Shown one piece after another: positions 1 through 64,000 of a stretch of DNA of 64,000 bases. The position numbers and the translations under genes were made by a program. Every line of letters starts with the position of its first letter. Position 1 is the stretch's first letter. The notes beneath the pieces were generated by a model that was given only the letters and a program-made list of their open reading frames with translations, had not been told where the DNA came from and did no database searches. Source of the DNA: Moritella sp. (GTDB lineage Bacteria; Pseudomonadota; Gammaproteobacteria; Enterobacterales; Moritellaceae); assembly GCF_013215705.1 (NCBI RefSeq), contig NZ_JABSQR010000006.1, positions 186,001-250,000 of the forward strand. Reading direction: 5' to 3'.

Positions 1-38
1 AGACGAAACCTGATTGGCCAACTTGATTCGTCTTTTTC
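1..38 (+). terminator. Hairpin plus T-run, probably the terminator of a gene left of the window
   Basis: AGACGAA (1-7) pairs with TTCGTCT (27-33), followed by a short T-run. The stem may extend beyond the left edge of the window, so only part of it may be visible. Confidence 0.5.
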
Positions 39-182
39 TAAGCGCTTATGTTCATCAATTTGTTGCACACATGCTCCTTTATTTTCTTTTTATAATTATT
101 TAGTATTTGTATAATTTCTTCTATAACGCCCCCTACTCAGCAAAATTTAGACCAAGTCCAAAATAAGTGACAAATAAAAGGG

Positions 183-217
183 TTGTACCCAAGTTACTTC
201 AAGATGCTTGGGTACAA
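183..217. repeat. Dispersed palindromic repeat, copy 1
   Basis: TTGTACCCAAG (183-193) is exactly complementary to CTTGGGTACAA (207-217), with ACTTCAAGATG in the loop. A diverged second copy sharing the ACTTCAAGATGC core lies at 52214-52270. It sits just upstream of fdhD, overlapping a spurious upstream TTG at 208. It looks like a short intergenic repeat of REP or MITE type. Confidence 0.6.
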
Positions 218-273
218 GTTGGAATGAACTTTGCTTACCTCTTGATAGATATATAAACCAGCAGGACTTTCGG

Positions 274-1158
274 ATGCCGCAATTACCAAAAATAATTAGA
301 ACTAATTCTTCAGTTGAGCACACCATGACCGTCGACATCATGGATGAATATGGCGATACCATGACCAAAGAGATCGCGTGTGAACATCCGTTAACGATTT
401 ATTTAAACTGGGTAGAAATCGTCACTGTGATGACGCTCGGTGTCCGCCCTGCCGACCTCGTGCTTGGATATTTAAAAAACCAAGGTTTCATTGAAGACAT
501 TACCGCGATTGAATCAGTGATTATTGATTGGGATACAAATTCTGCAGCCGTGATCACCCGTGAAAGTACCGATGGTTTAGCAGATAAGTTATCGAAAAAA
601 ACCGTTACCTCTGGCTGTGGTCAGGGCACCATGTTTGGCAACGTAATGAAAAAATTAGAAGGTATCACACTGCCACAACCTAAACTGCGCCAGTCAAAGC
701 TGTATGCTTTGTTAGAGGCATTAACTCACCACAACGCCACTTATAAAGCGGCCGGTGCAGTCCATGGCTGTGCTGTGTGTAAAGACACCACGATTTTATC
801 GTTTGTCGAAGATGTAGGTCGTCACAATGCCGTTGATACCTTGGCTGGAGAGATGTGGTTAAAAGGTCAAACAGGTGACGATAAGATCTTTTATACTACA
901 GGCCGCCTCACGTCTGAGATGGTGATCAAAGTAGCGCAAATGGGTATTCCGGTATTACTATCTCGCTCGGGTGCTACACAAATGGGTTACGACTTAGCAA
1001 AGCAACTCGGGATCACCATGATTGCCCGTGCCAAAGGCAATCGCTTCCAAGTGTATAATGGCATGACAAACTTGATCTTGGATGTAAAAGGCCCTGACGC
1101 AGAAGCGCTAGCACAAGAACAAGAACAACCATCAACGCTAACCGGTAACAGTGCATGA
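274..1158 (+). CDS. fdhD: Formate dehydrogenase accessory sulfurtransferase FdhD
   Basis: FdhD carries sulfur from IscS to the molybdenum cofactor of formate dehydrogenase in the cytoplasm. The C-terminal half is typical of the family: EDVGRHNAVD near residue 179, then TTGRLTSEMV, KVAQMGIPVLLSRS, and GITMIARAKGNRFQVYNG near the end. I chose the ATG at 274 because AGGAC lies about 8 bases upstream; an in-frame TTG at 208 lies inside a palindromic repeat. Oddity: the family's CxxC segment reads SGCGQGT (C115, G118), so the second cysteine is missing, while a CAVC pair is present at 166-169. The stop overlaps the start of the next gene by 4 bases, so the pair is probably translationally coupled. 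Confidence 0.88.
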   Translation: MPQLPKIIRTNSSVEHTMTVDIMDEYGDTMTKEIACEHPLTIYLNWVEIVTVMTLGVRPADLVLGYLKNQGFIEDITAIESVIIDWDTNSAAVITRESTDGLADKLSKKTVTSGCGQGTMFGNVMKKLEGITLPQPKLRQSKLYALLEALTHHNATYKAAGAVHGCAVCKDTTILSFVEDVGRHNAVDTLAGEMWLKGQTGDDKIFYTTGRLTSEMVIKVAQMGIPVLLSRSGATQMGYDLAKQLGITMIARAKGNRFQVYNGMTNLILDVKGPDAEALAQEQEQPSTLTGNSA

Positions 1159-2069
1159 GCGAACACTTCCCTGCGTTTATGAATGTAAAGCAAGTCGCTG
1201 AGTATTTAGACCTGAATGAAAAAAAGGTCTATAGTCTGGCTAACGATGGCAATTTACCTGCAACGAAAGTAACAGGTAAATGGTTATTTCCCAAAGCAAT
1301 GCTGGATAAATGGCTACTGGAATCTTGTCATAACGGCGTACTCAATGACCGCTTACTCATCGCTGGTTCTGATGATCCACTGCTACAACTGGTCGTGGGA
1401 AAGATGGCGCAAAAGCTTGGCAGCACCGCACTGGTTGGTTACACCTCAACAGGCACTCGCCAAGGTTTGGCCATGCTCAGTAAAGGACATGTGGACATTT
1501 GTGCGATCCATTGGGGTAATGCAGAAGAAGCAGGCTTACGGCATCCGGCATTATTACAGCAATATCCAGGGCATAAAAACTGGGTGCTGATCCACGCCTT
1601 TGAACGTCAGCAAGGTTTAGTCGTCAGTAAAGAGTTAGCCGATTTAGTCAATTCACGTTCGTTAAATCCACAAGAGTTATTGGCTTCACGTTGGCGTTGG
1701 GCATTACGTCAAGAAGGCGCTGGTAGTATGCGCGCCTTAGGCGAGTGGTTACACAATCATGCTTACACGGTCGATATGCTTACCGCAGCGGAAACTTGTC
1801 ACAGTGAACGAGAATTAGCATCTTGCATTGCCCGTGGAGAAGCGGATGTGGGCTGCGCGAGTCAAAGCACAGCAGGCGAATTTGGTTTAGGATTTATTCC
1901 TATAAGTACCGAAGCATTTGAATTGGTGATCCCGAAAAATATCTACTTCCGCACCTTGCAGCAACAATTACTACAGTCGCTATCAGCTAGGCAGATCCAA
2001 GCCAAAGGCGAGCAATTGGGTGGTTATAACTTTAGCCGCACCGGTCAGCAAGTGTGGAGTGCTAGTTAA
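1155..2069 (+). CDS. Excisionase-type HTH regulator with PBP-like ligand-binding domain
   Basis: Residues 8-60 form a MerR/excisionase-type winged HTH (MNVKQVAEYLDLNEKKVYSL). The rest, from about residue 70, resembles the PBP-like domain (PF12727) of ModE-like and molybdate/tungstate-responsive regulators, with LLIAGSDDPLL at its start and GSTALVGYTSTGTRQGLAML after it. It overlaps fdhD by 4 bases (ATGA), so both are made from one transcript. Inference: it senses molybdate, tungstate or a cofactor precursor and controls formate dehydrogenase genes outside the window. No membrane segment or signal peptide is seen. Confidence 0.8.
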   Translation: MSEHFPAFMNVKQVAEYLDLNEKKVYSLANDGNLPATKVTGKWLFPKAMLDKWLLESCHNGVLNDRLLIAGSDDPLLQLVVGKMAQKLGSTALVGYTSTGTRQGLAMLSKGHVDICAIHWGNAEEAGLRHPALLQQYPGHKNWVLIHAFERQQGLVVSKELADLVNSRSLNPQELLASRWRWALRQEGAGSMRALGEWLHNHAYTVDMLTAAETCHSERELASCIARGEADVGCASQSTAGEFGLGFIPISTEAFELVIPKNIYFRTLQQQLLQSLSARQIQAKGEQLGGYNFSRTGQQVWSAS

Positions 2070-2131
2070 TACACCCGGTATTGCTGGGTAGATAATACAA
2101 GATATTAAAATAACAAGCAGAATAAACATGT

Positions 2132-2167
2132 AAAAAAGCCCAGACATCAATACTGATATCTGGGCTT
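2132..2167. terminator. Bidirectional terminator between the fdhD operon and yiaY
   Basis: AAGCCCAGACATCA pairs with TGATATCTGGGCTT (one mismatch). An A-run precedes and TTAATT follows the stem. It can serve both the rightward fdhD operon and the leftward alcohol dehydrogenase gene. Confidence 0.75.
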
Positions 2168-2200
2168 AATTACATTACCTTACTGGAGTTCTTTAACTAA

Positions 2201-3349
2201 TTACATCGCCGCATTAAAGATCGCGCAGATCTCTTCGTGGGTTGCTTGTTTTGGATTAGTAAACCCACACGCATCATTTAAGGCATTTTTAGCCAGCTCA
2301 GGAATATCTTCCACTTTCACATTTAAGCTTGTTAGCCCCGTAGGGATACCTACCGCTAGCGCTAATTCTTTAATTGCCGCAATCGCCGCGTCAGCACCTT
2401 GCTCTGCGGTCATGTGGGTCACATCAACGCCCATTGCTTTAGCTACATCACGGAGACGTGCTGGACAAACCAGGGCGTTATACGCTTGTACATGTGGCAG
2501 TAATACCGCATTACATACGCCATGTGGCAAGTCATAGAAACCACCTAACTGATGCGCCATCGCGTGTACATAACCTAGTGAGGCATTATTAAATGCCATA
2601 CCCGCCATGAACTGTGCATAGGCCATTTGCTCACGCGCTTCGATATTGTCACCATGTGCAACGGCTGTACGTAAATGTGCTTGAATTAATTCCATCGCTT
2701 TAATGGCAACGGCATCAGTAATTGGCGTTGCCGCTGTTGATACATACGCTTCGACCGCATGAGTCAATGCATCCATACCCGTAGCTGCAGTTAATGAAGC
2801 GGGTTTCGCTAACATCAACTCAGGATCATTAACAGACATTAACGGGGTGGTATTTTTATCAACAATCGCCATTTTAATGTGTGTTATTTCATTGGTAATA
2901 ATACAGAAACGGGTCATTTCTGACGCTGTACCTGCCGTGGTATTAATTGCAACAAGCGGTAGCTGGGCTTTTTCTGATTGATCCAGGCCTTCATAATCAG
3001 CAATATGCCCACCATTGGTAGCCACAAGTGCAATACCTTTAGCGCAATCATGTGGTGAACCACCGCCTAACGAAATCACAAAATCACAATTTTCTGAATT
3101 CAACAATGCCAGACCAGCGACTACATTAGCCGTTGTCGGGTTTGGCTGGGTGCCATCAAATACTGCAGATGCGACATCACGCGCATTTAATAGGTCTTGA
3201 ACTTGCTTAACCATACCTATGCTCTTAATCACTTTATCGGTAACGATTAATGCTTTTTTGAAACCATGAGATTTGATCGCGTCCGCGGCTTGAACTAAAC
3301 AGCCTGCGCCCATTAGGTTGTAAGCAGGAATAAAGAATGCAGTGCTCAT
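2201..3349 (-). CDS. yiaY: Iron-containing alcohol dehydrogenase, YiaY type
   Basis: An NAD(P)-dependent group III (Fe-dependent) alcohol dehydrogenase that interconverts aldehydes and primary alcohols in the cytosol. The 382-residue protein matches E. coli YiaY closely along its length: [16 protein letters not shown] (nucleotide binding), [35 protein letters not shown] with metal ligands, and [19 protein letters not shown] with the metal histidines. The ATG at 3349 has GGAG 7 bases upstream; the reading frame stays open for 31 more codons but there is no ribosome site there. It is transcribed alone. Confidence 0.9.
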
Positions 3350-3555
3350 AATATATCTCCAAAATAAATAATTGTTGCTGCAATACACTTTACAAATACA
3401 TTGTAAGCAATAATCATCTAGCCACTTCAACCAGCTAACCACTTTGAGGTAATTATAGTATTTATCATTATAAAATAAAGGGTTTTATAAAATAAGACTG
3501 CCTAATCTATTCACTTTGGCATAGAAGTCACATAATTAGGTAATCTAGATGTCAA

Positions 3556-4677
3556 TTACAGTGTACGCAGTGGGTGAGACTCCATTTCCCAAGGCGATAC
3601 AAATAAACCATCAACAAAATCAACGGGCACATCTGCGATTTGTTTATATAACCAATTCGGCTGATTGTCTTTATCGACCAACAAGGCTCTTACACCTTCG
3701 ACCAGATCCGCGTTTAAACAAACGTTCACAGCTAAATCTAACTCCAGCTGAAAACAAGCCGCTAACGACAACTCAGTATATTGGTTTATCTGTCGGTATA
3801 AGATATGCGCCGATATTGGGCTGCCCAGCAGTAACTTATTAATACTTTTCTGTAACCAAGTATCATCACAGTCATGCGTTTCTATACAACTGATCACATC
3901 TGTTAAGCTGGTTTTTAAACTTAACTCGGTAAATAAATCTTGATGGCTAGAGAGATTATCCGCTAAAAACAGACTGTCATCATAAAGCCCATTTAGCACC
4001 GAATCAACTTGAGCCGAATGCTCCGCAGAGTCTGAATGCCAATTAATTCCACGTAAATCAGTAAGTACTCGTTCTTGCTGAACTGCGGGGATTAAATATT
4101 CGCTTAAACCAAGGTATTTAGCATCTTTGGCATTAATACTTGCTCCAGTGAGACCCAGAAATAGTCCAACACCCGGCTGTGGTAAACGATTTAAAAACCA
4201 AGTCGCACCAACATCTGGGAATAAACCGATAGTGATCTCTGGCATGGCAATACGTGCGGTTTCAGTAACAACGCGATGACTTGCCCCCATAAACAGCCCT
4301 AACCCGCCACCCATGATAATGCCATCACCCCAAACAATCAGTGGTTTTCCAAAGTTGTGCAGTAGATAGTCCACTTGATACTCAGCAATAAAATATTCAC
4401 TCACGACCTGCTGCTTAGCCTCATAATCCTTAGTGGCTACTAACACTTGTTGTAATGATTTAACATCGCCACCGGCACAAAAGGCTTTCTCGCCAGTGCT
4501 GGTCAGCAACACACTGACGATACGTTTATCATCCTGCCAAGCCAGTAACTGCCGATGTAACAAGGGGAACATATCGGCGCTCAGAGCATGTAACTGTCGT
4601 GCTTTATTAAGGGTGATAATACCAATGACATGACCATCATCCGTGGCTAACTCATCAAATAATACGCTTGCTTCCAT
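3556..4677 (-). CDS. 3-hydroxyisobutyryl-CoA hydrolase (crotonase family)
   Basis: Crotonase-fold thioesterase that hydrolyses 3-hydroxyisobutyryl-CoA in valine breakdown. Family marks are KAFCAGGDVKSL near residue 65 (oxyanion hole), MGGGLGLFMGASHR near 122, and PEITIGLFPDVGATWFL near 145 with the catalytic glutamate. The length (373) fits HIBCH proteins rather than enoyl-CoA hydratases (about 260). GGAG lies 5 bases before the ATG. The other valine-pathway genes usually beside it are not in this window, so its pathway role is from family knowledge. Confidence 0.85.
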   Translation of the reverse strand: MEASVLFDELATDDGHVIGIITLNKARQLHALSADMFPLLHRQLLAWQDDKRIVSVLLTSTGEKAFCAGGDVKSLQQVLVATKDYEAKQQVVSEYFIAEYQVDYLLHNFGKPLIVWGDGIIMGGGLGLFMGASHRVVTETARIAMPEITIGLFPDVGATWFLNRLPQPGVGLFLGLTGASINAKDAKYLGLSEYLIPAVQQERVLTDLRGINWHSDSAEHSAQVDSVLNGLYDDSLFLADNLSSHQDLFTELSLKTSLTDVISCIETHDCDDTWLQKSINKLLLGSPISAHILYRQINQYTELSLAACFQLELDLAVNVCLNADLVEGVRALLVDKDNQPNWLYKQIADVPVDFVDGLFVSPWEMESHPLRTL

Positions 4678-4872
4678 GTGAACTCCGACTTGATAAAAAA
4701 CCAGTGTAGCTAGATTAGGGGGGGTAATTCAACTCGCTAAGGTATTGATTGTGAATTTAGCCAAGCACATTCACCCATTTAACCGATATCATCAGATTGA
4801 AACCTATTGTGAGATACCCAAAATACTTACGCTGTGGCATAATAGCCCCACAAAATTTAGAGGATTAATTCA

Positions 4873-5442
4873 ATGACTATCGAAACAACGCTATTACAAC
4901 GCAGTGGTTCTAAATGTGAAATGTGCACATCAGAATCTAACTTAACCGCTTATGAGCTACCTGAATCACCAGAAAAAAGCTCTGACTGTGCAGTAATGGT
5001 TTGTGATACTTGCCTTGAGCAAATCAACAACTCAGATACTCTTGATGAAAACCACTGGCGCTGCCTAAACGACAGCATGTGGAGCCAAGTACCAGCAGTA
5101 CAAGTACTTGCATACCGCATGTTACACCGTCTAGATGCAGATTGGTCACGTGACCTACTTGATATGATGTATATGGAAGAAGATGTTAAAGCATGGGCTG
5201 AAAAAGGCGTATTAATTGCGGCGATGACAGATACACCGGCACGTGACGTGAACGGTACAATCTTAAAAGCTGGCGACAACGTAAACATCATCAAAGACTT
5301 ACCAGTTAAAGGTTCAAGCTTAGTGATTAAACGCGGTACCGCAGTGCGTAATATCGGTTTAACCGATAATCCATTACACATTCAAGGCCGTGCCAACGGT
5401 ACTGCAATGGTGATCATTTCTGCATACTGCAAAAAAATGTAA
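4873..5442 (+). CDS. yjdM: PhnA/YjdM-family zinc-ribbon protein
   Basis: The N-terminus holds a zinc ribbon with two cysteine pairs (CEMC near 15-18, CDTC near 44-47). The C-terminal PhnA domain (about 120-189) contains the typical RDVNGTILKAGDNV and KDLPVKGSSLVIKRGT. Despite the historic name, the family is not established as a phosphonate enzyme and its role is poorly defined. AGAGG lies before the ATG. It is a single gene ending at a strong hairpin. Confidence 0.85.
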   Translation: MTIETTLLQRSGSKCEMCTSESNLTAYELPESPEKSSDCAVMVCDTCLEQINNSDTLDENHWRCLNDSMWSQVPAVQVLAYRMLHRLDADWSRDLLDMMYMEEDVKAWAEKGVLIAAMTDTPARDVNGTILKAGDNVNIIKDLPVKGSSLVIKRGTAVRNIGLTDNPLHIQGRANGTAMVIISAYCKKM

Positions 5443-5487
5443 TTTGCTTAGCTTGTCTCGTTATTAAACGTGACAGTTAACCAGATC

Positions 5488-5538
5488 AAAAAAGGCCGAT
5501 TATCCAATCTAATAAAGAAGCGGTAATCGGCCTTTTTT
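5488..5538. terminator. Strong bidirectional terminator between yjdM and the YebC-family gene
   Basis: AAAAAGGCCGATTA pairs with TAATCGGCCTTTTTT. Convergent genes lie on both sides. Confidence 0.85.
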
Positions 5539-5572
5539 ATGCGCGGTGTTAATAACCGCAATTATTGACTAA

Positions 5573-6292
5573 TTAGTCAATAATTGCATTGTGATATACA
5601 TCTTGTACATCATCACAATCATTTAGTGCGTCAAGAAAACGTTCGAACATTTCAGCGTCATCACCGGTAACTTCAGTTTCAACTTGTGGTAAGAATGTAA
5701 TGTCTTCTGCATCAAATTCAATACCAGCAAATGCGTCTGATAATGCTACTTTCGTTTTGTAGAATTCAGTATGTGGAACATAAACAGTGATCGTACCGTC
5801 TTCGTTCTCAACATCAGCAACATCAATTTCCGCTTCCATCAATGTTTCTAATACCGCATCTTCGTCATCAAATTTGAATTCGAATACCGCTTGATGATCG
5901 AACATGTGAGATACTGAACCTTGAGCACCCAGTTTCGCGCCATTCTTAACGAATGCTTGACGAACTTCAGTGAAAGTACGTTTACCGTTGTCCGTTAGAC
6001 ATTCAACGATAACCATGCAGTTACCAGGACCAAAACCTTCATAACTTGCGCGTTCATAATCTTCACCACCAGCGCCTGATGCTTTTTCAATTGCACGCTC
6101 AATAACGTGACTAGGCACTTGATCTTTTTTCGCTTTTTCAATGATGCGGCGAAGACTTAAGTTGTGGTCAGGATCGCCACCACCCGTTTTTGCACAGACA
6201 TAGATCTCTTTACCATATTTAGAGTAGATCTTAGTTTTCATGCCAGCTGTTTTAGCCATCGATAATTTACGGTTTTGGAACGCTCTGCCCAT
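5573..6292 (-). CDS. YebC/PmpR (TACO1) family protein, YeeN-like
   Basis: A cytoplasmic protein of the YebC family, first described as transcription regulators and more recently linked to translation of proline-rich stretches. The three-domain pattern is visible: the N-terminal [17 protein letters not shown], then [34 protein letters not shown] near 85, and the C-terminal acidic [12 protein letters not shown]. The N-terminus and the 239-residue length fit the YeeN branch better than canonical YebC. It is a single gene. Confidence 0.85.
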
Positions 6293-6527
6293 CTTAATTC
6301 ACTCTCATTTTAAATTTGAAATAAATACTTATCGATTTTAACAGGATTAACAGCATTTTTTCCACAAAAGCGTAAATATCTTATCTTTCATCAACAAAAA
6401 TTGGCTAAACATCCCACGGAACTATAACCAATATAGGCTATCTGACTATTTGTCATTGTTATCAGTTAATAATATGTTCTACTATGTTAACTAGTATTTA
6501 CTTAGTTTTCATCGCATAGGTCGCCAC

Positions 6528-8018
6528 TTGTATTTAAAAAAAATGTATCTCAAAAAAATATTACGTTTGACCAGTACAGCATTATTTGTCGGCGCGTTAG
6601 GTCTCGTTAGCACTGTTGGTTCGGTTAGCACAGCACAGGCTAACAATAAACTGCCCGAAATCGGTACCGCAGGTATTACGGCCTTATCGATCGACCAAGA
6701 ACGCCAATACGGCGCGGCTTTTATTAAAGTTGCGCGAGGATCTTTTCCGATGGTCAGCGATCCGGTGTTACAAGAATACATTGCTGAACTGGGTGCTAAA
6801 CTCATTAGCCAAGCCGATTCAGTACGCTTCCCGTTTAATTTTTTCCTTATCAAAAATGATGAAATCAATGCCGCGGCTTTTCTTGGTGGTTATGTAAAAG
6901 TGCATACTGGCTTATTCTTATATGCCGAAAGCGAAGCTGAATTTGCATCCGTTATTGCCCATGAGATCTCACACATTACCCAACGCCACCTTGCTCGTAG
7001 TTTAGAAGCTCAAGCAGGCAATAGCCAACTTACAGTGGCAGGTTTAGTCGGTGCGGTATTATTAGGTATTGCTAATCCGGTAGCTGGTATTGCCATGTTA
7101 CAAACCACTGTTGCCATTAATGCTCAGTCTGCGATTAACTATACCCGCGCTAATGAATTTGAAGCCGACCGTATTGGTATTCAGGTCATGGTGAATGCGG
7201 GTTACGATCCGACTGCAATGTCGACATTCTTTGGTAAGTTATCCGAGCAATATCGTTTTAGTTCAACACCACCACAAATGTTGATCACTCACCCATTACC
7301 AACCACTCGGATCACCGAAGCACGTGACAGGGCCGCACTGTACCCAAATAAATACTACCCACCAAGCCTCGACTATCAATTAGCCAAAGCCCGTATTCAA
7401 GTCCGTTATGGCGTATTAAAACCAGAAGAAGCACTGCAATTTTTTCAGCATCAGCTTAAAACCAGAACGTTCAAGCTAAAAGATGCGGCACTCTACGGCC
7501 AAGCTTTGGCGTTGCTGCAATTAAACAAAAATAAACAAGCGAAGAAGATTATGGTCGAATTGGCGAAAGCACAGCCAAACAACCTATTTTATCTTGATAC
7601 CCTTACCGATATCGATTTAGCCCTCAAACACAATGACGAAGCCATCGCACGATTACAGAAAGCCAATAACAGATATACCAATAACCCAGTTACCACCATC
7701 AATTTAGCCGTAGCGCTGCAGCAAGCAAAAAAATATAACCAAGCGAAAAAACTCATTCGGGATTATTTACGCAGTAATGAAACCGATATGATTGCGTTGA
7801 GTGTTTATATTGATTTACTTAATAAAACCGATGATAAAGTAATAATGTATATGCAACGTGCAAATATGGCGCAACTCAGTGCTAACTATCCAAAAGCTCT
7901 AAACGAGCTGCAATCTGCCCGCACACTCGCGACAAGCTCGGCTGATATAGCACGCATTGATGCGCATATGGAGCAAATTGAGTTAGAAAAGCAAGAAATG
8001 CAGACATTGCAAAACTAG
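6528..8018 (+). CDS. bepA: Periplasmic beta-barrel assembly-enhancing protease BepA
   Basis: M48 metalloprotease and TPR chaperone (formerly YfgC) that helps LptD assembly and degrades stalled outer-membrane proteins in the periplasm. A signal peptide (hydrophobic core about 10-35, ending AQA) is followed by the protease domain with HEISH near residue 144 and the distal zinc ligand in NEFEADRIG near 209; TPR-like helices fill residues 280-490. The length of 496 is close to E. coli's 487. The TTG at 6528 has AGGT 6 bases upstream; an ATG at 6543 is the alternative start. The neighbour arsC/yfgD is the same as in E. coli. Confidence 0.92.
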   Translation: MYLKKMYLKKILRLTSTALFVGALGLVSTVGSVSTAQANNKLPEIGTAGITALSIDQERQYGAAFIKVARGSFPMVSDPVLQEYIAELGAKLISQADSVRFPFNFFLIKNDEINAAAFLGGYVKVHTGLFLYAESEAEFASVIAHEISHITQRHLARSLEAQAGNSQLTVAGLVGAVLLGIANPVAGIAMLQTTVAINAQSAINYTRANEFEADRIGIQVMVNAGYDPTAMSTFFGKLSEQYRFSSTPPQMLITHPLPTTRITEARDRAALYPNKYYPPSLDYQLAKARIQVRYGVLKPEEALQFFQHQLKTRTFKLKDAALYGQALALLQLNKNKQAKKIMVELAKAQPNNLFYLDTLTDIDLALKHNDEAIARLQKANNRYTNNPVTTINLAVALQQAKKYNQAKKLIRDYLRSNETDMIALSVYIDLLNKTDDKVIMYMQRANMAQLSANYPKALNELQSARTLATSSADIARIDAHMEQIELEKQEMQTLQN

Positions 8019-8100
8019 CCAAGGGACGGGAAACAAGGCAAAATGGGGACTTTAAGGATCCCAATTTATTTTAAGATTGTTTTAAGGAATAAACCAAGCC

Positions 8101-8451
8101 ATGACTAGTGTCACTATTTATCACAATCCGCGTTGCTCTAAAAGCCGCCAAACTCTTGCATTATTAGAAGAACAAGGCGTGCAGCCTAGCATCGTAAAAT
8201 ACCTCGAAACGCCACCATCAGCAGCACAACTGCAAGAAATCCTAACCTTACTCGCATTAGCTCCTCGTCAATTAATGCGTATTAAAGAAGCTGAATATAA
8301 AGCACTTGGTTTAGATGATGAAAGCTTGTCTAATGACGAGCTCATTGCCGCAATGATCGCAACACCAAAATTAATCGAACGTCCAATTGTGCTAGCAAAC
8401 GGTAAAGCTACGATTGGCCGTCCACCTGAAAATGTTTTAGCCATTCTCTAA
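8101..8451 (+). CDS. arsC: ArsC-family arsenate reductase-like protein (YfgD)
   Basis: Thioredoxin-fold protein of the ArsC/Spx/YfgD family. The catalytic cysteine is in HNPRCSKSRQTL near residue 12, and the C-terminus has the RPIVLANGKATIGRPPENV signature. It probably uses glutaredoxin and glutathione. The position behind bepA, as in E. coli yfgC-yfgD, points to the housekeeping YfgD paralogue rather than an arsenic-resistance operon; no arsB or arsR is nearby. Confidence 0.88.
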   Translation: MTSVTIYHNPRCSKSRQTLALLEEQGVQPSIVKYLETPPSAAQLQEILTLLALAPRQLMRIKEAEYKALGLDDESLSNDELIAAMIATPKLIERPIVLANGKATIGRPPENVLAIL

Positions 8452-8464
8452 CAACGAGCAAATA

Positions 8465-9040
8465 ATGCAAACAACACAAGAAAGACAAAAACGTATTACG
8501 CAGTACCGATTTCTGGGACTGTTTGGCTTCTTTGGCCTGCTCATACTCATGTTCGTATGGCAGTTATGGCTAACGCCAGAAAAACTACAAGACCATACCC
8601 AATCACAAGCATTAGCTGAATTAACAGCAATGGCAGAAGTGAATCCAGAATTATTACCGCAGGTTGAAGCTGAAAAACTAAAATGGTTAGAGCGCCAAGC
8701 ATCACACGAGTCAAATCCATTAGCCAAAGCCTTTATTTGGATCTTGCCATTATTATTCCCTTTCTACGGATTGATCAAAGGCAAGCCTTACACGGCCGCT
8801 TGGAGTAATTTTGTGGTGATGATCTATTACATGCATTCATTAACCATCATGTATACCGATCCAGATGAACGTTATCTTGCGATCCTAGAGTTTGCCTTAG
8901 CCAACTGTATGTTGTTTGGTAATGGCCTTTATGCCCGGATGCAGGGCAAAGAGTTAGGTCTAGGTCTTGATAAGCTAAAAGTAGTGATGGCTGAAGAAAA
9001 AGAACGAGAAGAAGCATACAAAGCGCAACACAAAGATTAA
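8465..9040 (+). CDS. DUF2069 integral membrane protein
   Basis: Three or four membrane segments are visible: about 17-35, 86-105 (IWILPLLFPFYGLIKG), 112-130, and a weaker one near 140-158. An acidic and amphipathic stretch lies between the first two and the C-terminal tail is charged. The YTAAWSNFVVMIYYMHS stretch is typical of DUF2069. It starts 13 bases after arsC, so it is co-transcribed. Function unknown. Confidence 0.8.
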   Translation: MQTTQERQKRITQYRFLGLFGFFGLLILMFVWQLWLTPEKLQDHTQSQALAELTAMAEVNPELLPQVEAEKLKWLERQASHESNPLAKAFIWILPLLFPFYGLIKGKPYTAAWSNFVVMIYYMHSLTIMYTDPDERYLAILEFALANCMLFGNGLYARMQGKELGLGLDKLKVVMAEEKEREEAYKAQHKD

Positions 9041-9087
9041 CGTTGGGTATGTTTAAAGGCTCGAGCGAACAGCCACACTAGAATAAC

Positions 9088-9124
9088 AAAAAGGAAATAG
9101 TGTCATAGATCCTATTTCCTTTTT
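9088..9124 (+). terminator. Terminator of the bepA-arsC-DUF2069 operon
   Basis: AAAAAGGAAATAG pairs with CTATTTCCTTTTT and is followed by T-rich sequence. It also lies downstream of the leftward hda gene. Confidence 0.8.
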
Positions 9125-9126
9125 AT

Positions 9127-9159
9127 TTTTTACTTTTTACTTTTTACTTTTTACTTTTT
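9127..9159. repeat. Heptamer tandem repeat (TTTTTAC), four full units
   Basis: Units lie at 9127-9133, 9134-9140, 9141-9147 and 9148-9154, plus a partial unit. They are exact and intergenic, placed between the DUF2069 terminator and the end of hda. Confidence 0.85.
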
Positions 9160-9191
9160 CAAGATGGTGTAAGTCGTTTTTACTTTGTTAA

Positions 9192-9905
9192 TTATAAAGA
9201 AAGAGTTTCTTTTACAAAGGGGATAGTCAGTCGACGTTGCGCACTAATTGACGCTTGGTCTAATCGATCTAATGTGGCGATGAGCGTTTTCATATCACGT
9301 GATGAACGGTTTAACAGAAAGCGAGCTACATCCATTGGCAGCTTCAATCCTCTAAACTCAGCACGTAGTTGCAGTGCAGCTAACTTGCCATCATCATCCA
9401 ATAACTGCAATTGGTAACTCACACCCCAATCTAATCGCGATAACAGATCTGGTAACTGAATACCTAAATGTCGCGCCGCGCTATTACCGGTGACGATTAG
9501 TGAACCTGGGGTATTTTTATCATGGCTATCGAGCCAACGGTTATAAAAGTTGAATAAGGCCACTTCCCACTCACGGTTCCCCGCGATCAATTCAATATTA
9601 TCGATACATACAAGATCAAGATGTTCCATGCCATCAAGTACGGATGGCGTCATCATAGAAGACATTTCCATCGGTAAATAAGCCGCTGAGCGATCAGCAT
9701 CGGAACATTCAGTACACGTAGCATGAAGTAAATGAGAGGTGCCGGAACTCCGGTTACCAAATAGATAAATAAATGGATCACCGTCGCCTACAGCGGCATT
9801 TTTTAGCGCTGTCAGTAGCTGGACATTAGCACCGGGGTAAAAACTCGCGAAAGTTTCACCATCGGGTAATTGTACTGGTAAAGAAAGTTGTGCTGGAGTG
9901 TTCAA
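9192..9905 (-). CDS. hda: DnaA regulatory inactivator Hda
   Basis: AAA+ protein of the DnaA family that, with the DNA-loaded sliding clamp, stimulates ATP hydrolysis by DnaA and prevents re-initiation. LNTPAQLSLPV at the N-terminus carries the clamp-binding QLSLP. A degenerate Walker A (GNRSSGTSHLL), DLVCIDNIELIAG (Walker B), and DLLSRLDWG follow, ending RRLTIPFVKETLSL. The start TTG at 9905 has AGGG 5 bases upstream; E. coli hda also uses a non-ATG start. An upstream TTG at 9923 lacks a ribosome site. Confidence 0.88.
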   Translation of the reverse strand: MNTPAQLSLPVQLPDGETFASFYPGANVQLLTALKNAAVGDGDPFIYLFGNRSSGTSHLLHATCTECSDADRSAAYLPMEMSSMMTPSVLDGMEHLDLVCIDNIELIAGNREWEVALFNFYNRWLDSHDKNTPGSLIVTGNSAARHLGIQLPDLLSRLDWGVSYQLQLLDDDGKLAALQLRAEFRGLKLPMDVARFLLNRSSRDMKTLIATLDRLDQASISAQRRLTIPFVKETLSL

Positions 9906-10002
9906 TATCACCCTTTCATACAATCATAAGATTAGTGTGGCCATTGTAGCATCTCAATGGCCGATAGAATACGACTAGTAAAAAAACACATTATAAAATT
10001 GC

Positions 10003-11049
10003 TTAATTTATCGCGTTCCACTGGAAATTCATGTCACCAAAGGCATTTTCACTACTTTTGATCCGTTGATCTAACGACAATTCCATTAATAGATCTTGCT
10101 GGGTACCGAGTAACACCAATTTTAATTGAATACTTGATCCTGACACAGCTTCAAGATCAGCTTGAACAACTGCTGATAACTCAGAAAACATCTCAATTAA
10201 CTTGGCATAATCAGTAATGCCAGATACTGCATCAACATTTAAAAACACCACTTCATTATTTCCGGATGCTTTTACGCTATAACGTTCAGCAAGGTGGTTA
10301 GCGAGATTATCTGTTAGTTCGGTACCGATCACAGTAAGCGCACCTTGACCTTGGCCATGCAACCAAACCTCATACGCTTGCTTGCTATTGCTGCGACCAT
10401 ACATACTCCAATCTAGTTTATAATCATCATTCTGTTTAATTATCTTAGCAATAATATAATTGTCAGCGGCATAACGGGTTGAAGCAAGTTCTACCGGATC
10501 GGTAAATTTACCCCATAAATCGCGACTACTTACTTGCAATTGATCATCGAGATCCATGACTGGAAATAATACCGGGATCGCACGTTTATTTGCTTGCGCT
10601 TTAATCGCATCAATAAACTCTGCATAGTCACTGTCACTTTCGCCTCTGACACTGCGGCTAAAATCTTCATCAACGACTAACCACACAATTAACTGTGGAC
10701 GATTCGAGCTCCACACACCAAATTTGCTGCTGCGTAATAAGCGGTTTATTTTTTGATCATTAAAACTTGTTTGTAAATAACGTTCGCCATCAACACGCTC
10801 TTCAGCTTGTTTAACTAAATATTGACGTGCATTGATTAACGCTTTTTTGATTACCGGATCCGCAGTTATTGTGGCATTGCCAGAAACTTTAACCAGCACT
10901 TCAGCAAAGGCGACTTTTTGTAAAGTGCGGTTAGACTGATTATTCTCCGCCATAACAGATGCAGAATACAACTGCTCAACCTCAACCGCACGCGTGGTGA
11001 GAGGGAGAAGAGATAACAATGATAATAAAATAGGAAATAAACGCTTCAT
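10003..11049 (-). CDS. DUF2066 periplasmic protein
   Basis: A 348-residue exported protein with a signal peptide (residues 1-21, cleavage after TTRA). Family features include the VEVEQLYSASV start of the mature protein and AFAEVLVKVSGNATI near 47. DUF2066 genes commonly lie between purM and hda in marine gammaproteobacteria, as here. AAGGA precedes the ATG. Function unknown; an envelope role is only inference from export. Confidence 0.8.
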   Translation of the reverse strand: MKRLFPILLSLLSLLPLTTRAVEVEQLYSASVMAENNQSNRTLQKVAFAEVLVKVSGNATITADPVIKKALINARQYLVKQAEERVDGERYLQTSFNDQKINRLLRSSKFGVWSSNRPQLIVWLVVDEDFSRSVRGESDSDYAEFIDAIKAQANKRAIPVLFPVMDLDDQLQVSSRDLWGKFTDPVELASTRYAADNYIIAKIIKQNDDYKLDWSMYGRSNSKQAYEVWLHGQGQGALTVIGTELTDNLANHLAERYSVKASGNNEVVFLNVDAVSGITDYAKLIEMFSELSAVVQADLEAVSGSSIQLKLVLLGTQQDLLMELSLDQRIKSSENAFGDMNFQWNAIN

Positions 11050-11219
11050 ACGATCCTTTTAAGAGTAACGTGATGACTCAAATTGATGATGGGATAATAA
11101 TAACCAAACCATTCGCTATGTCCAAACATATTCCATCGCATTAACTAATTAGCGAGATAGAGAAAGAGTGACCATACTAAAGTATCAAGGAGTTAGATTA
11201 AAATGAAGGAATAATAGCG

Positions 11220-11336
11220 ATGGATAATAAACAAACTGAAAATGACCGATATTTTGATATCGATATTGAAGAGATATATGTATTAAATATATTGTTGCTG
11301 TGGGGCGGATATCTAATCGGAAATCAAGCTGAGTAA
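11220..11336 (+). CDS. Possible small protein of 38 residues
   Basis: An ATG with AAGGA 9 bases upstream opens a 38-codon frame. The acidic N-terminal half (DRYFDIDIEEIY) is followed by a short hydrophobic stretch (LNILLLWGGYLIG). No homologue is recognised. It lies opposite the upp-DUF2066 direction in an intergenic gap. It could be a small membrane protein or chance. Confidence 0.3.
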   Translation: MDNKQTENDRYFDIDIEEIYVLNILLLWGGYLIGNQAE

Positions 11337-11362
11337 AAGAAAGAAAGAACAAAAGAACAAAG

Positions 11363-11393
11363 AAACAGACATCAATAGTAGCGGCTGATGTCT
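11363..11393 (-). terminator. Terminator of upp
   Basis: ACAGACATCA pairs with TGATGTCTGT. On the minus strand the stem is followed by TTTCTTTGTTCTTTTG. Confidence 0.7.
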
Positions 11394-11423
11394 GTCGAAC
11401 TCAATTAAGATCTTATCTGGATA

Positions 11424-12050
11424 CTATTTAGTACCAAAGATCTTATCGCCTGCGTCACCAAGACCAGGAACGATATAACCTTTTTCGTCTAAACGCTCAT
11501 CAATAGATGCAGTGTAAAGTTCGATATCTGGGTGTGCTTCTTCTAACGCTTTTAGACCTTCTGGTGCCGCAACAAGAACAAGTACTTTAATGCGTTTACA
11601 ACCTTTTGCTTTTAACAGATCTAATGTTGAGATCATAGAACCACCCGTTGCTAACATCGGGTCAATTACAATCGCTAAACGCTGGTCAATACTGTGAACG
11701 ATTTTTTCAAAGTAAGGTATTGCTTCTAATGTTTCTTCATCGCGGTAGATACCAACAACGCTTACTCGTGCACTTGGCATATGTTCTAACACACCATCCA
11801 TCATGCCTAAACCAGCACGTAGAATTGGAACAACAGTTACTTTCTTGCCTTTGATTTGATCAACGGTAACATCACCATTCCAACCTTCAATGGTCTTCTG
11901 CTCTAGCTCTAAATCAGCCGTTGCTTCATAAGTAAGTAGGCTACCCACTTCTGTGGCTAATTCACGAAAACGTTTAGTACTGATATCAGCCGCGCGCATT
12001 AAACCCAATTTATGACGTACTAACGGGTGTTTAACCTCAACAACTTTCAT
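11424..12050 (-). CDS. upp: Uracil phosphoribosyltransferase
   Basis: Makes UMP from uracil and PRPP in pyrimidine salvage (cytosol). The 208 residues match the family fully: [19 protein letters not shown] at the N-terminus, [13 protein letters not shown] near 76, the PRPP loop [11 protein letters not shown] near 128, and [18 protein letters not shown] at the end. AGGAG precedes the ATG. It is divergent from purM, an arrangement also found in E. coli. Confidence 0.96.
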
Positions 12051-12188
12051 GGAATCTCCTAATAAAATAAAATCAAAGTAAGTGCAATATAAAAACGCGT
12101 AATATTACCAATAACGCCAATATAATGATAGCTTATTCCAAGGAAAAGCCAGAGTTAAGAATAAAATCTATTAGCAGGTCAAACAAGG

Positions 12189-12194
12189 TATAAT
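12189..12194 (+). promoter_or_regulatory. Possible -10 element for purM-purN
   Basis: A TATAAT hexamer lies 84 bases before the purM start. No good -35 hexamer is seen at 16-18 bases, and no clear PurR operator is visible in the upp-purM gap. Confidence 0.35.
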
Positions 12195-12277
12195 ATTGTT
12201 TCTATTCTGTGATTAAAATTGTTAACATGGCGGCGATTTTTTAATCCAATTGATACGATTAGTTTGTGAGGGATCCA

Positions 12278-13318
12278 GTGAGCAACCAAAATACTTCTCT
12301 AAGTTATAAAGATGCAGGCGTTGATATTGACGCAGGTAATGCATTAGTAGAACGCATTAAAGGTGTAGCGAAAAAAACTAAACGCCCAGAAGTTATGGGC
12401 GGTCTAGGTGGCTTCGGCGCTCTTTGCCAAATACCTACTGGTTATAAAGAACCAGTGTTGGTCGCAGGAACAGACGGTGTAGGAACTAAACTACGCCTCG
12501 CTATCGATTTAGCTAAATATGATACGGTTGGTATTGATTTAGTTGCTATGTGTGTGAACGACCTTATTGTACAAGGTGCTGAACCACTATTCTTCTTAGA
12601 TTACTATGCAACAGGCAAGCTAGATGTAGATGTAGCGACAGCTGTTGTTACCGGTATCGGCGAAGGTTGTTTATTATCTGGCTGTGCATTAACAGGTGGT
12701 GAAACAGCTGAAATGCCAGGTATGTACCACGATAAAGATTTTGACATTGCTGGCTTCTGTGTTGGTATTGTTGAGAAAGCAAATATCATTGACGGCACTA
12801 AAGTTGCTGCGGGTGATAAACTTATTGCTTTAGGATCGAGTGGCCCTCACTCAAACGGCTATTCTTTAGTGCGTAAGATCCTTGAAGTTTCAAAAGCAGA
12901 TCCAAGTCAAGCATTTGGTGATTCAACGCTAGGTGATACGCTGCTAACGCCAACTAACATCTATGTTAAGTCTGTGCTAGCTGTGCTAAAAGAGTGTGAA
13001 GTTCATGCTTTATCACACATTACTGGTGGTGGCTTCTGGGAAAATATCCCACGTGTACTACCAGCACTAACAAAAGCGGTCATTGATGAAAATAGCTGGC
13101 AGTGGCCTGAAATTTTCAACTGGTTACAAGAAAAAGGTAACGTTGAACGTACAGAAATGTATCGTACGTTTAACTGTGGTGTAGGTATGGTTATTGCGCT
13201 ACCTGAATCACAAGTTGAAAAAGCACTGGAAATCTTCACTGCACACGGCGAAAATGCGTGGCTAATCGGTGAAATTGCAGACGCTGCAGAAAATGAAGAA
13301 CAAGTAGAGATAAAATAA
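12278..13318 (+). CDS. purM: Phosphoribosylformylglycinamidine cyclo-ligase (AIR synthetase)
   Basis: Fifth step of purine synthesis: FGAM plus ATP to AIR. Strong full-length match to the family: [52 protein letters not shown] and [13 protein letters not shown] chose the GTG at 12278 (GAGGG upstream), giving [12 protein letters not shown] as in relatives; an in-frame GTG at 12266 overlaps the ribosome site. The stop TAA and the purN ATG share one base, so the two are coupled. Confidence 0.95.
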
Positions 13319-13965
13319 TGTCTAAACAAGCATCTATCGTAGTATTAGTGTCTGGTAATGGCAGTAATTTACAAACCATTCTAGACCAGTGCGAACAAGG
13401 TTCTATTAACGGTAAAGTAACTGCCGTTTTTAGTAACAAAAGTACTGCTTATGGCTTAGAGCGAGCACAACAAGCAGGTGTGGACGCAATATCACTGGCT
13501 CAAGGTGATTTTGCTGACCGTGCTGCATTTGATGCCGAGTTAATGACACAAATAGATCAGTATCAACCCGATCTAATTGTGTTAGCAGGCTATATGCGTA
13601 TTCTGAGTGATAACTTTGTACAGCACTATGCTGGCAAGATGCTTAATATACATCCTTCTCTATTACCTAAATATCCAGGTTTAGATACACATCAACGTGC
13701 AATTGATAATGGCGATGAAGAACACGGTGCTTCAGTGCACTTTGTTACGCAAGAATTAGATTCCGGTCCTGTTATCTTGCAAGCCAAAGTACCTGTATTT
13801 GCTGACGATAGCGTCGATGATTTAAGTTCGCGGGTGCAAACTCAAGAACATATGATCTATCCTATGGTTGTGCAATGGTTCTGCGCTGAACGGTTAGCGA
13901 TGACCGATGGTAATGCCGTACTTGATGGTAAAGAATTAGCACCAAGCGGTTACGCTGCTGACTAA
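13318..13965 (+). CDS. purN: Phosphoribosylglycinamide formyltransferase 1
   Basis: Transfers a formyl group from 10-formyl-THF to GAR, third step of purine synthesis. Family motifs: VLVSGNGSNLQTIL at the N-terminus, LAGYMRILSDNFV near 94, the catalytic region NIHPSLLPKYPGLDTHQRAI near 110, and HFVTQELDSGPVILQA. It overlaps purM by one base. It ends at a strong terminator. Confidence 0.95.
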   Translation: MSKQASIVVLVSGNGSNLQTILDQCEQGSINGKVTAVFSNKSTAYGLERAQQAGVDAISLAQGDFADRAAFDAELMTQIDQYQPDLIVLAGYMRILSDNFVQHYAGKMLNIHPSLLPKYPGLDTHQRAIDNGDEEHGASVHFVTQELDSGPVILQAKVPVFADDSVDDLSSRVQTQEHMIYPMVVQWFCAERLAMTDGNAVLDGKELAPSGYAAD

Positions 13966-13989
13966 GTTAATTCATTGAACCTAGATAAT

Positions 13990-14027
13990 AAAAAGCCTTT
14001 ATCGCATTACTGCATAAAGGCTTTTTT
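13990..14027. terminator. Bidirectional terminator between purN and yafJ
   Basis: AAAAGCCTTTAT pairs with ATAAAGGCTTTT and is followed by more T residues. Confidence 0.85.
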
Positions 14028-14064
14028 GTGACTGTAATTTTTATAGCGGTAATCAAATTAAGCG

Positions 14065-14841
14065 CTACTTATTCGTTAGCATGATCGTGCCGCGACAGAA
14101 CACACAATACTCACCCGGCTGCATTTTGTGCCACACTTCATTATCCGTCAGCGGTTGTGTCGCGATTATAGCGACAACATCAGAGTCTGACGTTTCATTC
14201 GCAAAATTAATTTCAATATTTTCATCAATTAACTGGGCATGACCAAACGGTGCTTCACGTATAATATGATGTAAATTATTAGTACAGTAAGCAAATACAA
14301 AGTCGCCATCTGTTAATAACAAATTAAACACACCTAATGCCCTTAACTGATCACATAAGTTAGCAATAAAGCGAAACACAGGTTTCATATCATCAGGCTT
14401 AACTGGAAACTGTTTACTTACTTCTTGTAAGATCCAACAGAATGCGAGCTCACTGTCAGTCTCACCAATTGGCGTATAAAAACCCGTCGCTAAACCTTGA
14501 TAATCGGTTAGTTGACCATTATGCGCATAAGTCCAATTTTTACCCCAAAACTCACGGGTAAAAGGATGGGTATTTTCTAATGCCACACCACCCCGATTAG
14601 CTTGGCGAATATGTGAAATAACCGCTTGGCTTTTAATCGGGTAATTTTTGACTAATTGCGCGACTTTCGATTCACAGCTTGGCTTGGGATCACGAAAAGT
14701 ACGGCAACCTTTGCCTTCATAAAAAGTAATTCCCCAACCATCAGAATGCGGTCCAGTCTTACCACCACGCTGCATCAGCCCAGAAAAACTAAAACAAATG
14801 TCGGTAGGTACATTTGCGCTCATACCTAATAATTCACACAT
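14065..14841 (-). CDS. yafJ: Class II glutamine amidotransferase-like protein YafJ
   Basis: N-terminal nucleophile amidohydrolase domain with Cys2 as nucleophile (MCELLGMSANVPTD). DGWGITFYEG near 39, SHIRQANRG near 75, and THPF plus YAHNGQL near 91-112 form the glutaminase site. The amidotransferase acceptor is unknown. It lies beside gmhA, as in E. coli. Confidence 0.87.
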   Translation of the reverse strand: MCELLGMSANVPTDICFSFSGLMQRGGKTGPHSDGWGITFYEGKGCRTFRDPKPSCESKVAQLVKNYPIKSQAVISHIRQANRGGVALENTHPFTREFWGKNWTYAHNGQLTDYQGLATGFYTPIGETDSELAFCWILQEVSKQFPVKPDDMKPVFRFIANLCDQLRALGVFNLLLTDGDFVFAYCTNNLHHIIREAPFGHAQLIDENIEINFANETSDSDVVAIIATQPLTDNEVWHKMQPGEYCVFCRGTIMLTNK

Positions 14842-15010
14842 ATACTGATAACTTCACTTTTATAGCTGACAACATTAACCTCAGGGTTAAATTAATTTTA
14901 CACTCTTTCATTCTACTTAATGCCAAGCCGCTGTCTACGGTAAATACCACAATAAACGGTATTATTGGCTACTGTCATATAACGAAAGTCATATAACAAA
15001 ATACTTTAGT

Positions 15011-15601
15011 TTAATCGGCATAACCCATCATTTTTTCAATTAACTGGATCAATAAGTGGATCACTTTAATGTGGATCTCTTGAATACGGTCAGCATAACC
15101 AAAGTGTGGCACGCGAATTTCGATATCAGCGATACCCGCCATTTTACCGCCGTCTTTACCCGTTAAGGCAATCGTTTTCATGCCTTTTGCTTTCGCTGCC
15201 GCAAATGCATTGATTACATTTTGTGAGTTACCACTGGTACTTAACCCTAATAACACATCACCTTGCTGGCCAATGCCTTCAACATAACGTGAAAATACAT
15301 ATTCATAGCCAAAATCGTTGCTAACACAAGACATATGGCTCACATCAGAGATTGCAATACCTGGCATTGCAGGACGATTTTCACGATAACGGCCTGATAA
15401 CTCTTCAGCAAAATGCATCGCATCACAATGTGAACCGCCATTACCACAAGATAATACTTTACCACCGGCTTTAAATGAATCAGCTAATAATACCGCTGCG
15501 GCTTCAATATTTTCACTCTGTTTCGGGTCTGCTAAAAAATCATTTAAAACTTTTGCTGCTTCGACTAATTCTTGCTGAATTAAGCCTTGATAATTTGTCA
15601 T
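15011..15601 (-). CDS. gmhA: Sedoheptulose 7-phosphate isomerase
   Basis: First step of ADP-heptose synthesis for the lipopolysaccharide core. A SIS-fold protein of 196 residues with [20 protein letters not shown] near 52, [13 protein letters not shown] near 117, [12 protein letters not shown], and [15 protein letters not shown] at the C-terminus with metal-binding His. Divergent from fadE, as in E. coli (lpcA-fadE). Confidence 0.95.
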
Positions 15602-16037
15602 TTATTATCGCCTCTATGCCTAAAATATATTTCTATAATAGTACTATTGTTTCACAAAATAATGTACCTATATCACCCACATAAATAAAAACTTAAACAT
15701 CATCAAAAATAAGCGAAAGGCATTAAAAAGTGCTTAGTTAACACCCACTTAATACCTACTTATGAGTAAGTTAAAGTCCAATTTCTTGACCAAACTGACC
15801 TAAAATAAAAACAAATCGGCAATTAAATTATCAATTCAATAACGCTATTATCAGTGAACACTTGTAACCCCAATGGGGCAAAAACAAGCGTTTAGTTACA
15901 GGTTCTATAAATAGTATGTAAATTGCATGTAAAAAACTTGCTAATTTAATAATTATCAACTAGAACTAATACTCAAACCAGTCTTCTGGTCTGACCTCTG
16001 ACTTTGCTATTTAGTTGCTTAATGAAAGGAGAAAATC
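15602..16037. other. 436-base divergent regulatory region gmhA / fadE
   Basis: AT-rich and without a convincing reading frame. The only clear element is the FadR-type operator close to fadE. Promoters for both genes must lie here, but I cannot assign the hexamers confidently. Confidence 0.6.
15984..16000 (+). promoter_or_regulatory. FadR-type operator upstream of fadE
   Basis: The 17 bases include CTGGTCTGACC, the core of the known FadR site in which CTGGT and GACC half-sites flank a central base pair. It lies 37 bases before the fadE start, suited to repression that is relieved by long-chain acyl-CoA. Confidence 0.7.
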
Positions 16038-18554
16038 ATGGCAACCACAATTTCACTATTAGCCTTAGTGGCAATATTTGGTACATTATCTTACCAAAGA
16101 GCATCATTAGCTGCTTTTACTGGTGCGTTTTTTATTGCACTTGCAGCCGTTTCATATTTCGGTGATGTGCCATTAGCTATCTGGATAATAACAGCTGTAA
16201 TTGCGATACCATTAAATATAACCAGTATTCGTCAAAGCTATTTAACAGCGCCTATCTTAAAAGGCTTCCGTAAGATCATGCCGGAAATGTCTCAAACAGA
16301 GACTGAAGCATTAGAAGCCGGTACCACTTGGTGGGACGCAGATTTATTCAGCGGCAAACCAAATTGGGAAAAACTTCATAACGTGCCAGTGCCAACGCTG
16401 ACTGCTGAGGAACGTGCTTTTCTAGACGGTCCAGTTGAAGAAGCATGTCGTATGGCTGATGAGTTTGATATCACACATAACCGTGCTGATTTACCTCCAG
16501 AGCTGTGGGAATTCCTTAAAAATAAGGGTTTCTTCGCCATGATCATCAAGAAAAAATACGGTGGTCTCGAATTCTCTGCATTAGCACAATCAATGGTACT
16601 ACAAAAATTAACTGGCTCAAGCGCTGTAATGGCGAGTACAGTTGGTGTACCTAACTCATTAGGACCTGGTGAATTATTACAACACTATGGTACTAAAGAG
16701 CAACAAGATTACTACCTTCCTCGTCTTGCTACTGGTGAAGAAATTCCATGTTTCGCACTAACAAGTCCTGAAGCTGGTTCTGATGCAGGTGCGATCCCTG
16801 ATTTCGGTATCATATGTAAAGGCGAATTCGAAGGTAAAGAAGTTCTCGGTATGAAACTGACTTGGAACAAACGCTACATTACACTGGCACCAATTGCGAC
16901 TGTACTTGGTCTTGCGATTAAACTGCGCGACCCAGATGGTCTAATCGGTGATAAAGTAGACATCGGTATTACTTGTGCGCTTATCCCTACGGATATCTCA
17001 GGTGTTGAGACGGGTCGTCGTCATTTCCCACTTAATTTACCGTTCCAAAATGGTCCAACTAAAGGTAACGAAGTATTCGTACCATTAGATTACATTATTG
17101 GTGGACCAGAAATGGCTGGTCAAGGCTGGCGTATGCTGGTTGAGTGTCTATCTGTGGGTCGTGGTATCACGCTACCGTCTTGCTCTGCAGGTGCCGTTAA
17201 GATGGCTGCACTAGGCCTGGGTTCTTACACTGCTATCCGTCGCCAATTTAAAGTTGCGATTGGTAAAATGGAAGGTATCGAAGAGCCACTAGCACGTATT
17301 GGTGGTAATGCTTACCTTATGGGTGCAGCATCGACGTTAACAACAAGTGCCATTGATTTAGGTGAAAAACCATCTGTGATCACTGCGATTATTAAAATGC
17401 ATTTAACCGACCGCGCACAGAAATGTGCAATCGATGCAATGGACATCTCAGGTGGTAAAGGTATCTGTCTTGGTCCAAATAATATGGCAGGTCGTAGTTA
17501 CCAAGCGGCGCCAATTGCAATTACGGTAGAAGGTGCAAACATTCTAACCCGTAACTTGATTATTTATGGTCAAGGGGCTATCCGCTGTCATCCGTTCGTA
17601 TTAGCTGAATTAAATGCAGCAGCACTTGAAGATCAAAACAAAAGCTTACAAGACTTTGATGCCGCATTATTCGGTCACGTTGGTTTTGCAATGTCTAACT
17701 TCTTCCGTTCATTTGTAATGGGTATTACTAACGGTAAAGGTTCTGCAGCTCCATTTAAAGATGAAACTGCACAATACTACCAACAGATGAACCGTTTAAG
17801 TGCTAACTTAGCCTTCCTATCTGATGTAGCGATGGGTGTTCTTGGTGGTGAACTTAAACGTAAAGAACGTGTTTCAGCACGTCTAGGTGATATCTTAAGT
17901 CAACTGTACTTATCATCTGCAACGCTAAAACGTTTTGAAGATGAAGGTCGTCAAAAAGATGATTTACCATTCGTTCATTGGGCACTACAAGATTCATTAT
18001 TTAAAGCTGAGCAAGCAATTGATGAGTTATTACGTAACTTCCCTGTTCGTGTTGTAGGTATCGCACTTCGTGCAATGGTATTGCCAGCTGGTACGCGTCT
18101 ATCACGTCCAACTGATAAGCTAGACCATGTTGTAGCCGCTTTACTACAAGTTCCTTCTGCAGCGCGTAGCCGTCTAGCAACAGACATGTACCTAACTGAA
18201 GAAGAAGGCAATCCTGTTGGTCTACAAGAGAAAGCCTTAAGAGACATCATTGTTGCTGAGCCTATCTTCATCCGTGTTTGTAAAGAGAATGGTGTTAGAT
18301 TACCATTTATCTACCTAGACAAATTTGCTGACGAAGCACTGGTTAACAAACAGATCACAGCAGATGAAGCAGAACTATTGAAAGTTGCTGAAGAAGGTCG
18401 TTTACGTACGATTAACGTTGATGACTTTGATCCGGAAGTACTTGCTGCAGATAAATCGTTAGTTAACCAACTAAACGGTGACTGGCGTGCACGTGCAAAT
18501 GGTACAGCTAAACCAACTAAAAATAAAAAAGTAAAAACTGAAGCGGTTGCTTAG
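16038..18554 (+). CDS. fadE: Acyl-CoA dehydrogenase FadE
   Basis: FAD enzyme for the first oxidation of fatty acid beta-oxidation. Two hydrophobic segments (about 2-22 and 25-68) suggest membrane association, followed by the dehydrogenase N-terminal, middle ([17 protein letters not shown] near 245) and C-terminal parts ([20 protein letters not shown] near 495) and the DUF1974 tail from about 550. The length of 838 compares with 814 in E. coli. AAAGGAG lies 9 bases before the ATG. A FadR-type operator lies just upstream. Confidence 0.95.
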
Positions 18555-18603
18555 GTCGTTACGAAACAAGTCGCGATGAATCAGTAATGATTAATCGCAA
18601 CAT

Positions 18604-18648
18604 AAAAAAATCCCACTGGTCATCATTGATGACAGTGGGATTTTTTTT
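18604..18648. terminator. Bidirectional terminator between fadE and pepB
   Basis: AAAAATCCCACTG pairs with CAGTGGGATTTTT, and both sides have long A/T runs. The genes converge. Confidence 0.88.
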
Positions 18649-18689
18649 AGCTGTTAAATTTTATAACCACAGAAATTGAAGCTAATAAC

Positions 18690-20000
18690 TTAAGCGTCTA
18701 GTAATGTTTTAGCTAATGTACGTATACCGTGCCCTTTCGCGCCAGTCGCCCATAAATCATTGGCCGCTTTTTGATACGAACCCGCTAAATCTAAATGTAA
18801 CCAACCTTGCCCATCTTCACGCACAAAACGCGATAAGAATGCTGCAGCTGTAGATGCCCCAGCACGTCCTTCTCCGGCATGGATGTTCGCCATATCAGCA
18901 AAACTTGATGGTAACTGTTGTTGATGCCATTTTTCTAAAGGCAGCTGCCAAGCAAACTCATTTTCTGCTTTCGCATTCGCCAAGAAAGAGTTAACAAAAT
19001 CCTGATCAAAGCCAAATACCGCATTATAATCACGGCCAAGCGCCATCTTAGCAGCACCAGTCAATGTCGCAGCATCAATCAAACGCTGAGGCGAGTTTTC
19101 TTCGGCGGCAAGTAAACCGTCAGCTAAGACTAACCGACCTTCAGCATCGGTATTAAGTACTTCTACTGTAATATCATTTTTGTACTTGATGATATCACCG
19201 AGTTTAAATGCATTGCTGCTGATCATGTTTTCTGCACAGCATAAGAATAACTGCACGCGTTGGTTTAAACCTTGGCGGATTGCTAATGCTAGCGCGCCAG
19301 TCAATGTCGCCGCGCCGCCCATATCACTCTTCATGGCAGTCATTGGCTCTGATGGTTTAATGCTGTAACCGCCCGAGTCAAACGTAATGCCCTTACCTAC
19401 TAATGCTGTCACTACAGGTGCATCAGCGTCACCCGTAGGATTGAAATCCAATTGCAGCATTGCAGGCGGATGTTGACTGCCACGACCAACAGTATGGATA
19501 CCCGTAAAACCATGGGTTAACAAATCATCGCCAGCAATAATTTTGTAAGTAATCGATTCTGGTGCCAATTGTAATAATAAGTCTGCCGCACTTTGCGCTA
19601 ATTTAAGCGGATACATTTCTTCTGCATCGGTATTAATGGTTTTACGCACCCAATGGCTGGCTTGTTGAAAATCAATAAACGCCTTTTTTTCAATACTGCT
19701 CACTTGATCTAAACCAAAACAAGCTTGTTGATTTTCTTTCGCGGTGTAATAACCTTGATCAAATGCAATACGTAATTCAGTATTCCATAACTCGCCTTTT
19801 AAGGTTACTTTGCCTATGCCTTGATTCGATAGCTTACGTGCAGCACGTTGTACTTGTAATGCACTCTCGGCACCAAGATCTGCACTGTCTTCATCGAGGT
19901 GAATAAATGTATTCCCCGCATTGAAACTAATTAATGCATTCTTGCCCCAAAAACCTTCCGCAGGCGCAAGCGTTAGTTCAACGTTCATGAAATCCTTCAT
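18690..20000 (-). CDS. pepB: Peptidase B (M17 leucyl aminopeptidase)
   Basis: Cytosolic metal-dependent aminopeptidase. Catalytic and metal motifs: LVGKGITFDSGGYSIKPSEP near 210, KSDMGGAATLTGALALA near 232, and the family signature NTDAEGRLVLADGL near 290. At 436 residues it fits PepB rather than the 500-residue PepA. Two start codons (20000 and 19988) both have AGGA upstream. In E. coli pepB directly follows iscX; here the iscX end is about 6 kb away, with the accessory island between. Confidence 0.94.
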   Translation of the reverse strand: MKDFMNVELTLAPAEGFWGKNALISFNAGNTFIHLDEDSADLGAESALQVQRAARKLSNQGIGKVTLKGELWNTELRIAFDQGYYTAKENQQACFGLDQVSSIEKKAFIDFQQASHWVRKTINTDAEEMYPLKLAQSAADLLLQLAPESITYKIIAGDDLLTHGFTGIHTVGRGSQHPPAMLQLDFNPTGDADAPVVTALVGKGITFDSGGYSIKPSEPMTAMKSDMGGAATLTGALALAIRQGLNQRVQLFLCCAENMISSNAFKLGDIIKYKNDITVEVLNTDAEGRLVLADGLLAAEENSPQRLIDAATLTGAAKMALGRDYNAVFGFDQDFVNSFLANAKAENEFAWQLPLEKWHQQQLPSSFADMANIHAGEGRAGASTAAAFLSRFVREDGQGWLHLDLAGSYQKAANDLWATGAKGHGIRTLAKTLLDA

Positions 20001-20272
20001 TGAATATCCTTAATATCGACGTGTTAGTGTGGATACTATAACAATACTTTGATGGTTTGTTTGGTTGTGGGTCATAAATTTTTATTATTCCACTCATTGA
20101 AAAGCGAGTTGAATATTTAATTTATCCGTGAATAATTCGTTCGACTTAAACGTTCGTTTTTTTCGAACATTTCATGACCAGCTGAATAATTACAAACTAC
20201 AATTTTTTTATCCCCCTTAGCGAACTGGTTTTTTTGCAAAAAAAATCGGAAAAAGTGTCACGGGTTCCGAAC

Positions 20273-21013
20273 ATGAGATTCTTGAAAATTAAGCGGATTA
20301 AGGCTCCTAGAGCCGACGGCAGCGAAATGAAAACGGCGTCGATTATCGACACGCCGCGGCGTTTTCCCAAAAGTCACGAGCGCAAAGAAACGTGTATCAA
20401 GCGCACCAAGAGCCAGCTCATTACTGGCGCGCACGATTCGGGAAAAACCCGTTGGTTAGAGCGCCTTTATGACGACTGGGAACCGATTTGGAGCGCAAAG
20501 ATAAAAAGTGAACTGGTTTATATTTCAGCTCTGGATCCAGTCTCCGACTGGGTCGATGCTGCGCACGTTGCCAAGTGGTTTGAAAAACAAGAACGAGAAG
20601 CAGCAGAACAAACGGATCACGAAGTGCGTACCTCGCGCAAGCTGAGCCAAAAGCAGCGCATCAGCGAAACCGCGCGCTACTTACATGAAACTGGGACGTT
20701 GTTGTTCCTGGACGATGCGCACAAGCTCACCGGCCGCAAACTGCAGTTTGCTCGCCAGCTGATGATGTCGACGCGGATCTGGATCATGACCGCGAACGCT
20801 GAAAATCGGCTATCGCCGAGCTTACGCACGCTAGTAGAACGGGCAAGCCCGCAGCGAACTGAGTTAGACAGTGACGCGAGTTACGATGCTACGCGGATCA
20901 TGTTGTGGTTAATGATCGCTGGATTTACGGTATCCGGTGTATGGGAAGCCGCGCTAATACTCGGCGGTTTACAAATGCTAGGCGCCGGCCGTAACGCCGC
21001 CAAACCGGATTAG
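20273..21013 (+). CDS. P-loop ATPase with C-terminal membrane hairpin, unknown function
   Basis: About 246 residues. A very basic N-terminal 45 residues precede Walker A GAHDSGKT (52-59) and Walker B LLFLDD (143-148) with a following AHK. A sensor-1-like IMTAN lies at 171-175 and SLRTLVER at 183-190 may hold an arginine finger. Residues about 208-236 are hydrophobic and could form one long or two short membrane spans. The layout recalls TniB/ExeA-like or packaging/secretion ATPases, but I do not recognise the family. The start is uncertain: ATG 20273, ATG 20327 or TTG 20234; none has a strong ribosome site. It heads a tightly packed same-strand module with higher GC than the flanks. Confidence 0.65.
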   Translation: MRFLKIKRIKAPRADGSEMKTASIIDTPRRFPKSHERKETCIKRTKSQLITGAHDSGKTRWLERLYDDWEPIWSAKIKSELVYISALDPVSDWVDAAHVAKWFEKQEREAAEQTDHEVRTSRKLSQKQRISETARYLHETGTLLFLDDAHKLTGRKLQFARQLMMSTRIWIMTANAENRLSPSLRTLVERASPQRTELDSDASYDATRIMLWLMIAGFTVSGVWEAALILGGLQMLGAGRNAAKPD

Positions 21014-21016
21014 AAA

Positions 21017-21226
21017 ATGAAACCAAAAATAAAAAACGCACTACGTATCACCGCAGCCAGCACATTACTGACTTTATTAACCTTCGCAGTAATACCAACT
21101 CCAGCAGGACCAAGTTATTTAACCGGCTACATCGAATTATTTGAAACATACAGGGAAACGAATGCAGAAATGGAATTTATGCGCACTAGTTATTGCGACG
21201 CAGCTAGTGAGCATTTCGCTTGCTAG
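21017..21226 (+). CDS. Small single-span membrane protein, unknown
   Basis: 69 residues starting 3 bases after the ATPase stop. A positively charged N-terminus (KPKIKNALR) precedes one hydrophobic segment at about 10-28, then a short polar tail. The last third overlaps the next gene in another frame (65 bases), so the true 3' end of its function is uncertain. No homologue recognised. Confidence 0.45.
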   Translation: MKPKIKNALRITAASTLLTLLTFAVIPTPAGPSYLTGYIELFETYRETNAEMEFMRTSYCDAASEHFAC

Positions 21227-21410
21227 CGCAATTGAACTACCTTGGCAACAAGCAGAAGAAAAACCAACCGTGCTACCGTTTGAAGTACCGCGATTGCACG
21301 GGCACAGTGAATCATTCAAAAGCCCTGTGGATCCATTAAGCCGCGCCCCCCTTATCGATACCGACAGCATCTATTACGCTGAACTGTTACCCGGAGCAAT
21401 CCGCCTTTAA
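21162..21410 (+). CDS. Exported protein, probably the N-terminal part of a frameshifted gene
   Basis: The ATG at 21162 has CAGGGA upstream, better than a TTG at 21141. Residues 1-23 form a clear signal peptide ending LASA, then a proline-rich mature part. The frame stops at 21410 right after LLPGAIRL. In the +1 frame the same DNA reads PEQSAFK and runs without a stop into the next frame, giving a smoother continuation (LLP then EQSAFKVSINLVAGY). This suggests a single exported protein split by a +1 shift at TTACCCGG, or a sequencing or real frameshift. The alternative is two separate genes. Confidence 0.5.
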   Translation: MQKWNLCALVIATQLVSISLASAIELPWQQAEEKPTVLPFEVPRLHGHSESFKSPVDPLSRAPLIDTDSIYYAELLPGAIRL

Positions 21411-21411
21411 A

Positions 21412-21891
21412 GTGTCGATTAACCTGGTAGCCGGTTACAAAGCCAATACCGATCAGTTTGATGATGACGACTGGCCAGACATAACCGAGCACTATATTGG
21501 CATTGTGGCCAAAATGCCGATCTACGACACCACGGATCGAAGCCGATCCCGAGATCGAGAATACAACCGGCGCGTAAAAACAGCCTCGCACGTTGCCGGC
21601 TTCGCCCAGGCACTGGCCAACCGCAATTATGCCTATCGTGAAATTGGCATTTACATCGCCATGGAAGCTCGCGCGCAAGCGCGGGTTGCCCAAGGCATTG
21701 TCGGTGTAGATGAGCAGATAAAATATTTAGAAAAGACAGCTGGCGCACAGCGCAACATTATCAAAACAACGGCAGAGGCAACCGAACACCGGCTCGCGCT
21801 TGTCGCCATGTGCGACAGCGAAAAATCAGGCAATCTGAATAGTTACCTGGTTAACGTAGCCAACCTACCCAGCACAGTACAAACGCAATGA
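21412..21891 (+). CDS. Helical protein, probably the C-terminal part of the preceding exported protein
   Basis: 159 residues from a GTG just after the previous stop; no ribosome site at good spacing is seen, which fits continuation from the upstream frame. The N-terminal part looks like beta strands (INLVAGYK, YIGIVAKMPIYD) followed by an arginine-rich turn and long helices with coiled-coil character (about 75-135). This order is reminiscent of outer-membrane or periplasmic helical factors, but no family is recognised. The stop overlaps the next start by 4 bases. Confidence 0.5.
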   Translation: MSINLVAGYKANTDQFDDDDWPDITEHYIGIVAKMPIYDTTDRSRSRDREYNRRVKTASHVAGFAQALANRNYAYREIGIYIAMEARAQARVAQGIVGVDEQIKYLEKTAGAQRNIIKTTAEATEHRLALVAMCDSEKSGNLNSYLVNVANLPSTVQTQ

Positions 21892-22403
21892 AGTGGATCA
21901 ACCACATACTGATCGCGGGTTCCATTGCGGCGGTCATATCCCCCTCACTCGTTGCACCGGCGATAGCCGGTGCAACAGCTCCGGATTGGATGGAAAGTCT
22001 GCTTAAAGCGGTTGGTAGGCCCGTTAAACACCGAACCACCACGCACGTATTCACGCATTGGCTAATCGCGGGGATCGCAACGTCATTCCTGTGGGATTTT
22101 CACGGCATTTTCGCCGCATTCTGCTGGGGCGGTTTTTCTCATATCCTAACGGATGCAATGACAGTAAGCGGCGTACCGTTCTCGCCCTACTCAGATCGAA
22201 AATTCCATTTATTCGGCGGACGATTCAGAACCGGTGACCCGATTGAATATGCGATTTCTGCAGTAATCGTTATGATCTCACTCACGCTCAATGCGATGAT
22301 CGGGGATAGCTTCGCGCCGTACTTTTACGATTGGTCCGGGCTGTATGCCGAGGGCATGATTGACGCGAGTGAATGGAAAGCAAATCGATTTAGGTTGATG
22401 TAA
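21888..22403 (+). CDS. YdjM-type inner-membrane metal-dependent hydrolase
   Basis: 171 residues with membrane segments at about 5-28, 55-85 and 120-145. HRTTTH (48-53) and GGFSHILTDAMT (81-92) match the His/Asp pattern of the YdjM/DUF457 (PF04307) family of predicted inner-membrane metal-dependent hydrolases; LexA control of E. coli ydjM is known. Such genes are common cargo of plasmids and integrated elements. It overlaps the upstream gene by 4 bases, so all five genes form one transcription unit. Confidence 0.7.
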   Translation: MKWINHILIAGSIAAVISPSLVAPAIAGATAPDWMESLLKAVGRPVKHRTTTHVFTHWLIAGIATSFLWDFHGIFAAFCWGGFSHILTDAMTVSGVPFSPYSDRKFHLFGGRFRTGDPIEYAISAVIVMISLTLNAMIGDSFAPYFYDWSGLYAEGMIDASEWKANRFRLM

Positions 22404-22568
22404 CGAACCAAACATAGATTAATACAGTGATTTACGGCCATCTTACCTGAAACTAAAGATCACCAAATCAGTGCAAAATTAAACTTTGAATTTAAGTGGT
22501 AACCATCAAGGTTTAAGCGGGGTTTTAAACTTTACGAGTGGTATTTTAATCCAACAACCTTTTGACGC

Positions 22569-22662
22569 TGCGCGTTATCACCTTTATGTTCAATTGATGA
22601 TTTTATCCCAAGATCTAAAAAGCCTCCTATTAGGAGGCCAAATTCACTAGTCCACTACACTT
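22569..22662. repeat. Direct repeat copy A, with terminator
   Basis: Shares TGCGCGTTATCACC, TTTATGTTCAAT, TCCCAAGATCTAAAAAGCCT and CCACTACACTT with copy B at 24319-24423; copy B has about 11 extra bases in the middle. Each copy lies just beyond the 3' end of a minus-strand reading frame. Confidence 0.85.
22616..22641 (-). terminator. Terminator of the Sel1-repeat gene
   Basis: GCCTCC (22622-22627) pairs with GGAGGC (22633-22638). On the minus strand it is followed by TTTTTAGAT. Confidence 0.75.
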
Positions 22663-22665
22663 AAA

Positions 22666-23589
22666 CTAGAATATGTAACTCTCCAGTATTTTTCTGGCCT
22701 GTACATGTCCGTTTTGGCTGGCTTCCTCATACCAAAACCTGGCTTCACGATACAGACCTTCCTGATGATATACATTGGCTAAATTACACTGGGCAGTGGC
22801 GTTGCCTTTATCGGCAGCTTTACTAAGCCACTGTATAGCTAGCTGGTTGTCTTTAACAACTCCTTCACCATTGTAATGCATCATCCCTATATAGAATTGG
22901 GAATCTGCATCATTAAGCTCTGCTGCTTTTTTGAAATATAAGCTGGCCTTATTATAGTCTCTTATATTTTCGTCTTCGAATTTATACAGCCAGGCAAGGT
23001 TTGATGTTCCTTCTATAGAACCACTCTCATCAGCTTTTTTATACCAGTATTCTGCATTGGTTATGTTTTTTTCAACACCTTTACCTTGCTGATACATAGC
23101 CCCAACATTATTTTTAGCTTGATGGTTATTTAATTGAGCTGCTTGATAAAATAAGTTAAAAGCTTCTTTATTATCTTTTTCAAATCCTTGCCCCCTTAAA
23201 TACATTGTACCAAGACTGTTCATGGCTGCAGAATTTTTCATTTTCGCTGCAATGTTGAATATATTTCCAGCCATAACATACATTCTTTTGCCAAGGAAAT
23301 GTTCACCAATCTGATTAATACGCAGGCTGTTAACTTTAATTTTGCAAGTTAACTTCGAAGAATAAATATATTCTTCGACTTCATCTGCTGGTATGATTTT
23401 TAGAAGGACCTCAAATGCTTTAAGCTCAACATAATTAAGAAGTGTCGGAATAGATGAAGATTTATAGTGCTTCCAGTTATTAAATCCAGCTTTTGTGGCT
23501 GCAAGATCTAAAGCTTCTGAATGTGGAATACTTCGTTCTTTCTTTAGTTTTTTTGCTAGATTTTTAAGGGATAGTTCAGTGATTCTCAT
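22666..23589 (-). CDS. Sel1-repeat protein with N-terminal GFxxWxxY helical domain
   Basis: 307 residues. Residues 1-45 (LKNLAKKLKKERSIPHSEAL, ending GFNNWKHY) form a helical motif seen at the start of many proteins on mobile elements. From about 115, five Sel1-like TPR repeats follow; typical units carry SLGTMYLRGQGFEKDNKEAF and YIGMMHYNGEGVVKDNQLA. Sel1 proteins act as scaffolds in signalling or as effectors, so a partner-binding role is likely; no signal peptide is present. Markedly AT-rich compared with the module to its left. Confidence 0.8.
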   Translation of the reverse strand: MRITELSLKNLAKKLKKERSIPHSEALDLAATKAGFNNWKHYKSSSIPTLLNYVELKAFEVLLKIIPADEVEEYIYSSKLTCKIKVNSLRINQIGEHFLGKRMYVMAGNIFNIAAKMKNSAAMNSLGTMYLRGQGFEKDNKEAFNLFYQAAQLNNHQAKNNVGAMYQQGKGVEKNITNAEYWYKKADESGSIEGTSNLAWLYKFEDENIRDYNKASLYFKKAAELNDADSQFYIGMMHYNGEGVVKDNQLAIQWLSKAADKGNATAQCNLANVYHQEGLYREARFWYEEASQNGHVQARKILESYIF

Positions 23590-24130
23590 GTTTTTATCTC
23601 AATCAATGTCTTACATCAGATATCGCCCGCAAATAAATGTTATAAAACTTTTGAGTAAACAATGAGTTTATTTGGTATTGAATTGTTCCTAGAGGGACTT
23701 TGCTGCTGCGAGCTGAGTGCTAATCCAAGTAGCATCTGTAAATTACTTTATTTGAAAATATAGATAAAATCTATATAAAAAAACCGATTCAATTTAAGTG
23801 GTTATTTTTATATCTATTTGGGTGCTGAATACTCATAAGTCTTTGTTTGAGTAGATCGTGATTACAGGAGTCAACTAATTGGGGGAACGGTTTTGTATTT
23901 AAACCAGCTTCTTCCTTCTGATTCATTTGTAGTTAAACCACGGTTTGGCCTTTATCTTTTAAGTACTTAGTTTTTTCTCTGGGATATTTACAGGTCAAGC
24001 GCCATTACTGGGATTCAGCTGAAAGGCTGTTGAGTTTGTCGTATTGCTTACTCCAGTTTAAGGGGGTATAAGTAAATAAAATGTCTATTTTGATACGTCA
24101 TTTTTAGTTTTAAACCCCGAACATCACTAT

Positions 24131-24165
24131 TGCGTATAACGCATGTTATGTAAGATCGAGAACAA
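24131..24165. repeat. Boundary-like palindromic repeat, copy 1
   Basis: TGCGTATAACGCATGTTATG followed by TAAGATCGAGAA. A near-identical copy (TGCGCATAACGCACGTTATG, then TGAAATCAGAAG) lies at 25424-25455. The two bracket a 1.3-kb segment that includes a lipoprotein gene. Confidence 0.7.
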
Positions 24166-24194
24166 GATGATGGTTCGCTACGTGAATTCTAGCG

Positions 24195-24235
24195 AACTAA
24201 CTCCCACCAAGAATAATTCTAGGCGCGTAGCTGTC
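24195..24235. repeat. Degenerate start of the GC-rich repeat unit
   Basis: AACTAACTCCCACCAAGAAT followed by AATTCTAGGCGCG resembles the start of the tandem unit at 25455-25490 (ACTAAAACCCACCAACAATA then ATTAAGCCTAGCGCG). As at the full units, it lies about 30-45 bases after a boundary-like palindrome. Confidence 0.55.
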
Positions 24236-24318
24236 GGACATCAAACATCCCAATGAGATTTCCTGTTGTGACAACAGATAAGTATTACCTAGTAATATTT
24301 AAAACCCGATCATCGTTA

Positions 24319-24423
24319 TGCGCGTTATCACCTTTATGTTCAATAAGCCGTATATAGACGATTTAATCCCAAGATCTAAAAAGCCTCCAATTAGGAGGCC
24401 AAATTCAATGAACCACTACACTT
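24319..24423. repeat. Direct repeat copy B, with terminator
   Basis: Second copy of the repeat at 22569-22662. The embedded hairpin AAGCCTCC/GGAGGC lies at 24381-24399 and points the same way as copy A. It follows a possible small minus-strand gene. Confidence 0.85.
24376..24400 (-). terminator. Hairpin inside repeat copy B
   Basis: GCCTCC (24383-24388) pairs with GGAGGC (24394-24399), with T residues following on the minus strand. Confidence 0.7.
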
Positions 24424-24429
24424 TATTAA

Positions 24430-24558
24430 TTAGCTCATTTTACAAATAACTACAAGTGCCGTTTGCACAACAATAAGTACAGATACCTTCAGAATAAACG
24501 CCATATGTATAGGCTCAAGAGTGCGAACTGCAATTACTATTTCAGGAATAAACCCCAT
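24430..24558 (-). CDS. Possible small membrane protein (42 residues)
   Basis: The ATG at 24558 has TTGGA about 7 bases upstream. The 42-residue product is strongly hydrophobic in its C-terminal half (FILKVSVLIVVQTALVVIC), one likely membrane span. It ends just before repeat copy B and its terminator, the same arrangement as the Sel1 gene and copy A, which supports it being a real transcription unit. No homologue recognised. Confidence 0.35.
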   Translation of the reverse strand: MGFIPEIVIAVRTLEPIHMAFILKVSVLIVVQTALVVICKMS

Positions 24559-24851
24559 AAAGATTCCAATAAATTATCATTTACAGTATGTAAATGGTCT
24601 ACTCATTCTATTTTGAGCGATAAAAAGAAAGTGAAATCATAGTAAGTATTTTTCATTGGTGATTCAGCAACATTAAAATATAACACTACGAATGGTTAAA
24701 TTAACGACTAAGTGGTCTTATGGGGTAACTAAGAGGTTTTACAGTGTATTTTAAAATACTCTTAAGTGTTCTACGCAATGTTACACTAACCATAGAACGG
24801 TGGTAAGCTATTGATTAAATATCATAATTATCACGTTTATAGGCGTATCAC
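24559..24851. other. AT-rich intergenic region before the lipoprotein gene
   Basis: No gene is seen. It must contain the promoter of the rightward lipoprotein gene and of the possible small minus-strand gene. No confident hexamers. Confidence 0.5.
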
Positions 24852-25379
24852 ATGAAACAAATCAGATTTATTTTTATTCTATTAGCTAGCGGACTTCTTT
24901 TTGGGTGTGCTTCCCCAGCCAATGTAGACGAAATGGCTGCAAAAGAAACAACAACCATGGTGTTCGATGAAAGCTTTAAGAAAAGCATAAAACTTGAAAA
25001 AGTAGGGAACATTGGCGTTCAGTACGGTCTGATAAAAACTGAAGATTTTGAACTGGCATTATTTAAGTCTCTAAAAAACTTAGATTTAATCGCTATAAAC
25101 AAAGCGCCTGACTATGAGTTATCTGCTCAATTTATGGATGCAGAACAACCTATTTTCGGGGCTGATTTTGAAGTTAACTCAAAGATAAAATATGTCTTGA
25201 TAGAAAACAAAACGCAAAAAGTACTTATTAAGAAGGTGATATCAGCACCTTACACCGCAACAATGTCAGACGCACTAATAGCTGCAACCAGACTACGCTT
25301 AGCAAATGAAGGTAGTGTCAGAATGAATATAATGTCATTCCTAGAGACGTTATCAGCATTAGATACAAAAGCCGAGTAA
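24852..25379 (+). CDS. Putative lipoprotein, unknown function
   Basis: 175 residues with a lipoprotein signal: a basic N-terminus, hydrophobic 5-17 and lipobox LLFGC with Cys19. The mature part lacks recognised domains; the alternating polar and hydrophobic pattern (YELSAQFMDAEQPIF, KIKYVLIENKTQKVLIKKVI) suggests beta strands. It lies in the segment bracketed by the two boundary-like palindromes and has no co-directional neighbour. Confidence 0.72.
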   Translation: MKQIRFIFILLASGLLFGCASPANVDEMAAKETTTMVFDESFKKSIKLEKVGNIGVQYGLIKTEDFELALFKSLKNLDLIAINKAPDYELSAQFMDAEQPIFGADFEVNSKIKYVLIENKTQKVLIKKVISAPYTATMSDALIAATRLRLANEGSVRMNIMSFLETLSALDTKAE

Positions 25380-25392
25380 GACAACTTAAGAT

Positions 25393-25418
25393 GCAACAAT
25401 CAATTTATTGATTGTTGC
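25393..25418. repeat. Perfect 26-base palindrome
   Basis: GCAACAATCAAT (25393-25404) is exactly complementary to ATTGATTGTTGC (25407-25418), with only TT between. It follows the lipoprotein gene but has no T-run after it, so it is more cruciform-like than a standard terminator. Confidence 0.7.
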
Positions 25419-25423
25419 GGCAC

Positions 25424-25455
25424 TGCGCATAACGCACGTTATGTGAAATCAGAAG
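25424..25455. repeat. Boundary-like palindromic repeat, copy 2
   Basis: TGCGCATAACGCACGTTATG followed by TGAAATCAGAAG, matching the copy at 24131-24165. The inner ATAACG/CGTTAT pair is palindromic and resembles the AAC...GTT ends of integron attC sites drawn together, but it is far too short to be a normal attC. Confidence 0.65.
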
Positions 25456-25458
25456 ACT

Positions 25459-25868
25459 AAAACCCACCAACAATAATTAAGCCTAGCGCGGAGCCAATCC
25501 AGCGGCCGGCTTCGGGCGTGGCGTGTGCCGAAGCAGCGAAATGGGCAAGCCAAATACTCTGCGTTTTTTGCAGTGTATTGGGCGCAGTCTATGAAGCAAG
25601 CTTGGGCACGGGAGGCCGCTGGTATTCCTGCGTAGCAGGGATGACCTGGCGGCAACCACACCAAAACCCATCAACAGCAATTAAGCCAAGCGCGGAATCA
25701 ACCCAGCGACCGGCTTCGGGCGTGGCGGGTGCCGAAGTTTGCGTAATGGGCAAGCCACATGCTCTGTGGGTTTTTACAGTGCATTTGGCGCAGTCTATGA
25801 AGCGAAACTTGGGCACGGGAGGCCGCTGGTATTACTGCACAGCAGGGATGATCTGGCGGCAACCGTAG
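25459..25868. repeat. GC-rich tandem duplication, two units of about 200 bases
   Basis: Unit 1 begins at 25459 and unit 2 at 25663. Shared blocks include CGGCTTCGGGCGTGGCG, GGCGCAGTCTATGAAGC, TTGGGCACGGGAGGCCGCTG and CTGGCGGCAACC. The units differ by scattered substitutions and a few indels. GC is far above the flanks. Short reading frames cross them on both strands but are interrupted differently in the two units, so they do not look protein-coding. Confidence 0.85.
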
Positions 25869-26028
25869 TCATGAAGACAACCAATAAAAATCTGTCACAT
25901 GTAACAAATATTTACGTCAAAGTAGCCAAAAGAACATAGTTAGACTAATTTTACATACGTAACCAAGGTTGCCAAATGTAAAACTCACTAATTTGAACTT
26001 TAATATTAACAAGTTAAAGCACAAAAAA
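25869..26028. other. AT-rich intergenic stretch between the repeats and iscX
   Basis: No gene or recognisable signal is seen apart from the isc terminator that follows. Confidence 0.5.
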
Positions 26029-26062
26029 AAGCCCATAGTCAGCGTTATGCTAACTATGGGCT
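26029..26062 (-). terminator. Terminator of the isc operon
   Basis: AAGCCCATAGT pairs with ACTATGGGCTT, with a run of T on the minus strand after the stem. Confidence 0.82.
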
Positions 26063-26100
26063 TATTCTGTATTAACGATTACCTATTAACAATGAAATAG

Positions 26101-26298
26101 TTAATATTCATCAATCCAAGCAAGCATCACAGCTTCAAGAACACGTTCACCACAATGATTAGGATCATCGGTAAACTCTGCTAACCCTAATATCATCCGA
26201 CGCAAGTCTGTAAACCGAACTTGCTGCGGATCTTGCTCTGGATAATTGTCAGCTAATGTAATGGCAATCTCTGTACTATCCGACCACGCTAATGCCAT
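26101..26298 (-). CDS. iscX: Fe-S cluster assembly protein IscX
   Basis: Small acidic protein (65 residues) that binds IscS and iron and tunes cluster assembly. LAWSDSTEIAITLADNYPEQ, VRFTDLRRMILGL and LEAVMLAWIDEY match E. coli IscX. The start ATG at 26298 has GGAGG 6 bases upstream; the frame stays open for 11 further codons without a ribosome site. Last gene of the isc operon, 113 bases beyond fdx. Confidence 0.93.
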   Translation of the reverse strand: MALAWSDSTEIAITLADNYPEQDPQQVRFTDLRRMILGLAEFTDDPNHCGERVLEAVMLAWIDEY

Positions 26299-26411
26299 AA
26301 AAAACCTCCCTAAAAATAGGTGCAGCAACAAATAGGCTGCACAGTTACTTTCAGTTTAGTTTGCTTACGCTATTTATGCGTAGGATAAAGATGCCTTAGC
26401 TTCACAATCAA

Positions 26412-26750
26412 TTAATGGCTTTCAGATACCATGTTGATCGTGTATTTAGGGATCTCTACAACCAAGTCTTCATCTGCGACGATCGCTTGGCAACCTAAAC
26501 GAGAGTCGGGTTCTAAACCCCATGCTTTATCTAACATGTCATCTTCAAGTTCATCACTTTCTTCTAATGAATCAAAGCCTTCACGTACAATCACATGACA
26601 AGTAGTACAGGCACATGATTTCTCACAAGCATGTTCAATGATAATTTTATTTCTTAATGCAACATCAAGAATGGTTTCACCTTTCTCAACCTCTACAGAG
26701 AGACCTTCTGGGCATAACTCTGCATGAGGTAAAAATATAACTTTTGGCAT
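26412..26750 (-). CDS. fdx: [2Fe-2S] ferredoxin of the isc system
   Basis: Adrenodoxin-type ferredoxin that supplies electrons for Fe-S cluster assembly on IscU. Cluster cysteines are in HACEKSCACTTC (near 41-51) and RLGCQAI (near 87). PKVIFLPHAELCPEG at the N-terminus is typical of isc Fdx. It starts 3 bases after hscA. Confidence 0.96.
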   Translation of the reverse strand: MPKVIFLPHAELCPEGLSVEVEKGETILDVALRNKIIIEHACEKSCACTTCHVIVREGFDSLEESDELEDDMLDKAWGLEPDSRLGCQAIVADEDLVVEIPKYTINMVSESH

Positions 26751-26753
26751 TTC

Positions 26754-28613
26754 TTAGACCTTATCTACCGACTGACCCTGCAACGCCTTACGGATTGATG
26801 CATCCATACGACGAGCAGCAAAATCTTGTGTTAATTTATCGACTGTTTCAATTTGTTTTTCAATAGCATCTCTGTCATCACTTTGACGGATCTGATAAAG
26901 CGTTTGCATCGCTGTTTCAATCGCATTTTGTTCTGCATCTGACAATAAAGCTTTACCATCTTGCTGCAAGGCAACAATCAGACTTTCCATGACACGGTCT
27001 GCTTCTAGCTGTTGTTCAGCTAGCATACGCGCAGTCACATCTTCTTTCGCATACGTCATTGAATCTTTAAGCATGTTAGCCACTTCATCATCACTTAAAC
27101 CATAAGACGGTTTAACTTGGATAGAGGCTGATACTCCCGATGATTTCTCCATCGCTGATACACTTAATAAACCGTCTGCATCCACTTGGAACGTCACTCG
27201 AATATGCGCGGCACCCGCTGCCATCGGTGGAATACCAGTAAGTGAGAAGCGCGCTAATGAACGGCAATCACTGACCAATTCACGTTCGCCCTGCAACACA
27301 TGAATTGTCATGGCAGTTTGACCATCTTTAAACGTGGTAAACTCTTGCGCGCGTGCGACTGGGATAGTGGTATTACGTGGGATAACTTTTTCAACCAAGT
27401 TACCCATGGTTTCTAAACCAAGTGATAACGGCGTAACATCCAGTAATAATAAATCTGAATCTGGTTTATTACCGACTAATACATCAGCCTGGATAGCCGC
27501 GCCAATTGCAACAACCTTATCTGGATTGATACTGGTCAGTGGCTGTTGGGCAAAAAACTCACCAACTTTCTCACGGACTAATGGCACCCGTGTTGAACCG
27601 CCAACCATCACGATTTCAAGTACATCGTCTTTACTGATATCAGCATCTTTTAACGAACGACGACAGGCTAATAAAGTACGTTTAACTAATGGCTGAATAA
27701 GACCTTCAAATGTTGAACGGTTTAATATTCCCTGCCAATTAACATCATCCAATACGATATTAATCGCAGCGCTATCGCTATCTGTTAGTGCTTGTTTCGT
27801 ATGTTTAGCTTCCGTTAGCAGCAGACGTTGCATCGCTAGCGACTGCTTACCCACAAGTCCGGCTTCAGCACAGATCCAGTCGACAACTAAATGATCAAAG
27901 TCATCACCGCCCAGCGCAGAGTCACCACCGGTTGCAAGTACTTCGAAAACACCTTTATGCAGACGTAAGATGGATATATCAAACGTACCGCCACCAAGGT
28001 CATAAACCGCAATAATACCTTCTTGACCGGCATCTAATCCATACGCTATTGCGGCTGCAGTTGGCTCGTTTAATAATCGTAAAACATTTAACCCTGCAAT
28101 ATTTGCAGCGTCTTTCGTGCCTTGACGTTGTGCATCATCAAAATAAGCGGGTACCGTAATAACCACACCATTAAGTTCACCTGCAAGTGTCTCTGTTGCA
28201 CGTGCTGCTAATGCTTTTAGAATTTCTGCGGATACTTGTACCGGATTAAGCTCACCTGCCACCGTCTTAATTAACGGTTGGCCCGATGCCGATTCAACCA
28301 GTATATTCGGAATACGCGCAGGATCAATATCAGAGAATGCTTTACCCATCAAACGCTTGACCGAAGAGATGGTATTTTCTGGATCGGTTATCGCTTGTTG
28401 TGCAGCGTCGTCACCAACCACAACTGAATCTGCAGTATAACGCACCACTGACGGTAAAATATCTCGACCAATCTTATCAACTAACGTTTCAGCACTGCCA
28501 CTACGGACACTTGCCACTAATGAATTAGTTGTACCGAGATCGATACCAACAGCAAGTTTATGCTCATGAGGTGCTGCCGCTTGTCCCGGTTCAGCAATTT
28601 GAAGTAATGCCAT
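26754..28613 (-). CDS. hscA: Fe-S cluster chaperone HscA (Hsp70 family)
   Basis: ATP-driven chaperone that, with HscB, releases clusters from IscU by binding its LPPVK. The ATPase domain shows [13 protein letters not shown] near 22, [15 protein letters not shown] near 200 and [12 protein letters not shown] near 335; the substrate-binding domain starts about 390 with [15 protein letters not shown]. 619 residues fits E. coli HscA (616). It is 30 bases after hscB. Confidence 0.96.
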
Positions 28614-28643
28614 GTTTTAGGTTCTTAAATTTAAATTATTTGA

Positions 28644-29162
28644 TTAGTAATCAAGTAAACTATCTTCAAGTGTACTTAATTGTGCTTGTAGTTTGTAGAC
28701 AAACTTTAATTTACGCACTACATTTGCCGCGTCGTTATAATGCTCAGCGCTGATTAATTTATTAAATTCTTGCAGATACGCTTTAATGGATAATGTTAAT
28801 TCATCATCAAAGTCTGCAATTTCTTGTTCAGGATCAGCGGAGTGAGGGATGTCTTCAAGACGCTCGTGTAGTTCCATTTGCTGCATTAAAAACACTGGAT
28901 CTTGCAATGTCTTTTGCTCACCACGAATATCTTCATGGCAAACGGCTAGCATATATTCTGCACGTTGAATAGGCGACTTAAGAATTGAATAAGCATCATT
29001 AACTTGCGATGATTTTTGCACCGATAATAAGCGCTCTCGCTCACTGCTATTGGCAAATTTATCCGGGTGTAGTGTGCGCTGTAATTCTCGATATGTTGTT
29101 GCTAAACCGGCACTATCTAGTTCAAAAATAACGGGTAAACCAAACAGCTCAAAATGGTTCAT
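28644..29162 (-). CDS. hscB: Co-chaperone HscB
   Basis: J-domain protein that brings IscU to HscA. The HPD motif is in LHPDKFANSSERER near 32, with NDAYSILKSPIQRAEYML after it; the C-terminal three-helix IscU-binding part follows from about 80. A hairpin with terminator features lies between its start and iscA. Confidence 0.95.
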   Translation of the reverse strand: MNHFELFGLPVIFELDSAGLATTYRELQRTLHPDKFANSSERERLLSVQKSSQVNDAYSILKSPIQRAEYMLAVCHEDIRGEQKTLQDPVFLMQQMELHERLEDIPHSADPEQEIADFDDELTLSIKAYLQEFNKLISAEHYNDAANVVRKLKFVYKLQAQLSTLEDSLLDY

Positions 29163-29194
29163 CTGACGACCTTCAATGAATAGATTAAATAAAC

Positions 29195-29226
29195 AAAACC
29201 CAAATAACCAGGTTATTTGGGTTTTT
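29195..29226 (-). terminator. Internal hairpin between iscA and hscB
   Basis: AAAACCCAAATAACC pairs with GGTTATTTGGGTTTT with a one-base loop core. On the minus strand GTTTTGTTTATTT follows, so it can act as an attenuating terminator inside the isc operon, with readthrough supplying hscBA-fdx-iscX. Confidence 0.65.
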
Positions 29227-29236
29227 CATCTCATTA

Positions 29237-29560
29237 TTACACGTTGAAGCTTTCACCGCAGCCGCATTCGCCTTTAAGGTTGGGATTATTAAATTCAAAC
29301 CCTTCATTAAGGCCTTCTTTAACGAAATCTAACTCGATCCCGTCAAGATAAACGAGGCTTTTTTTATCCACGATAACGGTAACGCCTTTCTCAATAAAAA
29401 CTTCATCGTTTTCATCAATCGAGTCAACAAACTCGAGGACATAAGCCAAGCCAGAGCAACCAGATGTTTTTACACCTAGGCGTAAACCGGCACCTTTACC
29501 ACGTTTATCAAGGTAGCTCGCAACACGTGCTGCAGCAGAGTCTGATAAGGTAACAGCCAT
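29237..29560 (-). CDS. iscA: Fe-S carrier/assembly protein IscA
   Basis: A-type carrier for delivery of clusters or iron. The three conserved cysteines are in [10 protein letters not shown] near 35 and GECGCGESF near the C-terminus. 107 residues, family length. 9 bases after iscU. Confidence 0.96.
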
Positions 29561-29569
29561 ATTTAGCTC

Positions 29570-29953
29570 CTAAGACGCTTTTTTCTTTTTGTAATCATCA
29601 ATTGCAGCTTTAATTGCATCTTCAGCAAGAATTGAACAGTGAATTTTCACTGGTGGTAATTCTAACTCTTCAGCAATAGTCATATTGGTGATTTTGCCCG
29701 CTTGCTCAATGCTCTTGCCTTTTACCCATTCGGTAACAAGTGAGCTTGATGCGATCGCTGAACCACAACCATAAGTTTTGAATTTAGCATCTTCAATAAT
29801 GCCGTCATCATTAATTTTAAGTTGTAACTTCATTACGTCGCCACACGCAGGTGCGCCAACCATACCAGTTGCGATAGATGGATCATTTTTATCAAATGAA
29901 CCTACGTTACGTGGGTTTTCATAATGGTCGATTACTTTTTCGCTATAAGCCAT
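29570..29953 (-). CDS. iscU: Fe-S cluster scaffold IscU
   Basis: Scaffold on which clusters are built from IscS sulfur. GAPACGDVM near 34-42, FKTYGCGSAIASS near 58, LPPVKIHCSILAEDA near 99 supply the three cluster Cys and the HscA-binding LPPVK. A good ribosome site precedes the ATG. It is 54 bases after iscS. Confidence 0.97.
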   Translation of the reverse strand: MAYSEKVIDHYENPRNVGSFDKNDPSIATGMVGAPACGDVMKLQLKINDDGIIEDAKFKTYGCGSAIASSSLVTEWVKGKSIEQAGKITNMTIAEELELPPVKIHCSILAEDAIKAAIDDYKKKKAS

Positions 29954-30007
29954 GATATAACTCCTTCAAACTGAATATAAATCTTCGTGAAACAAGGGTG
30001 GTCGATT

Positions 30008-31222
30008 TTAGTGGTGATCCCACTCGATAGTGCTTAAATCGATACCATCTTTAAACATCTCCCATAAAGGCGACATGTCACGTAGCTTACTGATGTTTTC
30101 TTTAATGATGCTGGTTGCGTAATCCACTTCTTCTATCGTCGTAAAACGACCGAATGAGAAACGAATTGAACTATGCGCCATTTCATCGTTTAGACCTAAT
30201 GCACGCAGTACATAAGATGGTTCTAAACTTGCAGATGTACAAGCAGAGCCAGAAGAAACCGCAAGGTCTTTCAGTGCCATCATTAATGACTCACCTTCAA
30301 CAAAGTTGAAACTTACGTTTAGGTTACTTACGATACGTTGTTCAGCGTGGCCATTTAGATATACTTCTTCGATATCGGCAATGCCTGCCCAGAAACGTTT
30401 ACGTAATGCTTCCGCATGGTCTGTATCTTGTTGCATTTCTTCTTTCGCAATACGGAAAGCTTCACCCATACCTACAATTTGGTGAGTTGCTAATGTACCA
30501 CTACGCATACCACGTTCATGACCGCCGCCGTGCATTTGTGCTTCAAGACGGATACGCGGTTTACGTTGTACGTATAGTGCACCAATACCTTTAGGGCCAT
30601 AAATTTTATGCGCCGATACTGATAACATATCTACTTTCAGTTCTGAGAAATCGATTGGTAATTTGCCCGCACTTTGCGCAGCATCTACATGGAATAAGAC
30701 TTTCTTAGAGCGACAAAGTTCACCCAATGCAGCGATATCATTAATCGCACCAATTTCATTATTCACGTGCATGATACTAACAATGATTGTATCTTCACGG
30801 ATTGCAGCTTCAAGGATTTCAACCGTAATTAGACCTTCAGGTGTTGGGTCTAAATAAGTTACTTCGTATCCTTCACGCTCAAGTTGGCGACAAGTATCCA
30901 GCACAGCTTTGTGCTCAATTTTACTTGTGATGATGTGCTTGCCTTTCTTCTTATAAAAATGCGCGGCACCTTTAATAGCAAGGTTGTTTGATTCAGTGGC
31001 ACCCGAAGTAATTACAACTTCACGGGGGTCTGCATTTACTAAATCTGCAATTTGATTACGAGCAATGTCTACTGCTTCTTCTGCTTGCCAGCCGAAACGG
31101 TGTGAACGAGACGCAGGGTTACCAAAAATGCCGTCCATCGTTAAGCATTGCATCATTTTTTCTGCTACACGTGGATCTACAGGCGTAGTGGCAGAATAAT
31201 CCAAATAAATAGGTTTTTTCAT
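30008..31222 (-). CDS. iscS: Cysteine desulfurase IscS
   Basis: PLP enzyme that turns cysteine into alanine and passes the sulfur to IscU, FdhD, ThiI, TusA and others. [18 protein letters not shown] at the N-terminus, [16 protein letters not shown] near 204 with the PLP Lys, and [20 protein letters not shown] near 324 with the catalytic Cys. 404 residues as in E. coli. The window also encodes a client, fdhD. Confidence 0.97.
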
Positions 31223-31309
31223 CTAGTCATTGCTCCATACAACACAGTTAAACCGCTAACCGTGTTCATACTTATAATTATAATTATATTATGTTTAATT
31301 AAACAATTA

Positions 31310-31783
31310 TCAAATAATATTTACATCAATTTTATTTAACATTTGACGGTCATGATCTTGTTCATTGACGATCTGCTTTATCTCATTATTTGTCATCAAA
31401 TCAGCAAGCGATATGTTATCAAGAAAATCACTGATTCGCTTACTTAAATCATCCCAAAGTGAATGCGTTAAGCAACGTTTCCCATCATTACAACCACCCG
31501 AAGAATCACACTTCGTCGCTTTTACATTCTCATCAACTGCATCGATGATCATACCAACAGAAATATCCCCAGGTAACATGCCTAATTTATAGCCACCACC
31601 GGGTCCTCGTGCACTTGCTACCAGATTCTTTCGACGTAATCGAGAGAATAACTGCTCCAAATACGACAGTGAAATACTTTGCCGTTCGGATATTTCAGCC
31701 AGTGGTACAGGCTTCATTTCTGCGTGCAATGCAAGATCAATCATAGCTGTAACGGCGTAACGTCCCTTCGATGTCAATCGCAT
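31310..31783 (-). CDS. iscR: Fe-S-dependent transcription regulator IscR
   Basis: Rrf2-family winged-HTH repressor whose [2Fe-2S] cluster senses cluster supply. [20 protein letters not shown] at the N-terminus, and cluster ligands in [20 protein letters not shown] near 91-110 (three Cys plus His). GAGGT precedes the ATG. Two IscR boxes upstream point to autoregulation. Confidence 0.96.
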
Positions 31784-31820
31784 AGCAACCTCTAAAACTG
31801 TTATTTAAAGCTATGGTTAC

Positions 31821-31845
31821 ATACCCGACTGAAATGGTCAAGTAT
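31821..31845 (-). promoter_or_regulatory. IscR type-1 binding site, proximal
   Basis: The 25-base element begins ATACCCGACT and ends GGTCAAGTAT, fitting the known type-1 IscR pattern (ATA-n-n-n-GACT ... AGTC-n-n-n-TAT). It overlaps a -35-like TTGACC (minus strand, 31836-31841), as expected for repression of the isc promoter. Confidence 0.75.
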
Positions 31846-31870
31846 ATACCTGACTAATTTACTCAGGTAT
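31846..31870 (-). promoter_or_regulatory. IscR type-1 binding site, distal
   Basis: A second 25-base element begins ATACCTGACT and ends ACTCAGGTAT, nearly perfectly palindromic. It abuts the first with no gap. Confidence 0.75.
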
Positions 31871-31906
31871 TATTTTAGCGTCACCCATTGCGCTACTTCA
31901 ACGCGA

Positions 31907-32623
31907 CTATTTTTTAAAATTACGCTGAATAGACACCAATGCACCACGTAAAATATTTAATTCAATAGTTTCAGGACGAGCACGGGTGAAGAGTCGACGT
32001 AAACGATTCATCACAACACCTGGATGGGCTTTGTTAATAAAACCAGAATCCCACAATGTCTGTTCAAGATGCGTATGGAACATTTCAAGTTCCTCTTGTT
32101 TGGGATACGGGTTATCTTGTTCAGGATAAGTATTGGTAGCAAGATATGCCATACGTGTTTCGTACGTTAAGATCTGTACTGCCATGGCTAAATTCAATGA
32201 GCTGTATTCAGGATTTGCAGCAACACATACATGATAAGTACATTTTTGTAGCTCATCATTAGTCAAACCAATACGCTCACGACCAAATACCAATGCCACT
32301 GGATAATTCGGCACTTCTTCAATTAATTTTAACCCAGCTTCACGTGAATCCAGCATTGGCCATTGCAGCGTGCGTGAACGCGCACTTGTACCGATCACAA
32401 GGCCACAGTCTGCTACCGCTTCTTCTAAGGTATCGACGATCGTTGCATTCTCTAATACATCGGCAGCACCCGCAGCTAATGCTACTGATTTCTCATCAAT
32501 CTCACATAACGGTGCCACTAGCACTAATTGCGTGAAACCCATGGTTTTCATTGCTCGAGCAGCAGAACCAATATTACCAGGATGAGATGTACCGACTAAT
32601 ACAACTTTTACGTTTGCTAACAT
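31907..32623 (-). CDS. trmJ: tRNA (cytidine/uridine-2'-O)-methyltransferase TrmJ
   Basis: SPOUT-class enzyme that methylates position 32 of tRNAs using AdoMet. [20 protein letters not shown] near 8-27, [16 protein letters not shown] near 109 (SAM-binding knot), and [16 protein letters not shown] near 138. Its position beside the isc operon and divergent from suhB is as in E. coli. Confidence 0.94.
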
Positions 32624-32899
32624 AATTAATACCTAAAAAGATGCATAATAGTCAAACAAGCTATTTAAACCACAGGTTGAAAGCAAGAGTTAGACTATTA
32701 TTGGAGTTGTTAATTTATGGTCGCGAATTCTAGCACAATTAACCCGTAGCTGATGTAATAAGCAGCGGTGAAAACGTAAATATACTAAAGAATAAATATA
32801 AGGCGTAAAAAGTTATGAAAATTACTTTGGATCTTTACGTTAAGTTGGGTATACTCCGCGCCCTAATTCCCGTTCTTTCAAAAATTTGGTGGTAATAGT

Positions 32900-33703
32900 A
32901 TGCATCCGATGCTAACAATAGCGATCCGTGCTGCGCGTGACGCAGGCAATGTAATCGTAAAAGCTTATGGCGATCCTAGTAAAACTAAGGTTGAGCAAAA
33001 AGGCACAAATGATTTTGTGACTAACGTAGAAAAAGAAGCTGAAGCAGCTATTATCGCTACAATTAAAAAAGCTTACCCAGAGCATACGATCATCGCAAAA
33101 GACAGCGGTGCTACAACTGGTGCAGATACAGACTACCAGTGGATCATTGACCCACTAAACGGTCATATTAACTTTATCAAAGGTATTCCACACTTCGCTA
33201 TCTCTATCGCTTTACACGTTAAAGGTAAATCTGAAGTTGCAGTTATCTTTGATGCTATCGGTGATGAAATTTTCTCTGCTTGTCGTGGTAAAGGCGCTCA
33301 ATTAAACGGTTTCCGTTTACGTGCTGGTTCTGCTAAAGATTTATCTGGTACTGTTTTAGCGACAGGCTTCCCACACAGCATGAAGCATCAGCAAGAAACT
33401 TACATGAACATCTTCGGCGCATTATTCTCTGAATGTGCTGATATTCGTGCAGCTGGTTGTCCTGCACTTAACCTTGCTTACCTAGCAGCTGGTCGTATCG
33501 ACGGTTTATGGAGCATGGGTCAAAAACCTTGGGAAACTGCAGCAGGTAACTTAATCGCTACTGAATCAGGCGCTATCGTCACTGATTTCGCTGGCGGCCA
33601 TGACTTCTTCAAGTCTGGTAACTCAGTTGCTGCATCACCACGTGTACTTAAAGATATGCTTGCTAAGATCCGTCCTAACCTGACTGAATCTTTAGCTAAA
33701 TAG
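32900..33703 (+). CDS. suhB: SuhB-family protein with degenerate inositol monophosphatase site
   Basis: Full-length (267 residues) and collinear with E. coli SuhB, from MHPMLTIAIRAARDAGN to the C-terminus. E. coli SuhB is both an inositol monophosphatase and part of the NusA/B/E/G rRNA antitermination complex. Here the metal-site residues differ: the EESG loop is KDSG (67-70), DPLDGTTN is DPLNGHIN (84-91), WDxAAG is WETAAG (211-216), and LDLAY is LNLAY (190-194). So three of four usual metal ligands (67, 87, 212) are replaced. Codon choice (GCT, GGT, CGT, ATC) suggests high expression. I infer loss or strong reduction of phosphatase activity with the antitermination role kept. Divergent from trmJ. 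Confidence 0.88.
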   Translation: MHPMLTIAIRAARDAGNVIVKAYGDPSKTKVEQKGTNDFVTNVEKEAEAAIIATIKKAYPEHTIIAKDSGATTGADTDYQWIIDPLNGHINFIKGIPHFAISIALHVKGKSEVAVIFDAIGDEIFSACRGKGAQLNGFRLRAGSAKDLSGTVLATGFPHSMKHQQETYMNIFGALFSECADIRAAGCPALNLAYLAAGRIDGLWSMGQKPWETAAGNLIATESGAIVTDFAGGHDFFKSGNSVAASPRVLKDMLAKIRPNLTESLAK

Positions 33704-33767
33704 CTTATTTTTAATTAAATATTAGCGTTAACGCGCTACATTATTTAATACAAGAAGATTAAAATTT

Positions 33768-33806
33768 AAAAAGCCCCGAGACTTAATGCAAGTTCGGGGC
33801 TTTTTT
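33768..33806 (+). terminator. Terminator of suhB
   Basis: AAGCCCCGAGACTT pairs with AAGTTCGGGGCTT, followed by TTTTTT. Confidence 0.85.
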
Positions 33807-34045
33807 ATGTTGAACAAGATAATGCCCGTCCTCTTAAAGCCCACTATTTCGTGATCAATTGCCCCATTACTAAATTAAGTAATCAAATTAGGCATTAGTT
33901 TAAAATAAACTCGTTTATGCTTAAGCACTTTTTACTTTTATATAGTACTAACAGTTTAATTTACACCGCACTAACTATTTATTGTATAGCGCACCAACAC
34001 TTAATTTTTAATCGAACCGACCCAGATTTCAAGGATGAAACAGTG

Positions 34046-35056
34046 ATGATGACCTTCAGACGACCTAAAATATTACCTTTCGCGGTAGCCTTAGCTGTAA
34101 CAGCAAGCTTAAGCTTAAGCTTAACAGGCTGCTCAAGTATGCAAGATGCGGTATCCGCTAGTCCAACGATAAGCAGTGTTTGGGGAATTGGGGAAATGCC
34201 AATTGCAGACCTCAATGCGCTATATGCCAACGAAGAATCACAGTGGATGGATATTAATGGTATGCGTATTCACTACCGTGACGAAGGGAATCAAAATGGT
34301 CAACCGATTGTCTTAGTCCATGGGATTTTGTCATCATTGCATACTTGGGATGAGTGGCATAAAGGCTTAGCGGCCGACTACCGGATCATCAGCCTCGATG
34401 TGCCAGGTTTTGGCTTAACAGGTGGACCTGAAAATCCAGATGACTACGCTGAAACCCTATTACATTCATCTTTCGAACAATTCGTAGCCGAATTACAACT
34501 CGATGATTTTATTTTAGTCGGTAATTCACTCGGCGGTTATATTTCAGCTCAGTATGCAGCGAACAATCCCGGTAAAATAAAAAAACTTATCCTTATCGAT
34601 CCTGCTGGCGCCCCACAAGAACTGCCATTTCTGTTAAGTTTTGCAAGTATGCCCGGTATCAATAGCCTGGCTGCCAATGTATTCCCACCTTTTATTATCG
34701 CGATGGGGGTAAAAGATGTCTATGGCGATCCTGAACGGATCACTAAAGCCAACATGGACCGCTACATTCATCTGTCATTGCGTCCTGGTGCGAAGCAAGC
34801 TTATGCCAATACCATTGCCATGTTAGCTGAAAAAAACGACCAACACGCACCGCTAAACTTCAGTAGTATCACTGCACCGACGTTACTGATGTGGGGGGAA
34901 AAAGATATTTGGGTTCCAGCTACGCTGAGTGAACAATGGCTCACTAATATCTCGGGCTCAACCTTGATCACTTACCCTGATGCTGGTCATGTACCAATGG
35001 AAGAAATACCACAGCAAACCTTGCAAGACGCGCTTACTTTTATTAATTTTAAATAA
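34046..35056 (+). CDS. Alpha/beta-hydrolase lipoprotein
   Basis: Esterase/lipase-like hydrolase anchored by a lipid: signal FAVALAVTASLSLSLTGC with lipobox LTGC. The fold shows VLVHGILSSLHTW (oxyanion region), nucleophile GNSLGG, acid LLMWGEKDIWVP and histidine DAGHVPMEE, so the Ser-Asp-His triad is complete. Start chosen at ATG 34046 after AAGGA; GTG 34043 is equally possible, and the frame is open 43 codons further but without signal-peptide logic. Substrate unknown. Confidence 0.83.
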   Translation: MMTFRRPKILPFAVALAVTASLSLSLTGCSSMQDAVSASPTISSVWGIGEMPIADLNALYANEESQWMDINGMRIHYRDEGNQNGQPIVLVHGILSSLHTWDEWHKGLAADYRIISLDVPGFGLTGGPENPDDYAETLLHSSFEQFVAELQLDDFILVGNSLGGYISAQYAANNPGKIKKLILIDPAGAPQELPFLLSFASMPGINSLAANVFPPFIIAMGVKDVYGDPERITKANMDRYIHLSLRPGAKQAYANTIAMLAEKNDQHAPLNFSSITAPTLLMWGEKDIWVPATLSEQWLTNISGSTLITYPDAGHVPMEEIPQQTLQDALTFINFK

Positions 35057-35301
35057 ACCCTCACTTTAAATACTGATGAAGGTAGCATCACCACCTTCAC
35101 CAGTATCCCCGACGGTTAGTCAACGCCTTCTAGTTTTTGTCACCATAATATCATCCTTGCTTCACTTAGCTGTCACAGTCTTATTTGATACTTATCAAGT
35201 AACACAGATGCACATAACTACCAAATTTTGGTATTTACCCTACGCTTGTTATACCCATTGAAGACATGGTGGTTAGAATAAGTACATATATCGAGGTTGC
35301 T

Positions 35302-36138
35302 ATGATTAAAACAGCACTTGTTGTTGAAGGCGGTGGTATGCGCAGCGTATTTACGGCTGGAGTATTAGATACCTTTTTAGACCATGGTTATGACCCTTTC
35401 GATCTGTTTATTGGCAGCTCTGCTGGCACCTTAAACTTATCTGCATTTATTGCTGGGCAAAAGAAATATTCGCTACGACTTATTAATCACCTTGCTAAAT
35501 CAACTACCTTTGTTGATTGGAGGCGCTTTATCAAAGGTGGTAATGCCATGGAATTGGCTGAATTACATGATATATTAACGCTACATGATCCTATCGATCT
35601 GATTCAAGCAAAACGACGTTTAAACTCCCGCCCTTTTGTGATCACCAGTTGTGACAAATCAAAAGGCCAAGCAAGTTATCAAAATGCAGAACCAAGCCGT
35701 TGGTTTCAGCAGATAATAGCCTCGTGTGCCTTACCCATCGTGTTTCGTCCAGGGGTTAAACTTGGTAATGATATTCATATCGATGGCGGGCTCGTCGATC
35801 CGATACCGGTAAAGAAGGCGGTCGATTTAGGGGCGAATCATATTATTGTGATCAGGACCAGAACCCGACATTGGGTAGAAAAACTATCCGTTTTAGAACG
35901 CTTACTTACCTACTGGGTTAGGCACGATACCGTACTCACCAAGCTGCTTGATAATTACAGCAAAGAATACAACAGCACTTGCGAGTTTATGCGAAATCCT
36001 CCAGCAGGTGTCAATATTATCGAAATAGCACCGGATGAAGAACTACAAACGCCCACCTTAACACGTCAAGTTAACACGCTCGAAGGCGATTATAGTGCAG
36101 GTATTAAGGCCGCGACGTTATTCTTACAGCGTCATTAA
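35302..36138 (+). CDS. Patatin-like phospholipase
   Basis: Ser-Asp dyad lipolytic enzyme of the patatin family (YjjU-like branch). ALVVEGGGMRSVFTAGVLD near 5 (oxyanion GGGMR), nucleophile GSSAGT near 41, and catalytic Asp in IDGGLVDPIPVKKAVDLG near 160. The ATG at 35302 has GAGGT 5 bases upstream; an ATG at 35266 lacks one. No signal peptide. Substrate unknown, phospholipid or lysophospholipid likely. Confidence 0.83.
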   Translation: MIKTALVVEGGGMRSVFTAGVLDTFLDHGYDPFDLFIGSSAGTLNLSAFIAGQKKYSLRLINHLAKSTTFVDWRRFIKGGNAMELAELHDILTLHDPIDLIQAKRRLNSRPFVITSCDKSKGQASYQNAEPSRWFQQIIASCALPIVFRPGVKLGNDIHIDGGLVDPIPVKKAVDLGANHIIVIRTRTRHWVEKLSVLERLLTYWVRHDTVLTKLLDNYSKEYNSTCEFMRNPPAGVNIIEIAPDEELQTPTLTRQVNTLEGDYSAGIKAATLFLQRH

Positions 36139-36153
36139 GCGTCCATAAAAATG

Positions 36154-36185
36154 GGCTGAACACGTTATATAACGTATTCAACCCA
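36154..36185. terminator. Convergent terminator-like inverted repeat
   Basis: GGGCTGAACACGTTAT pairs imperfectly with ATAACGTATTCAACCC between the patatin gene and the DUF5062 gene. Confidence 0.55.
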
Positions 36186-36196
36186 ACATCGAATTA

Positions 36197-36460
36197 TTAT
36201 TCGCCGGTAAGTAAAGGGTGGTCAGCCGGTAATTTTCGAGAGATCCAAATAGCTAATTTATGTTTAATATTGAGGGTGCTTTCTTGATCTTTAGCCAGAG
36301 GCTGCATCAGTTTATCAAACACTAACGCTTTATAAATATATTGCGCTTTAACGTCTTCTGGGTCTGTCGTTGTAAATGTACTACCACGTTGCTGTAAGTA
36401 CTGAGTACCTAAGGCAATCGCAGCTTTAAATAATTTCTTTTCATTTTTCAGTTTAGCCAT
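36197..36460 (-). CDS. DUF5062 family protein
   Basis: 87 residues, basic and helical, with KNEKKLFKAAIALGTQYLQQ at the N-terminus and KHKLAIWISRKLPADHPLL at the C-terminus as in DUF5062 proteins of Vibrio and relatives. The second of two adjacent ATGs (36460) has better spacing to GAGG. Function unknown. Confidence 0.72.
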   Translation of the reverse strand: MAKLKNEKKLFKAAIALGTQYLQQRGSTFTTTDPEDVKAQYIYKALVFDKLMQPLAKDQESTLNIKHKLAIWISRKLPADHPLLTGE

Positions 36461-36554
36461 CATTTCCTCTTCACATCACAGACAGTTAATCTCGCTGAGT
36501 ACACACTGTTATAGCACGATTAAGAAAGAATGAATGTGACATTTAAATTATAAA

Positions 36555-36911
36555 TCAGGTTTTAATTGACTGATATTGTCCAGCATCAATAAGCTGATGT
36601 GCTTCCATTGCATAAATGTCATTATACTCATGCTCAATCAGCAAGCCAAAATGCGCAGAGAGTAAGCCGATATCTTGTAGTGACAAGTCCTCAAGTGACC
36701 AGACTGGTGTTGCATAATCACAGATATAATAACCTTGTAGTTGTGTACTGGGATTTTCAACGATCATGATGCGATCGATGGCGTAACACTCATCAATACC
36801 AGGCACAGACAAGCAGGCTTTATCTGCTATGAGTAATACACTAAATGTCACTTTAGAATCAGGCAGTTCCAATAAATAACATAGTTTTCTGGGCATTCTT
36901 ACACTCATCAT
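36555..36911 (-). CDS. Conserved-looking hypothetical protein
   Basis: 118 residues, mildly acidic, with no signal peptide or membrane span. An alternating hydrophobic pattern suggests an alpha/beta fold (VTFSVLLIADKACLSV, AIDRIMIVENP). No family recognised. Start ambiguous between adjacent ATGs (36911, 36908) and 36896; no strong ribosome site. Confidence 0.55.
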   Translation of the reverse strand: MMSVRMPRKLCYLLELPDSKVTFSVLLIADKACLSVPGIDECYAIDRIMIVENPSTQLQGYYICDYATPVWSLEDLSLQDIGLLSAHFGLLIEHEYNDIYAMEAHQLIDAGQYQSIKT

Positions 36912-37111
36912 AAAAGTTAAACTTAGACTTCAAGACTAGAGTACATTTGCACGACCGCACTGATATTAAGTGAAATAATTCAATTTTTAGCCACGCTAAA
37001 ATACGGCTCTCATATACACATTAAAATCACAAATCTGAGCGGACTATGCTAAAACATCAGCTTAAGACATTCTCTCAGTAATAAGCTCAGCGACTATCGT
37101 CAACATAGTCA

Positions 37112-37144
37112 TTAGGAAAGGCGGATCTAACATGCCTTTCCTAA
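37112..37144. terminator. Inverted repeat downstream of fadH
   Basis: TTAGGAAAGGC pairs with GCCTTTCCTAA around a 10-base loop. There is no long T-run, so it is a weak terminator or a 3'-end protecting hairpin. Confidence 0.5.
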
Positions 37145-37152
37145 TATATGGG

Positions 37153-39198
<2,046 letters not shown>

Positions 39199-39388
39199 TC
39201 ACCCCATTGCTTTGGCTATTTGGTTCAGAGTTTATTATTTTTATGTTATTAAAAATTTATTGGTTCTTATTTTTGTTAAAAGTAGCGTTAAAGCACAACG
39301 GATACAATGCTCATGATATACAATTAATTATCTTTAGTTAGCAAAGGTGAATTCTTGGCTAGCATGTGCGATGACGGATAGGAATTCA

Positions 39389-40447
39389 ATGACGGAAAAA
39401 ATAAATTCAAAAGTAAGCTTAGGGGATATTTCGGTTAACTTTTTGCAGCAAATGAGTTTAGCCAGTAATAAGATCAGTTGCGATATTAATCCTATTTTAG
39501 CCAAATACAATGTCTCCATCGCGCAGCTCAGTGCCCATCATGGTCGCTTATCTATTCCCAAATATATGCGCATAGGTTTTGAGTTAATGCAACAAACGGG
39601 GCGCGAAGACCTAGGCTTACTGATGGGCGAGAATGTCTGCTTTCAACATTATGGGATGCTGGGATTTGCCTGTATGTCGGCCATTAATATTAGCACCATG
39701 GCACAAGTACTCGCCCAATATGAAAGTTTGTTAAGTCAAAATGTACGGGGTCATTCCACGTTTATCACAACGCCAGAGCCGACACTGACCTTTTATTCGA
39801 TAGCCCCATATAATCCGTATAATTATTTTGTGGTTGATTCTGTGTTAGCAAGTTGGTTCACCTTATTGACCTCTCGAGCCACGTACTTAAACCAGCCGAT
39901 CAGTATTGTTAAAGCGGTGCATATTGAATACCCAGAGCCAAAGAACAGCGAGCGCTATCATGCATTTTTCCAATGCCCGGTTATTTTTAATTCCACATTT
40001 AATGGTCTAGTATTAAATAGCCAGCATATCCAGACTCCATTACCCGATGCCTGCATGAGCAGTTATCTGCAAGCACAACAGTTATGTCAAAATGAACTAC
40101 AACTGCTGCAACAAAATCAGGATTGGCAAACTAAGGTTATTGAAAAAGTCAGTCATAATTTGGTCGGTAACATGCCTGATATTAATCAAGTGGCTGAACT
40201 ACTGGGGACATCAGCCTGGACATTAAGACGCCGCTTATACAAAGAAAAGACTAACTATCAAAGTATCATGGATACCACCAGAAAAGGTCTGGCATTGAGT
40301 TATGTCCGCGATACCCTGCTTACCTTCAGTGAAATATCGTATTTATTGGGTTTTGCCACTCCAGCGGCATTTTATAAAGCCTTTCGACGTTGGACGGAAA
40401 GCACCCCAAAGAATTACCGACAAACGTTTATAAACAAGCGCGAATAA
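39389..40447 (+). CDS. AraC-family regulator, OruR/PF12625 type
   Basis: About 352 residues. The N-terminal sensor part (about 40-230) fits the PF12625 arabinose-binding-like domain of OruR/ArgR-type regulators (LMQQTGREDLGLLMGENV, HYGMLGFACMSA). The C-terminal HTH-18 domain has VAELLGTSAWTLRRRLYKE and EISYLLGFATPAAFYKAFRR ending TPKNYR. The ATG at 39389 has AGGA 5 bases upstream; a GTG at 39347 does not. Divergent from fadH, so fatty-acid-linked control is plausible but not shown. Its 3' end overlaps the convergent DTW gene by 20 bases. Confidence 0.85.
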   Translation: MTEKINSKVSLGDISVNFLQQMSLASNKISCDINPILAKYNVSIAQLSAHHGRLSIPKYMRIGFELMQQTGREDLGLLMGENVCFQHYGMLGFACMSAINISTMAQVLAQYESLLSQNVRGHSTFITTPEPTLTFYSIAPYNPYNYFVVDSVLASWFTLLTSRATYLNQPISIVKAVHIEYPEPKNSERYHAFFQCPVIFNSTFNGLVLNSQHIQTPLPDACMSSYLQAQQLCQNELQLLQQNQDWQTKVIEKVSHNLVGNMPDINQVAELLGTSAWTLRRRLYKEKTNYQSIMDTTRKGLALSYVRDTLLTFSEISYLLGFATPAAFYKAFRRWTESTPKNYRQTFINKRE

Positions 40448-40889
40448 ATGCCTTAAATTCTAATCTTAGTTGTTCTGCTTCAGGTTCGCGTTGCTGCAAA
40501 CGTAGCAGTTCAATCACACATTCAACGGTACTTAACCCGCCGTCAACTTGATTGGCGCGTAAAATAAACTCAGATGCTTGTGGCGCAGTTAAGGTGACCT
40601 TAGGTAAATCTTTTAAATAGTCACTGCGACTATACATTTTCCGGGCTTCTTGCCAGGTGCTGTCCAGCAATACCAAACTATCAAAATCACTTATTTCATG
40701 TTCGCCTTCTGCGTCTGGTGCCAAAATTGCCACCCGACCGGATTTGATCGCCGTTAACAATTTACTATCCGGCTCTTTACGACGCCAAGGCACAACACTT
40801 GTTTCATCGGGGAGAAACTGTTTAACTAATTTGCCAGTATTACTGCGGCGCGAGAACTCTCTCTCGTGGGTAACTAAGTATATGTGCAT
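40428..40889 (-). CDS. Short DTW-domain protein (TapT-like)
   Basis: DTW proteins are tRNA aminocarboxypropyltransferases (acp3U at position 47). Here the DTW box appears as LLDSTWQEARKM near 75 and the downstream DGGLSTVECVIELL near 116 is typical. At 153 residues it lacks the N-terminal zinc-binding cysteine cluster of E. coli TapT (232). The N-terminus HIYLVTHEREFSRRSNTGK is typical of the short branch in marine gammaproteobacteria. Tail-to-tail overlap of 20 bases with the AraC-type gene. Confidence 0.78.
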   Translation of the reverse strand: MHIYLVTHEREFSRRSNTGKLVKQFLPDETSVVPWRRKEPDSKLLTAIKSGRVAILAPDAEGEHEISDFDSLVLLDSTWQEARKMYSRSDYLKDLPKVTLTAPQASEFILRANQVDGGLSTVECVIELLRLQQREPEAEQLRLEFKAFIRACL

Positions 40890-41192
40890 GAATTTCTAAC
40901 TTCTGTCGATAAAACAGGATAAATATTAAATAAGAGGTAAAGTAACCGCTATCATTATACTCTACAGTAAGTCTTAACTAGCTGTAAGTATGACGAGGAT
41001 CTACTATGTTCACATTGAGTAAACACATCATCAGTAAATTACACTATATCTTATCACTGTTTTTTCGTCCTAACGAACCTGCTCAAACCAATATAACCTT
41101 TATGACGATATAACCATCAGATAAGGTACACATTACTATCATAGATAAGATGCGTCTTACACTTTCATCTTATCTATTCATAAAGGGAATAC
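40890..41192. other. 303-base region before msrC
   Basis: AT-rich. It holds a possible 35-codon gene with a good ribosome site (41006-41113); otherwise nothing is recognised. Confidence 0.5.
41006..41113 (+). CDS. Possible small protein of 35 residues
   Basis: The ATG has GAGGA 7 bases upstream. The product has a basic N-terminal half and a short hydrophobic patch (LHYILSLFF), not long enough for a sure membrane span. It is 79 bases before msrC on the same strand. No homologue recognised. Confidence 0.32.
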   Translation: MFTLSKHIISKLHYILSLFFRPNEPAQTNITFMTI

Positions 41193-41657
41193 ATGTCTAA
41201 GATCCAACTTTATCAGCGTCTTGCCCAACAAGCTGACGCTTTAATGGCTGAAGAAAGCCATTTAATTGCCAATTTAGCTAACCTAAGTGCTTTATTATTT
41301 ATGGAACTAGAAGATATTAACTGGGTAGGATTTTATCTTTACGAGAATGACGAGTTAGTATTAGGTCCATTCCAAGGCCAACCTGCATGTATCCGCATTC
41401 CAGTCGGGCGTGGTGTGTGCGGCACAGCAGCAAGTACATTACAAACTCAATTAGTCACAGATGTACATGACTTTCCAGGCCATATTGCCTGTGATGCAGC
41501 CAGCAACTCAGAGGTTGTGGTACCGATTGTGGTTAATGATAAATTAATCGGCGTACTGGATATCGATAGCCCAAGTATTGGCCGGTTTGATAATGATGAC
41601 TTAGTCGGCGCAGAATTACTGGTTACCCAACTTGTGAAGCGTTTAACCGCCGAATAA
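41193..41657 (+). CDS. msrC: Free methionine-(R)-sulfoxide reductase
   Basis: GAF-domain enzyme that reduces free Met-R-sulfoxide in the cytosol. NWVGFYLYENDELVLGPFQG near 47, catalytic and resolving cysteines in PACIRIPVGRGVCGTAA near 68-84 and HIACDAASNSEVVVPI near 100. 154 residues, typical of YebR/MsrC. AGGG precedes the ATG. Confidence 0.93.
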   Translation: MSKIQLYQRLAQQADALMAEESHLIANLANLSALLFMELEDINWVGFYLYENDELVLGPFQGQPACIRIPVGRGVCGTAASTLQTQLVTDVHDFPGHIACDAASNSEVVVPIVVNDKLIGVLDIDSPSIGRFDNDDLVGAELLVTQLVKRLTAE

Positions 41658-41680
41658 CTGATAGCACAGTAAATAATAAA

Positions 41681-42262
41681 TCATGATAAGGCCTGTAGCT
41701 GAGAAGCGCAGGTCTTGGTGATGATAGCAATACGACGCCCCAAGTACTTCGCGGTATCGAGATCACTGCGGTGCACTTCTCCTTCTGGATTATGCCCAAC
41801 TACACCCAACTGACATCCTAGACGATTTAGCCCCACGCTGTTATAACCACCCGCAATATCGAGCCCAATCCATAACATGCCATGCTGACTCGCTAATGTT
41901 GCCATATATTGAATCGTGTTAGTTTGGTCACCGTTAAGGCAACTACCAACAGTAAAACCACCGGTAAATTTATTACGCCATTGTTGGCTATCCCAACGCT
42001 CACTTGTCGCATCGGCAAACGCTTTAAACTGTGCAGATACCCCCCCCATGTAGGTTGGCGAACCAAATATAATAGCATCGGCGTTATCCAATAAACACAT
42101 CAGCTCATCGTTATCAAAACGACCTTCAACTAAATCCCAGGCCTGCACCTGACATTCAATGGCCTTTACGTCTTCAACGGTGTTGATACCCATTACCACT
42201 TCACGAGCAAGCGATTGAGTTGAACCAGACTCCGAAAAATACACAACTGCAACTATGGTCAA
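41681..42262 (-). CDS. Flavodoxin/WrbA-like NAD(P)H oxidoreductase
   Basis: Flavodoxin-fold FMN protein of 193 residues. VVYFSESGSTQSLAREV near 5 is the FMN phosphate loop, and AIIFGSPTYMGGVSAQFKAF near 62 is typical of WrbA-like quinone reductases. The start is TTG at 42262 with AGAGG 6 bases upstream. Convergent with msrC. Electron acceptor unknown. Confidence 0.82.
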   Translation of the reverse strand: MTIVAVVYFSESGSTQSLAREVVMGINTVEDVKAIECQVQAWDLVEGRFDNDELMCLLDNADAIIFGSPTYMGGVSAQFKAFADATSERWDSQQWRNKFTGGFTVGSCLNGDQTNTIQYMATLASQHGMLWIGLDIAGGYNSVGLNRLGCQLGVVGHNPEGEVHRSDLDTAKYLGRRIAIITKTCASQLQALS

Positions 42263-42454
42263 ATAAAACCTCTCATGCTATCCATATTCATTATCCATAT
42301 CCTATTCGATACCCAGCTAGCCGCTTACATAACACCTTGAAGTAACTATATAGTGCCACAAATAGTAACAGTCTTTACGTTAAGGTATATACCTTAACAG
42401 CGAGAATATAACTAAAATATGACTAAAGCTAACCTTTTACTGATCCACAGGCAT

Positions 42455-42483
42455 AAAAAAAGGCCTGTAAAAACAGACCTTTT
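42455..42483 (-). terminator. Terminator of the der/bamB gene run
   Basis: AAAAGGCCTGT pairs with ACAGACCTTTT (one mismatch). On the minus strand TTTTTTT follows. Confidence 0.7.
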
Positions 42484-42504
42484 CATCAATAATAACCGAC
42501 GCTA

Positions 42505-43986
42505 TTATTTTTTACTTTTGTAATGCGACATCATACGACGGCGTTTTTTCTGTTGCGATAATGATAACTTATTTTTCTTATCTGCAAACGGATTGTCACT
42601 GTCACGGAATTCAACTTTAATCGGCGTGCCCATAATTTTTAATGAACGGCGGAAGTAGTTGATTAAGTAACGACGGTATGAACCCGATAATTTGGTTACT
42701 TGGTTACCATGCACAACGATCAGTGGAGGATTGTAACCACCCGCATGCGCATAACGCAGCTTAACACGACGACCAGCATGCATTGGCGGCTGATGATCAT
42801 CAACAGCCATACGTACGATACGCGTTAGCATAGACGTTGATACACGCTTAGTTGATGAATCGAATGCTTCTGTAATCGATTCAAATAAGTTACCAACACC
42901 CGTACCGTGCAATGCCGAGATGAAATGGATACGTGCAAAGTCAATGAAGCCTAAGCGACGATCTAATTCAGATTTAATGCGATCTTTCACGCCAGCATCT
43001 AAACCATCCCATTTATTGATGGCAATCACAATTGAACGGCCTGAGTTAATCGCAAAACCTAATAGCGTTAGATCTTGTGAGGTAACACCAACACGCGCAT
43101 CCAACACCATTAATACCACGTTAGCATCATCAATTGCTTGTAATGCTTTAACAATCGAGAACTTCTCAACGGCTTCATTGATATTTTTACGACGACGTAC
43201 ACCAGCAGTATCGATAAGCATGTAGTTACGACCAGCACGCTCCATCGGAATGTAGATACTGTCACGGGTAGTGCCCGGCATATCATAAACAACAACACGT
43301 TCTTCACCTAAAATACGGTTAACCAGTGTTGATTTGCCTACGTTAGGGCAACCAATCATGGCTAGTTTGATTGGTAAACGCGCGTAATCTTCCGCAGTTT
43401 GCTCATCTTCCTCACCTTCCTCTTCTTCTGGTAATAACTCACCATTTACAAAAGGGTCTGCATCTGAGAATTCTTCTTCATCTTCAGCATCAGCAACTTC
43501 AACGTGTGCTAATGCTTCTTCAATAAGAATGTTAATGCCACGTCCCTGCGATGCAGCAACTTGGTAAATATCACCAAGTGCAAGCGCATAGAATTCAGCA
43601 ACAGCAACATCGCCATCAAGGCCATCTACTTTATTGGCAACAAGAAATACTTTCTTCTCTTGCTTACGTAAATGTTCGGCAATTGCTTGATCAGCTACCA
43701 TTAGGCCTGCTCGAGCATCGACCATAAATAATACGGCATCAGCTTCTTCAATCGCAAGTAACGACTGATCAGCCATTTTTGCATCAATCCCTTCTTCATC
43801 GCCATTAATACCGCCGGTATCAACAACAATGAACTCACGACCAGCTAAGTTAGCTTGTCCATATTTACGGTCACGAGTTAACCCTGGGAAATCGGCAACA
43901 AGTGCGTCCCGGGTACGAGTTAAGCGGTTGAACAATGTTGATTTACCAACATTAGGGCGTCCAACCAATGCAATTACAGGGGTCAT
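42505..43986 (-). CDS. der: Ribosome biogenesis GTPase Der
   Basis: Tandem-GTPase protein needed for 50S assembly. Two complete G domains: [12 protein letters not shown] near 8 and [12 protein letters not shown] near 213, each with DTxG ([15 protein letters not shown]) and NKxD (NKVDG, NKWDG), joined by an acidic linker rich in Glu and followed by a KH-like domain. The start ATG at 43986 has GAGG 6 bases upstream; 493 residues. In E. coli it also follows bamB. Confidence 0.96.
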
Positions 43987-44096
43987 AGTTAACCTCAGCC
44001 TCAATACGGCTCTAGTAAAATAAAGTCACTTATTTAAAAGGACAAAATGCGCCTCTCGGCGCAATAAATTAGGTCGATGATATTCTATCTAATCGG

Positions 44097-45287
44097 TTAA
44101 ATTGGTTTTTTTACCGCAACCAAGTCACCACCACGGCTTTGAACATAGAGATATTCATCTGAGTTCAAGGCTTTAGAAAATAATCCATCACTATCAATTA
44201 ATTGTTGTGCAACTAACTTTCCGGTTTTACGGTCTAGCCAGTGCAGGTAACCTTCTTTGTCGCCGACAACAATATTATTGCCCGAGACAGTGGGTGCTGT
44301 TACACCACGCAACGCTAAACGATTCTGTGACCATAAGGTCAAACCATTACGACGATCGATTGCATGAATACGACCTTCAGTATCGGTTAAGAACAGTTCA
44401 AAGCCGGCAACGGTAAGATCTTTTACCGATGCATATGCACGCTTCCAAAGTACCTTACCTGAACGTAGTTCAATCGCCATTAACTCACCGTTAAACGCCG
44501 AGGTATAAACCTCTGAGCCACGAGCAACCGCTTGGCCATTAACGTCAACTAAACGGTCAATGTCATTGGCGCCTTTTGGCTTAGCAACATTCACTTCCCA
44601 GATCAATCGACCATTAGCGAGAAAGACGGCGGCTAGTTTACCATCACTGCGACCATAAATCGCTGCTCCATTGGTGGTGATTGGCGAATTATTACCACGT
44701 AAAGTCAAAGCAGGTAATTCTGAACTTTGGATCCAGCGCTGCTCACCCGTCTGAACGTCAAAGCCAATCAAGCTACCACTGCCAGTCTGGATGATAACCA
44801 GACCTTCATCAACCACAGGACTTGCGATCACTTCACCGTCAGTTTCAACTTGCCAGAGTACTTCACCCGTGTCCTCGTTTAATGCAAACAATACCGCATT
44901 TTCACTGCCGACAAAGACCATGCCATAACCAGCGGCAATGCCACCAGAAAGCAGTGCATTATCACTGTCATCAAAACGGTTAAAAACGTCTTGCTCAGAC
45001 AAATCTTGCGCCCAAATTTCATTACCTGAAATAGGATCTAGCGCTTTTACTAAACCAGAACGACTTGCGGCAAAAAGCCGATCATTTACAAGTAAGGTTC
45101 GTGTCTGTGAGTAATACTCACCCACACCCGAGCCGATAGTCTTACGCCATTCAATTTCTGGCGTAAATTCAGCTTGGATCACAGGCAGTGGTGAATATAC
45201 GTCCTCATCATCGCTGAATAAAGAGCACCCTTGTAAAAAAACTGAAAGAACCGCAGCTGTTGTTAACATTCTCAGCTTATTGGTCAT
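44097..45287 (-). CDS. bamB: Outer-membrane assembly lipoprotein BamB
   Basis: Lipoprotein of the BAM complex. The signal peptide ends at lipobox LQGC. Eight-bladed beta-propeller repeats follow, with recurrent units such as GNEIWAQDL, GEVLWQVET, GRLIWEVNV, GKVLWKRAY and GLTLWSQN. 396 residues matches the family. Overlaps yfgM by 11 bases. Confidence 0.95.
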   Translation of the reverse strand: MTNKLRMLTTAAVLSVFLQGCSLFSDDEDVYSPLPVIQAEFTPEIEWRKTIGSGVGEYYSQTRTLLVNDRLFAASRSGLVKALDPISGNEIWAQDLSEQDVFNRFDDSDNALLSGGIAAGYGMVFVGSENAVLFALNEDTGEVLWQVETDGEVIASPVVDEGLVIIQTGSGSLIGFDVQTGEQRWIQSSELPALTLRGNNSPITTNGAAIYGRSDGKLAAVFLANGRLIWEVNVAKPKGANDIDRLVDVNGQAVARGSEVYTSAFNGELMAIELRSGKVLWKRAYASVKDLTVAGFELFLTDTEGRIHAIDRRNGLTLWSQNRLALRGVTAPTVSGNNIVVGDKEGYLHWLDRKTGKLVAQQLIDSDGLFSKALNSDEYLYVQSRGGDLVAVKKPI

Positions 45288-45948
45288 TCAACTCTCCCGC
45301 GATTGCAGCATCAAGATCGTCTGCCACGTAGGCTATAGCAAGGTCATCAAGTTTTAATTGTAGCAGCTGTGTATTTGCACCAACACCCGCTAATGCAGTT
45401 TTATAAGCACTACGCGCTGCATTTAAATCGCCTTGCTGTACATAGATATCACCTTGGACTTCTGCTTTTTTACTGGCAAAGGTATCAAGTGTCACTTTAT
45501 CCAATGTCGCCAGTGCAGCATCAAAGTTTTGTAGCTGCGCTTGAACTCGTGCTAGACGAATCTTAGCAATCGGCAAGATACTTGCTTGATTACTGTTTGT
45601 CGCTACCCAGCTAAGTTGCGTTTCAGCTTCAGTGAAATCCTGTTGTTTCACCGCTTCAGCGGCAAGTTGTAATGCTGTTAGTGTTGCGTAAGCATTACCA
45701 CTGTTGGCATCAATAAACGTCTGAGTGGTCGCCTTTGCTGCAAGTCCATTTTCAGATAATTCAGTCACAACCGTATCGTAAGCTGCTGATAGTTCTTCTT
45801 GTGCTGTTAACTGGCTATCGTTGTAATAACGAAAACCCACTAAACCAGCAAGGCCTAGTACAGTACCAAAAATAACTGCATTACCATGGGACTTCCACCA
45901 TGATTTCAGCGCTTCAACTTGTTGTTCTTCAGTAGCGTAACCTTCCAC
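45277..45948 (-). CDS. yfgM: Ancillary SecYEG translocon subunit YfgM
   Basis: Inner-membrane protein with a periplasmic TPR-like domain that works with PpiD at the Sec translocon. YATEEQQVEALKSWWKSHGN at the N-terminus, membrane span about 24-41 (VIFGTVLGLAGLVGFRYY), then helical repeats. Starts with GTG preceded by AAGGG. Between hisS and bamB as in E. coli. Confidence 0.92.
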   Translation of the reverse strand: MEGYATEEQQVEALKSWWKSHGNAVIFGTVLGLAGLVGFRYYNDSQLTAQEELSAAYDTVVTELSENGLAAKATTQTFIDANSGNAYATLTALQLAAEAVKQQDFTEAETQLSWVATNSNQASILPIAKIRLARVQAQLQNFDAALATLDKVTLDTFASKKAEVQGDIYVQQGDLNAARSAYKTALAGVGANTQLLQLKLDDLAIAYVADDLDAAIAGELNDQ

Positions 45949-46000
45949 GTATCACCCTTAATTTTTAAACACAATTAATCAGTATTGCTTACTTGTTGCT

Positions 46001-47281
46001 TTACTTGCTTAATAGCGTTGTTAATTTATTTACTAACTCAGTGACTGCGATAGTTTGCTGCTGTGTATTACCAGTCAGATCTTTCACCGTCACTTGTTGG
46101 TTTTCGATTTCGTCGCTGCCCAGAATAAGTGCTACTTTAGCGCCATTTTGATCAGCTCGTTTAAGTTGTTTCTTAAAGTTACCGCCGCCGTTATGCATCA
46201 TAAATTTCACATTCGGCATTTGATCGCGTAACCGTTCTGCTAATAACATACCGTGCATATCAGCGCCTTCGCCTAATGCTGCGATATAAACATCAACAGC
46301 GCCAGCAATATCAGCGGTTAATTCTAAGGCTTCTAATAATAATACTAAACGTTCAATACCCAGAGCAAAACCAACTGCAGGGGTTGCTTTACCACCGAGT
46401 TGTTCCACTAAGCCATCATAACGACCGCCGCCACACACAGTACCTTGCGCACCTAGGCTTTCTGTCACCCACTCAAATACAGTGTAGTTATAATAATCAA
46501 GGCCGCGCACTAAACGATGATTGATTTGATAGTTAACGCCTGCGCTATCTAGCATCTTACATAGACCATCGAAATGCGCTTTAGTTTCTTCGCCGTAGTA
46601 ATCCGCTAAGCTGGGTGCATCGTTAAGCAATGCTTGAACATTTGGATTCTTACTATCGAGTACGCGTAATGGGTTGGTGTACATGCGACGTTGGCTTTCT
46701 TCATCAAGTTGGTCTTTAAACCCTTCTAAGAAGCTAATTAGTGCTTCTTTATGCGCACTACGCTCTGCAGAAGAACCCAGAGAGTTCAGCTGTAATGTCA
46801 CATGTTGCTCAATACCCAAAAGTTTCCACAGGCGCGCGGTTAATAAAATAACTTCCGCGTCGGTATCCGCGCCTTTAAGACCAAAAATTTCCACACCAAA
46901 TTGGTGGAATTGACGATAGCGCCCTTTTTGTGGCCGTTCGTGACGGAACATAGGACCTATGTACCACATACGACGTTCTTGGTTATATAACAAACCATTT
47001 TGAATACCAGCACGCACTGTTGAAGCTGTGCCTTCTGGGCGTAATGTTAGGCTGTCACCGTTACGATCATCAAACGTGTACATTTCTTTTTCGACAACGT
47101 CTGTTACTTCGCCGATCGCGCGCTTGAATAAATTCGTAGATTCAACGATTGGCATACGGATTTCAGAGTAGCCATAGGCTGCAACAGTATCACGTAATAT
47201 TGATTCTACTTTTTGCCATACCGGCGTTTGTTCTGGTAAGCAATCATTCATGCCACGAATTGCTTGAATTGGTTTAGCCAC
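46001..47281 (-). CDS. hisS: Histidyl-tRNA synthetase
   Basis: Class II synthetase. Motif 2 [18 protein letters not shown] near 112, His-specific [16 protein letters not shown] near 257 and [14 protein letters not shown] near 285, motif 3 [11 protein letters not shown] near 306, and the anticodon-binding C-terminal part. GTG 47281 gives [13 protein letters not shown] as in relatives, with GAGA 6 bases upstream; a GTG at 47287 is the alternative. Confidence 0.96.
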
Positions 47282-47404
47282 GGTCACTCTCGAAAATTAA
47301 AAAAGACATATGACCCCAGATTATAAGGAGTTTCTACGTCGAGGTAAAATATTCAAAGGTATTAGTAGGATATTTATCCTAATTCCAATACCTTTACTGG
47401 AAAA

Positions 47405-48523
47405 TTACGATTCAGCGCTTGTTATAATGATATTTTCAGGTGCCAACCTCGCTGCTTTCGCTCGAATTTTAGCCTCAAGCTGATCGATTATATCATTATT
47501 ATCAAAACGTTCTTTCTGACGTTTGCCATCAAGGTAATAACCGCTCTTATTACTGCCACCGGTGACACCGATGTGTACAGCTTCAGCTTCACCAGGACCG
47601 TTGACCACGCAACCGATAATAGAAACGTCCATTGGGATAATAATATCCTCTAAACGCTCTTCTAATGCGTTTACGGTGCTGATCACATCAAACTCTTGAC
47701 GAGAACAGGTCGGACACGCAATAAAGTTAATGCCGCGGCTACGGATACGCAGTGATTTTAAAATATCAAAACCAACACGAACTTCTTCAACAGGATCAGC
47801 AGCCAATGAAATACGTATTGTATCACCGATGCCTTCGGCTAATAACATGCCAAGGCCAACGGCTGACTTAACCGCACCACTTCTGAAACCACCCGCTTCA
47901 GTTATACCTAAATGCAATGGTTGCTCGATCAATTTTGCTAATTGGCGGTAAGATGCCACCGCAAGGAACACGTCCGATGCTTTTACACTGACTTTAAATT
48001 GATCAAAGTTCAGGCGCTCAAGAATATCAACGTGACGCATTGCTGATTCAACCAACGCAGCAGCTGTAGGCTCACCATATTTCTCTTGGATCTCACGCTC
48101 TAATGAACCACCGTTAACACCAATACGAATTGGAATATTCATATCTTTGGCACAATCAACCACAGAGCGGATACGACTTTCATTACCGATATTACCAGGG
48201 TTGATACGCAAGCAATCAACGCCGTATTCAGCGACTTTAAGTGCAATACGGTAGTCAAAGTGAATATCAGCAACCAGTGGCACATCAACTTGTTGTTTAA
48301 TTAGTTTGAATGCTTCTGCGGCATCCATGGTCGGTACGGAAACACGCACAATATCAGCACCAACGGCTTCTAATGCTTTAATCTGAGCAACCGTTGCTGC
48401 CACATCCGTCGTCAATGTATTTGTCATTGACTGTACTGCAATCGGAGCATTGCCACCAACGGGGACCTTACCAACCATAATCTGTTTTGAGTGGCGGCGA
48501 ATAATAGGACTTTCCTGATGCAT
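47405..48523 (-). CDS. ispG: 4-hydroxy-3-methylbut-2-enyl diphosphate synthase IspG
   Basis: [4Fe-4S] enzyme of the MEP isoprenoid pathway (MEcPP to HMBPP). [20 protein letters not shown] near 20, cluster Cys in [13 protein letters not shown] near 268 and [12 protein letters not shown] near 303. 372 residues matches E. coli. 17 bases after rodZ. Confidence 0.96.
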
Positions 48524-48539
48524 ATTTATAACTCGTTAA

Positions 48540-49496
48540 TTAAGCTTCAAAAGGTACTTTAAATTTAGCAAGTCTACCTTGTTTAAAGGTTGATAAATCG
48601 ATTGGCTCACCGGCATAACTCATTGTTACATACTCTGGTGCGCCAAGTTTAATTGATAATGGTGCTAAACCTTGTAATAAAATTGATTGACCGGCTTTTA
48701 TCACACCCGTCGACAGTGTTTTGCCGTTTTTATCTTTAATTTGTATCCAACAATCACCCGCGAAGGTCAGTACCAATGACTGAGCAACAGCAGCAGATTT
48801 ATTATCCGGAGTATTTGTAACCACAGGTGAAGTGATCGTCGGTAGCGCGGAGACGACAGGTTGTACCAATACTTCTGCTGGAACGACCTCTGATGACGGC
48901 GGTACGATAACATCCAATGCAGCAGTCTGCGCTGCGGTACGATCAAACTCAACACGTTCAGCAACAACCAAAGGGGCTTGCTCTTCAATAACCGTCACAG
49001 CACCAACTGACTCTATCGTTTGTGTGATGGTAGGCTCTGGCACAACAACGTCAACATCATCACCACGTAATCCCCAAATTAAAAATACCGCTAGCATAAA
49101 GCCAATAATACCGTAACTCACCAGCATTAACCGGTTATCGTGAGCTTCCAATTTAGTTCGACAGGAAAAGCTCTGCAATTCAGCTTGTTGTTCACATGCT
49201 ACATTTTGACAATCATAAGCAGCAATGACTTCATTTTCAGATATTTTAAGATAGCGGGCATAGCAACGAATGTAGCCACGCATGAATGTAGATGAGATAC
49301 GCTTATCACCAACACTTTGTTCAATATTGTTGATCACGGATAGCTTAAGGTGAATATGATTACTGACCTCTTGCACACTGATACCGGATGCCATTCTGGC
49401 ATCTTGCAACATTTGGCCTGCAGTCACCACGTCGATATTGTCCTGCGATTCAGCAGTTTTATCCGGATCTTTTAAAGTTTCTAAATCAATAGTCAT
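48540..49496 (-). CDS. rodZ: Cell-shape protein RodZ
   Basis: Links MreB to the membrane. Cytoplasmic HTH at about 25-115 (LQDARMASGISVQEVSNHIH, FMRGYIRCYARYL), one membrane span at about 126-143 (LVSYGIIGFMLAVFLIWG), a Val/Pro/Thr-rich periplasmic linker, and a C-terminal DUF4115 domain (GDCWIQIKDKNGKTL). Overlaps pilF by 11 bases. Confidence 0.94.
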   Translation of the reverse strand: MTIDLETLKDPDKTAESQDNIDVVTAGQMLQDARMASGISVQEVSNHIHLKLSVINNIEQSVGDKRISSTFMRGYIRCYARYLKISENEVIAAYDCQNVACEQQAELQSFSCRTKLEAHDNRLMLVSYGIIGFMLAVFLIWGLRGDDVDVVVPEPTITQTIESVGAVTVIEEQAPLVVAERVEFDRTAAQTAALDVIVPPSSEVVPAEVLVQPVVSALPTITSPVVTNTPDNKSAAVAQSLVLTFAGDCWIQIKDKNGKTLSTGVIKAGQSILLQGLAPLSIKLGAPEYVTMSYAGEPIDLSTFKQGRLAKFKVPFEA

Positions 49497-50256
49497 TTGT
49501 AATATATTTTTGTGTTTGGAACGCTAATGGAAATTGAGCTAATAATTGCCGACTATATACTTCAGCGACGGCCGAATTATTCAGTTTTTCTGCAATATTA
49601 AAACCCAACCAAAGACTACGTGCGGTTGCTTTACTGATTGACTCATATTTAGTTAATTGCTGTTTTGCCACCGTATAATCGGCCAGTTTATAGTGTAATT
49701 CAGCAATAGAGAACCGTACATTTAAATTTTGCGGTTCATATGCGAGAGATGACTGTAAATACTTTAATGCAAGGGTATTATTGCCTTGCTCATGCGCACA
49801 GCGCCCCGCATTGTCATAACTATTCGCAATTTGGTTATAACCCGGCGACGCGATTGCGGTTAAAAATTCAGTTTCAGCTTCATCAAATCGCGCAAGTCCA
49901 CATAGAAATACACCAAAGTTATTATGAATATTACCATTTTCTGGTGCCAGGTCGAGCGCATATAAATAGGCTGTCTCAGCTTGTTGATGCTCTTTTACTT
50001 TCTGATAGTAATATGCATAAGCTAAATAAATATTCGCATCGTCAGGTGTATAACGATTGGCTTTATCAAGATTTATTTTCGCATTTTGATAGTTTTCAAT
50101 TTCAATATACTTAAGCGCTAAGGTGAGTCGACTTCTAGACGCAGCAGTTTTATCAACAGAGTTATCAGTCAAGCCAGCACTGGTTTCAATGTAACTTTGT
50201 GTGCTACATCCAGCCAGTGCTGTTATTATTAATCCTATTACAGCGAAACGTTTCAT
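49486..50256 (-). CDS. pilF: Type IV pilus biogenesis lipoprotein PilF (PilW)
   Basis: TPR lipoprotein (pilotin) for secretin multimerisation in type IV pili. Lipobox LAGC after MKRFAVIGLIITA, then six TPR-like units (AKINLDKANRYTPDDANIYL, AETAYLYALDLAPENGNIHN). The ATG at 50256 is preferred over 50268. Between rlmN and rodZ, as in Vibrio and Pseudomonas. Confidence 0.9.
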   Translation of the reverse strand: MKRFAVIGLIITALAGCSTQSYIETSAGLTDNSVDKTAASRSRLTLALKYIEIENYQNAKINLDKANRYTPDDANIYLAYAYYYQKVKEHQQAETAYLYALDLAPENGNIHNNFGVFLCGLARFDEAETEFLTAIASPGYNQIANSYDNAGRCAHEQGNNTLALKYLQSSLAYEPQNLNVRFSIAELHYKLADYTVAKQQLTKYESISKATARSLWLGFNIAEKLNNSAVAEVYSRQLLAQFPLAFQTQKYITNDY

Positions 50257-50281
50257 GCCTAAATCCATCTAGTCAAAAGTA

Positions 50282-51397
50282 TTAATCAGCCATCTTGACT
50301 GAAATCGCTTCACCTTGCATCCGTTTTTTTAATGTTCTTTTCGTTCTGTCGATTACATCTCCCGCTAATTGACCACAAGCAGCATCAATATCATCACCGC
50401 GGGTTTTACGAATTGTCACCGTATTTTCGTATTCCATCAGCACTTTATTAAAGCGATCGATACGACTATTGCTGGGTTTACCATAGTCACTGCCCGGGAA
50501 CGGATTAAATGGGATCAAGTTAATTTTACACGGCGTATCTTTTAATAAATGCGCTAATTCATGTGCTTGATCGGTTGAATCATTAACGTGATCAAGTAAT
50601 ACATACTCAATCGTTACTTTTTTACGATTGGCATTTGATTTACCAATATAGTTTTTAACGGATGCTAGTAACATTTCAATATTATACTTTTTATTGATAG
50701 GGACAAGCTCGTCACGTAATGTATCATTCGATGCATGCAATGAAATAGCCAATGCTACATCAATTGAATCCGCTAATTTATCTAATGCTGGTACCACACC
50801 AGAAGTAGATACAGTGACACGACGTTTTGATAACCCAAAACCATAATCATCTAACATTATGTTCAATGCCGGGACCAAGTTTGTCAGATTAAGCAATGGT
50901 TCACCCATCCCCATCATCACGACATTGGTGATTGCACGTTTCTTATTGTTAAAACCAATCACTTGTGTCGCACGCCATACTTGACCAATGATTTCTGATA
51001 CACGCAGGTTACGGTTAAAGCCTTGTTGGGCCGTCGAGCAGAATGTACATTCTAGAGCACAACCAACTTGTGACGAAACACAAAGTGTTGCACGATCACC
51101 ATCAGGAATATAAACCGTTTCATATTCTTGACCATCGACTTTTAATGCCCATTTAATTGTACCATCTTCACTGCGCTGTTCTTTACTGATTTCAGGCGCT
51201 GAAATAATAGTTTCACGTAATAATTTTTCACGTAACTTCTTATTCAAGTTAGTCATTTCATTAATGTCATCACAACCTTCATGATAAATCCATTTCATTA
51301 CTTGATCAGCACGGAATGGTTTTTCACCAATGTCAGAAAAATATTGGCGCATAGCGTTGCGATCTAAGTCTAATAGGTTTATTTTTTTATTACTCAT
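50282..51397 (-). CDS. rlmN: Dual-specificity RNA methyltransferase RlmN
   Basis: Radical-SAM enzyme that makes m2A2503 in 23S rRNA and m2A37 in tRNAs. [15 protein letters not shown] near 110 is the CxxxCxxC cluster motif; MGMGEPLLN near 160, and [15 protein letters not shown] near 338 carries the methyl-carrying Cys. 371 residues. Confidence 0.96.
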
Positions 51398-51755
51398 GAA
51401 GTGAGCCTCTGTAATGTATTTTATTCGGTTTGAAACAATTTAAGACTCAATTTTAAACAATATTTAAGAATAATTGGATAAAAAAGACAATGCTAAAATT
51501 GAGGTTTCAGGGCGCGGGATTGTACAAAGTTTAACGCCTAGACGCTAGCGCATTAACCGAATTAAACGAAATAATTTATTAACCGTTATTTTGTTTAACA
51601 AAGAATCGAGTGAGATAACAAATAATTAAGGCGGAATATGAGGTATAAATAAGAAATCAATAGAATGTGGAGATGGGAAATCGAATCATAAAACCGGGCA
51701 GCAAATTAATCACGCATCACTACGCAACGACTTTACAGCCCGTTACACTAACTCA
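51398..51755. other. 358-base intergenic region rlmN-ndk
   Basis: AT-rich; no gene or confident regulatory element is seen. It should hold the rlmN promoter and the ndk transcription end. Confidence 0.5.
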
Positions 51756-52181
51756 TTAGCGTGGGCATACTTCATTTTCAGTAAAGAAATAAGCAATTTC
51801 ACGGGCTGCTGATTCTTCACTATCAGAACCATGTACCGCATTAAAACGCATGCTCTCAGCATAGTCACAACGTAACGTGCCCGCAGCTGCATTTTCTGGG
51901 TTCGTAGTACCCATTAACTCACGGTAAAAAGTGATCGAATTTTCACCTTCTAATACCTGTACCATGATAGGACCAGAAGTCATAAAGTCCATTAAAGGTT
52001 CGAAAAATACTTTACCTTTGTGTTCTGCATAAAAACCTTCCGCTTGCTCACGGGTAAGGTGAAGCATTTTTGCTGCAACAACGCTTAAGCCACAAGCTTC
52101 AATACGAGAGTAAATAGCACCAATTAAATTTTTTCTTACTGCATCAGGCTTAACAATAGAAAAAGTGCGTTGAATTGCCAT
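51756..52181 (-). CDS. ndk: Nucleoside diphosphate kinase
   Basis: Balances nucleoside triphosphates by a phospho-His intermediate. [20 protein letters not shown] near 4, and the active-site His in [18 protein letters not shown] near 112-129. 141 residues, family length. Beside rlmN as in E. coli. Confidence 0.96.
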
Positions 52182-52213
52182 AATTTTTAACCTTAATTTG
52201 AGAAGTTGACTAT

Positions 52214-52270
52214 TTATACCCGAGCGACTTCAAGATGCATAATCAGCATTTTTAAGTAACTTGGGTATAA
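52214..52270. repeat. Dispersed palindromic repeat, copy 2
   Basis: TTATACCCGAGCGACTTCAA, then GATGCA, and a distal arm AAGTAACTTGGGTATAA. The arms pair imperfectly. Shares the ACTTCAAGATGC core and TACCC/GGGTA arms with the copy at 183-217. Confidence 0.65.
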
Positions 52271-52395
52271 CATCAACTTTAATTGCATTACAATTTTTAA
52301 ACAAGTGTTAATCGTGAAACGACACTTTAATAACGAGTAATGCGAGTCTTATCCTGCACAAATCAGTTACATTGCCTAATTGTTTAAATATCAGA

Positions 52396-53718
52396 CTATT
52401 TATCCAGTGAATTAAGATCCAGGTCTGTCATCGTGCTCGGCTCATCAGTGGGCTTTGTAGGTTCTTGAGATGTCTTATCACCGTCTATTTGGCTCGATAT
52501 CACTTTTTCAAATTTGCGTTTTTGCCAAAACTTAATACTAAATAATACTGCCACCGCAAAAAGGACTAACAAGATCAAACCGCCAATGACCCACAATAAT
52601 AAATTCCAGTCACTCTCTGAATCCTCAAGCATATCCATTGCGGTCTCTGTCGTATCTGCCTGAGAGGCTGTGGCAGCAGGAATCAGAGTACTATCAATAA
52701 CAATCGGTCTTGGTATCACAAATGCTTCTGAAGGCATGTTAATGGTAATCTCACGTCCTGCGGTTGTGGTCGCAAACAACACTAATTCAATGCTATAACT
52801 ACCAAACTCTGCGGGTCGTTCAAAAGAATGAATTTGTTCTGTCATCCCAGCTTCACCATAAATGATAAAGTCATTACTTTTACCACGGTTAGCGGATTCG
52901 AGACGGCCTTTAATAACAATACTCTCAGGCTTTAATTCATCAATATCATAAGTCAGTTTTAACTGCGGGTCTGCATCCATCCGTAAGGGTAACATCTGCG
53001 TTTTTATTGGTTTTGGGAACAGGACAATGTCTTGATTAAAATTCCGACTAAAGGCATTGTTTGTTACTGCCACCTCAAATTTATACTTACCCGTCGCTAA
53101 ATCAAGTTGCAAATAGGCCGTAAAAAGCCCATTTTCAGGTACTTCATCAAAAAAAACACCTTTATCATTAAACTTCGCCAACTCTTGAGAGCTAAAGCTA
53201 AAATTTTCGTCTTCTGTGCGATTATAACCATAAGCAGTAACAATCAATTCGGTATCGCGTAAATACGTGGCGTTAAGGCGCTTTTGCAAATGCAATAATT
53301 CACCCGTTATTTTTAAGCGTTCGCCACTATATAGCTGAATAGGCAGACGATTGATTTGCAGTTGCACGTCTGACAATAATTGAATACGGTTATCACCTTG
53401 GATCTTACCTAATGCTTGCCAAGGTCCAGGCATCGGATTCTCAATCGTGATAATGTCATGCTCTTCGCCTTCAATCCAATGAACGCGATCAGACTTATCC
53501 CAAATATAAACTTTGCTGCCGTCAGGACGCACTAAGATAACCGCTTTAGAAAAACGCTCACGCGCAATAATAAAGGTGATTTGCTCAATGCCATAATCAA
53601 CCCGAAAACGATTATCTAACAACTTGATATCACTTGTCTGATAAACACTTTTAGCCGATGTAAAGGTACTGATACCAACTGCACCAATCAATGCCAATAA
53701 CAACCAAATCTTACGCAT
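52396..53718 (-). CDS. TIGR03503-type membrane-anchored periplasmic protein
   Basis: 440 residues: signal peptide (1-22), a large periplasmic part, one membrane span about 376-399 (LLLWVIGGLILLVLFAVAVL), and a short charged cytoplasmic tail. The YGIEQITFIIARERFSKAVI start and VRPDGSKVYIW are characteristic of this marine gammaproteobacterial family. It is 14 bases after dnaQ. Function unknown; beta-sandwich regions suggest a surface or envelope sensor. Confidence 0.8.
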   Translation of the reverse strand: MRKIWLLLALIGAVGISTFTSAKSVYQTSDIKLLDNRFRVDYGIEQITFIIARERFSKAVILVRPDGSKVYIWDKSDRVHWIEGEEHDIITIENPMPGPWQALGKIQGDNRIQLLSDVQLQINRLPIQLYSGERLKITGELLHLQKRLNATYLRDTELIVTAYGYNRTEDENFSFSSQELAKFNDKGVFFDEVPENGLFTAYLQLDLATGKYKFEVAVTNNAFSRNFNQDIVLFPKPIKTQMLPLRMDADPQLKLTYDIDELKPESIVIKGRLESANRGKSNDFIIYGEAGMTEQIHSFERPAEFGSYSIELVLFATTTAGREITINMPSEAFVIPRPIVIDSTLIPAATASQADTTETAMDMLEDSESDWNLLLWVIGGLILLVLFAVAVLFSIKFWQKRKFEKVISSQIDGDKTSQEPTKPTDEPSTMTDLDLNSLDK

Positions 53719-53732
53719 GTTTATCCTTTATG

Positions 53733-54470
53733 TTAGTGTATTTGCCACAGCGCATCACCAACGATACCGAGTCGTTCATCATGCGCTTTCAGTTCATCAT
53801 CTGTTGCTTGCACCACTTTCAATGGCGCTCGGCTTGCTGCAACACGACGAATACCACCACCTTGCGAATTAGCGCTATCTTGCGATAAATTCAACTTAGT
53901 CTGGCCACCCGTCATAAACAGATAAATATCAGCTAAGATCTCCGCATCCAGTAATGCGCCATGCAGGGTACGGTGTGAATTATCAATACCATAACGAGTA
54001 CATAGCACGTCTAAGTTATTTCGTTTACCTGGGAAAAGTTTCTTAGCAATAGCTAATGTATCGGTAATCTTACAAATTTCTTTAGTTTCAGGCAGACCTT
54101 TATTCAGTAACCTAAATTCATGGTCTAGGAAGTTAATATCAAACGAAGCGTTGTGTGCAACTAACTCAGCACCATCAATAAAGGCGATAAATTCATCTGC
54201 GATCGTTGCGAAACTGGGTTTATCTTGCAAAAATTCATCTGTAATACCGTGTACGGCGAGCGCCTCTGGATCAACCAAACGGTCAGGTTTGATATAAACA
54301 TGATATGTACGTCCCGTCGGACGACGATTGATCAACTCAATACAACCGATTTCAATTACACGGTGACCAATATGTACACCACCTGCGCCTGTATTCATAC
54401 CGGTTGTTTCGGTATCAAAAACGATCACACGACCAGCGCCCTGTATTAACTCTGCATTGTCCAACGACAT
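53733..54470 (-). CDS. dnaQ: DNA polymerase III epsilon subunit
   Basis: 3'-5' proofreading exonuclease. Exo I VFDTETTGMNTG near 16, Exo II VAHNASFDINFLDHEF near 98, Exo III HRTLHGALLDAEILADIYL near 157. The QLSLP-like clamp-binding motif appears as TKLNLSQ. 245 residues from the ATG at 54470. In E. coli rnhA overlaps dnaQ divergently; rnhA is not here. Confidence 0.94.
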   Translation of the reverse strand: MSLDNAELIQGAGRVIVFDTETTGMNTGAGGVHIGHRVIEIGCIELINRRPTGRTYHVYIKPDRLVDPEALAVHGITDEFLQDKPSFATIADEFIAFIDGAELVAHNASFDINFLDHEFRLLNKGLPETKEICKITDTLAIAKKLFPGKRNNLDVLCTRYGIDNSHRTLHGALLDAEILADIYLFMTGGQTKLNLSQDSANSQGGGIRRVAASRAPLKVVQATDDELKAHDERLGIVGDALWQIH

Positions 54471-54592
54471 AAATCTCACCACCTAAATTAAACTGTCGCT
54501 ATTCTAATATGAATTAGCCTTCAATTCACCTGATAACACGCCTAAATAAAATGAAGAAGTAAACTTGGCAAATAAAAAAAGAATAATGCAGT

Positions 54593-55342
54593 CTAAGACA
54601 GCTTATGCGGTAACTTTTGCGTGGCGCCAGTAGGGATAAAACGACGTTTAGCATGGCTGACTTGCCACCAATTTTTGATCGGTGATATTGGCGTTCGGCG
54701 TTTACGCGCAACAATAAAATAGACCGATGAAAAAGAAGGGAAATGCATTTGACCGATACTCTCAGACCACCACGTTAATGGTTTTTTACCTAAAAAAGAG
54801 GTAAAGCCAAAACGGTCATCTTGAATGATTTCAAAACCAAGTAACTCTAGCCAATCTTTAATACGCGCAGGGGTAAACATTCTTCCCGACCAGGGCGGAT
54901 GATTACGTTTAATCCCACATAGTTTAACTAAACCACACAGTGACAACGGATTATAACCACTTAAGATAAGATAACCGTCACCCGTTAATACCCGTTCAAC
55001 CTCACGCAATAGCTGATGAGGATCCGCCGAAAAATCCAATGATTGCGTCAAGATACACGCATCAATACAATTTTCCTGAAAAGGTAGATGAGCAGGATCA
55101 ATAAATATCCCCCCCATACCTAACTCTGACGTCGCGGTGACTTGATGTTGTATACTGCTGCCAAAACAATTAAGCTCACCACTTAACGAGCCCAATTTTA
55201 GTAGATGATAGCCAAATATTGTCGGACACCAAGCATCAAGGCGCGCCTGAATTTGGCTAGCAAGCCATTCGCCCATAGGAAGCTCATTCCAAGAATGAGG
55301 AATTGTTATCTTATGTTTATGATGTGCAGGTTTTATTAACAC
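54593..55342 (-). CDS. yafS: Class I SAM-dependent methyltransferase YafS
   Basis: AdoMet methyltransferase-fold protein between dnaQ and gloB as in E. coli. HLPFQENCIDACILTQSLDF and REVERVLTGDGYLILSGYNP are the motif II-III segments. Starts with GTG. Substrate unknown. Confidence 0.85.
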   Translation of the reverse strand: MLIKPAHHKHKITIPHSWNELPMGEWLASQIQARLDAWCPTIFGYHLLKLGSLSGELNCFGSSIQHQVTATSELGMGGIFIDPAHLPFQENCIDACILTQSLDFSADPHQLLREVERVLTGDGYLILSGYNPLSLCGLVKLCGIKRNHPPWSGRMFTPARIKDWLELLGFEIIQDDRFGFTSFLGKKPLTWWSESIGQMHFPSFSSVYFIVARKRRTPISPIKNWWQVSHAKRRFIPTGATQKLPHKLS

Positions 55343-55407
55343 GACAATATCCGCTAAAATTTTGTTTTATATGTAATTAAAGATAATCCCATAAAGAGAG
55401 CGATGCA

Positions 55408-56184
55408 ATGCTTGAAGTCATTTCTATACCAACATTTAACGACAATTATGTTTGGTTAATCAAAAATACTGAAAATAATCACTGTTGTATCGTTGATCCC
55501 GGTCAAGCAGACGTGGTGTTACAAGTCATTAATCAGCAAAATTTAATTCTCGAGGCGATTTTAATTACCCATCACCACTATGATCATATCGATGGTATTA
55601 GTGACATTCTTAACGCATCGGCCAATCCTGTGCAGGTCTATTCGTCGATTGCGATAGAGGTTGATGCTCCAGTCACCTTAGTCACTGAAAATAGCCAGTT
55701 AAATCTCCTTAATAATAGCTTAGCATTGACCGTAATGGCGACACCGGGGCATAAACGTGAACATGTGGTTTACTATAACCAGACGATGCTGTTCTCTGGT
55801 GATACCCTATTCTCTGGTGGGTGCGGTAGGCTTCTTGATGGTAGCGCGGCAGAATTATTTTCATCACTACAACGCATTAAAGCCTTAGATGAAAATATAT
55901 TGGTGTATCCGGCTCACGAATATACCCAAGCTAATTTAATGTTTTGCTATGCCGTAGAACCACAAAATAGTGCGCTAAAAAAACATATTGAGCACACCGC
56001 AAAGCTACGTCAACAAGGGCTACCTACCGTACCAAACAGCCTGAAAAACGAAAAGGAAATCAATGTTTTCTTACGCACCAACGAAGTAACGGTCAGTATG
56101 GCGATGGAACATAAACTGCTTGATATCCTCACCAGCGAGCAAGCTGTATTCACTGCATTAAGAGTATGGAAAGACCATTTTTAA
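55408..56184 (+). CDS. gloB: Hydroxyacylglutathione hydrolase (glyoxalase II)
   Basis: Zn/Fe metallo-beta-lactamase-fold enzyme that hydrolyses S-lactoylglutathione in methylglyoxal detoxification. ITHHHYDHIDGI near 53 (first metal-binding motif), DTLFSGGCGRLLDG near 132, and PAHEYTQANL near 169. 258 residues. Divergent from yafS. Confidence 0.95.
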   Translation: MLEVISIPTFNDNYVWLIKNTENNHCCIVDPGQADVVLQVINQQNLILEAILITHHHYDHIDGISDILNASANPVQVYSSIAIEVDAPVTLVTENSQLNLLNNSLALTVMATPGHKREHVVYYNQTMLFSGDTLFSGGCGRLLDGSAAELFSSLQRIKALDENILVYPAHEYTQANLMFCYAVEPQNSALKKHIEHTAKLRQQGLPTVPNSLKNEKEINVFLRTNEVTVSMAMEHKLLDILTSEQAVFTALRVWKDHF

Positions 56185-56278
56185 CCCAATGTTAAGCATA
56201 AATACCCTAAATGGTACACTTGCTTTGTTTTCCGTTGGCTATTAGCATGTCTCCGTTGTTCACTTATATAAGACGTAT

Positions 56279-57883
56279 ATGAAATTTAAATTATCTATTC
56301 TGGTATTGATATTACTGACCGGGTGTCAAATGACATCTGAAGATCGTAGTAACGATGTGCAAACTACTCTAACGCCTGTCGTTGCCCCATCTGTAAAAGC
56401 CAGTAATGAAGACCATGGTTTAGATAGTGCAACTGAAGAAAATATTGCTAGACTCATTGTCACCGAAGACGTTACCGTCGAGCAAATTGATAATGTTTGG
56501 GTTCGCATCGCTGAGCAAATGACTATTCCTATTCCCGATAATGCCCGTATTGCCAAACACCGTAAATGGTTTTTAGACCACCCTCAACATTTAAAAACGG
56601 TATCACAACGTGCAGAACCATTTTTATATCTCATTGTTGAAGAGCTCGAGCGTCGTGGCTTACCCTTAGAACTGGCGCTGCTTCCTGTGGTAGAAAGTGC
56701 CTTTGACCCATTTGCCTACTCACATGGTAGCGCATCGGGTATGTGGCAATTTGTACCAGGCACAGCAACGCAATACGGTCTAGAGCAAAACTGGTGGTAC
56801 GATGGCCGCCGTGACGTACTGGCATCGACAAGTGCGGCACTGACCTATATGGAATACTTAAGTCGTCGCTTCGACGGTGACTGGTTACATGCCCTGGCTT
56901 CGTATAATTCAGGTCAAGGTCGCGTCGGTCGTTCTATTAAGCGTAACCAAAAAGCCGGCTTAGCAACGGACTTCTGGTCCTTGTCGCTACCAAAAGAAAC
57001 CGAAGCATACGTCCCTAAATTATTAGCGCTTGCTGATATCTTACAAAACGCTGAAAAATATAACCTGACGCTACCTGTGATTGATAACGAGCCAGCTATT
57101 CAACAAGTTGATATCAACAGCCAAATCGATTTAGCACTTGCCGCCGACTTAGCTGGGATGGATGTCGCACAATTACAGCGTCTTAATCCAGGGTTTAACC
57201 AATGGGCTACAGCGCCAGATGGTCCACATACATTATTAATTCCAAATGAAAATGTAGCACAGTTTGAAACTGCATTAGCAAAAACGGATGCTAAAGGCCG
57301 TTTAAATTGGGTACGCTATAAAGTTAAATCAGGCGATAGCCTAAGTGAAATAGCCCAGAACTATAATACGTCCAGCAAGATCATCGCCTCGGTTAACAGT
57401 CTAGACAGCAGCATGATCAAGATCGGTCAAGCCTTGTTAATTCCAATGGCCGCGAAGGATCTCGATTATTATAAATTTAGCAAATCATCACGACTCACTC
57501 GCCGCCAACAAAAACCCGCAGGGCGCTTTAAAATAGTACATAAAGTACAGTCAGGTGATAACTTGTGGGATATTTCACGTGCCTACAAAGTTAACTACAA
57601 GAGCCTAGCGAAATGGAACAACATCGCGCCTAAAGACACATTAAAGGTCAATCAAAAACTGGTAGTATGGCAAGGAAAGAAACAAGGCAGTGCGAATGGT
57701 AAAGGCATTATGCGTAATATTACCTACAAGGTCCGTCAAGGTGATTCACTTGCACGTATTGCCAATAAGTTTAATGTAAGAATTAAAGACTTGGTGAGAT
57801 GGAATGGCCTAGCTAAGCAGAAATATATCCAACCAGGACAAGCACTACGACTTTATATTGACGTGACAAAGGTGAGTACCTAG
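56279..57883 (+). CDS. mltD: Membrane-bound lytic murein transglycosylase D
   Basis: Peptidoglycan-cleaving lipoprotein. Lipobox LTGC near 15, SLT domain with catalytic Glu in VVESAFDPFAYSHGSASGMW near 137, and three LysM repeats (about 345-390, 420-465, 480-525; e.g. YKVKSGDSLSEIAQNYN, HKVQSGDNLWDISRAYK, YKVRQGDSLARIANKFN). 534 residues. Follows gloB as in E. coli. Confidence 0.94.
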   Translation: MKFKLSILVLILLTGCQMTSEDRSNDVQTTLTPVVAPSVKASNEDHGLDSATEENIARLIVTEDVTVEQIDNVWVRIAEQMTIPIPDNARIAKHRKWFLDHPQHLKTVSQRAEPFLYLIVEELERRGLPLELALLPVVESAFDPFAYSHGSASGMWQFVPGTATQYGLEQNWWYDGRRDVLASTSAALTYMEYLSRRFDGDWLHALASYNSGQGRVGRSIKRNQKAGLATDFWSLSLPKETEAYVPKLLALADILQNAEKYNLTLPVIDNEPAIQQVDINSQIDLALAADLAGMDVAQLQRLNPGFNQWATAPDGPHTLLIPNENVAQFETALAKTDAKGRLNWVRYKVKSGDSLSEIAQNYNTSSKIIASVNSLDSSMIKIGQALLIPMAAKDLDYYKFSKSSRLTRRQQKPAGRFKIVHKVQSGDNLWDISRAYKVNYKSLAKWNNIAPKDTLKVNQKLVVWQGKKQGSANGKGIMRNITYKVRQGDSLARIANKFNVRIKDLVRWNGLAKQKYIQPGQALRLYIDVTKVST

Positions 57884-57940
57884 TTAACTCATTAATAACA
57901 ACTCATCACGCTATTTAGAACTTAAACATAATACACACAT

Positions 57941-57988
57941 AAAAAATGGCTTACGCTAAGATTTCATTCTTAACCGTAAGCCATTTTT
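57941..57988. terminator. Bidirectional terminator mltD / chalcone-isomerase-like gene
   Basis: AAAAAATGGCTTACG pairs with CGTAAGCCATTTTT. Convergent genes. Confidence 0.85.
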
Positions 57989-58019
57989 ATTGCCTTGCAA
58001 TGTTCAATTACAGTGCGAA

Positions 58020-58571
58020 TTATAAACCCAGCATATCTTCTTTCAGGTCATCATCAGCAGGCTCATCACCTAACCAAATAGACAATACCGCTTGGCGGAA
58101 AACGTCGTTATTAATAGTCGATAATTTTTCATTATTTTTATACGTTGCCAAACCTTTACCTGGTGTACTCACTAAAGTAAATTGATCGCCTTTCGCGATC
58201 TCGGTACTAAACACACCAATAAATTCGGCTATTTCAGCAGAGATAGGGGCCATATTACCCGCAGTCGCGCTGTCAAAGCCGTCGTTGATCGCCGAAACCA
58301 TCTTCTCAGAGGTAATCAGACCTGAAATGATATTAAGACGAATAGCGCTTACATCTTGGCTTTTTATTACATCTTTACTCGCTGTTTGTGTAAATAGCGA
58401 ACCAACATACAGATCAATAAAGAATTTACTACGAACACCTGCCCCTTGATAATTAAGTGATGTACCTTCAACAGATACACTATCCGGCACTGAAACGCCA
58501 GACACTTCCTGTGCAGCATTAACAGAGAAACTTAATAGCATTGCAGACGCTAGAGTTGCTAATTTATTCAT
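58020..58571 (-). CDS. Chalcone-isomerase-like periplasmic protein
   Basis: 183 residues with a signal peptide (1-19, ending VNA). GVSVPDSVSVEGTSLNYQGA and GVRSKFFIDLYVGSLF resemble the chalcone_3 (PF16036) family of bacterial non-catalytic relatives. No clear active-site evidence. Transcribed alone. Confidence 0.8.
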   Translation of the reverse strand: MNKLATLASAMLLSFSVNAAQEVSGVSVPDSVSVEGTSLNYQGAGVRSKFFIDLYVGSLFTQTASKDVIKSQDVSAIRLNIISGLITSEKMVSAINDGFDSATAGNMAPISAEIAEFIGVFSTEIAKGDQFTLVSTPGKGLATYKNNEKLSTINNDVFRQAVLSIWLGDEPADDDLKEDMLGL

Positions 58572-58695
58572 GATTTGATCCTATGTGAGTCGGTATTAAA
58601 CGTCAATTTAACCATAAAGCAACTAGAGCTAAAACTCTAACCCTTTGGATTAAGTAAATTTAATACCATTTTCTTACAACTCAATTAATACCTAA

Positions 58696-58732
58696 TAAAA
58701 AGCCACCCATTGTTATAATGGGTGGCTTTTTC
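58696..58732 (-). terminator. Terminator of the alanine symporter gene
   Basis: AAAAGCCACCCATT pairs with AATGGGTGGCTTTT, with T residues on both strands after the stem. Confidence 0.85.
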
Positions 58733-58762
58733 TAATTTTACAATGCTAACGTAACTAAAATG

Positions 58763-60178
58763 CTACTTTTTAAATTTAGAATTCCAAATTTCACTGTTGA
58801 TCTTTTTATCGATTTCAGGATATTCAGCACTATCAAATGTAGGCGTTTTACCTTCAGCAAGTTGCTTGTTGTAATCTTTCGCGACGGTGATGACATACTT
58901 AGATAACATCAAGATAGCAATGATATTGACCAGTGCCATTAAGCCCATTGACGCATCTGCCATGTTCCAAATCAGATCTGATTTCGCCACAGCACCAAAC
59001 ATAACCATACCTAAAACAGCAGCACGGAAGATCCAGATCATTACTTTCGAATCACGGTTCAAAAATAAAATACTTGTTTCAGCGTAAGAATAGTTCGCCA
59101 CAATTGACGTAAATGCGAAGAATAAGATCGCAATAGCAACAAAGGTACTACCCCAATCACCAACATGCGATGACAATGCATGCTGCGTTAATTCGATACC
59201 GCCAATACCCGATGTATCACCAAGATCAGAAAGTAGAATAATAGACGCAGTTGCAGTACAGATAACGATAGTATCGATGAATACACCTAACATCTGTACA
59301 TAACCTTGTGACGCAGGGTGATTCGGGAATGGTGCAGCACTCGCCGCAGCATTCGGCGCACTACCCATACCCGCTTCATTCGAGAATAAACCACGTTTGA
59401 TACCTTGCATCATAGCAACACCTAATGCGCCACCAGCAGCTTCTTCTAAGCCGAATGCAGATTTTATGATAAGTTCGAAAACGGCAGGCAATTCTGAAAT
59501 GTTCATTGCCACAACAACAAATGCAATCAGGATATAAGCCAGCGCCATGAATGGCACCACAATTTCAGCAAATGCGCCGATCACACGCAGACCACCAAAA
59601 ATGATGAAGCTTGTAAATACAACTAATACGATACCAACGAGAGTTTTATCAAAACCAAACGCATTGTGCATTGAGTTGGCAATCGCATCAGATTGAACAG
59701 CGTTAAATACCAAGCCAAATGCAACGATTAGGCAGATAGAGAATACAACGCCCATCCAGCGACGACCTAAACCTTTTTCCATGTAGTAAGCGGGACCACC
59801 ACGGAAGTTGCCATCAGCATCTTTGGTTTTAAATAATTGCGCTAATAAACTTTCTGCAAAACTAGTCGCCATACCAATAACAGCAATTAACCACATCCAG
59901 AATACAGCACCAGGGCCACCCGCAGTAATTGCCACAGCAACACCAGCAAGGTTACCAGTACCAACACGCGCAGCTAGACTTGTACATAGCGCTTGAAATG
60001 ATGATACACCTTCAGAGCTGCTTTTACGGCTACCAGCAAGAACAGAGAACATGTGAGTAAAATGGCGGAACTGAATAAAACCTAATTTAAAGGTAAAATA
60101 CAGACCTGTACCGATAAGTAAATAAATCAGTACAGAGCCCCACAGCAGCCCGTTTATAAAGTCGATAACTTCCGTCAT
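58763..60178 (-). CDS. Sodium:alanine (AGCS) symporter
   Basis: Inner-membrane Na+/amino-acid symporter of about 11 spans. GGPAYYMEKGLGRRWM near 130 and GLFSNEAGMGSAPNAAASA near 270 are the AGCS signatures. The ATG at 60178 gives 471 residues with GGAAAGA upstream; the frame is open for 36 further codons without a ribosome site. Substrate alanine or glycine by family; no neighbours to refine it. Confidence 0.88.
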   Translation of the reverse strand: MTEVIDFINGLLWGSVLIYLLIGTGLYFTFKLGFIQFRHFTHMFSVLAGSRKSSSEGVSSFQALCTSLAARVGTGNLAGVAVAITAGGPGAVFWMWLIAVIGMATSFAESLLAQLFKTKDADGNFRGGPAYYMEKGLGRRWMGVVFSICLIVAFGLVFNAVQSDAIANSMHNAFGFDKTLVGIVLVVFTSFIIFGGLRVIGAFAEIVVPFMALAYILIAFVVVAMNISELPAVFELIIKSAFGLEEAAGGALGVAMMQGIKRGLFSNEAGMGSAPNAAASAAPFPNHPASQGYVQMLGVFIDTIVICTATASIILLSDLGDTSGIGGIELTQHALSSHVGDWGSTFVAIAILFFAFTSIVANYSYAETSILFLNRDSKVMIWIFRAAVLGMVMFGAVAKSDLIWNMADASMGLMALVNIIAILMLSKYVITVAKDYNKQLAEGKTPTFDSAEYPEIDKKINSEIWNSKFKK

Positions 60179-60495
60179 ATTGTCTTTCCATACTCTTATT
60201 AAAGTCCACAGATAGCAGCAAAAATAACACCACAATCTGAACAAGGCGCGAAATATAACATATAAAACCAATAAATTACTAATCAACAGGCGTTAAAATT
60301 ATCGAACTAACAATTATGACCCTAATTAGATACATATTTGAAAAATAATCACTGCATTTTGCATAAAATATTTTATACCATTTCTGTTTTCGGTCTTTTT
60401 ACGTGATCTATCACTCAAATATATGACTAAATATGACCAAGGGCATGAAAAAAATGCTATAGAGAAAGGGTAACTATCATTACAAAGGTGATCCC
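60179..60495. other. 317-base divergent regulatory region symporter / DUF3545
   Basis: AT-rich; carries promoters for both genes. No operator recognised. A 76-codon frame here on the minus strand is not credible (see rejected list). Confidence 0.5.
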
Positions 60496-60663
60496 ATGGA
60501 AGGAATAAATCAAGTGTCGATAGAAAATACAAAAAAAGAAGCAAAATCAATGTCAAAACGAAAGTGGCGTGAAATTGAAGCGATTAAGGATAAGCTCATT
60601 TTAGAAAAAGAAATGGACGGTTATAATGATCCTTTAAGTTATTACTCTGATCTTATTGCTTAA
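60496..60663 (+). CDS. DUF3545 small protein
   Basis: 55 residues. The core SKRKWREIEAIKDKLILEKE is typical of DUF3545, small basic/acidic helical proteins found in Vibrio and Shewanella. AAGGTG precedes the ATG and a terminator follows the stop, so it is a clear single transcription unit. Function unknown. Confidence 0.8.
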   Translation: MEGINQVSIENTKKEAKSMSKRKWREIEAIKDKLILEKEMDGYNDPLSYYSDLIA

Positions 60664-60664
60664 T

Positions 60665-60692
60665 AAAAAGCCGCATTGAATGCGGCTTTTTT
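60665..60692 (+). terminator. Terminator of DUF3545 gene
   Basis: AAAAGCCGCATT pairs with AATGCGGCTTTT followed by TT. Confidence 0.88.
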
Positions 60693-60731
60693 AATACGAG
60701 TGATACCTATACAACAGCAAGGTTTTACCCT

Positions 60732-61313
60732 TTATACTAAGCAGAGATCCTCTTTTGCCTCACCAATAAATCCAGCGGTAACGATTCGCTGTATTAATTG
60801 CTCATAGGCATCATTAAACACAACAATGGGTTGTATATCTTGCAAATCGCCATTTTTCCACAAATGCTCAATATGACACCAATCATCTGGGGTGAATTTC
60901 TCAACCATTAGTGGCATGACCACATTGGTTTCATATTGAATATGGGCACGTTGTTTGTCTACAAACCCGCGCAACTGTACTGCAAGTGCATCAAATGGCA
61001 TAACAGAATCCAGTTGGATCATATGTAATGAATGTGAAAGTTCACGGCTAAGGAAGTTTAAGCTTTGGTGTTCACTGGCGAGACGGTTCGGCATATCATC
61101 ATCTTCAACATAATGCTCAAGATAATACGAATAGATCAAATCTTCTTTCGGATGATGGTAACGGTCAATGTAGTTACGTAAATAATTTACAATATCATCC
61201 ATTAATTTAAAATTAACACCCTGCTGTTCAGATTCGAGTTCAGCTAACTGCTCAGTTAATACATTTAATAGTAACTCTACTTGTGCATGATCTTTTGTTA
61301 TGAGAGATAACAT
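60732..61313 (-). CDS. Hemerythrin-domain protein
   Basis: Four-helix non-haem di-iron protein of 193 residues. Metal ligands are visible in TKDHAQVE near 8, RYHHPKEDLIY near 52, NRLASEHQSL near 78 and RAHIQYETNVVMPLM near 122. Roles in the family include oxygen or NO sensing and iron-sulfur repair (YtfE-like); which applies here is unknown. Confidence 0.85.
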   Translation of the reverse strand: MLSLITKDHAQVELLLNVLTEQLAELESEQQGVNFKLMDDIVNYLRNYIDRYHHPKEDLIYSYYLEHYVEDDDMPNRLASEHQSLNFLSRELSHSLHMIQLDSVMPFDALAVQLRGFVDKQRAHIQYETNVVMPLMVEKFTPDDWCHIEHLWKNGDLQDIQPIVVFNDAYEQLIQRIVTAGFIGEAKEDLCLV

Positions 61314-61442
61314 ATAAACTCCAATTTAAAATTATCTCCCAACACAATATACCCATATAGTGTTAGTTACTTTGATCGAGTTCAATTTACACTTATAAAG
61401 GTATAATTACAAAAGGTGTCATTATCTTCAGTTCGGCCGATA

Positions 61443-62123
61443 TTATATTAGCCGCTCAACAATACTCACTTGCCAATTGATGGGTGTTTGTTGGCGTATT
61501 TGTAAACGGCTATTAATAGCAGAAAAATGTTGGCAACCAAAGAAACCACGACTTGCAGACAAAGGGGATGGATGCACTCCCTCTAAAACGTGATGCCGGC
61601 TGCGATCAATATGGCGGCCTTTTTTCTTGGCGTGATTTCCCCATAACACAAAAATAATCTCTTCTTCCTGCTGGTTTAACTGTTCAACGACATGATCAGT
61701 GAATGTCTCCCAACCCGATTTGGCATGGGAATGGGCTTTTGCTTTTTCTACCGTTAGCACTGTATTTAACATTAAAATACCCTGTTGTGCCCACTCGATT
61801 AAATAACCGTGATCAGGCGCTGCAAAGCCATCAATATCGGTACTCAGTTCTTTATATATATTACGTAATGAAGGTGGGATCTTAATACCCGGCAATACTG
61901 AGAAACATAAACCATGCGCTTGCTCTGGTCCGTGGTACGGGTCTTGCCCTAAGATCACCACTTTGACATCTTTTAACGGCGTTAATGAAAACGCTTGAAA
62001 TACATCAGCCTCTTTAGGAAAAATGACTTTTCCTGCAGCTCTTTCAGCAGTGATAAAGTTTTGTAATTCTAAATAATACGGTTGTTGCTGCTCGTGCAAC
62101 AAAAATTCTGACCAAGTTTTCAT
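61443..62123 (-). CDS. ung: Uracil-DNA glycosylase
   Basis: Removes uracil from DNA. Catalytic Asp in [20 protein letters not shown] near 58, and [20 protein letters not shown] near 178 with the catalytic His and the DNA-intercalating loop. 226 residues. Next to nfo, which acts next on the abasic site. Confidence 0.96.
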
Positions 62124-62244
62124 TTATAAACCCTCAAGATTAGCATTGCCAAAAACCTAATTTTATCGTAAAAAGTTCCCTTTAAAACTGTTTTGTCGTT
62201 AAATTGACTAAAAATGATGAATACTCAACGTAAGGGAGCAAAAA

Positions 62245-63093
62245 ATGACTAAGTTTATTGGTGCGCACGTATCGGCAGCAGGCGGTGTGTGGAATGCCCC
62301 TAAAAACGCCCACGATTTAGGCGCAACCGCATTTGCGCTATTTACCAAGAACCAACGCCGTTGGGATGCAAAAGCACTAAGCCCAGATGATATTCGTAAG
62401 TTTAAAGCCAATTGTAAACGCTACAATTTTACCTCAGCACAAATTTTGCCCCATGATTCTTACTTGATTAACCTTGGCCATCCAGAAGCGGCAGCATTAG
62501 ACAAATCACGTAATGCCTTTTTTGATGAAATGCACCGTTGTGAACAATTAGGTTTAACTCTACTTAATTTCCACCCGGGCAGTCACCTAAAAAAGATATC
62601 AGAATCAGAAAGTCTAAAGCTGGTAGCCGAATCAATTAACCTGGCGTTGGAAAAATCAACGTCAGTCAAAGCCGTCATTGAAAACACCGCAGGTCAAGGT
62701 ACTAACTTAGGTTACCGTTTTGAGCATCTTGCCGAGATCATTGAACAAGTAGAAGATAAGAGCCGTGTTGGTGTATGTATCGATACCTGCCACACCTTTG
62801 TGGCAGGATATGATTTACGTACTTTCGCAGCCTGTGAACAAACCTTTCATAATTTTGCCAGCATTGTCGGCTTTGAGTACCTCGCAGGTATGCATATTAA
62901 TGACAGTAAAGTCGACCTCGGTACAAAAGTTGATCGCCATCACAGCTTAGGGCAAGGTTTTATTGGCGAAGATGCCTTTAAATTTATCATGCAGGATGAA
63001 CGCTTTAATGGTATACCTATGGTATTGGAAACAATAGACGATACTATTTGGGCTGATGAAATTGCTTGGTTACAGCAGTTAGCCGTTAAATAA
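62245..63093 (+). CDS. nfo: Endonuclease IV
   Basis: Abasic-site endonuclease with three Zn ions. [20 protein letters not shown] at the N-terminus, [11 protein letters not shown] near 107, [14 protein letters not shown] near 174, and [20 protein letters not shown] near 208. 282 residues. Divergent from ung. Confidence 0.95.
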
Positions 63094-63117
63094 GTAAGCT
63101 ATATCAATAATTGAAAA

Positions 63118-63146
63118 AGCCCAAACACGCAGAGTCGAGTTTGGGT
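63118..63146 (+). terminator. Weak hairpin after nfo
   Basis: GCCCAAAC pairs with GTTTGGG(T), without a T-run. A second small stem (ATCAAC/GTTGAT at 63159-63177) precedes the MetF-like gene. Confidence 0.4.
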
Positions 63147-63195
63147 ATTAAAAGGATCATCAACGAGGATTGTTGATAATAAAAAGGGATGTAAT

Positions 63196-63939
63196 TTGAA
63201 ATACTCGATAGAGCTTGTACCCCGTTCATGGGAAACCTTAAATACTGAAGCCGAAGAAGTTAGCCAATTTAGCCAAATTAATACGCTAAATATTCCCGAC
63301 TTACTGCGCTTTGATGTTCGTAGCTGGGATGCTTGCGATCGCCTACAAGATAAATTCGATGAAGTGATCCCTCATCTTCGCGCTATCGATTTTGACCTGA
63401 AAAACGGCTTTCCATTAACCGATTTTTTCCGTCATAGTAAGATCAATTCAGTACTTGTCGTCGAAGGCGATCCGCCGCAAGATATTTCACACCGAACCTA
63501 TCGCAATACCTCATGTGAACTGATCCGTATTATCAAAAAAGAACTGCCTTATATGAAAGTATACGCCGCGATCGATCAATATCGAACCAGCATGCGTAAA
63601 GAGCTCGATTATATTCACGATAAACTTGATGCGGGTGTTGATGGCTTTTTCACGCAACCATTTTTTGATTTAAAATTTCTCGATGTATACATGGATATGC
63701 TGCAAGGTACGGAAGTATTTTGGGGCCTGAGTCCGATCCACAGCGAAACCAGTAAATCGTACTGGGAAAATAAAAACGATGTGGTTTTTCCAAGTGATTT
63801 CGAACCGACAAAAGAATGGAATATTAAGTTTGGCCGGGCCATGATCAAAAAGGTGCAAGCCAAAGATGATAATGTCTACTTCATGCCAATCAGAGCCAAC
63901 GCCAGTGAATACCTAAGTAAATTACTCGCCGAAGATTAA
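63196..63939 (+). CDS. MetF-like (methylenetetrahydrofolate reductase fold) protein
   Basis: 247 residues with TIM-barrel features of MetF: YSIELVPR at the start (MetF: IEFFPP), VVEGDPPQ near 92 (MetF: LRGDPP), and GVDGFFTQPFFDLKFLD near 147 (MetF: iTQ-fFD). It is shorter than MetF (about 296), and the PEgH segment after the GDPP region is replaced by AAIDQYRTS. So it is a MetF relative whose substrate may differ. Starts with TTG, GGGA 6 bases upstream. Follows nfo on the same strand. Confidence 0.7.
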   Translation: MKYSIELVPRSWETLNTEAEEVSQFSQINTLNIPDLLRFDVRSWDACDRLQDKFDEVIPHLRAIDFDLKNGFPLTDFFRHSKINSVLVVEGDPPQDISHRTYRNTSCELIRIIKKELPYMKVYAAIDQYRTSMRKELDYIHDKLDAGVDGFFTQPFFDLKFLDVYMDMLQGTEVFWGLSPIHSETSKSYWENKNDVVFPSDFEPTKEWNIKFGRAMIKKVQAKDDNVYFMPIRANASEYLSKLLAED

Positions 63940-63972
63940 TCTGATGACAGTGTCATCATAACAACATCAATA

Positions 63973-64000
63973 AACCACTTTTAACAACATCTAAGTGGTT
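63973..64000 (+). terminator. Hairpin at the right edge, probably terminator of the MetF-like gene
   Basis: AACCACTT pairs with AAGTGGTT at the last base. Any T-run lies outside the window. Confidence 0.45.

Follow-up and report, generated by a model that had tools for sequence, protein, structure and literature searches.

The metal ligands of human inositol monophosphatase, residues 70, 90, 93 and 220 (PMC2080633), correspond by alignment to Glu67, Asp84, Asp87 and Asp212 of E. coli SuhB. In M. tuberculosis SuhB, mutations of the ligands are described as dramatically cutting activity, and Mg2+, at concentrations that activate the enzyme, favours formation of the dimer (PMC2080633). Human Glu213, the equivalent of Glu205 in E. 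coli, contacts inositol, and Asp, His, Ser or Thr at this position is associated with enzymes that accept fructose-1,6-bisphosphate (PMC2080633). E. coli SuhB binds NusA AR2 and rrn leader RNA and is required for stable NusB/E integration, and a double change of Lys251 and Leu254 nearly abolishes its AR2 binding (PMC6614801). The R184A substitution was proposed to stabilise the E. coli SuhB dimer, the wild-type protein later being found dimeric as well (PMC6614801); the 6tqn and 6tqo entries hold two SuhB chain sequences each, which fits the presence of dimeric SuhB in that assembly. The cold sensitivity seen in E. coli is not linked to loss of IMPase activity, and laboratory mutants that are IMPase-dead lose catalysis without a growth defect (PMC4807359); the dispensability of SuhB activity for E. 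coli growth is already published.

The SuhB of Moritella, a genus of marine bacteria, resembles the E. coli protein (structures 2qfl, 6ib7, 6ib8, 6tqn and 6tqo) in a gap-free alignment of 265 residues, in its assignment to the NF008027 family, in the NusA repeats of its genome and in a boxA before 16S, whereas all four ligands, Glu205 and Arg184 are present in E. coli SuhB and Moritella retains only Asp84 of these. It would share with the IMPase-dead mutants the loss of catalysis, and with E. coli R184A (2qfl) the alanine at position 184, but the laboratory mutants were engineered, whereas E67K, D87N, R184A, E205S and D212E are fixed in nature in Moritella. M. tuberculosis SuhB has family, fold and ligands in common with these proteins, but differs from the Moritella protein in being an active enzyme that is mostly a monomer without Mg2+ (PMC2080633), and according to the same source no regulatory function like that in E. 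coli had been described for it. We consider it probable, from sequence comparisons, that Moritella SuhB is a pseudophosphatase, most likely retained because it serves rRNA transcription as a structural Nus factor.

The suhB gene of Moritella and its metal site

The window, a stretch of 64,000 nucleotides from a Moritella sp. genome (GCF_013215705.1, contig NZ_JABSQR010000006.1, positions 186,001 to 250,000 of the forward strand), carries suhB at 32900..33703 on the forward strand as an intact open reading frame of 267 residues with a changed metal site. A preliminary description of this DNA had called the gene intact and its product collinear with E. coli SuhB, and both statements hold: structures 2qfl and 6ib7 are the best matches, aligned without gaps over residues 1–265, and the NCBIfam SuhB equivalog model NF008027 is passed with 384.9 bits against a cut-off of 332 over residues 1–266 of the window protein. 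The AlphaFold2 model of the protein is weak (mean pLDDT 63). Codon bias, which had been described as of the high-expression type, is indeed the strongest among the 54 window ORFs of at least 150 residues (0.62, with a median of 0.31), on a score based on preferred codons of the E. coli type rather than on ribosomal-protein genes. A probable intrinsic terminator, read by eye, lies 3' of suhB at 33772..33806 on the forward strand (stem AGCCCCGA..TCGGGGCT, then a T run); the output of a scan does not contain this element.

The divergent neighbour of suhB, an ORF at 31907..32623 on the reverse strand, is presumably trmJ, as it was named in the preliminary description. That description took the position beside trmJ to be the usual one, which is true of the window and of 7 of the 11 Moritella loci (about 1.5 kb of flank read), but of none of the 16 loci in the sister family f25; overall trmJ is next to suhB in 70 of 137 loci, and given these counts divergent trmJ is no strict mark of SuhB orthologs. 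The Moritella loci L011, L013, L016 and L017 show no trmJ inside the suhB flank of about 1.5 kb, and in Moritella JT01 (L057:1-3001) trmJ lies about 2.4 kb upstream of suhB, so the suhB–trmJ gap varies among species.

Within suhB (forward strand throughout), codon 67 (33098..33100) is AAA and places Lys where E. coli has a Glu ligand, codon 87 (33158..33160) is AAC and places Asn where the E. coli Asp is both a metal ligand and a substrate contact, and codon 212 (33533..33535) is GAA and places Glu where E. coli has an Asp ligand. Codon 84 (33149..33151), GAC, encodes Asp, the sole unchanged side-chain metal ligand. Reading of the codons thus bears out the three ligand replacements that had been listed before; overlooked at that stage were E205S, at codon 205 (33512..33514), where Ser takes the place of the inositol-contacting Glu (human Glu213, equivalence by alignment), R184A, at codon 184 (33449..33451) in the dimer core, which is the change present in the E. 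coli crystal mutant 2qfl, and A188P. D87N is said to be among the E. coli SuhB mutants of Chen and Roberts from 2000, and R184I SuhB reportedly failed to complement in the work of Wang from 2007.

All 11 Moritella genomes, the window's own included, have Lys67, Asp84, Asn87, Ala184, Ser205 and Glu212, and Lys67, Asn87 and Glu212 also occur in all three named Moritella records (L056–L058); Moritella sp. PE36, Moritella sp. JT01 and Moritella dasanensis share 95–99% of the window SuhB protein. A read error at the ligand codons, one of the possibilities that the preliminary description had named as refuting its interpretation, is ruled out by the agreement of 11 species genomes. At the positions where an active inositol monophosphatase (EC 3.1.3.25) has Glu67, Asp84, Asp87 and Asp212, all 11 have Lys, Asp, Asn and Glu, and where inositol specificity goes with Glu or Gln at 205, all 11 have Ser. 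Net charge is +1 in 11/11 Moritella versus −3 to 0 in the 11 SuhB from the sister family whose site is intact.

The remainder of the active site is less uniform. Position 68 is Asp in five of the 11 genomes and Glu in six; codons 89–90 (33164..33169) give His-Ile in place of Thr-Thr in the window, and across the genus the GTTN motif reads GHIN in four genomes, GHTN in three, GTTN in three and GNAN in one, position 89 being His in seven, Thr in three and Asn in one, and position 90 varying too. At Asp44, which we take by homology with human IMPase to be a catalytic helper, Glu is found in eight genomes and Asp in three. The changes of E68 to Asp and of GTTN to GHIN, included in the preliminary description, are therefore correct for the window, but neither is a trait of the genus. 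The variation at positions 44, 68, 89 and 90 indicates that other active-site residues drift while Lys67, Asn87, Ser205 and Glu212 stay.

Two alternative functions of the changed pocket can be weighed against this pattern. The protein may still be a phosphatase with changed chemistry, in which Asp84, Glu212 and a backbone carbonyl would hold one metal and an altered pocket would accept another substrate. Asp84 is invariant in Moritella, Glu at 212 is perhaps tolerated, as D212E occurs together with the other three ligands in eight genomes, and Ser at the Glu205 position is found among fructose-1,6-bisphosphate enzymes (PMC2080633). We regard this as unlikely, since drift at 68, 89 and 90 would hardly be allowed in a newly selected active site and E67K puts a cation at the metal site. 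A new function outside the Nus complex, such as ligand sensing, would account for Lys67, Asn87, Ser205 and Glu212 being fixed in 11/11 genomes, as expected of a new binding site; however, synonymous divergence in the genus only reaches 0.36, which makes fixation a weak sign that these residues are under selection, and with positions 89 and 90 variable and different residues present in other metal-less lineages, such a function appears very unlikely.

Ligand loss across the order

We surveyed 247 genomes of one order, 240 of which have a SuhB match at E <= 1e-40; 239 were read (G222 was left out), and the seven genomes without a match are six of 0.2–0.3 Mb and G165 (80% complete). Among the 239 proteins, 207 have all four ligands, nine are changed at Asp212 alone, and 23, here termed metal-less, have lost Glu67, Asp84 or Asp87; Moritella contributes 11 of the 23. 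Strict sites were defined as the 52 positions at least 97% conserved among the 207 proteins in which every ligand is intact. Moritella alters eight of them (E67K, D87N, P119A, R184A, A188P, D191N, E205S and D212E), and the ligands are overrepresented among the altered sites (3/4 versus 5/48 of the other strict sites; Fisher p 0.009). Seven other strict first-shell residues are not significantly enriched among the Moritella changes (p 0.13), and the same residues are enriched for change in several other metal-less groups. When the 24 families whose ligands are intact were left out one at a time, 19 were found to change no strict site in all their members and the maximum was six. This control demands the change in all members, which is harder on large families; because the intact set is defined by the four ligands, it is circular with respect to them, though not with respect to Glu205 or Arg184. 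Glu205 is present in 207/207 SuhB with all four ligands.

Residues other than Arg at position 184 occur in 16 of the 23 metal-less, two of the nine Asp212-only and one of the 207 intact genomes; the last, L172 (f27), has R184Y with all four ligands and is the sole non-Arg case among the 207. In comparisons of independent pairs, Arg184 loss and ligand loss go in the same direction in a mean of 4.4 of 8 pairs and in the opposite direction in 0.2 (median sign-test p 0.125). As 11 of the 16 non-Arg cases come from one genus and the pair test gives p 0.125, a coupling of Arg184 loss to ligand loss is suggestive only.

The preliminary description presented the loss as belonging to this lineage, and here it has to be revised: on a quick tree of SuhB itself, made from 137 of the 239 proteins (every one of the 32 with a change and a sample of 105 intact ones) with the site columns removed and with L162, L159 and others as long branches of unsure placement, the state of the site changes at least eight times, the three f18 genomes being counted as one. 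In genus g9 of family f9, four of seven genomes are metal-less (L100, L251, L253 and L263), with D84N, D212E and E68K or M. Genus g16 of family f16 has two metal-less genomes (E67A with D212E, and E67Q with D212E), f18 has three (E67K in each, joined by D84N, by D84N and D87N, or by D87S), and f27 (E67K and D212N), f3 (E67K and D212E) and f22 (Thr, Glu, Ala and Ala at the four ligand positions) have one each. The open frames around the metal-less genes span 260–288 codons; in L159 the aligned region contains a stop, and residue 256 is the last of the frame. The f18 genomes L143, L146 and L150, of 1.0–1.2 Mb and, judging by this size, perhaps from insect symbionts, have kept a SuhB with a wrecked metal site though little else is kept. 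In g16, four of eight SuhB have differing ligand changes (L091, Glu212; L131, Ala67 and Glu212; L163, Asn212; L231, Gln67 and Glu212) and a ninth genome, 80% complete, has no SuhB match; decay of SuhB may be under way in this genus.

In the Asp212-only group eight genomes have D212E, and six of these belong to the sister family f25, which has 17 genomes; the ninth, L163, has D212N. One of the eight, L130, has also lost Arg184 and Glu205. Because D212E occurs alone in eight genomes, it may come first in ligand loss, although the order in the Moritella line cannot be read. For Lys67 there is a mutational explanation compatible with a structural Nus role, in which its recurrence reflects the easiest change (GAA to AAA) rather than mimicry of a metal, with Asp to Asn changes arising likewise. 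The Lys67 codon is AAA in 16/16 genomes that have Lys67, and a G to A transition is likewise what the codons show at D84N, at D87N and in most cases of D212N. If transitions are given an assumed weight of 4, four Lys among seven changes gives p 0.14 and six among nine p 0.03, but with equal weights these become 0.01 and 0.0005, and the ligand change present in the largest number of genomes is D212E (27/239), which takes a transversion. We consider the chances of this explanation for Lys67 to be about even.

Constraint on the metal-less proteins

Among the Moritella suhB genes the median dN/dS (Nei–Gojobori) is 0.14 (range 0.03–0.19, 55 pairs, dS up to 0.36), and in the sister genus g35, where Glu67, Asp84 and Asp87 are intact, it is 0.08 (66 pairs). 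The Moritella stem measures 0.35, versus 0.12 for the sister genus. With dN/dS above that of the sister genus and a longer stem, general relaxation may contribute to the Moritella changes. The metal-less f9 clade has dN/dS of 0.02–0.05 in six pairs, five of which stand at dS 1.3–1.6 (near saturation) and give 0.03–0.05, and its intact relatives in f9 have 0.04–0.05 (three pairs); the clade is as constrained as these relatives, and shows the loss at a greater age and in a cleaner form than Moritella does. Outside the site and Arg184, 40 strict residues can be compared, of which 38 are kept in Moritella, 39 in the f9 clade, 38 in f27, 40 in each of the f16 cases, 36, 39 and 35 in the f18 cases, 33 in f3 and 32 in f22; the SuhB of f3 and f22 is clearly looser than that of the other metal-less groups.

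The loss of catalytic residues with the remainder under purifying selection would make Moritella SuhB a pseudoenzyme. The proposal in the preliminary description that enzyme function was lost while a constrained protein was kept is well supported on sequence grounds, as three of four ligands and Glu205 are changed in 11/11 genomes at dN/dS of 0.03–0.19, and we infer that phosphatase activity is absent. A suhB gene drifting towards a pseudogene, the ligand changes being its first hits, would also show the longer stem and raised dN/dS seen in Moritella and the disorder seen in g16 (4/8 SuhB with differing ligand changes, and no match in the ninth, 80% complete genome). We give this almost no credence, given dN/dS of at most 0.19 in 55 pairs, full-length frames in 11/11 genomes, a codon bias stronger than in any other of the 54 window ORFs, and the dN/dS of 0.03–0.05 at which five of the six f9 metal-less pairs stand at dS 1.3–1.6.

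Nus context and the proposed role of SuhB

Matches to the NusA C-terminal repeats were found in 21 of 22 genomes searched, including two Moritella; the exception is G130 (60% complete, with an intact SuhB site), where no match was found. The search covered 13 of the 23 metal-less genomes, and 13/13 have two repeat matches each; in G115 one of the matches is truncated at the edge of a contig, and in G031 one falls just below the cut-off. The AR2-contact residues Lys251 and Leu254 are kept in 11/11 Moritella, which says little because they are present in only 148 and 150 of the 207 intact SuhB.

The exact boxA 12-mer has 9, 15, 19 and 9 copies in four Moritella genomes versus 0, 0, 1 and 0 for a reversed-pattern control, and in both the window's genome and G008 one of the copies stops 184 bases short of 16S; a third boxA stretch (L326) contains no rRNA and stops at a contig edge. 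On contig C1 of G008 (of which L324 is one stretch) several exact copies lie 5.3–6 kb apart, one of them checked with Rfam, suggesting tandem rrn operons. No exact copy occurs in the metal-less G050, G069 and G031, where boxA must differ or be absent; the metal-less G018 has one copy (control one), the metal-less G062 five and the intact sister G074 one. The window's genome thus has both the NusA C-terminal repeats and a boxA in the rrn leader. A retained RNA-polymerase/NusA role, as put forward in the preliminary description, is in circumstantial agreement with the NusA C-terminal repeats in two Moritella and boxA before 16S in two; the role itself may have changed too, as Arg184, at the dimer core, is replaced.

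With respect to a second IMPase gene, a point raised earlier, the window's genome has three further PF00459 genes, none a SuhB ortholog, each of which retains the ligands when aligned; two pass TIGR01331 and are CysQ, sharing PF00459 with SuhB but differing from it in their four retained ligands. The third (L008:1501-2250), of about 315 residues, falls below every NCBIfam cut-off. Loss of inositol synthesis was considered as a trigger and rejected: PF01658 has no match in 11/11 Moritella and has matches in 6 of 14 controls, E. coli not being among the six, and such a loss explains nothing specific. A limited search of open-licence PubMed Central found no report of recurrent natural loss of the SuhB site, and no paper there joins SuhB with pseudoenzyme, Moritella or D87N, or inositol monophosphatase with pseudoenzyme.

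We infer that a Nus role is the reason for SuhB retention. In the mechanism proposed, the ancestor would have been a normal Mg2+-dependent inositol monophosphatase that doubled as a Nus factor; once selection on catalysis lapsed, Glu67, Asp87, Asp212, the inositol contact Glu205 and the dimer-core Arg184 would have given way to other residues, with purifying selection still holding the fold and the remainder of SuhB. SuhB would still bind NusA (AR2), rrn leader RNA and RNA polymerase, enabling NusB and NusE to join, with rRNA antitermination and folding as the outcome; none of these steps is known to require phosphate chemistry. Without Mg2+ the carboxylate cluster would be repulsive, and Lys, Asn and Glu at the ligand sites may ease the repulsion; together with Ala184, the ligand changes could yield a constitutive dimer independent of Mg2+. 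Such a metal-free constitutive dimer is, on the sequences, a coherent proposal. Against the loss of phosphatase activity stands the fact that Asp84 and the backbone ligand remain and that Glu at 212 might still bind metal.

Extended to the order, SuhB might be primarily a structural Nus factor with the phosphatase as a disposable relic, at least eight lineages having gone metal-free with cationic or neutral side chains (often Lys67) in place of Mg2+ and some of them having freed the dimer from Mg2+ control by Arg184 loss; we offer this generalisation tentatively, and with more doubt than belief. If true, rRNA antitermination would be uncoupled from Mg2+ and substrate in such lineages. Annotation as 'inositol monophosphatase' is probably mistaken for 23 of the 239 SuhB, or for 12 of 228 if Moritella, which was sampled whole, is set aside. 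In Moritella and the relatives with repeated loss, the enzyme activity looks dispensable and the second job is probably kept; natural and repeated, long-lived in one clade, and with the rest of the protein constant, this loss would provide ready-made separation-of-function proteins.
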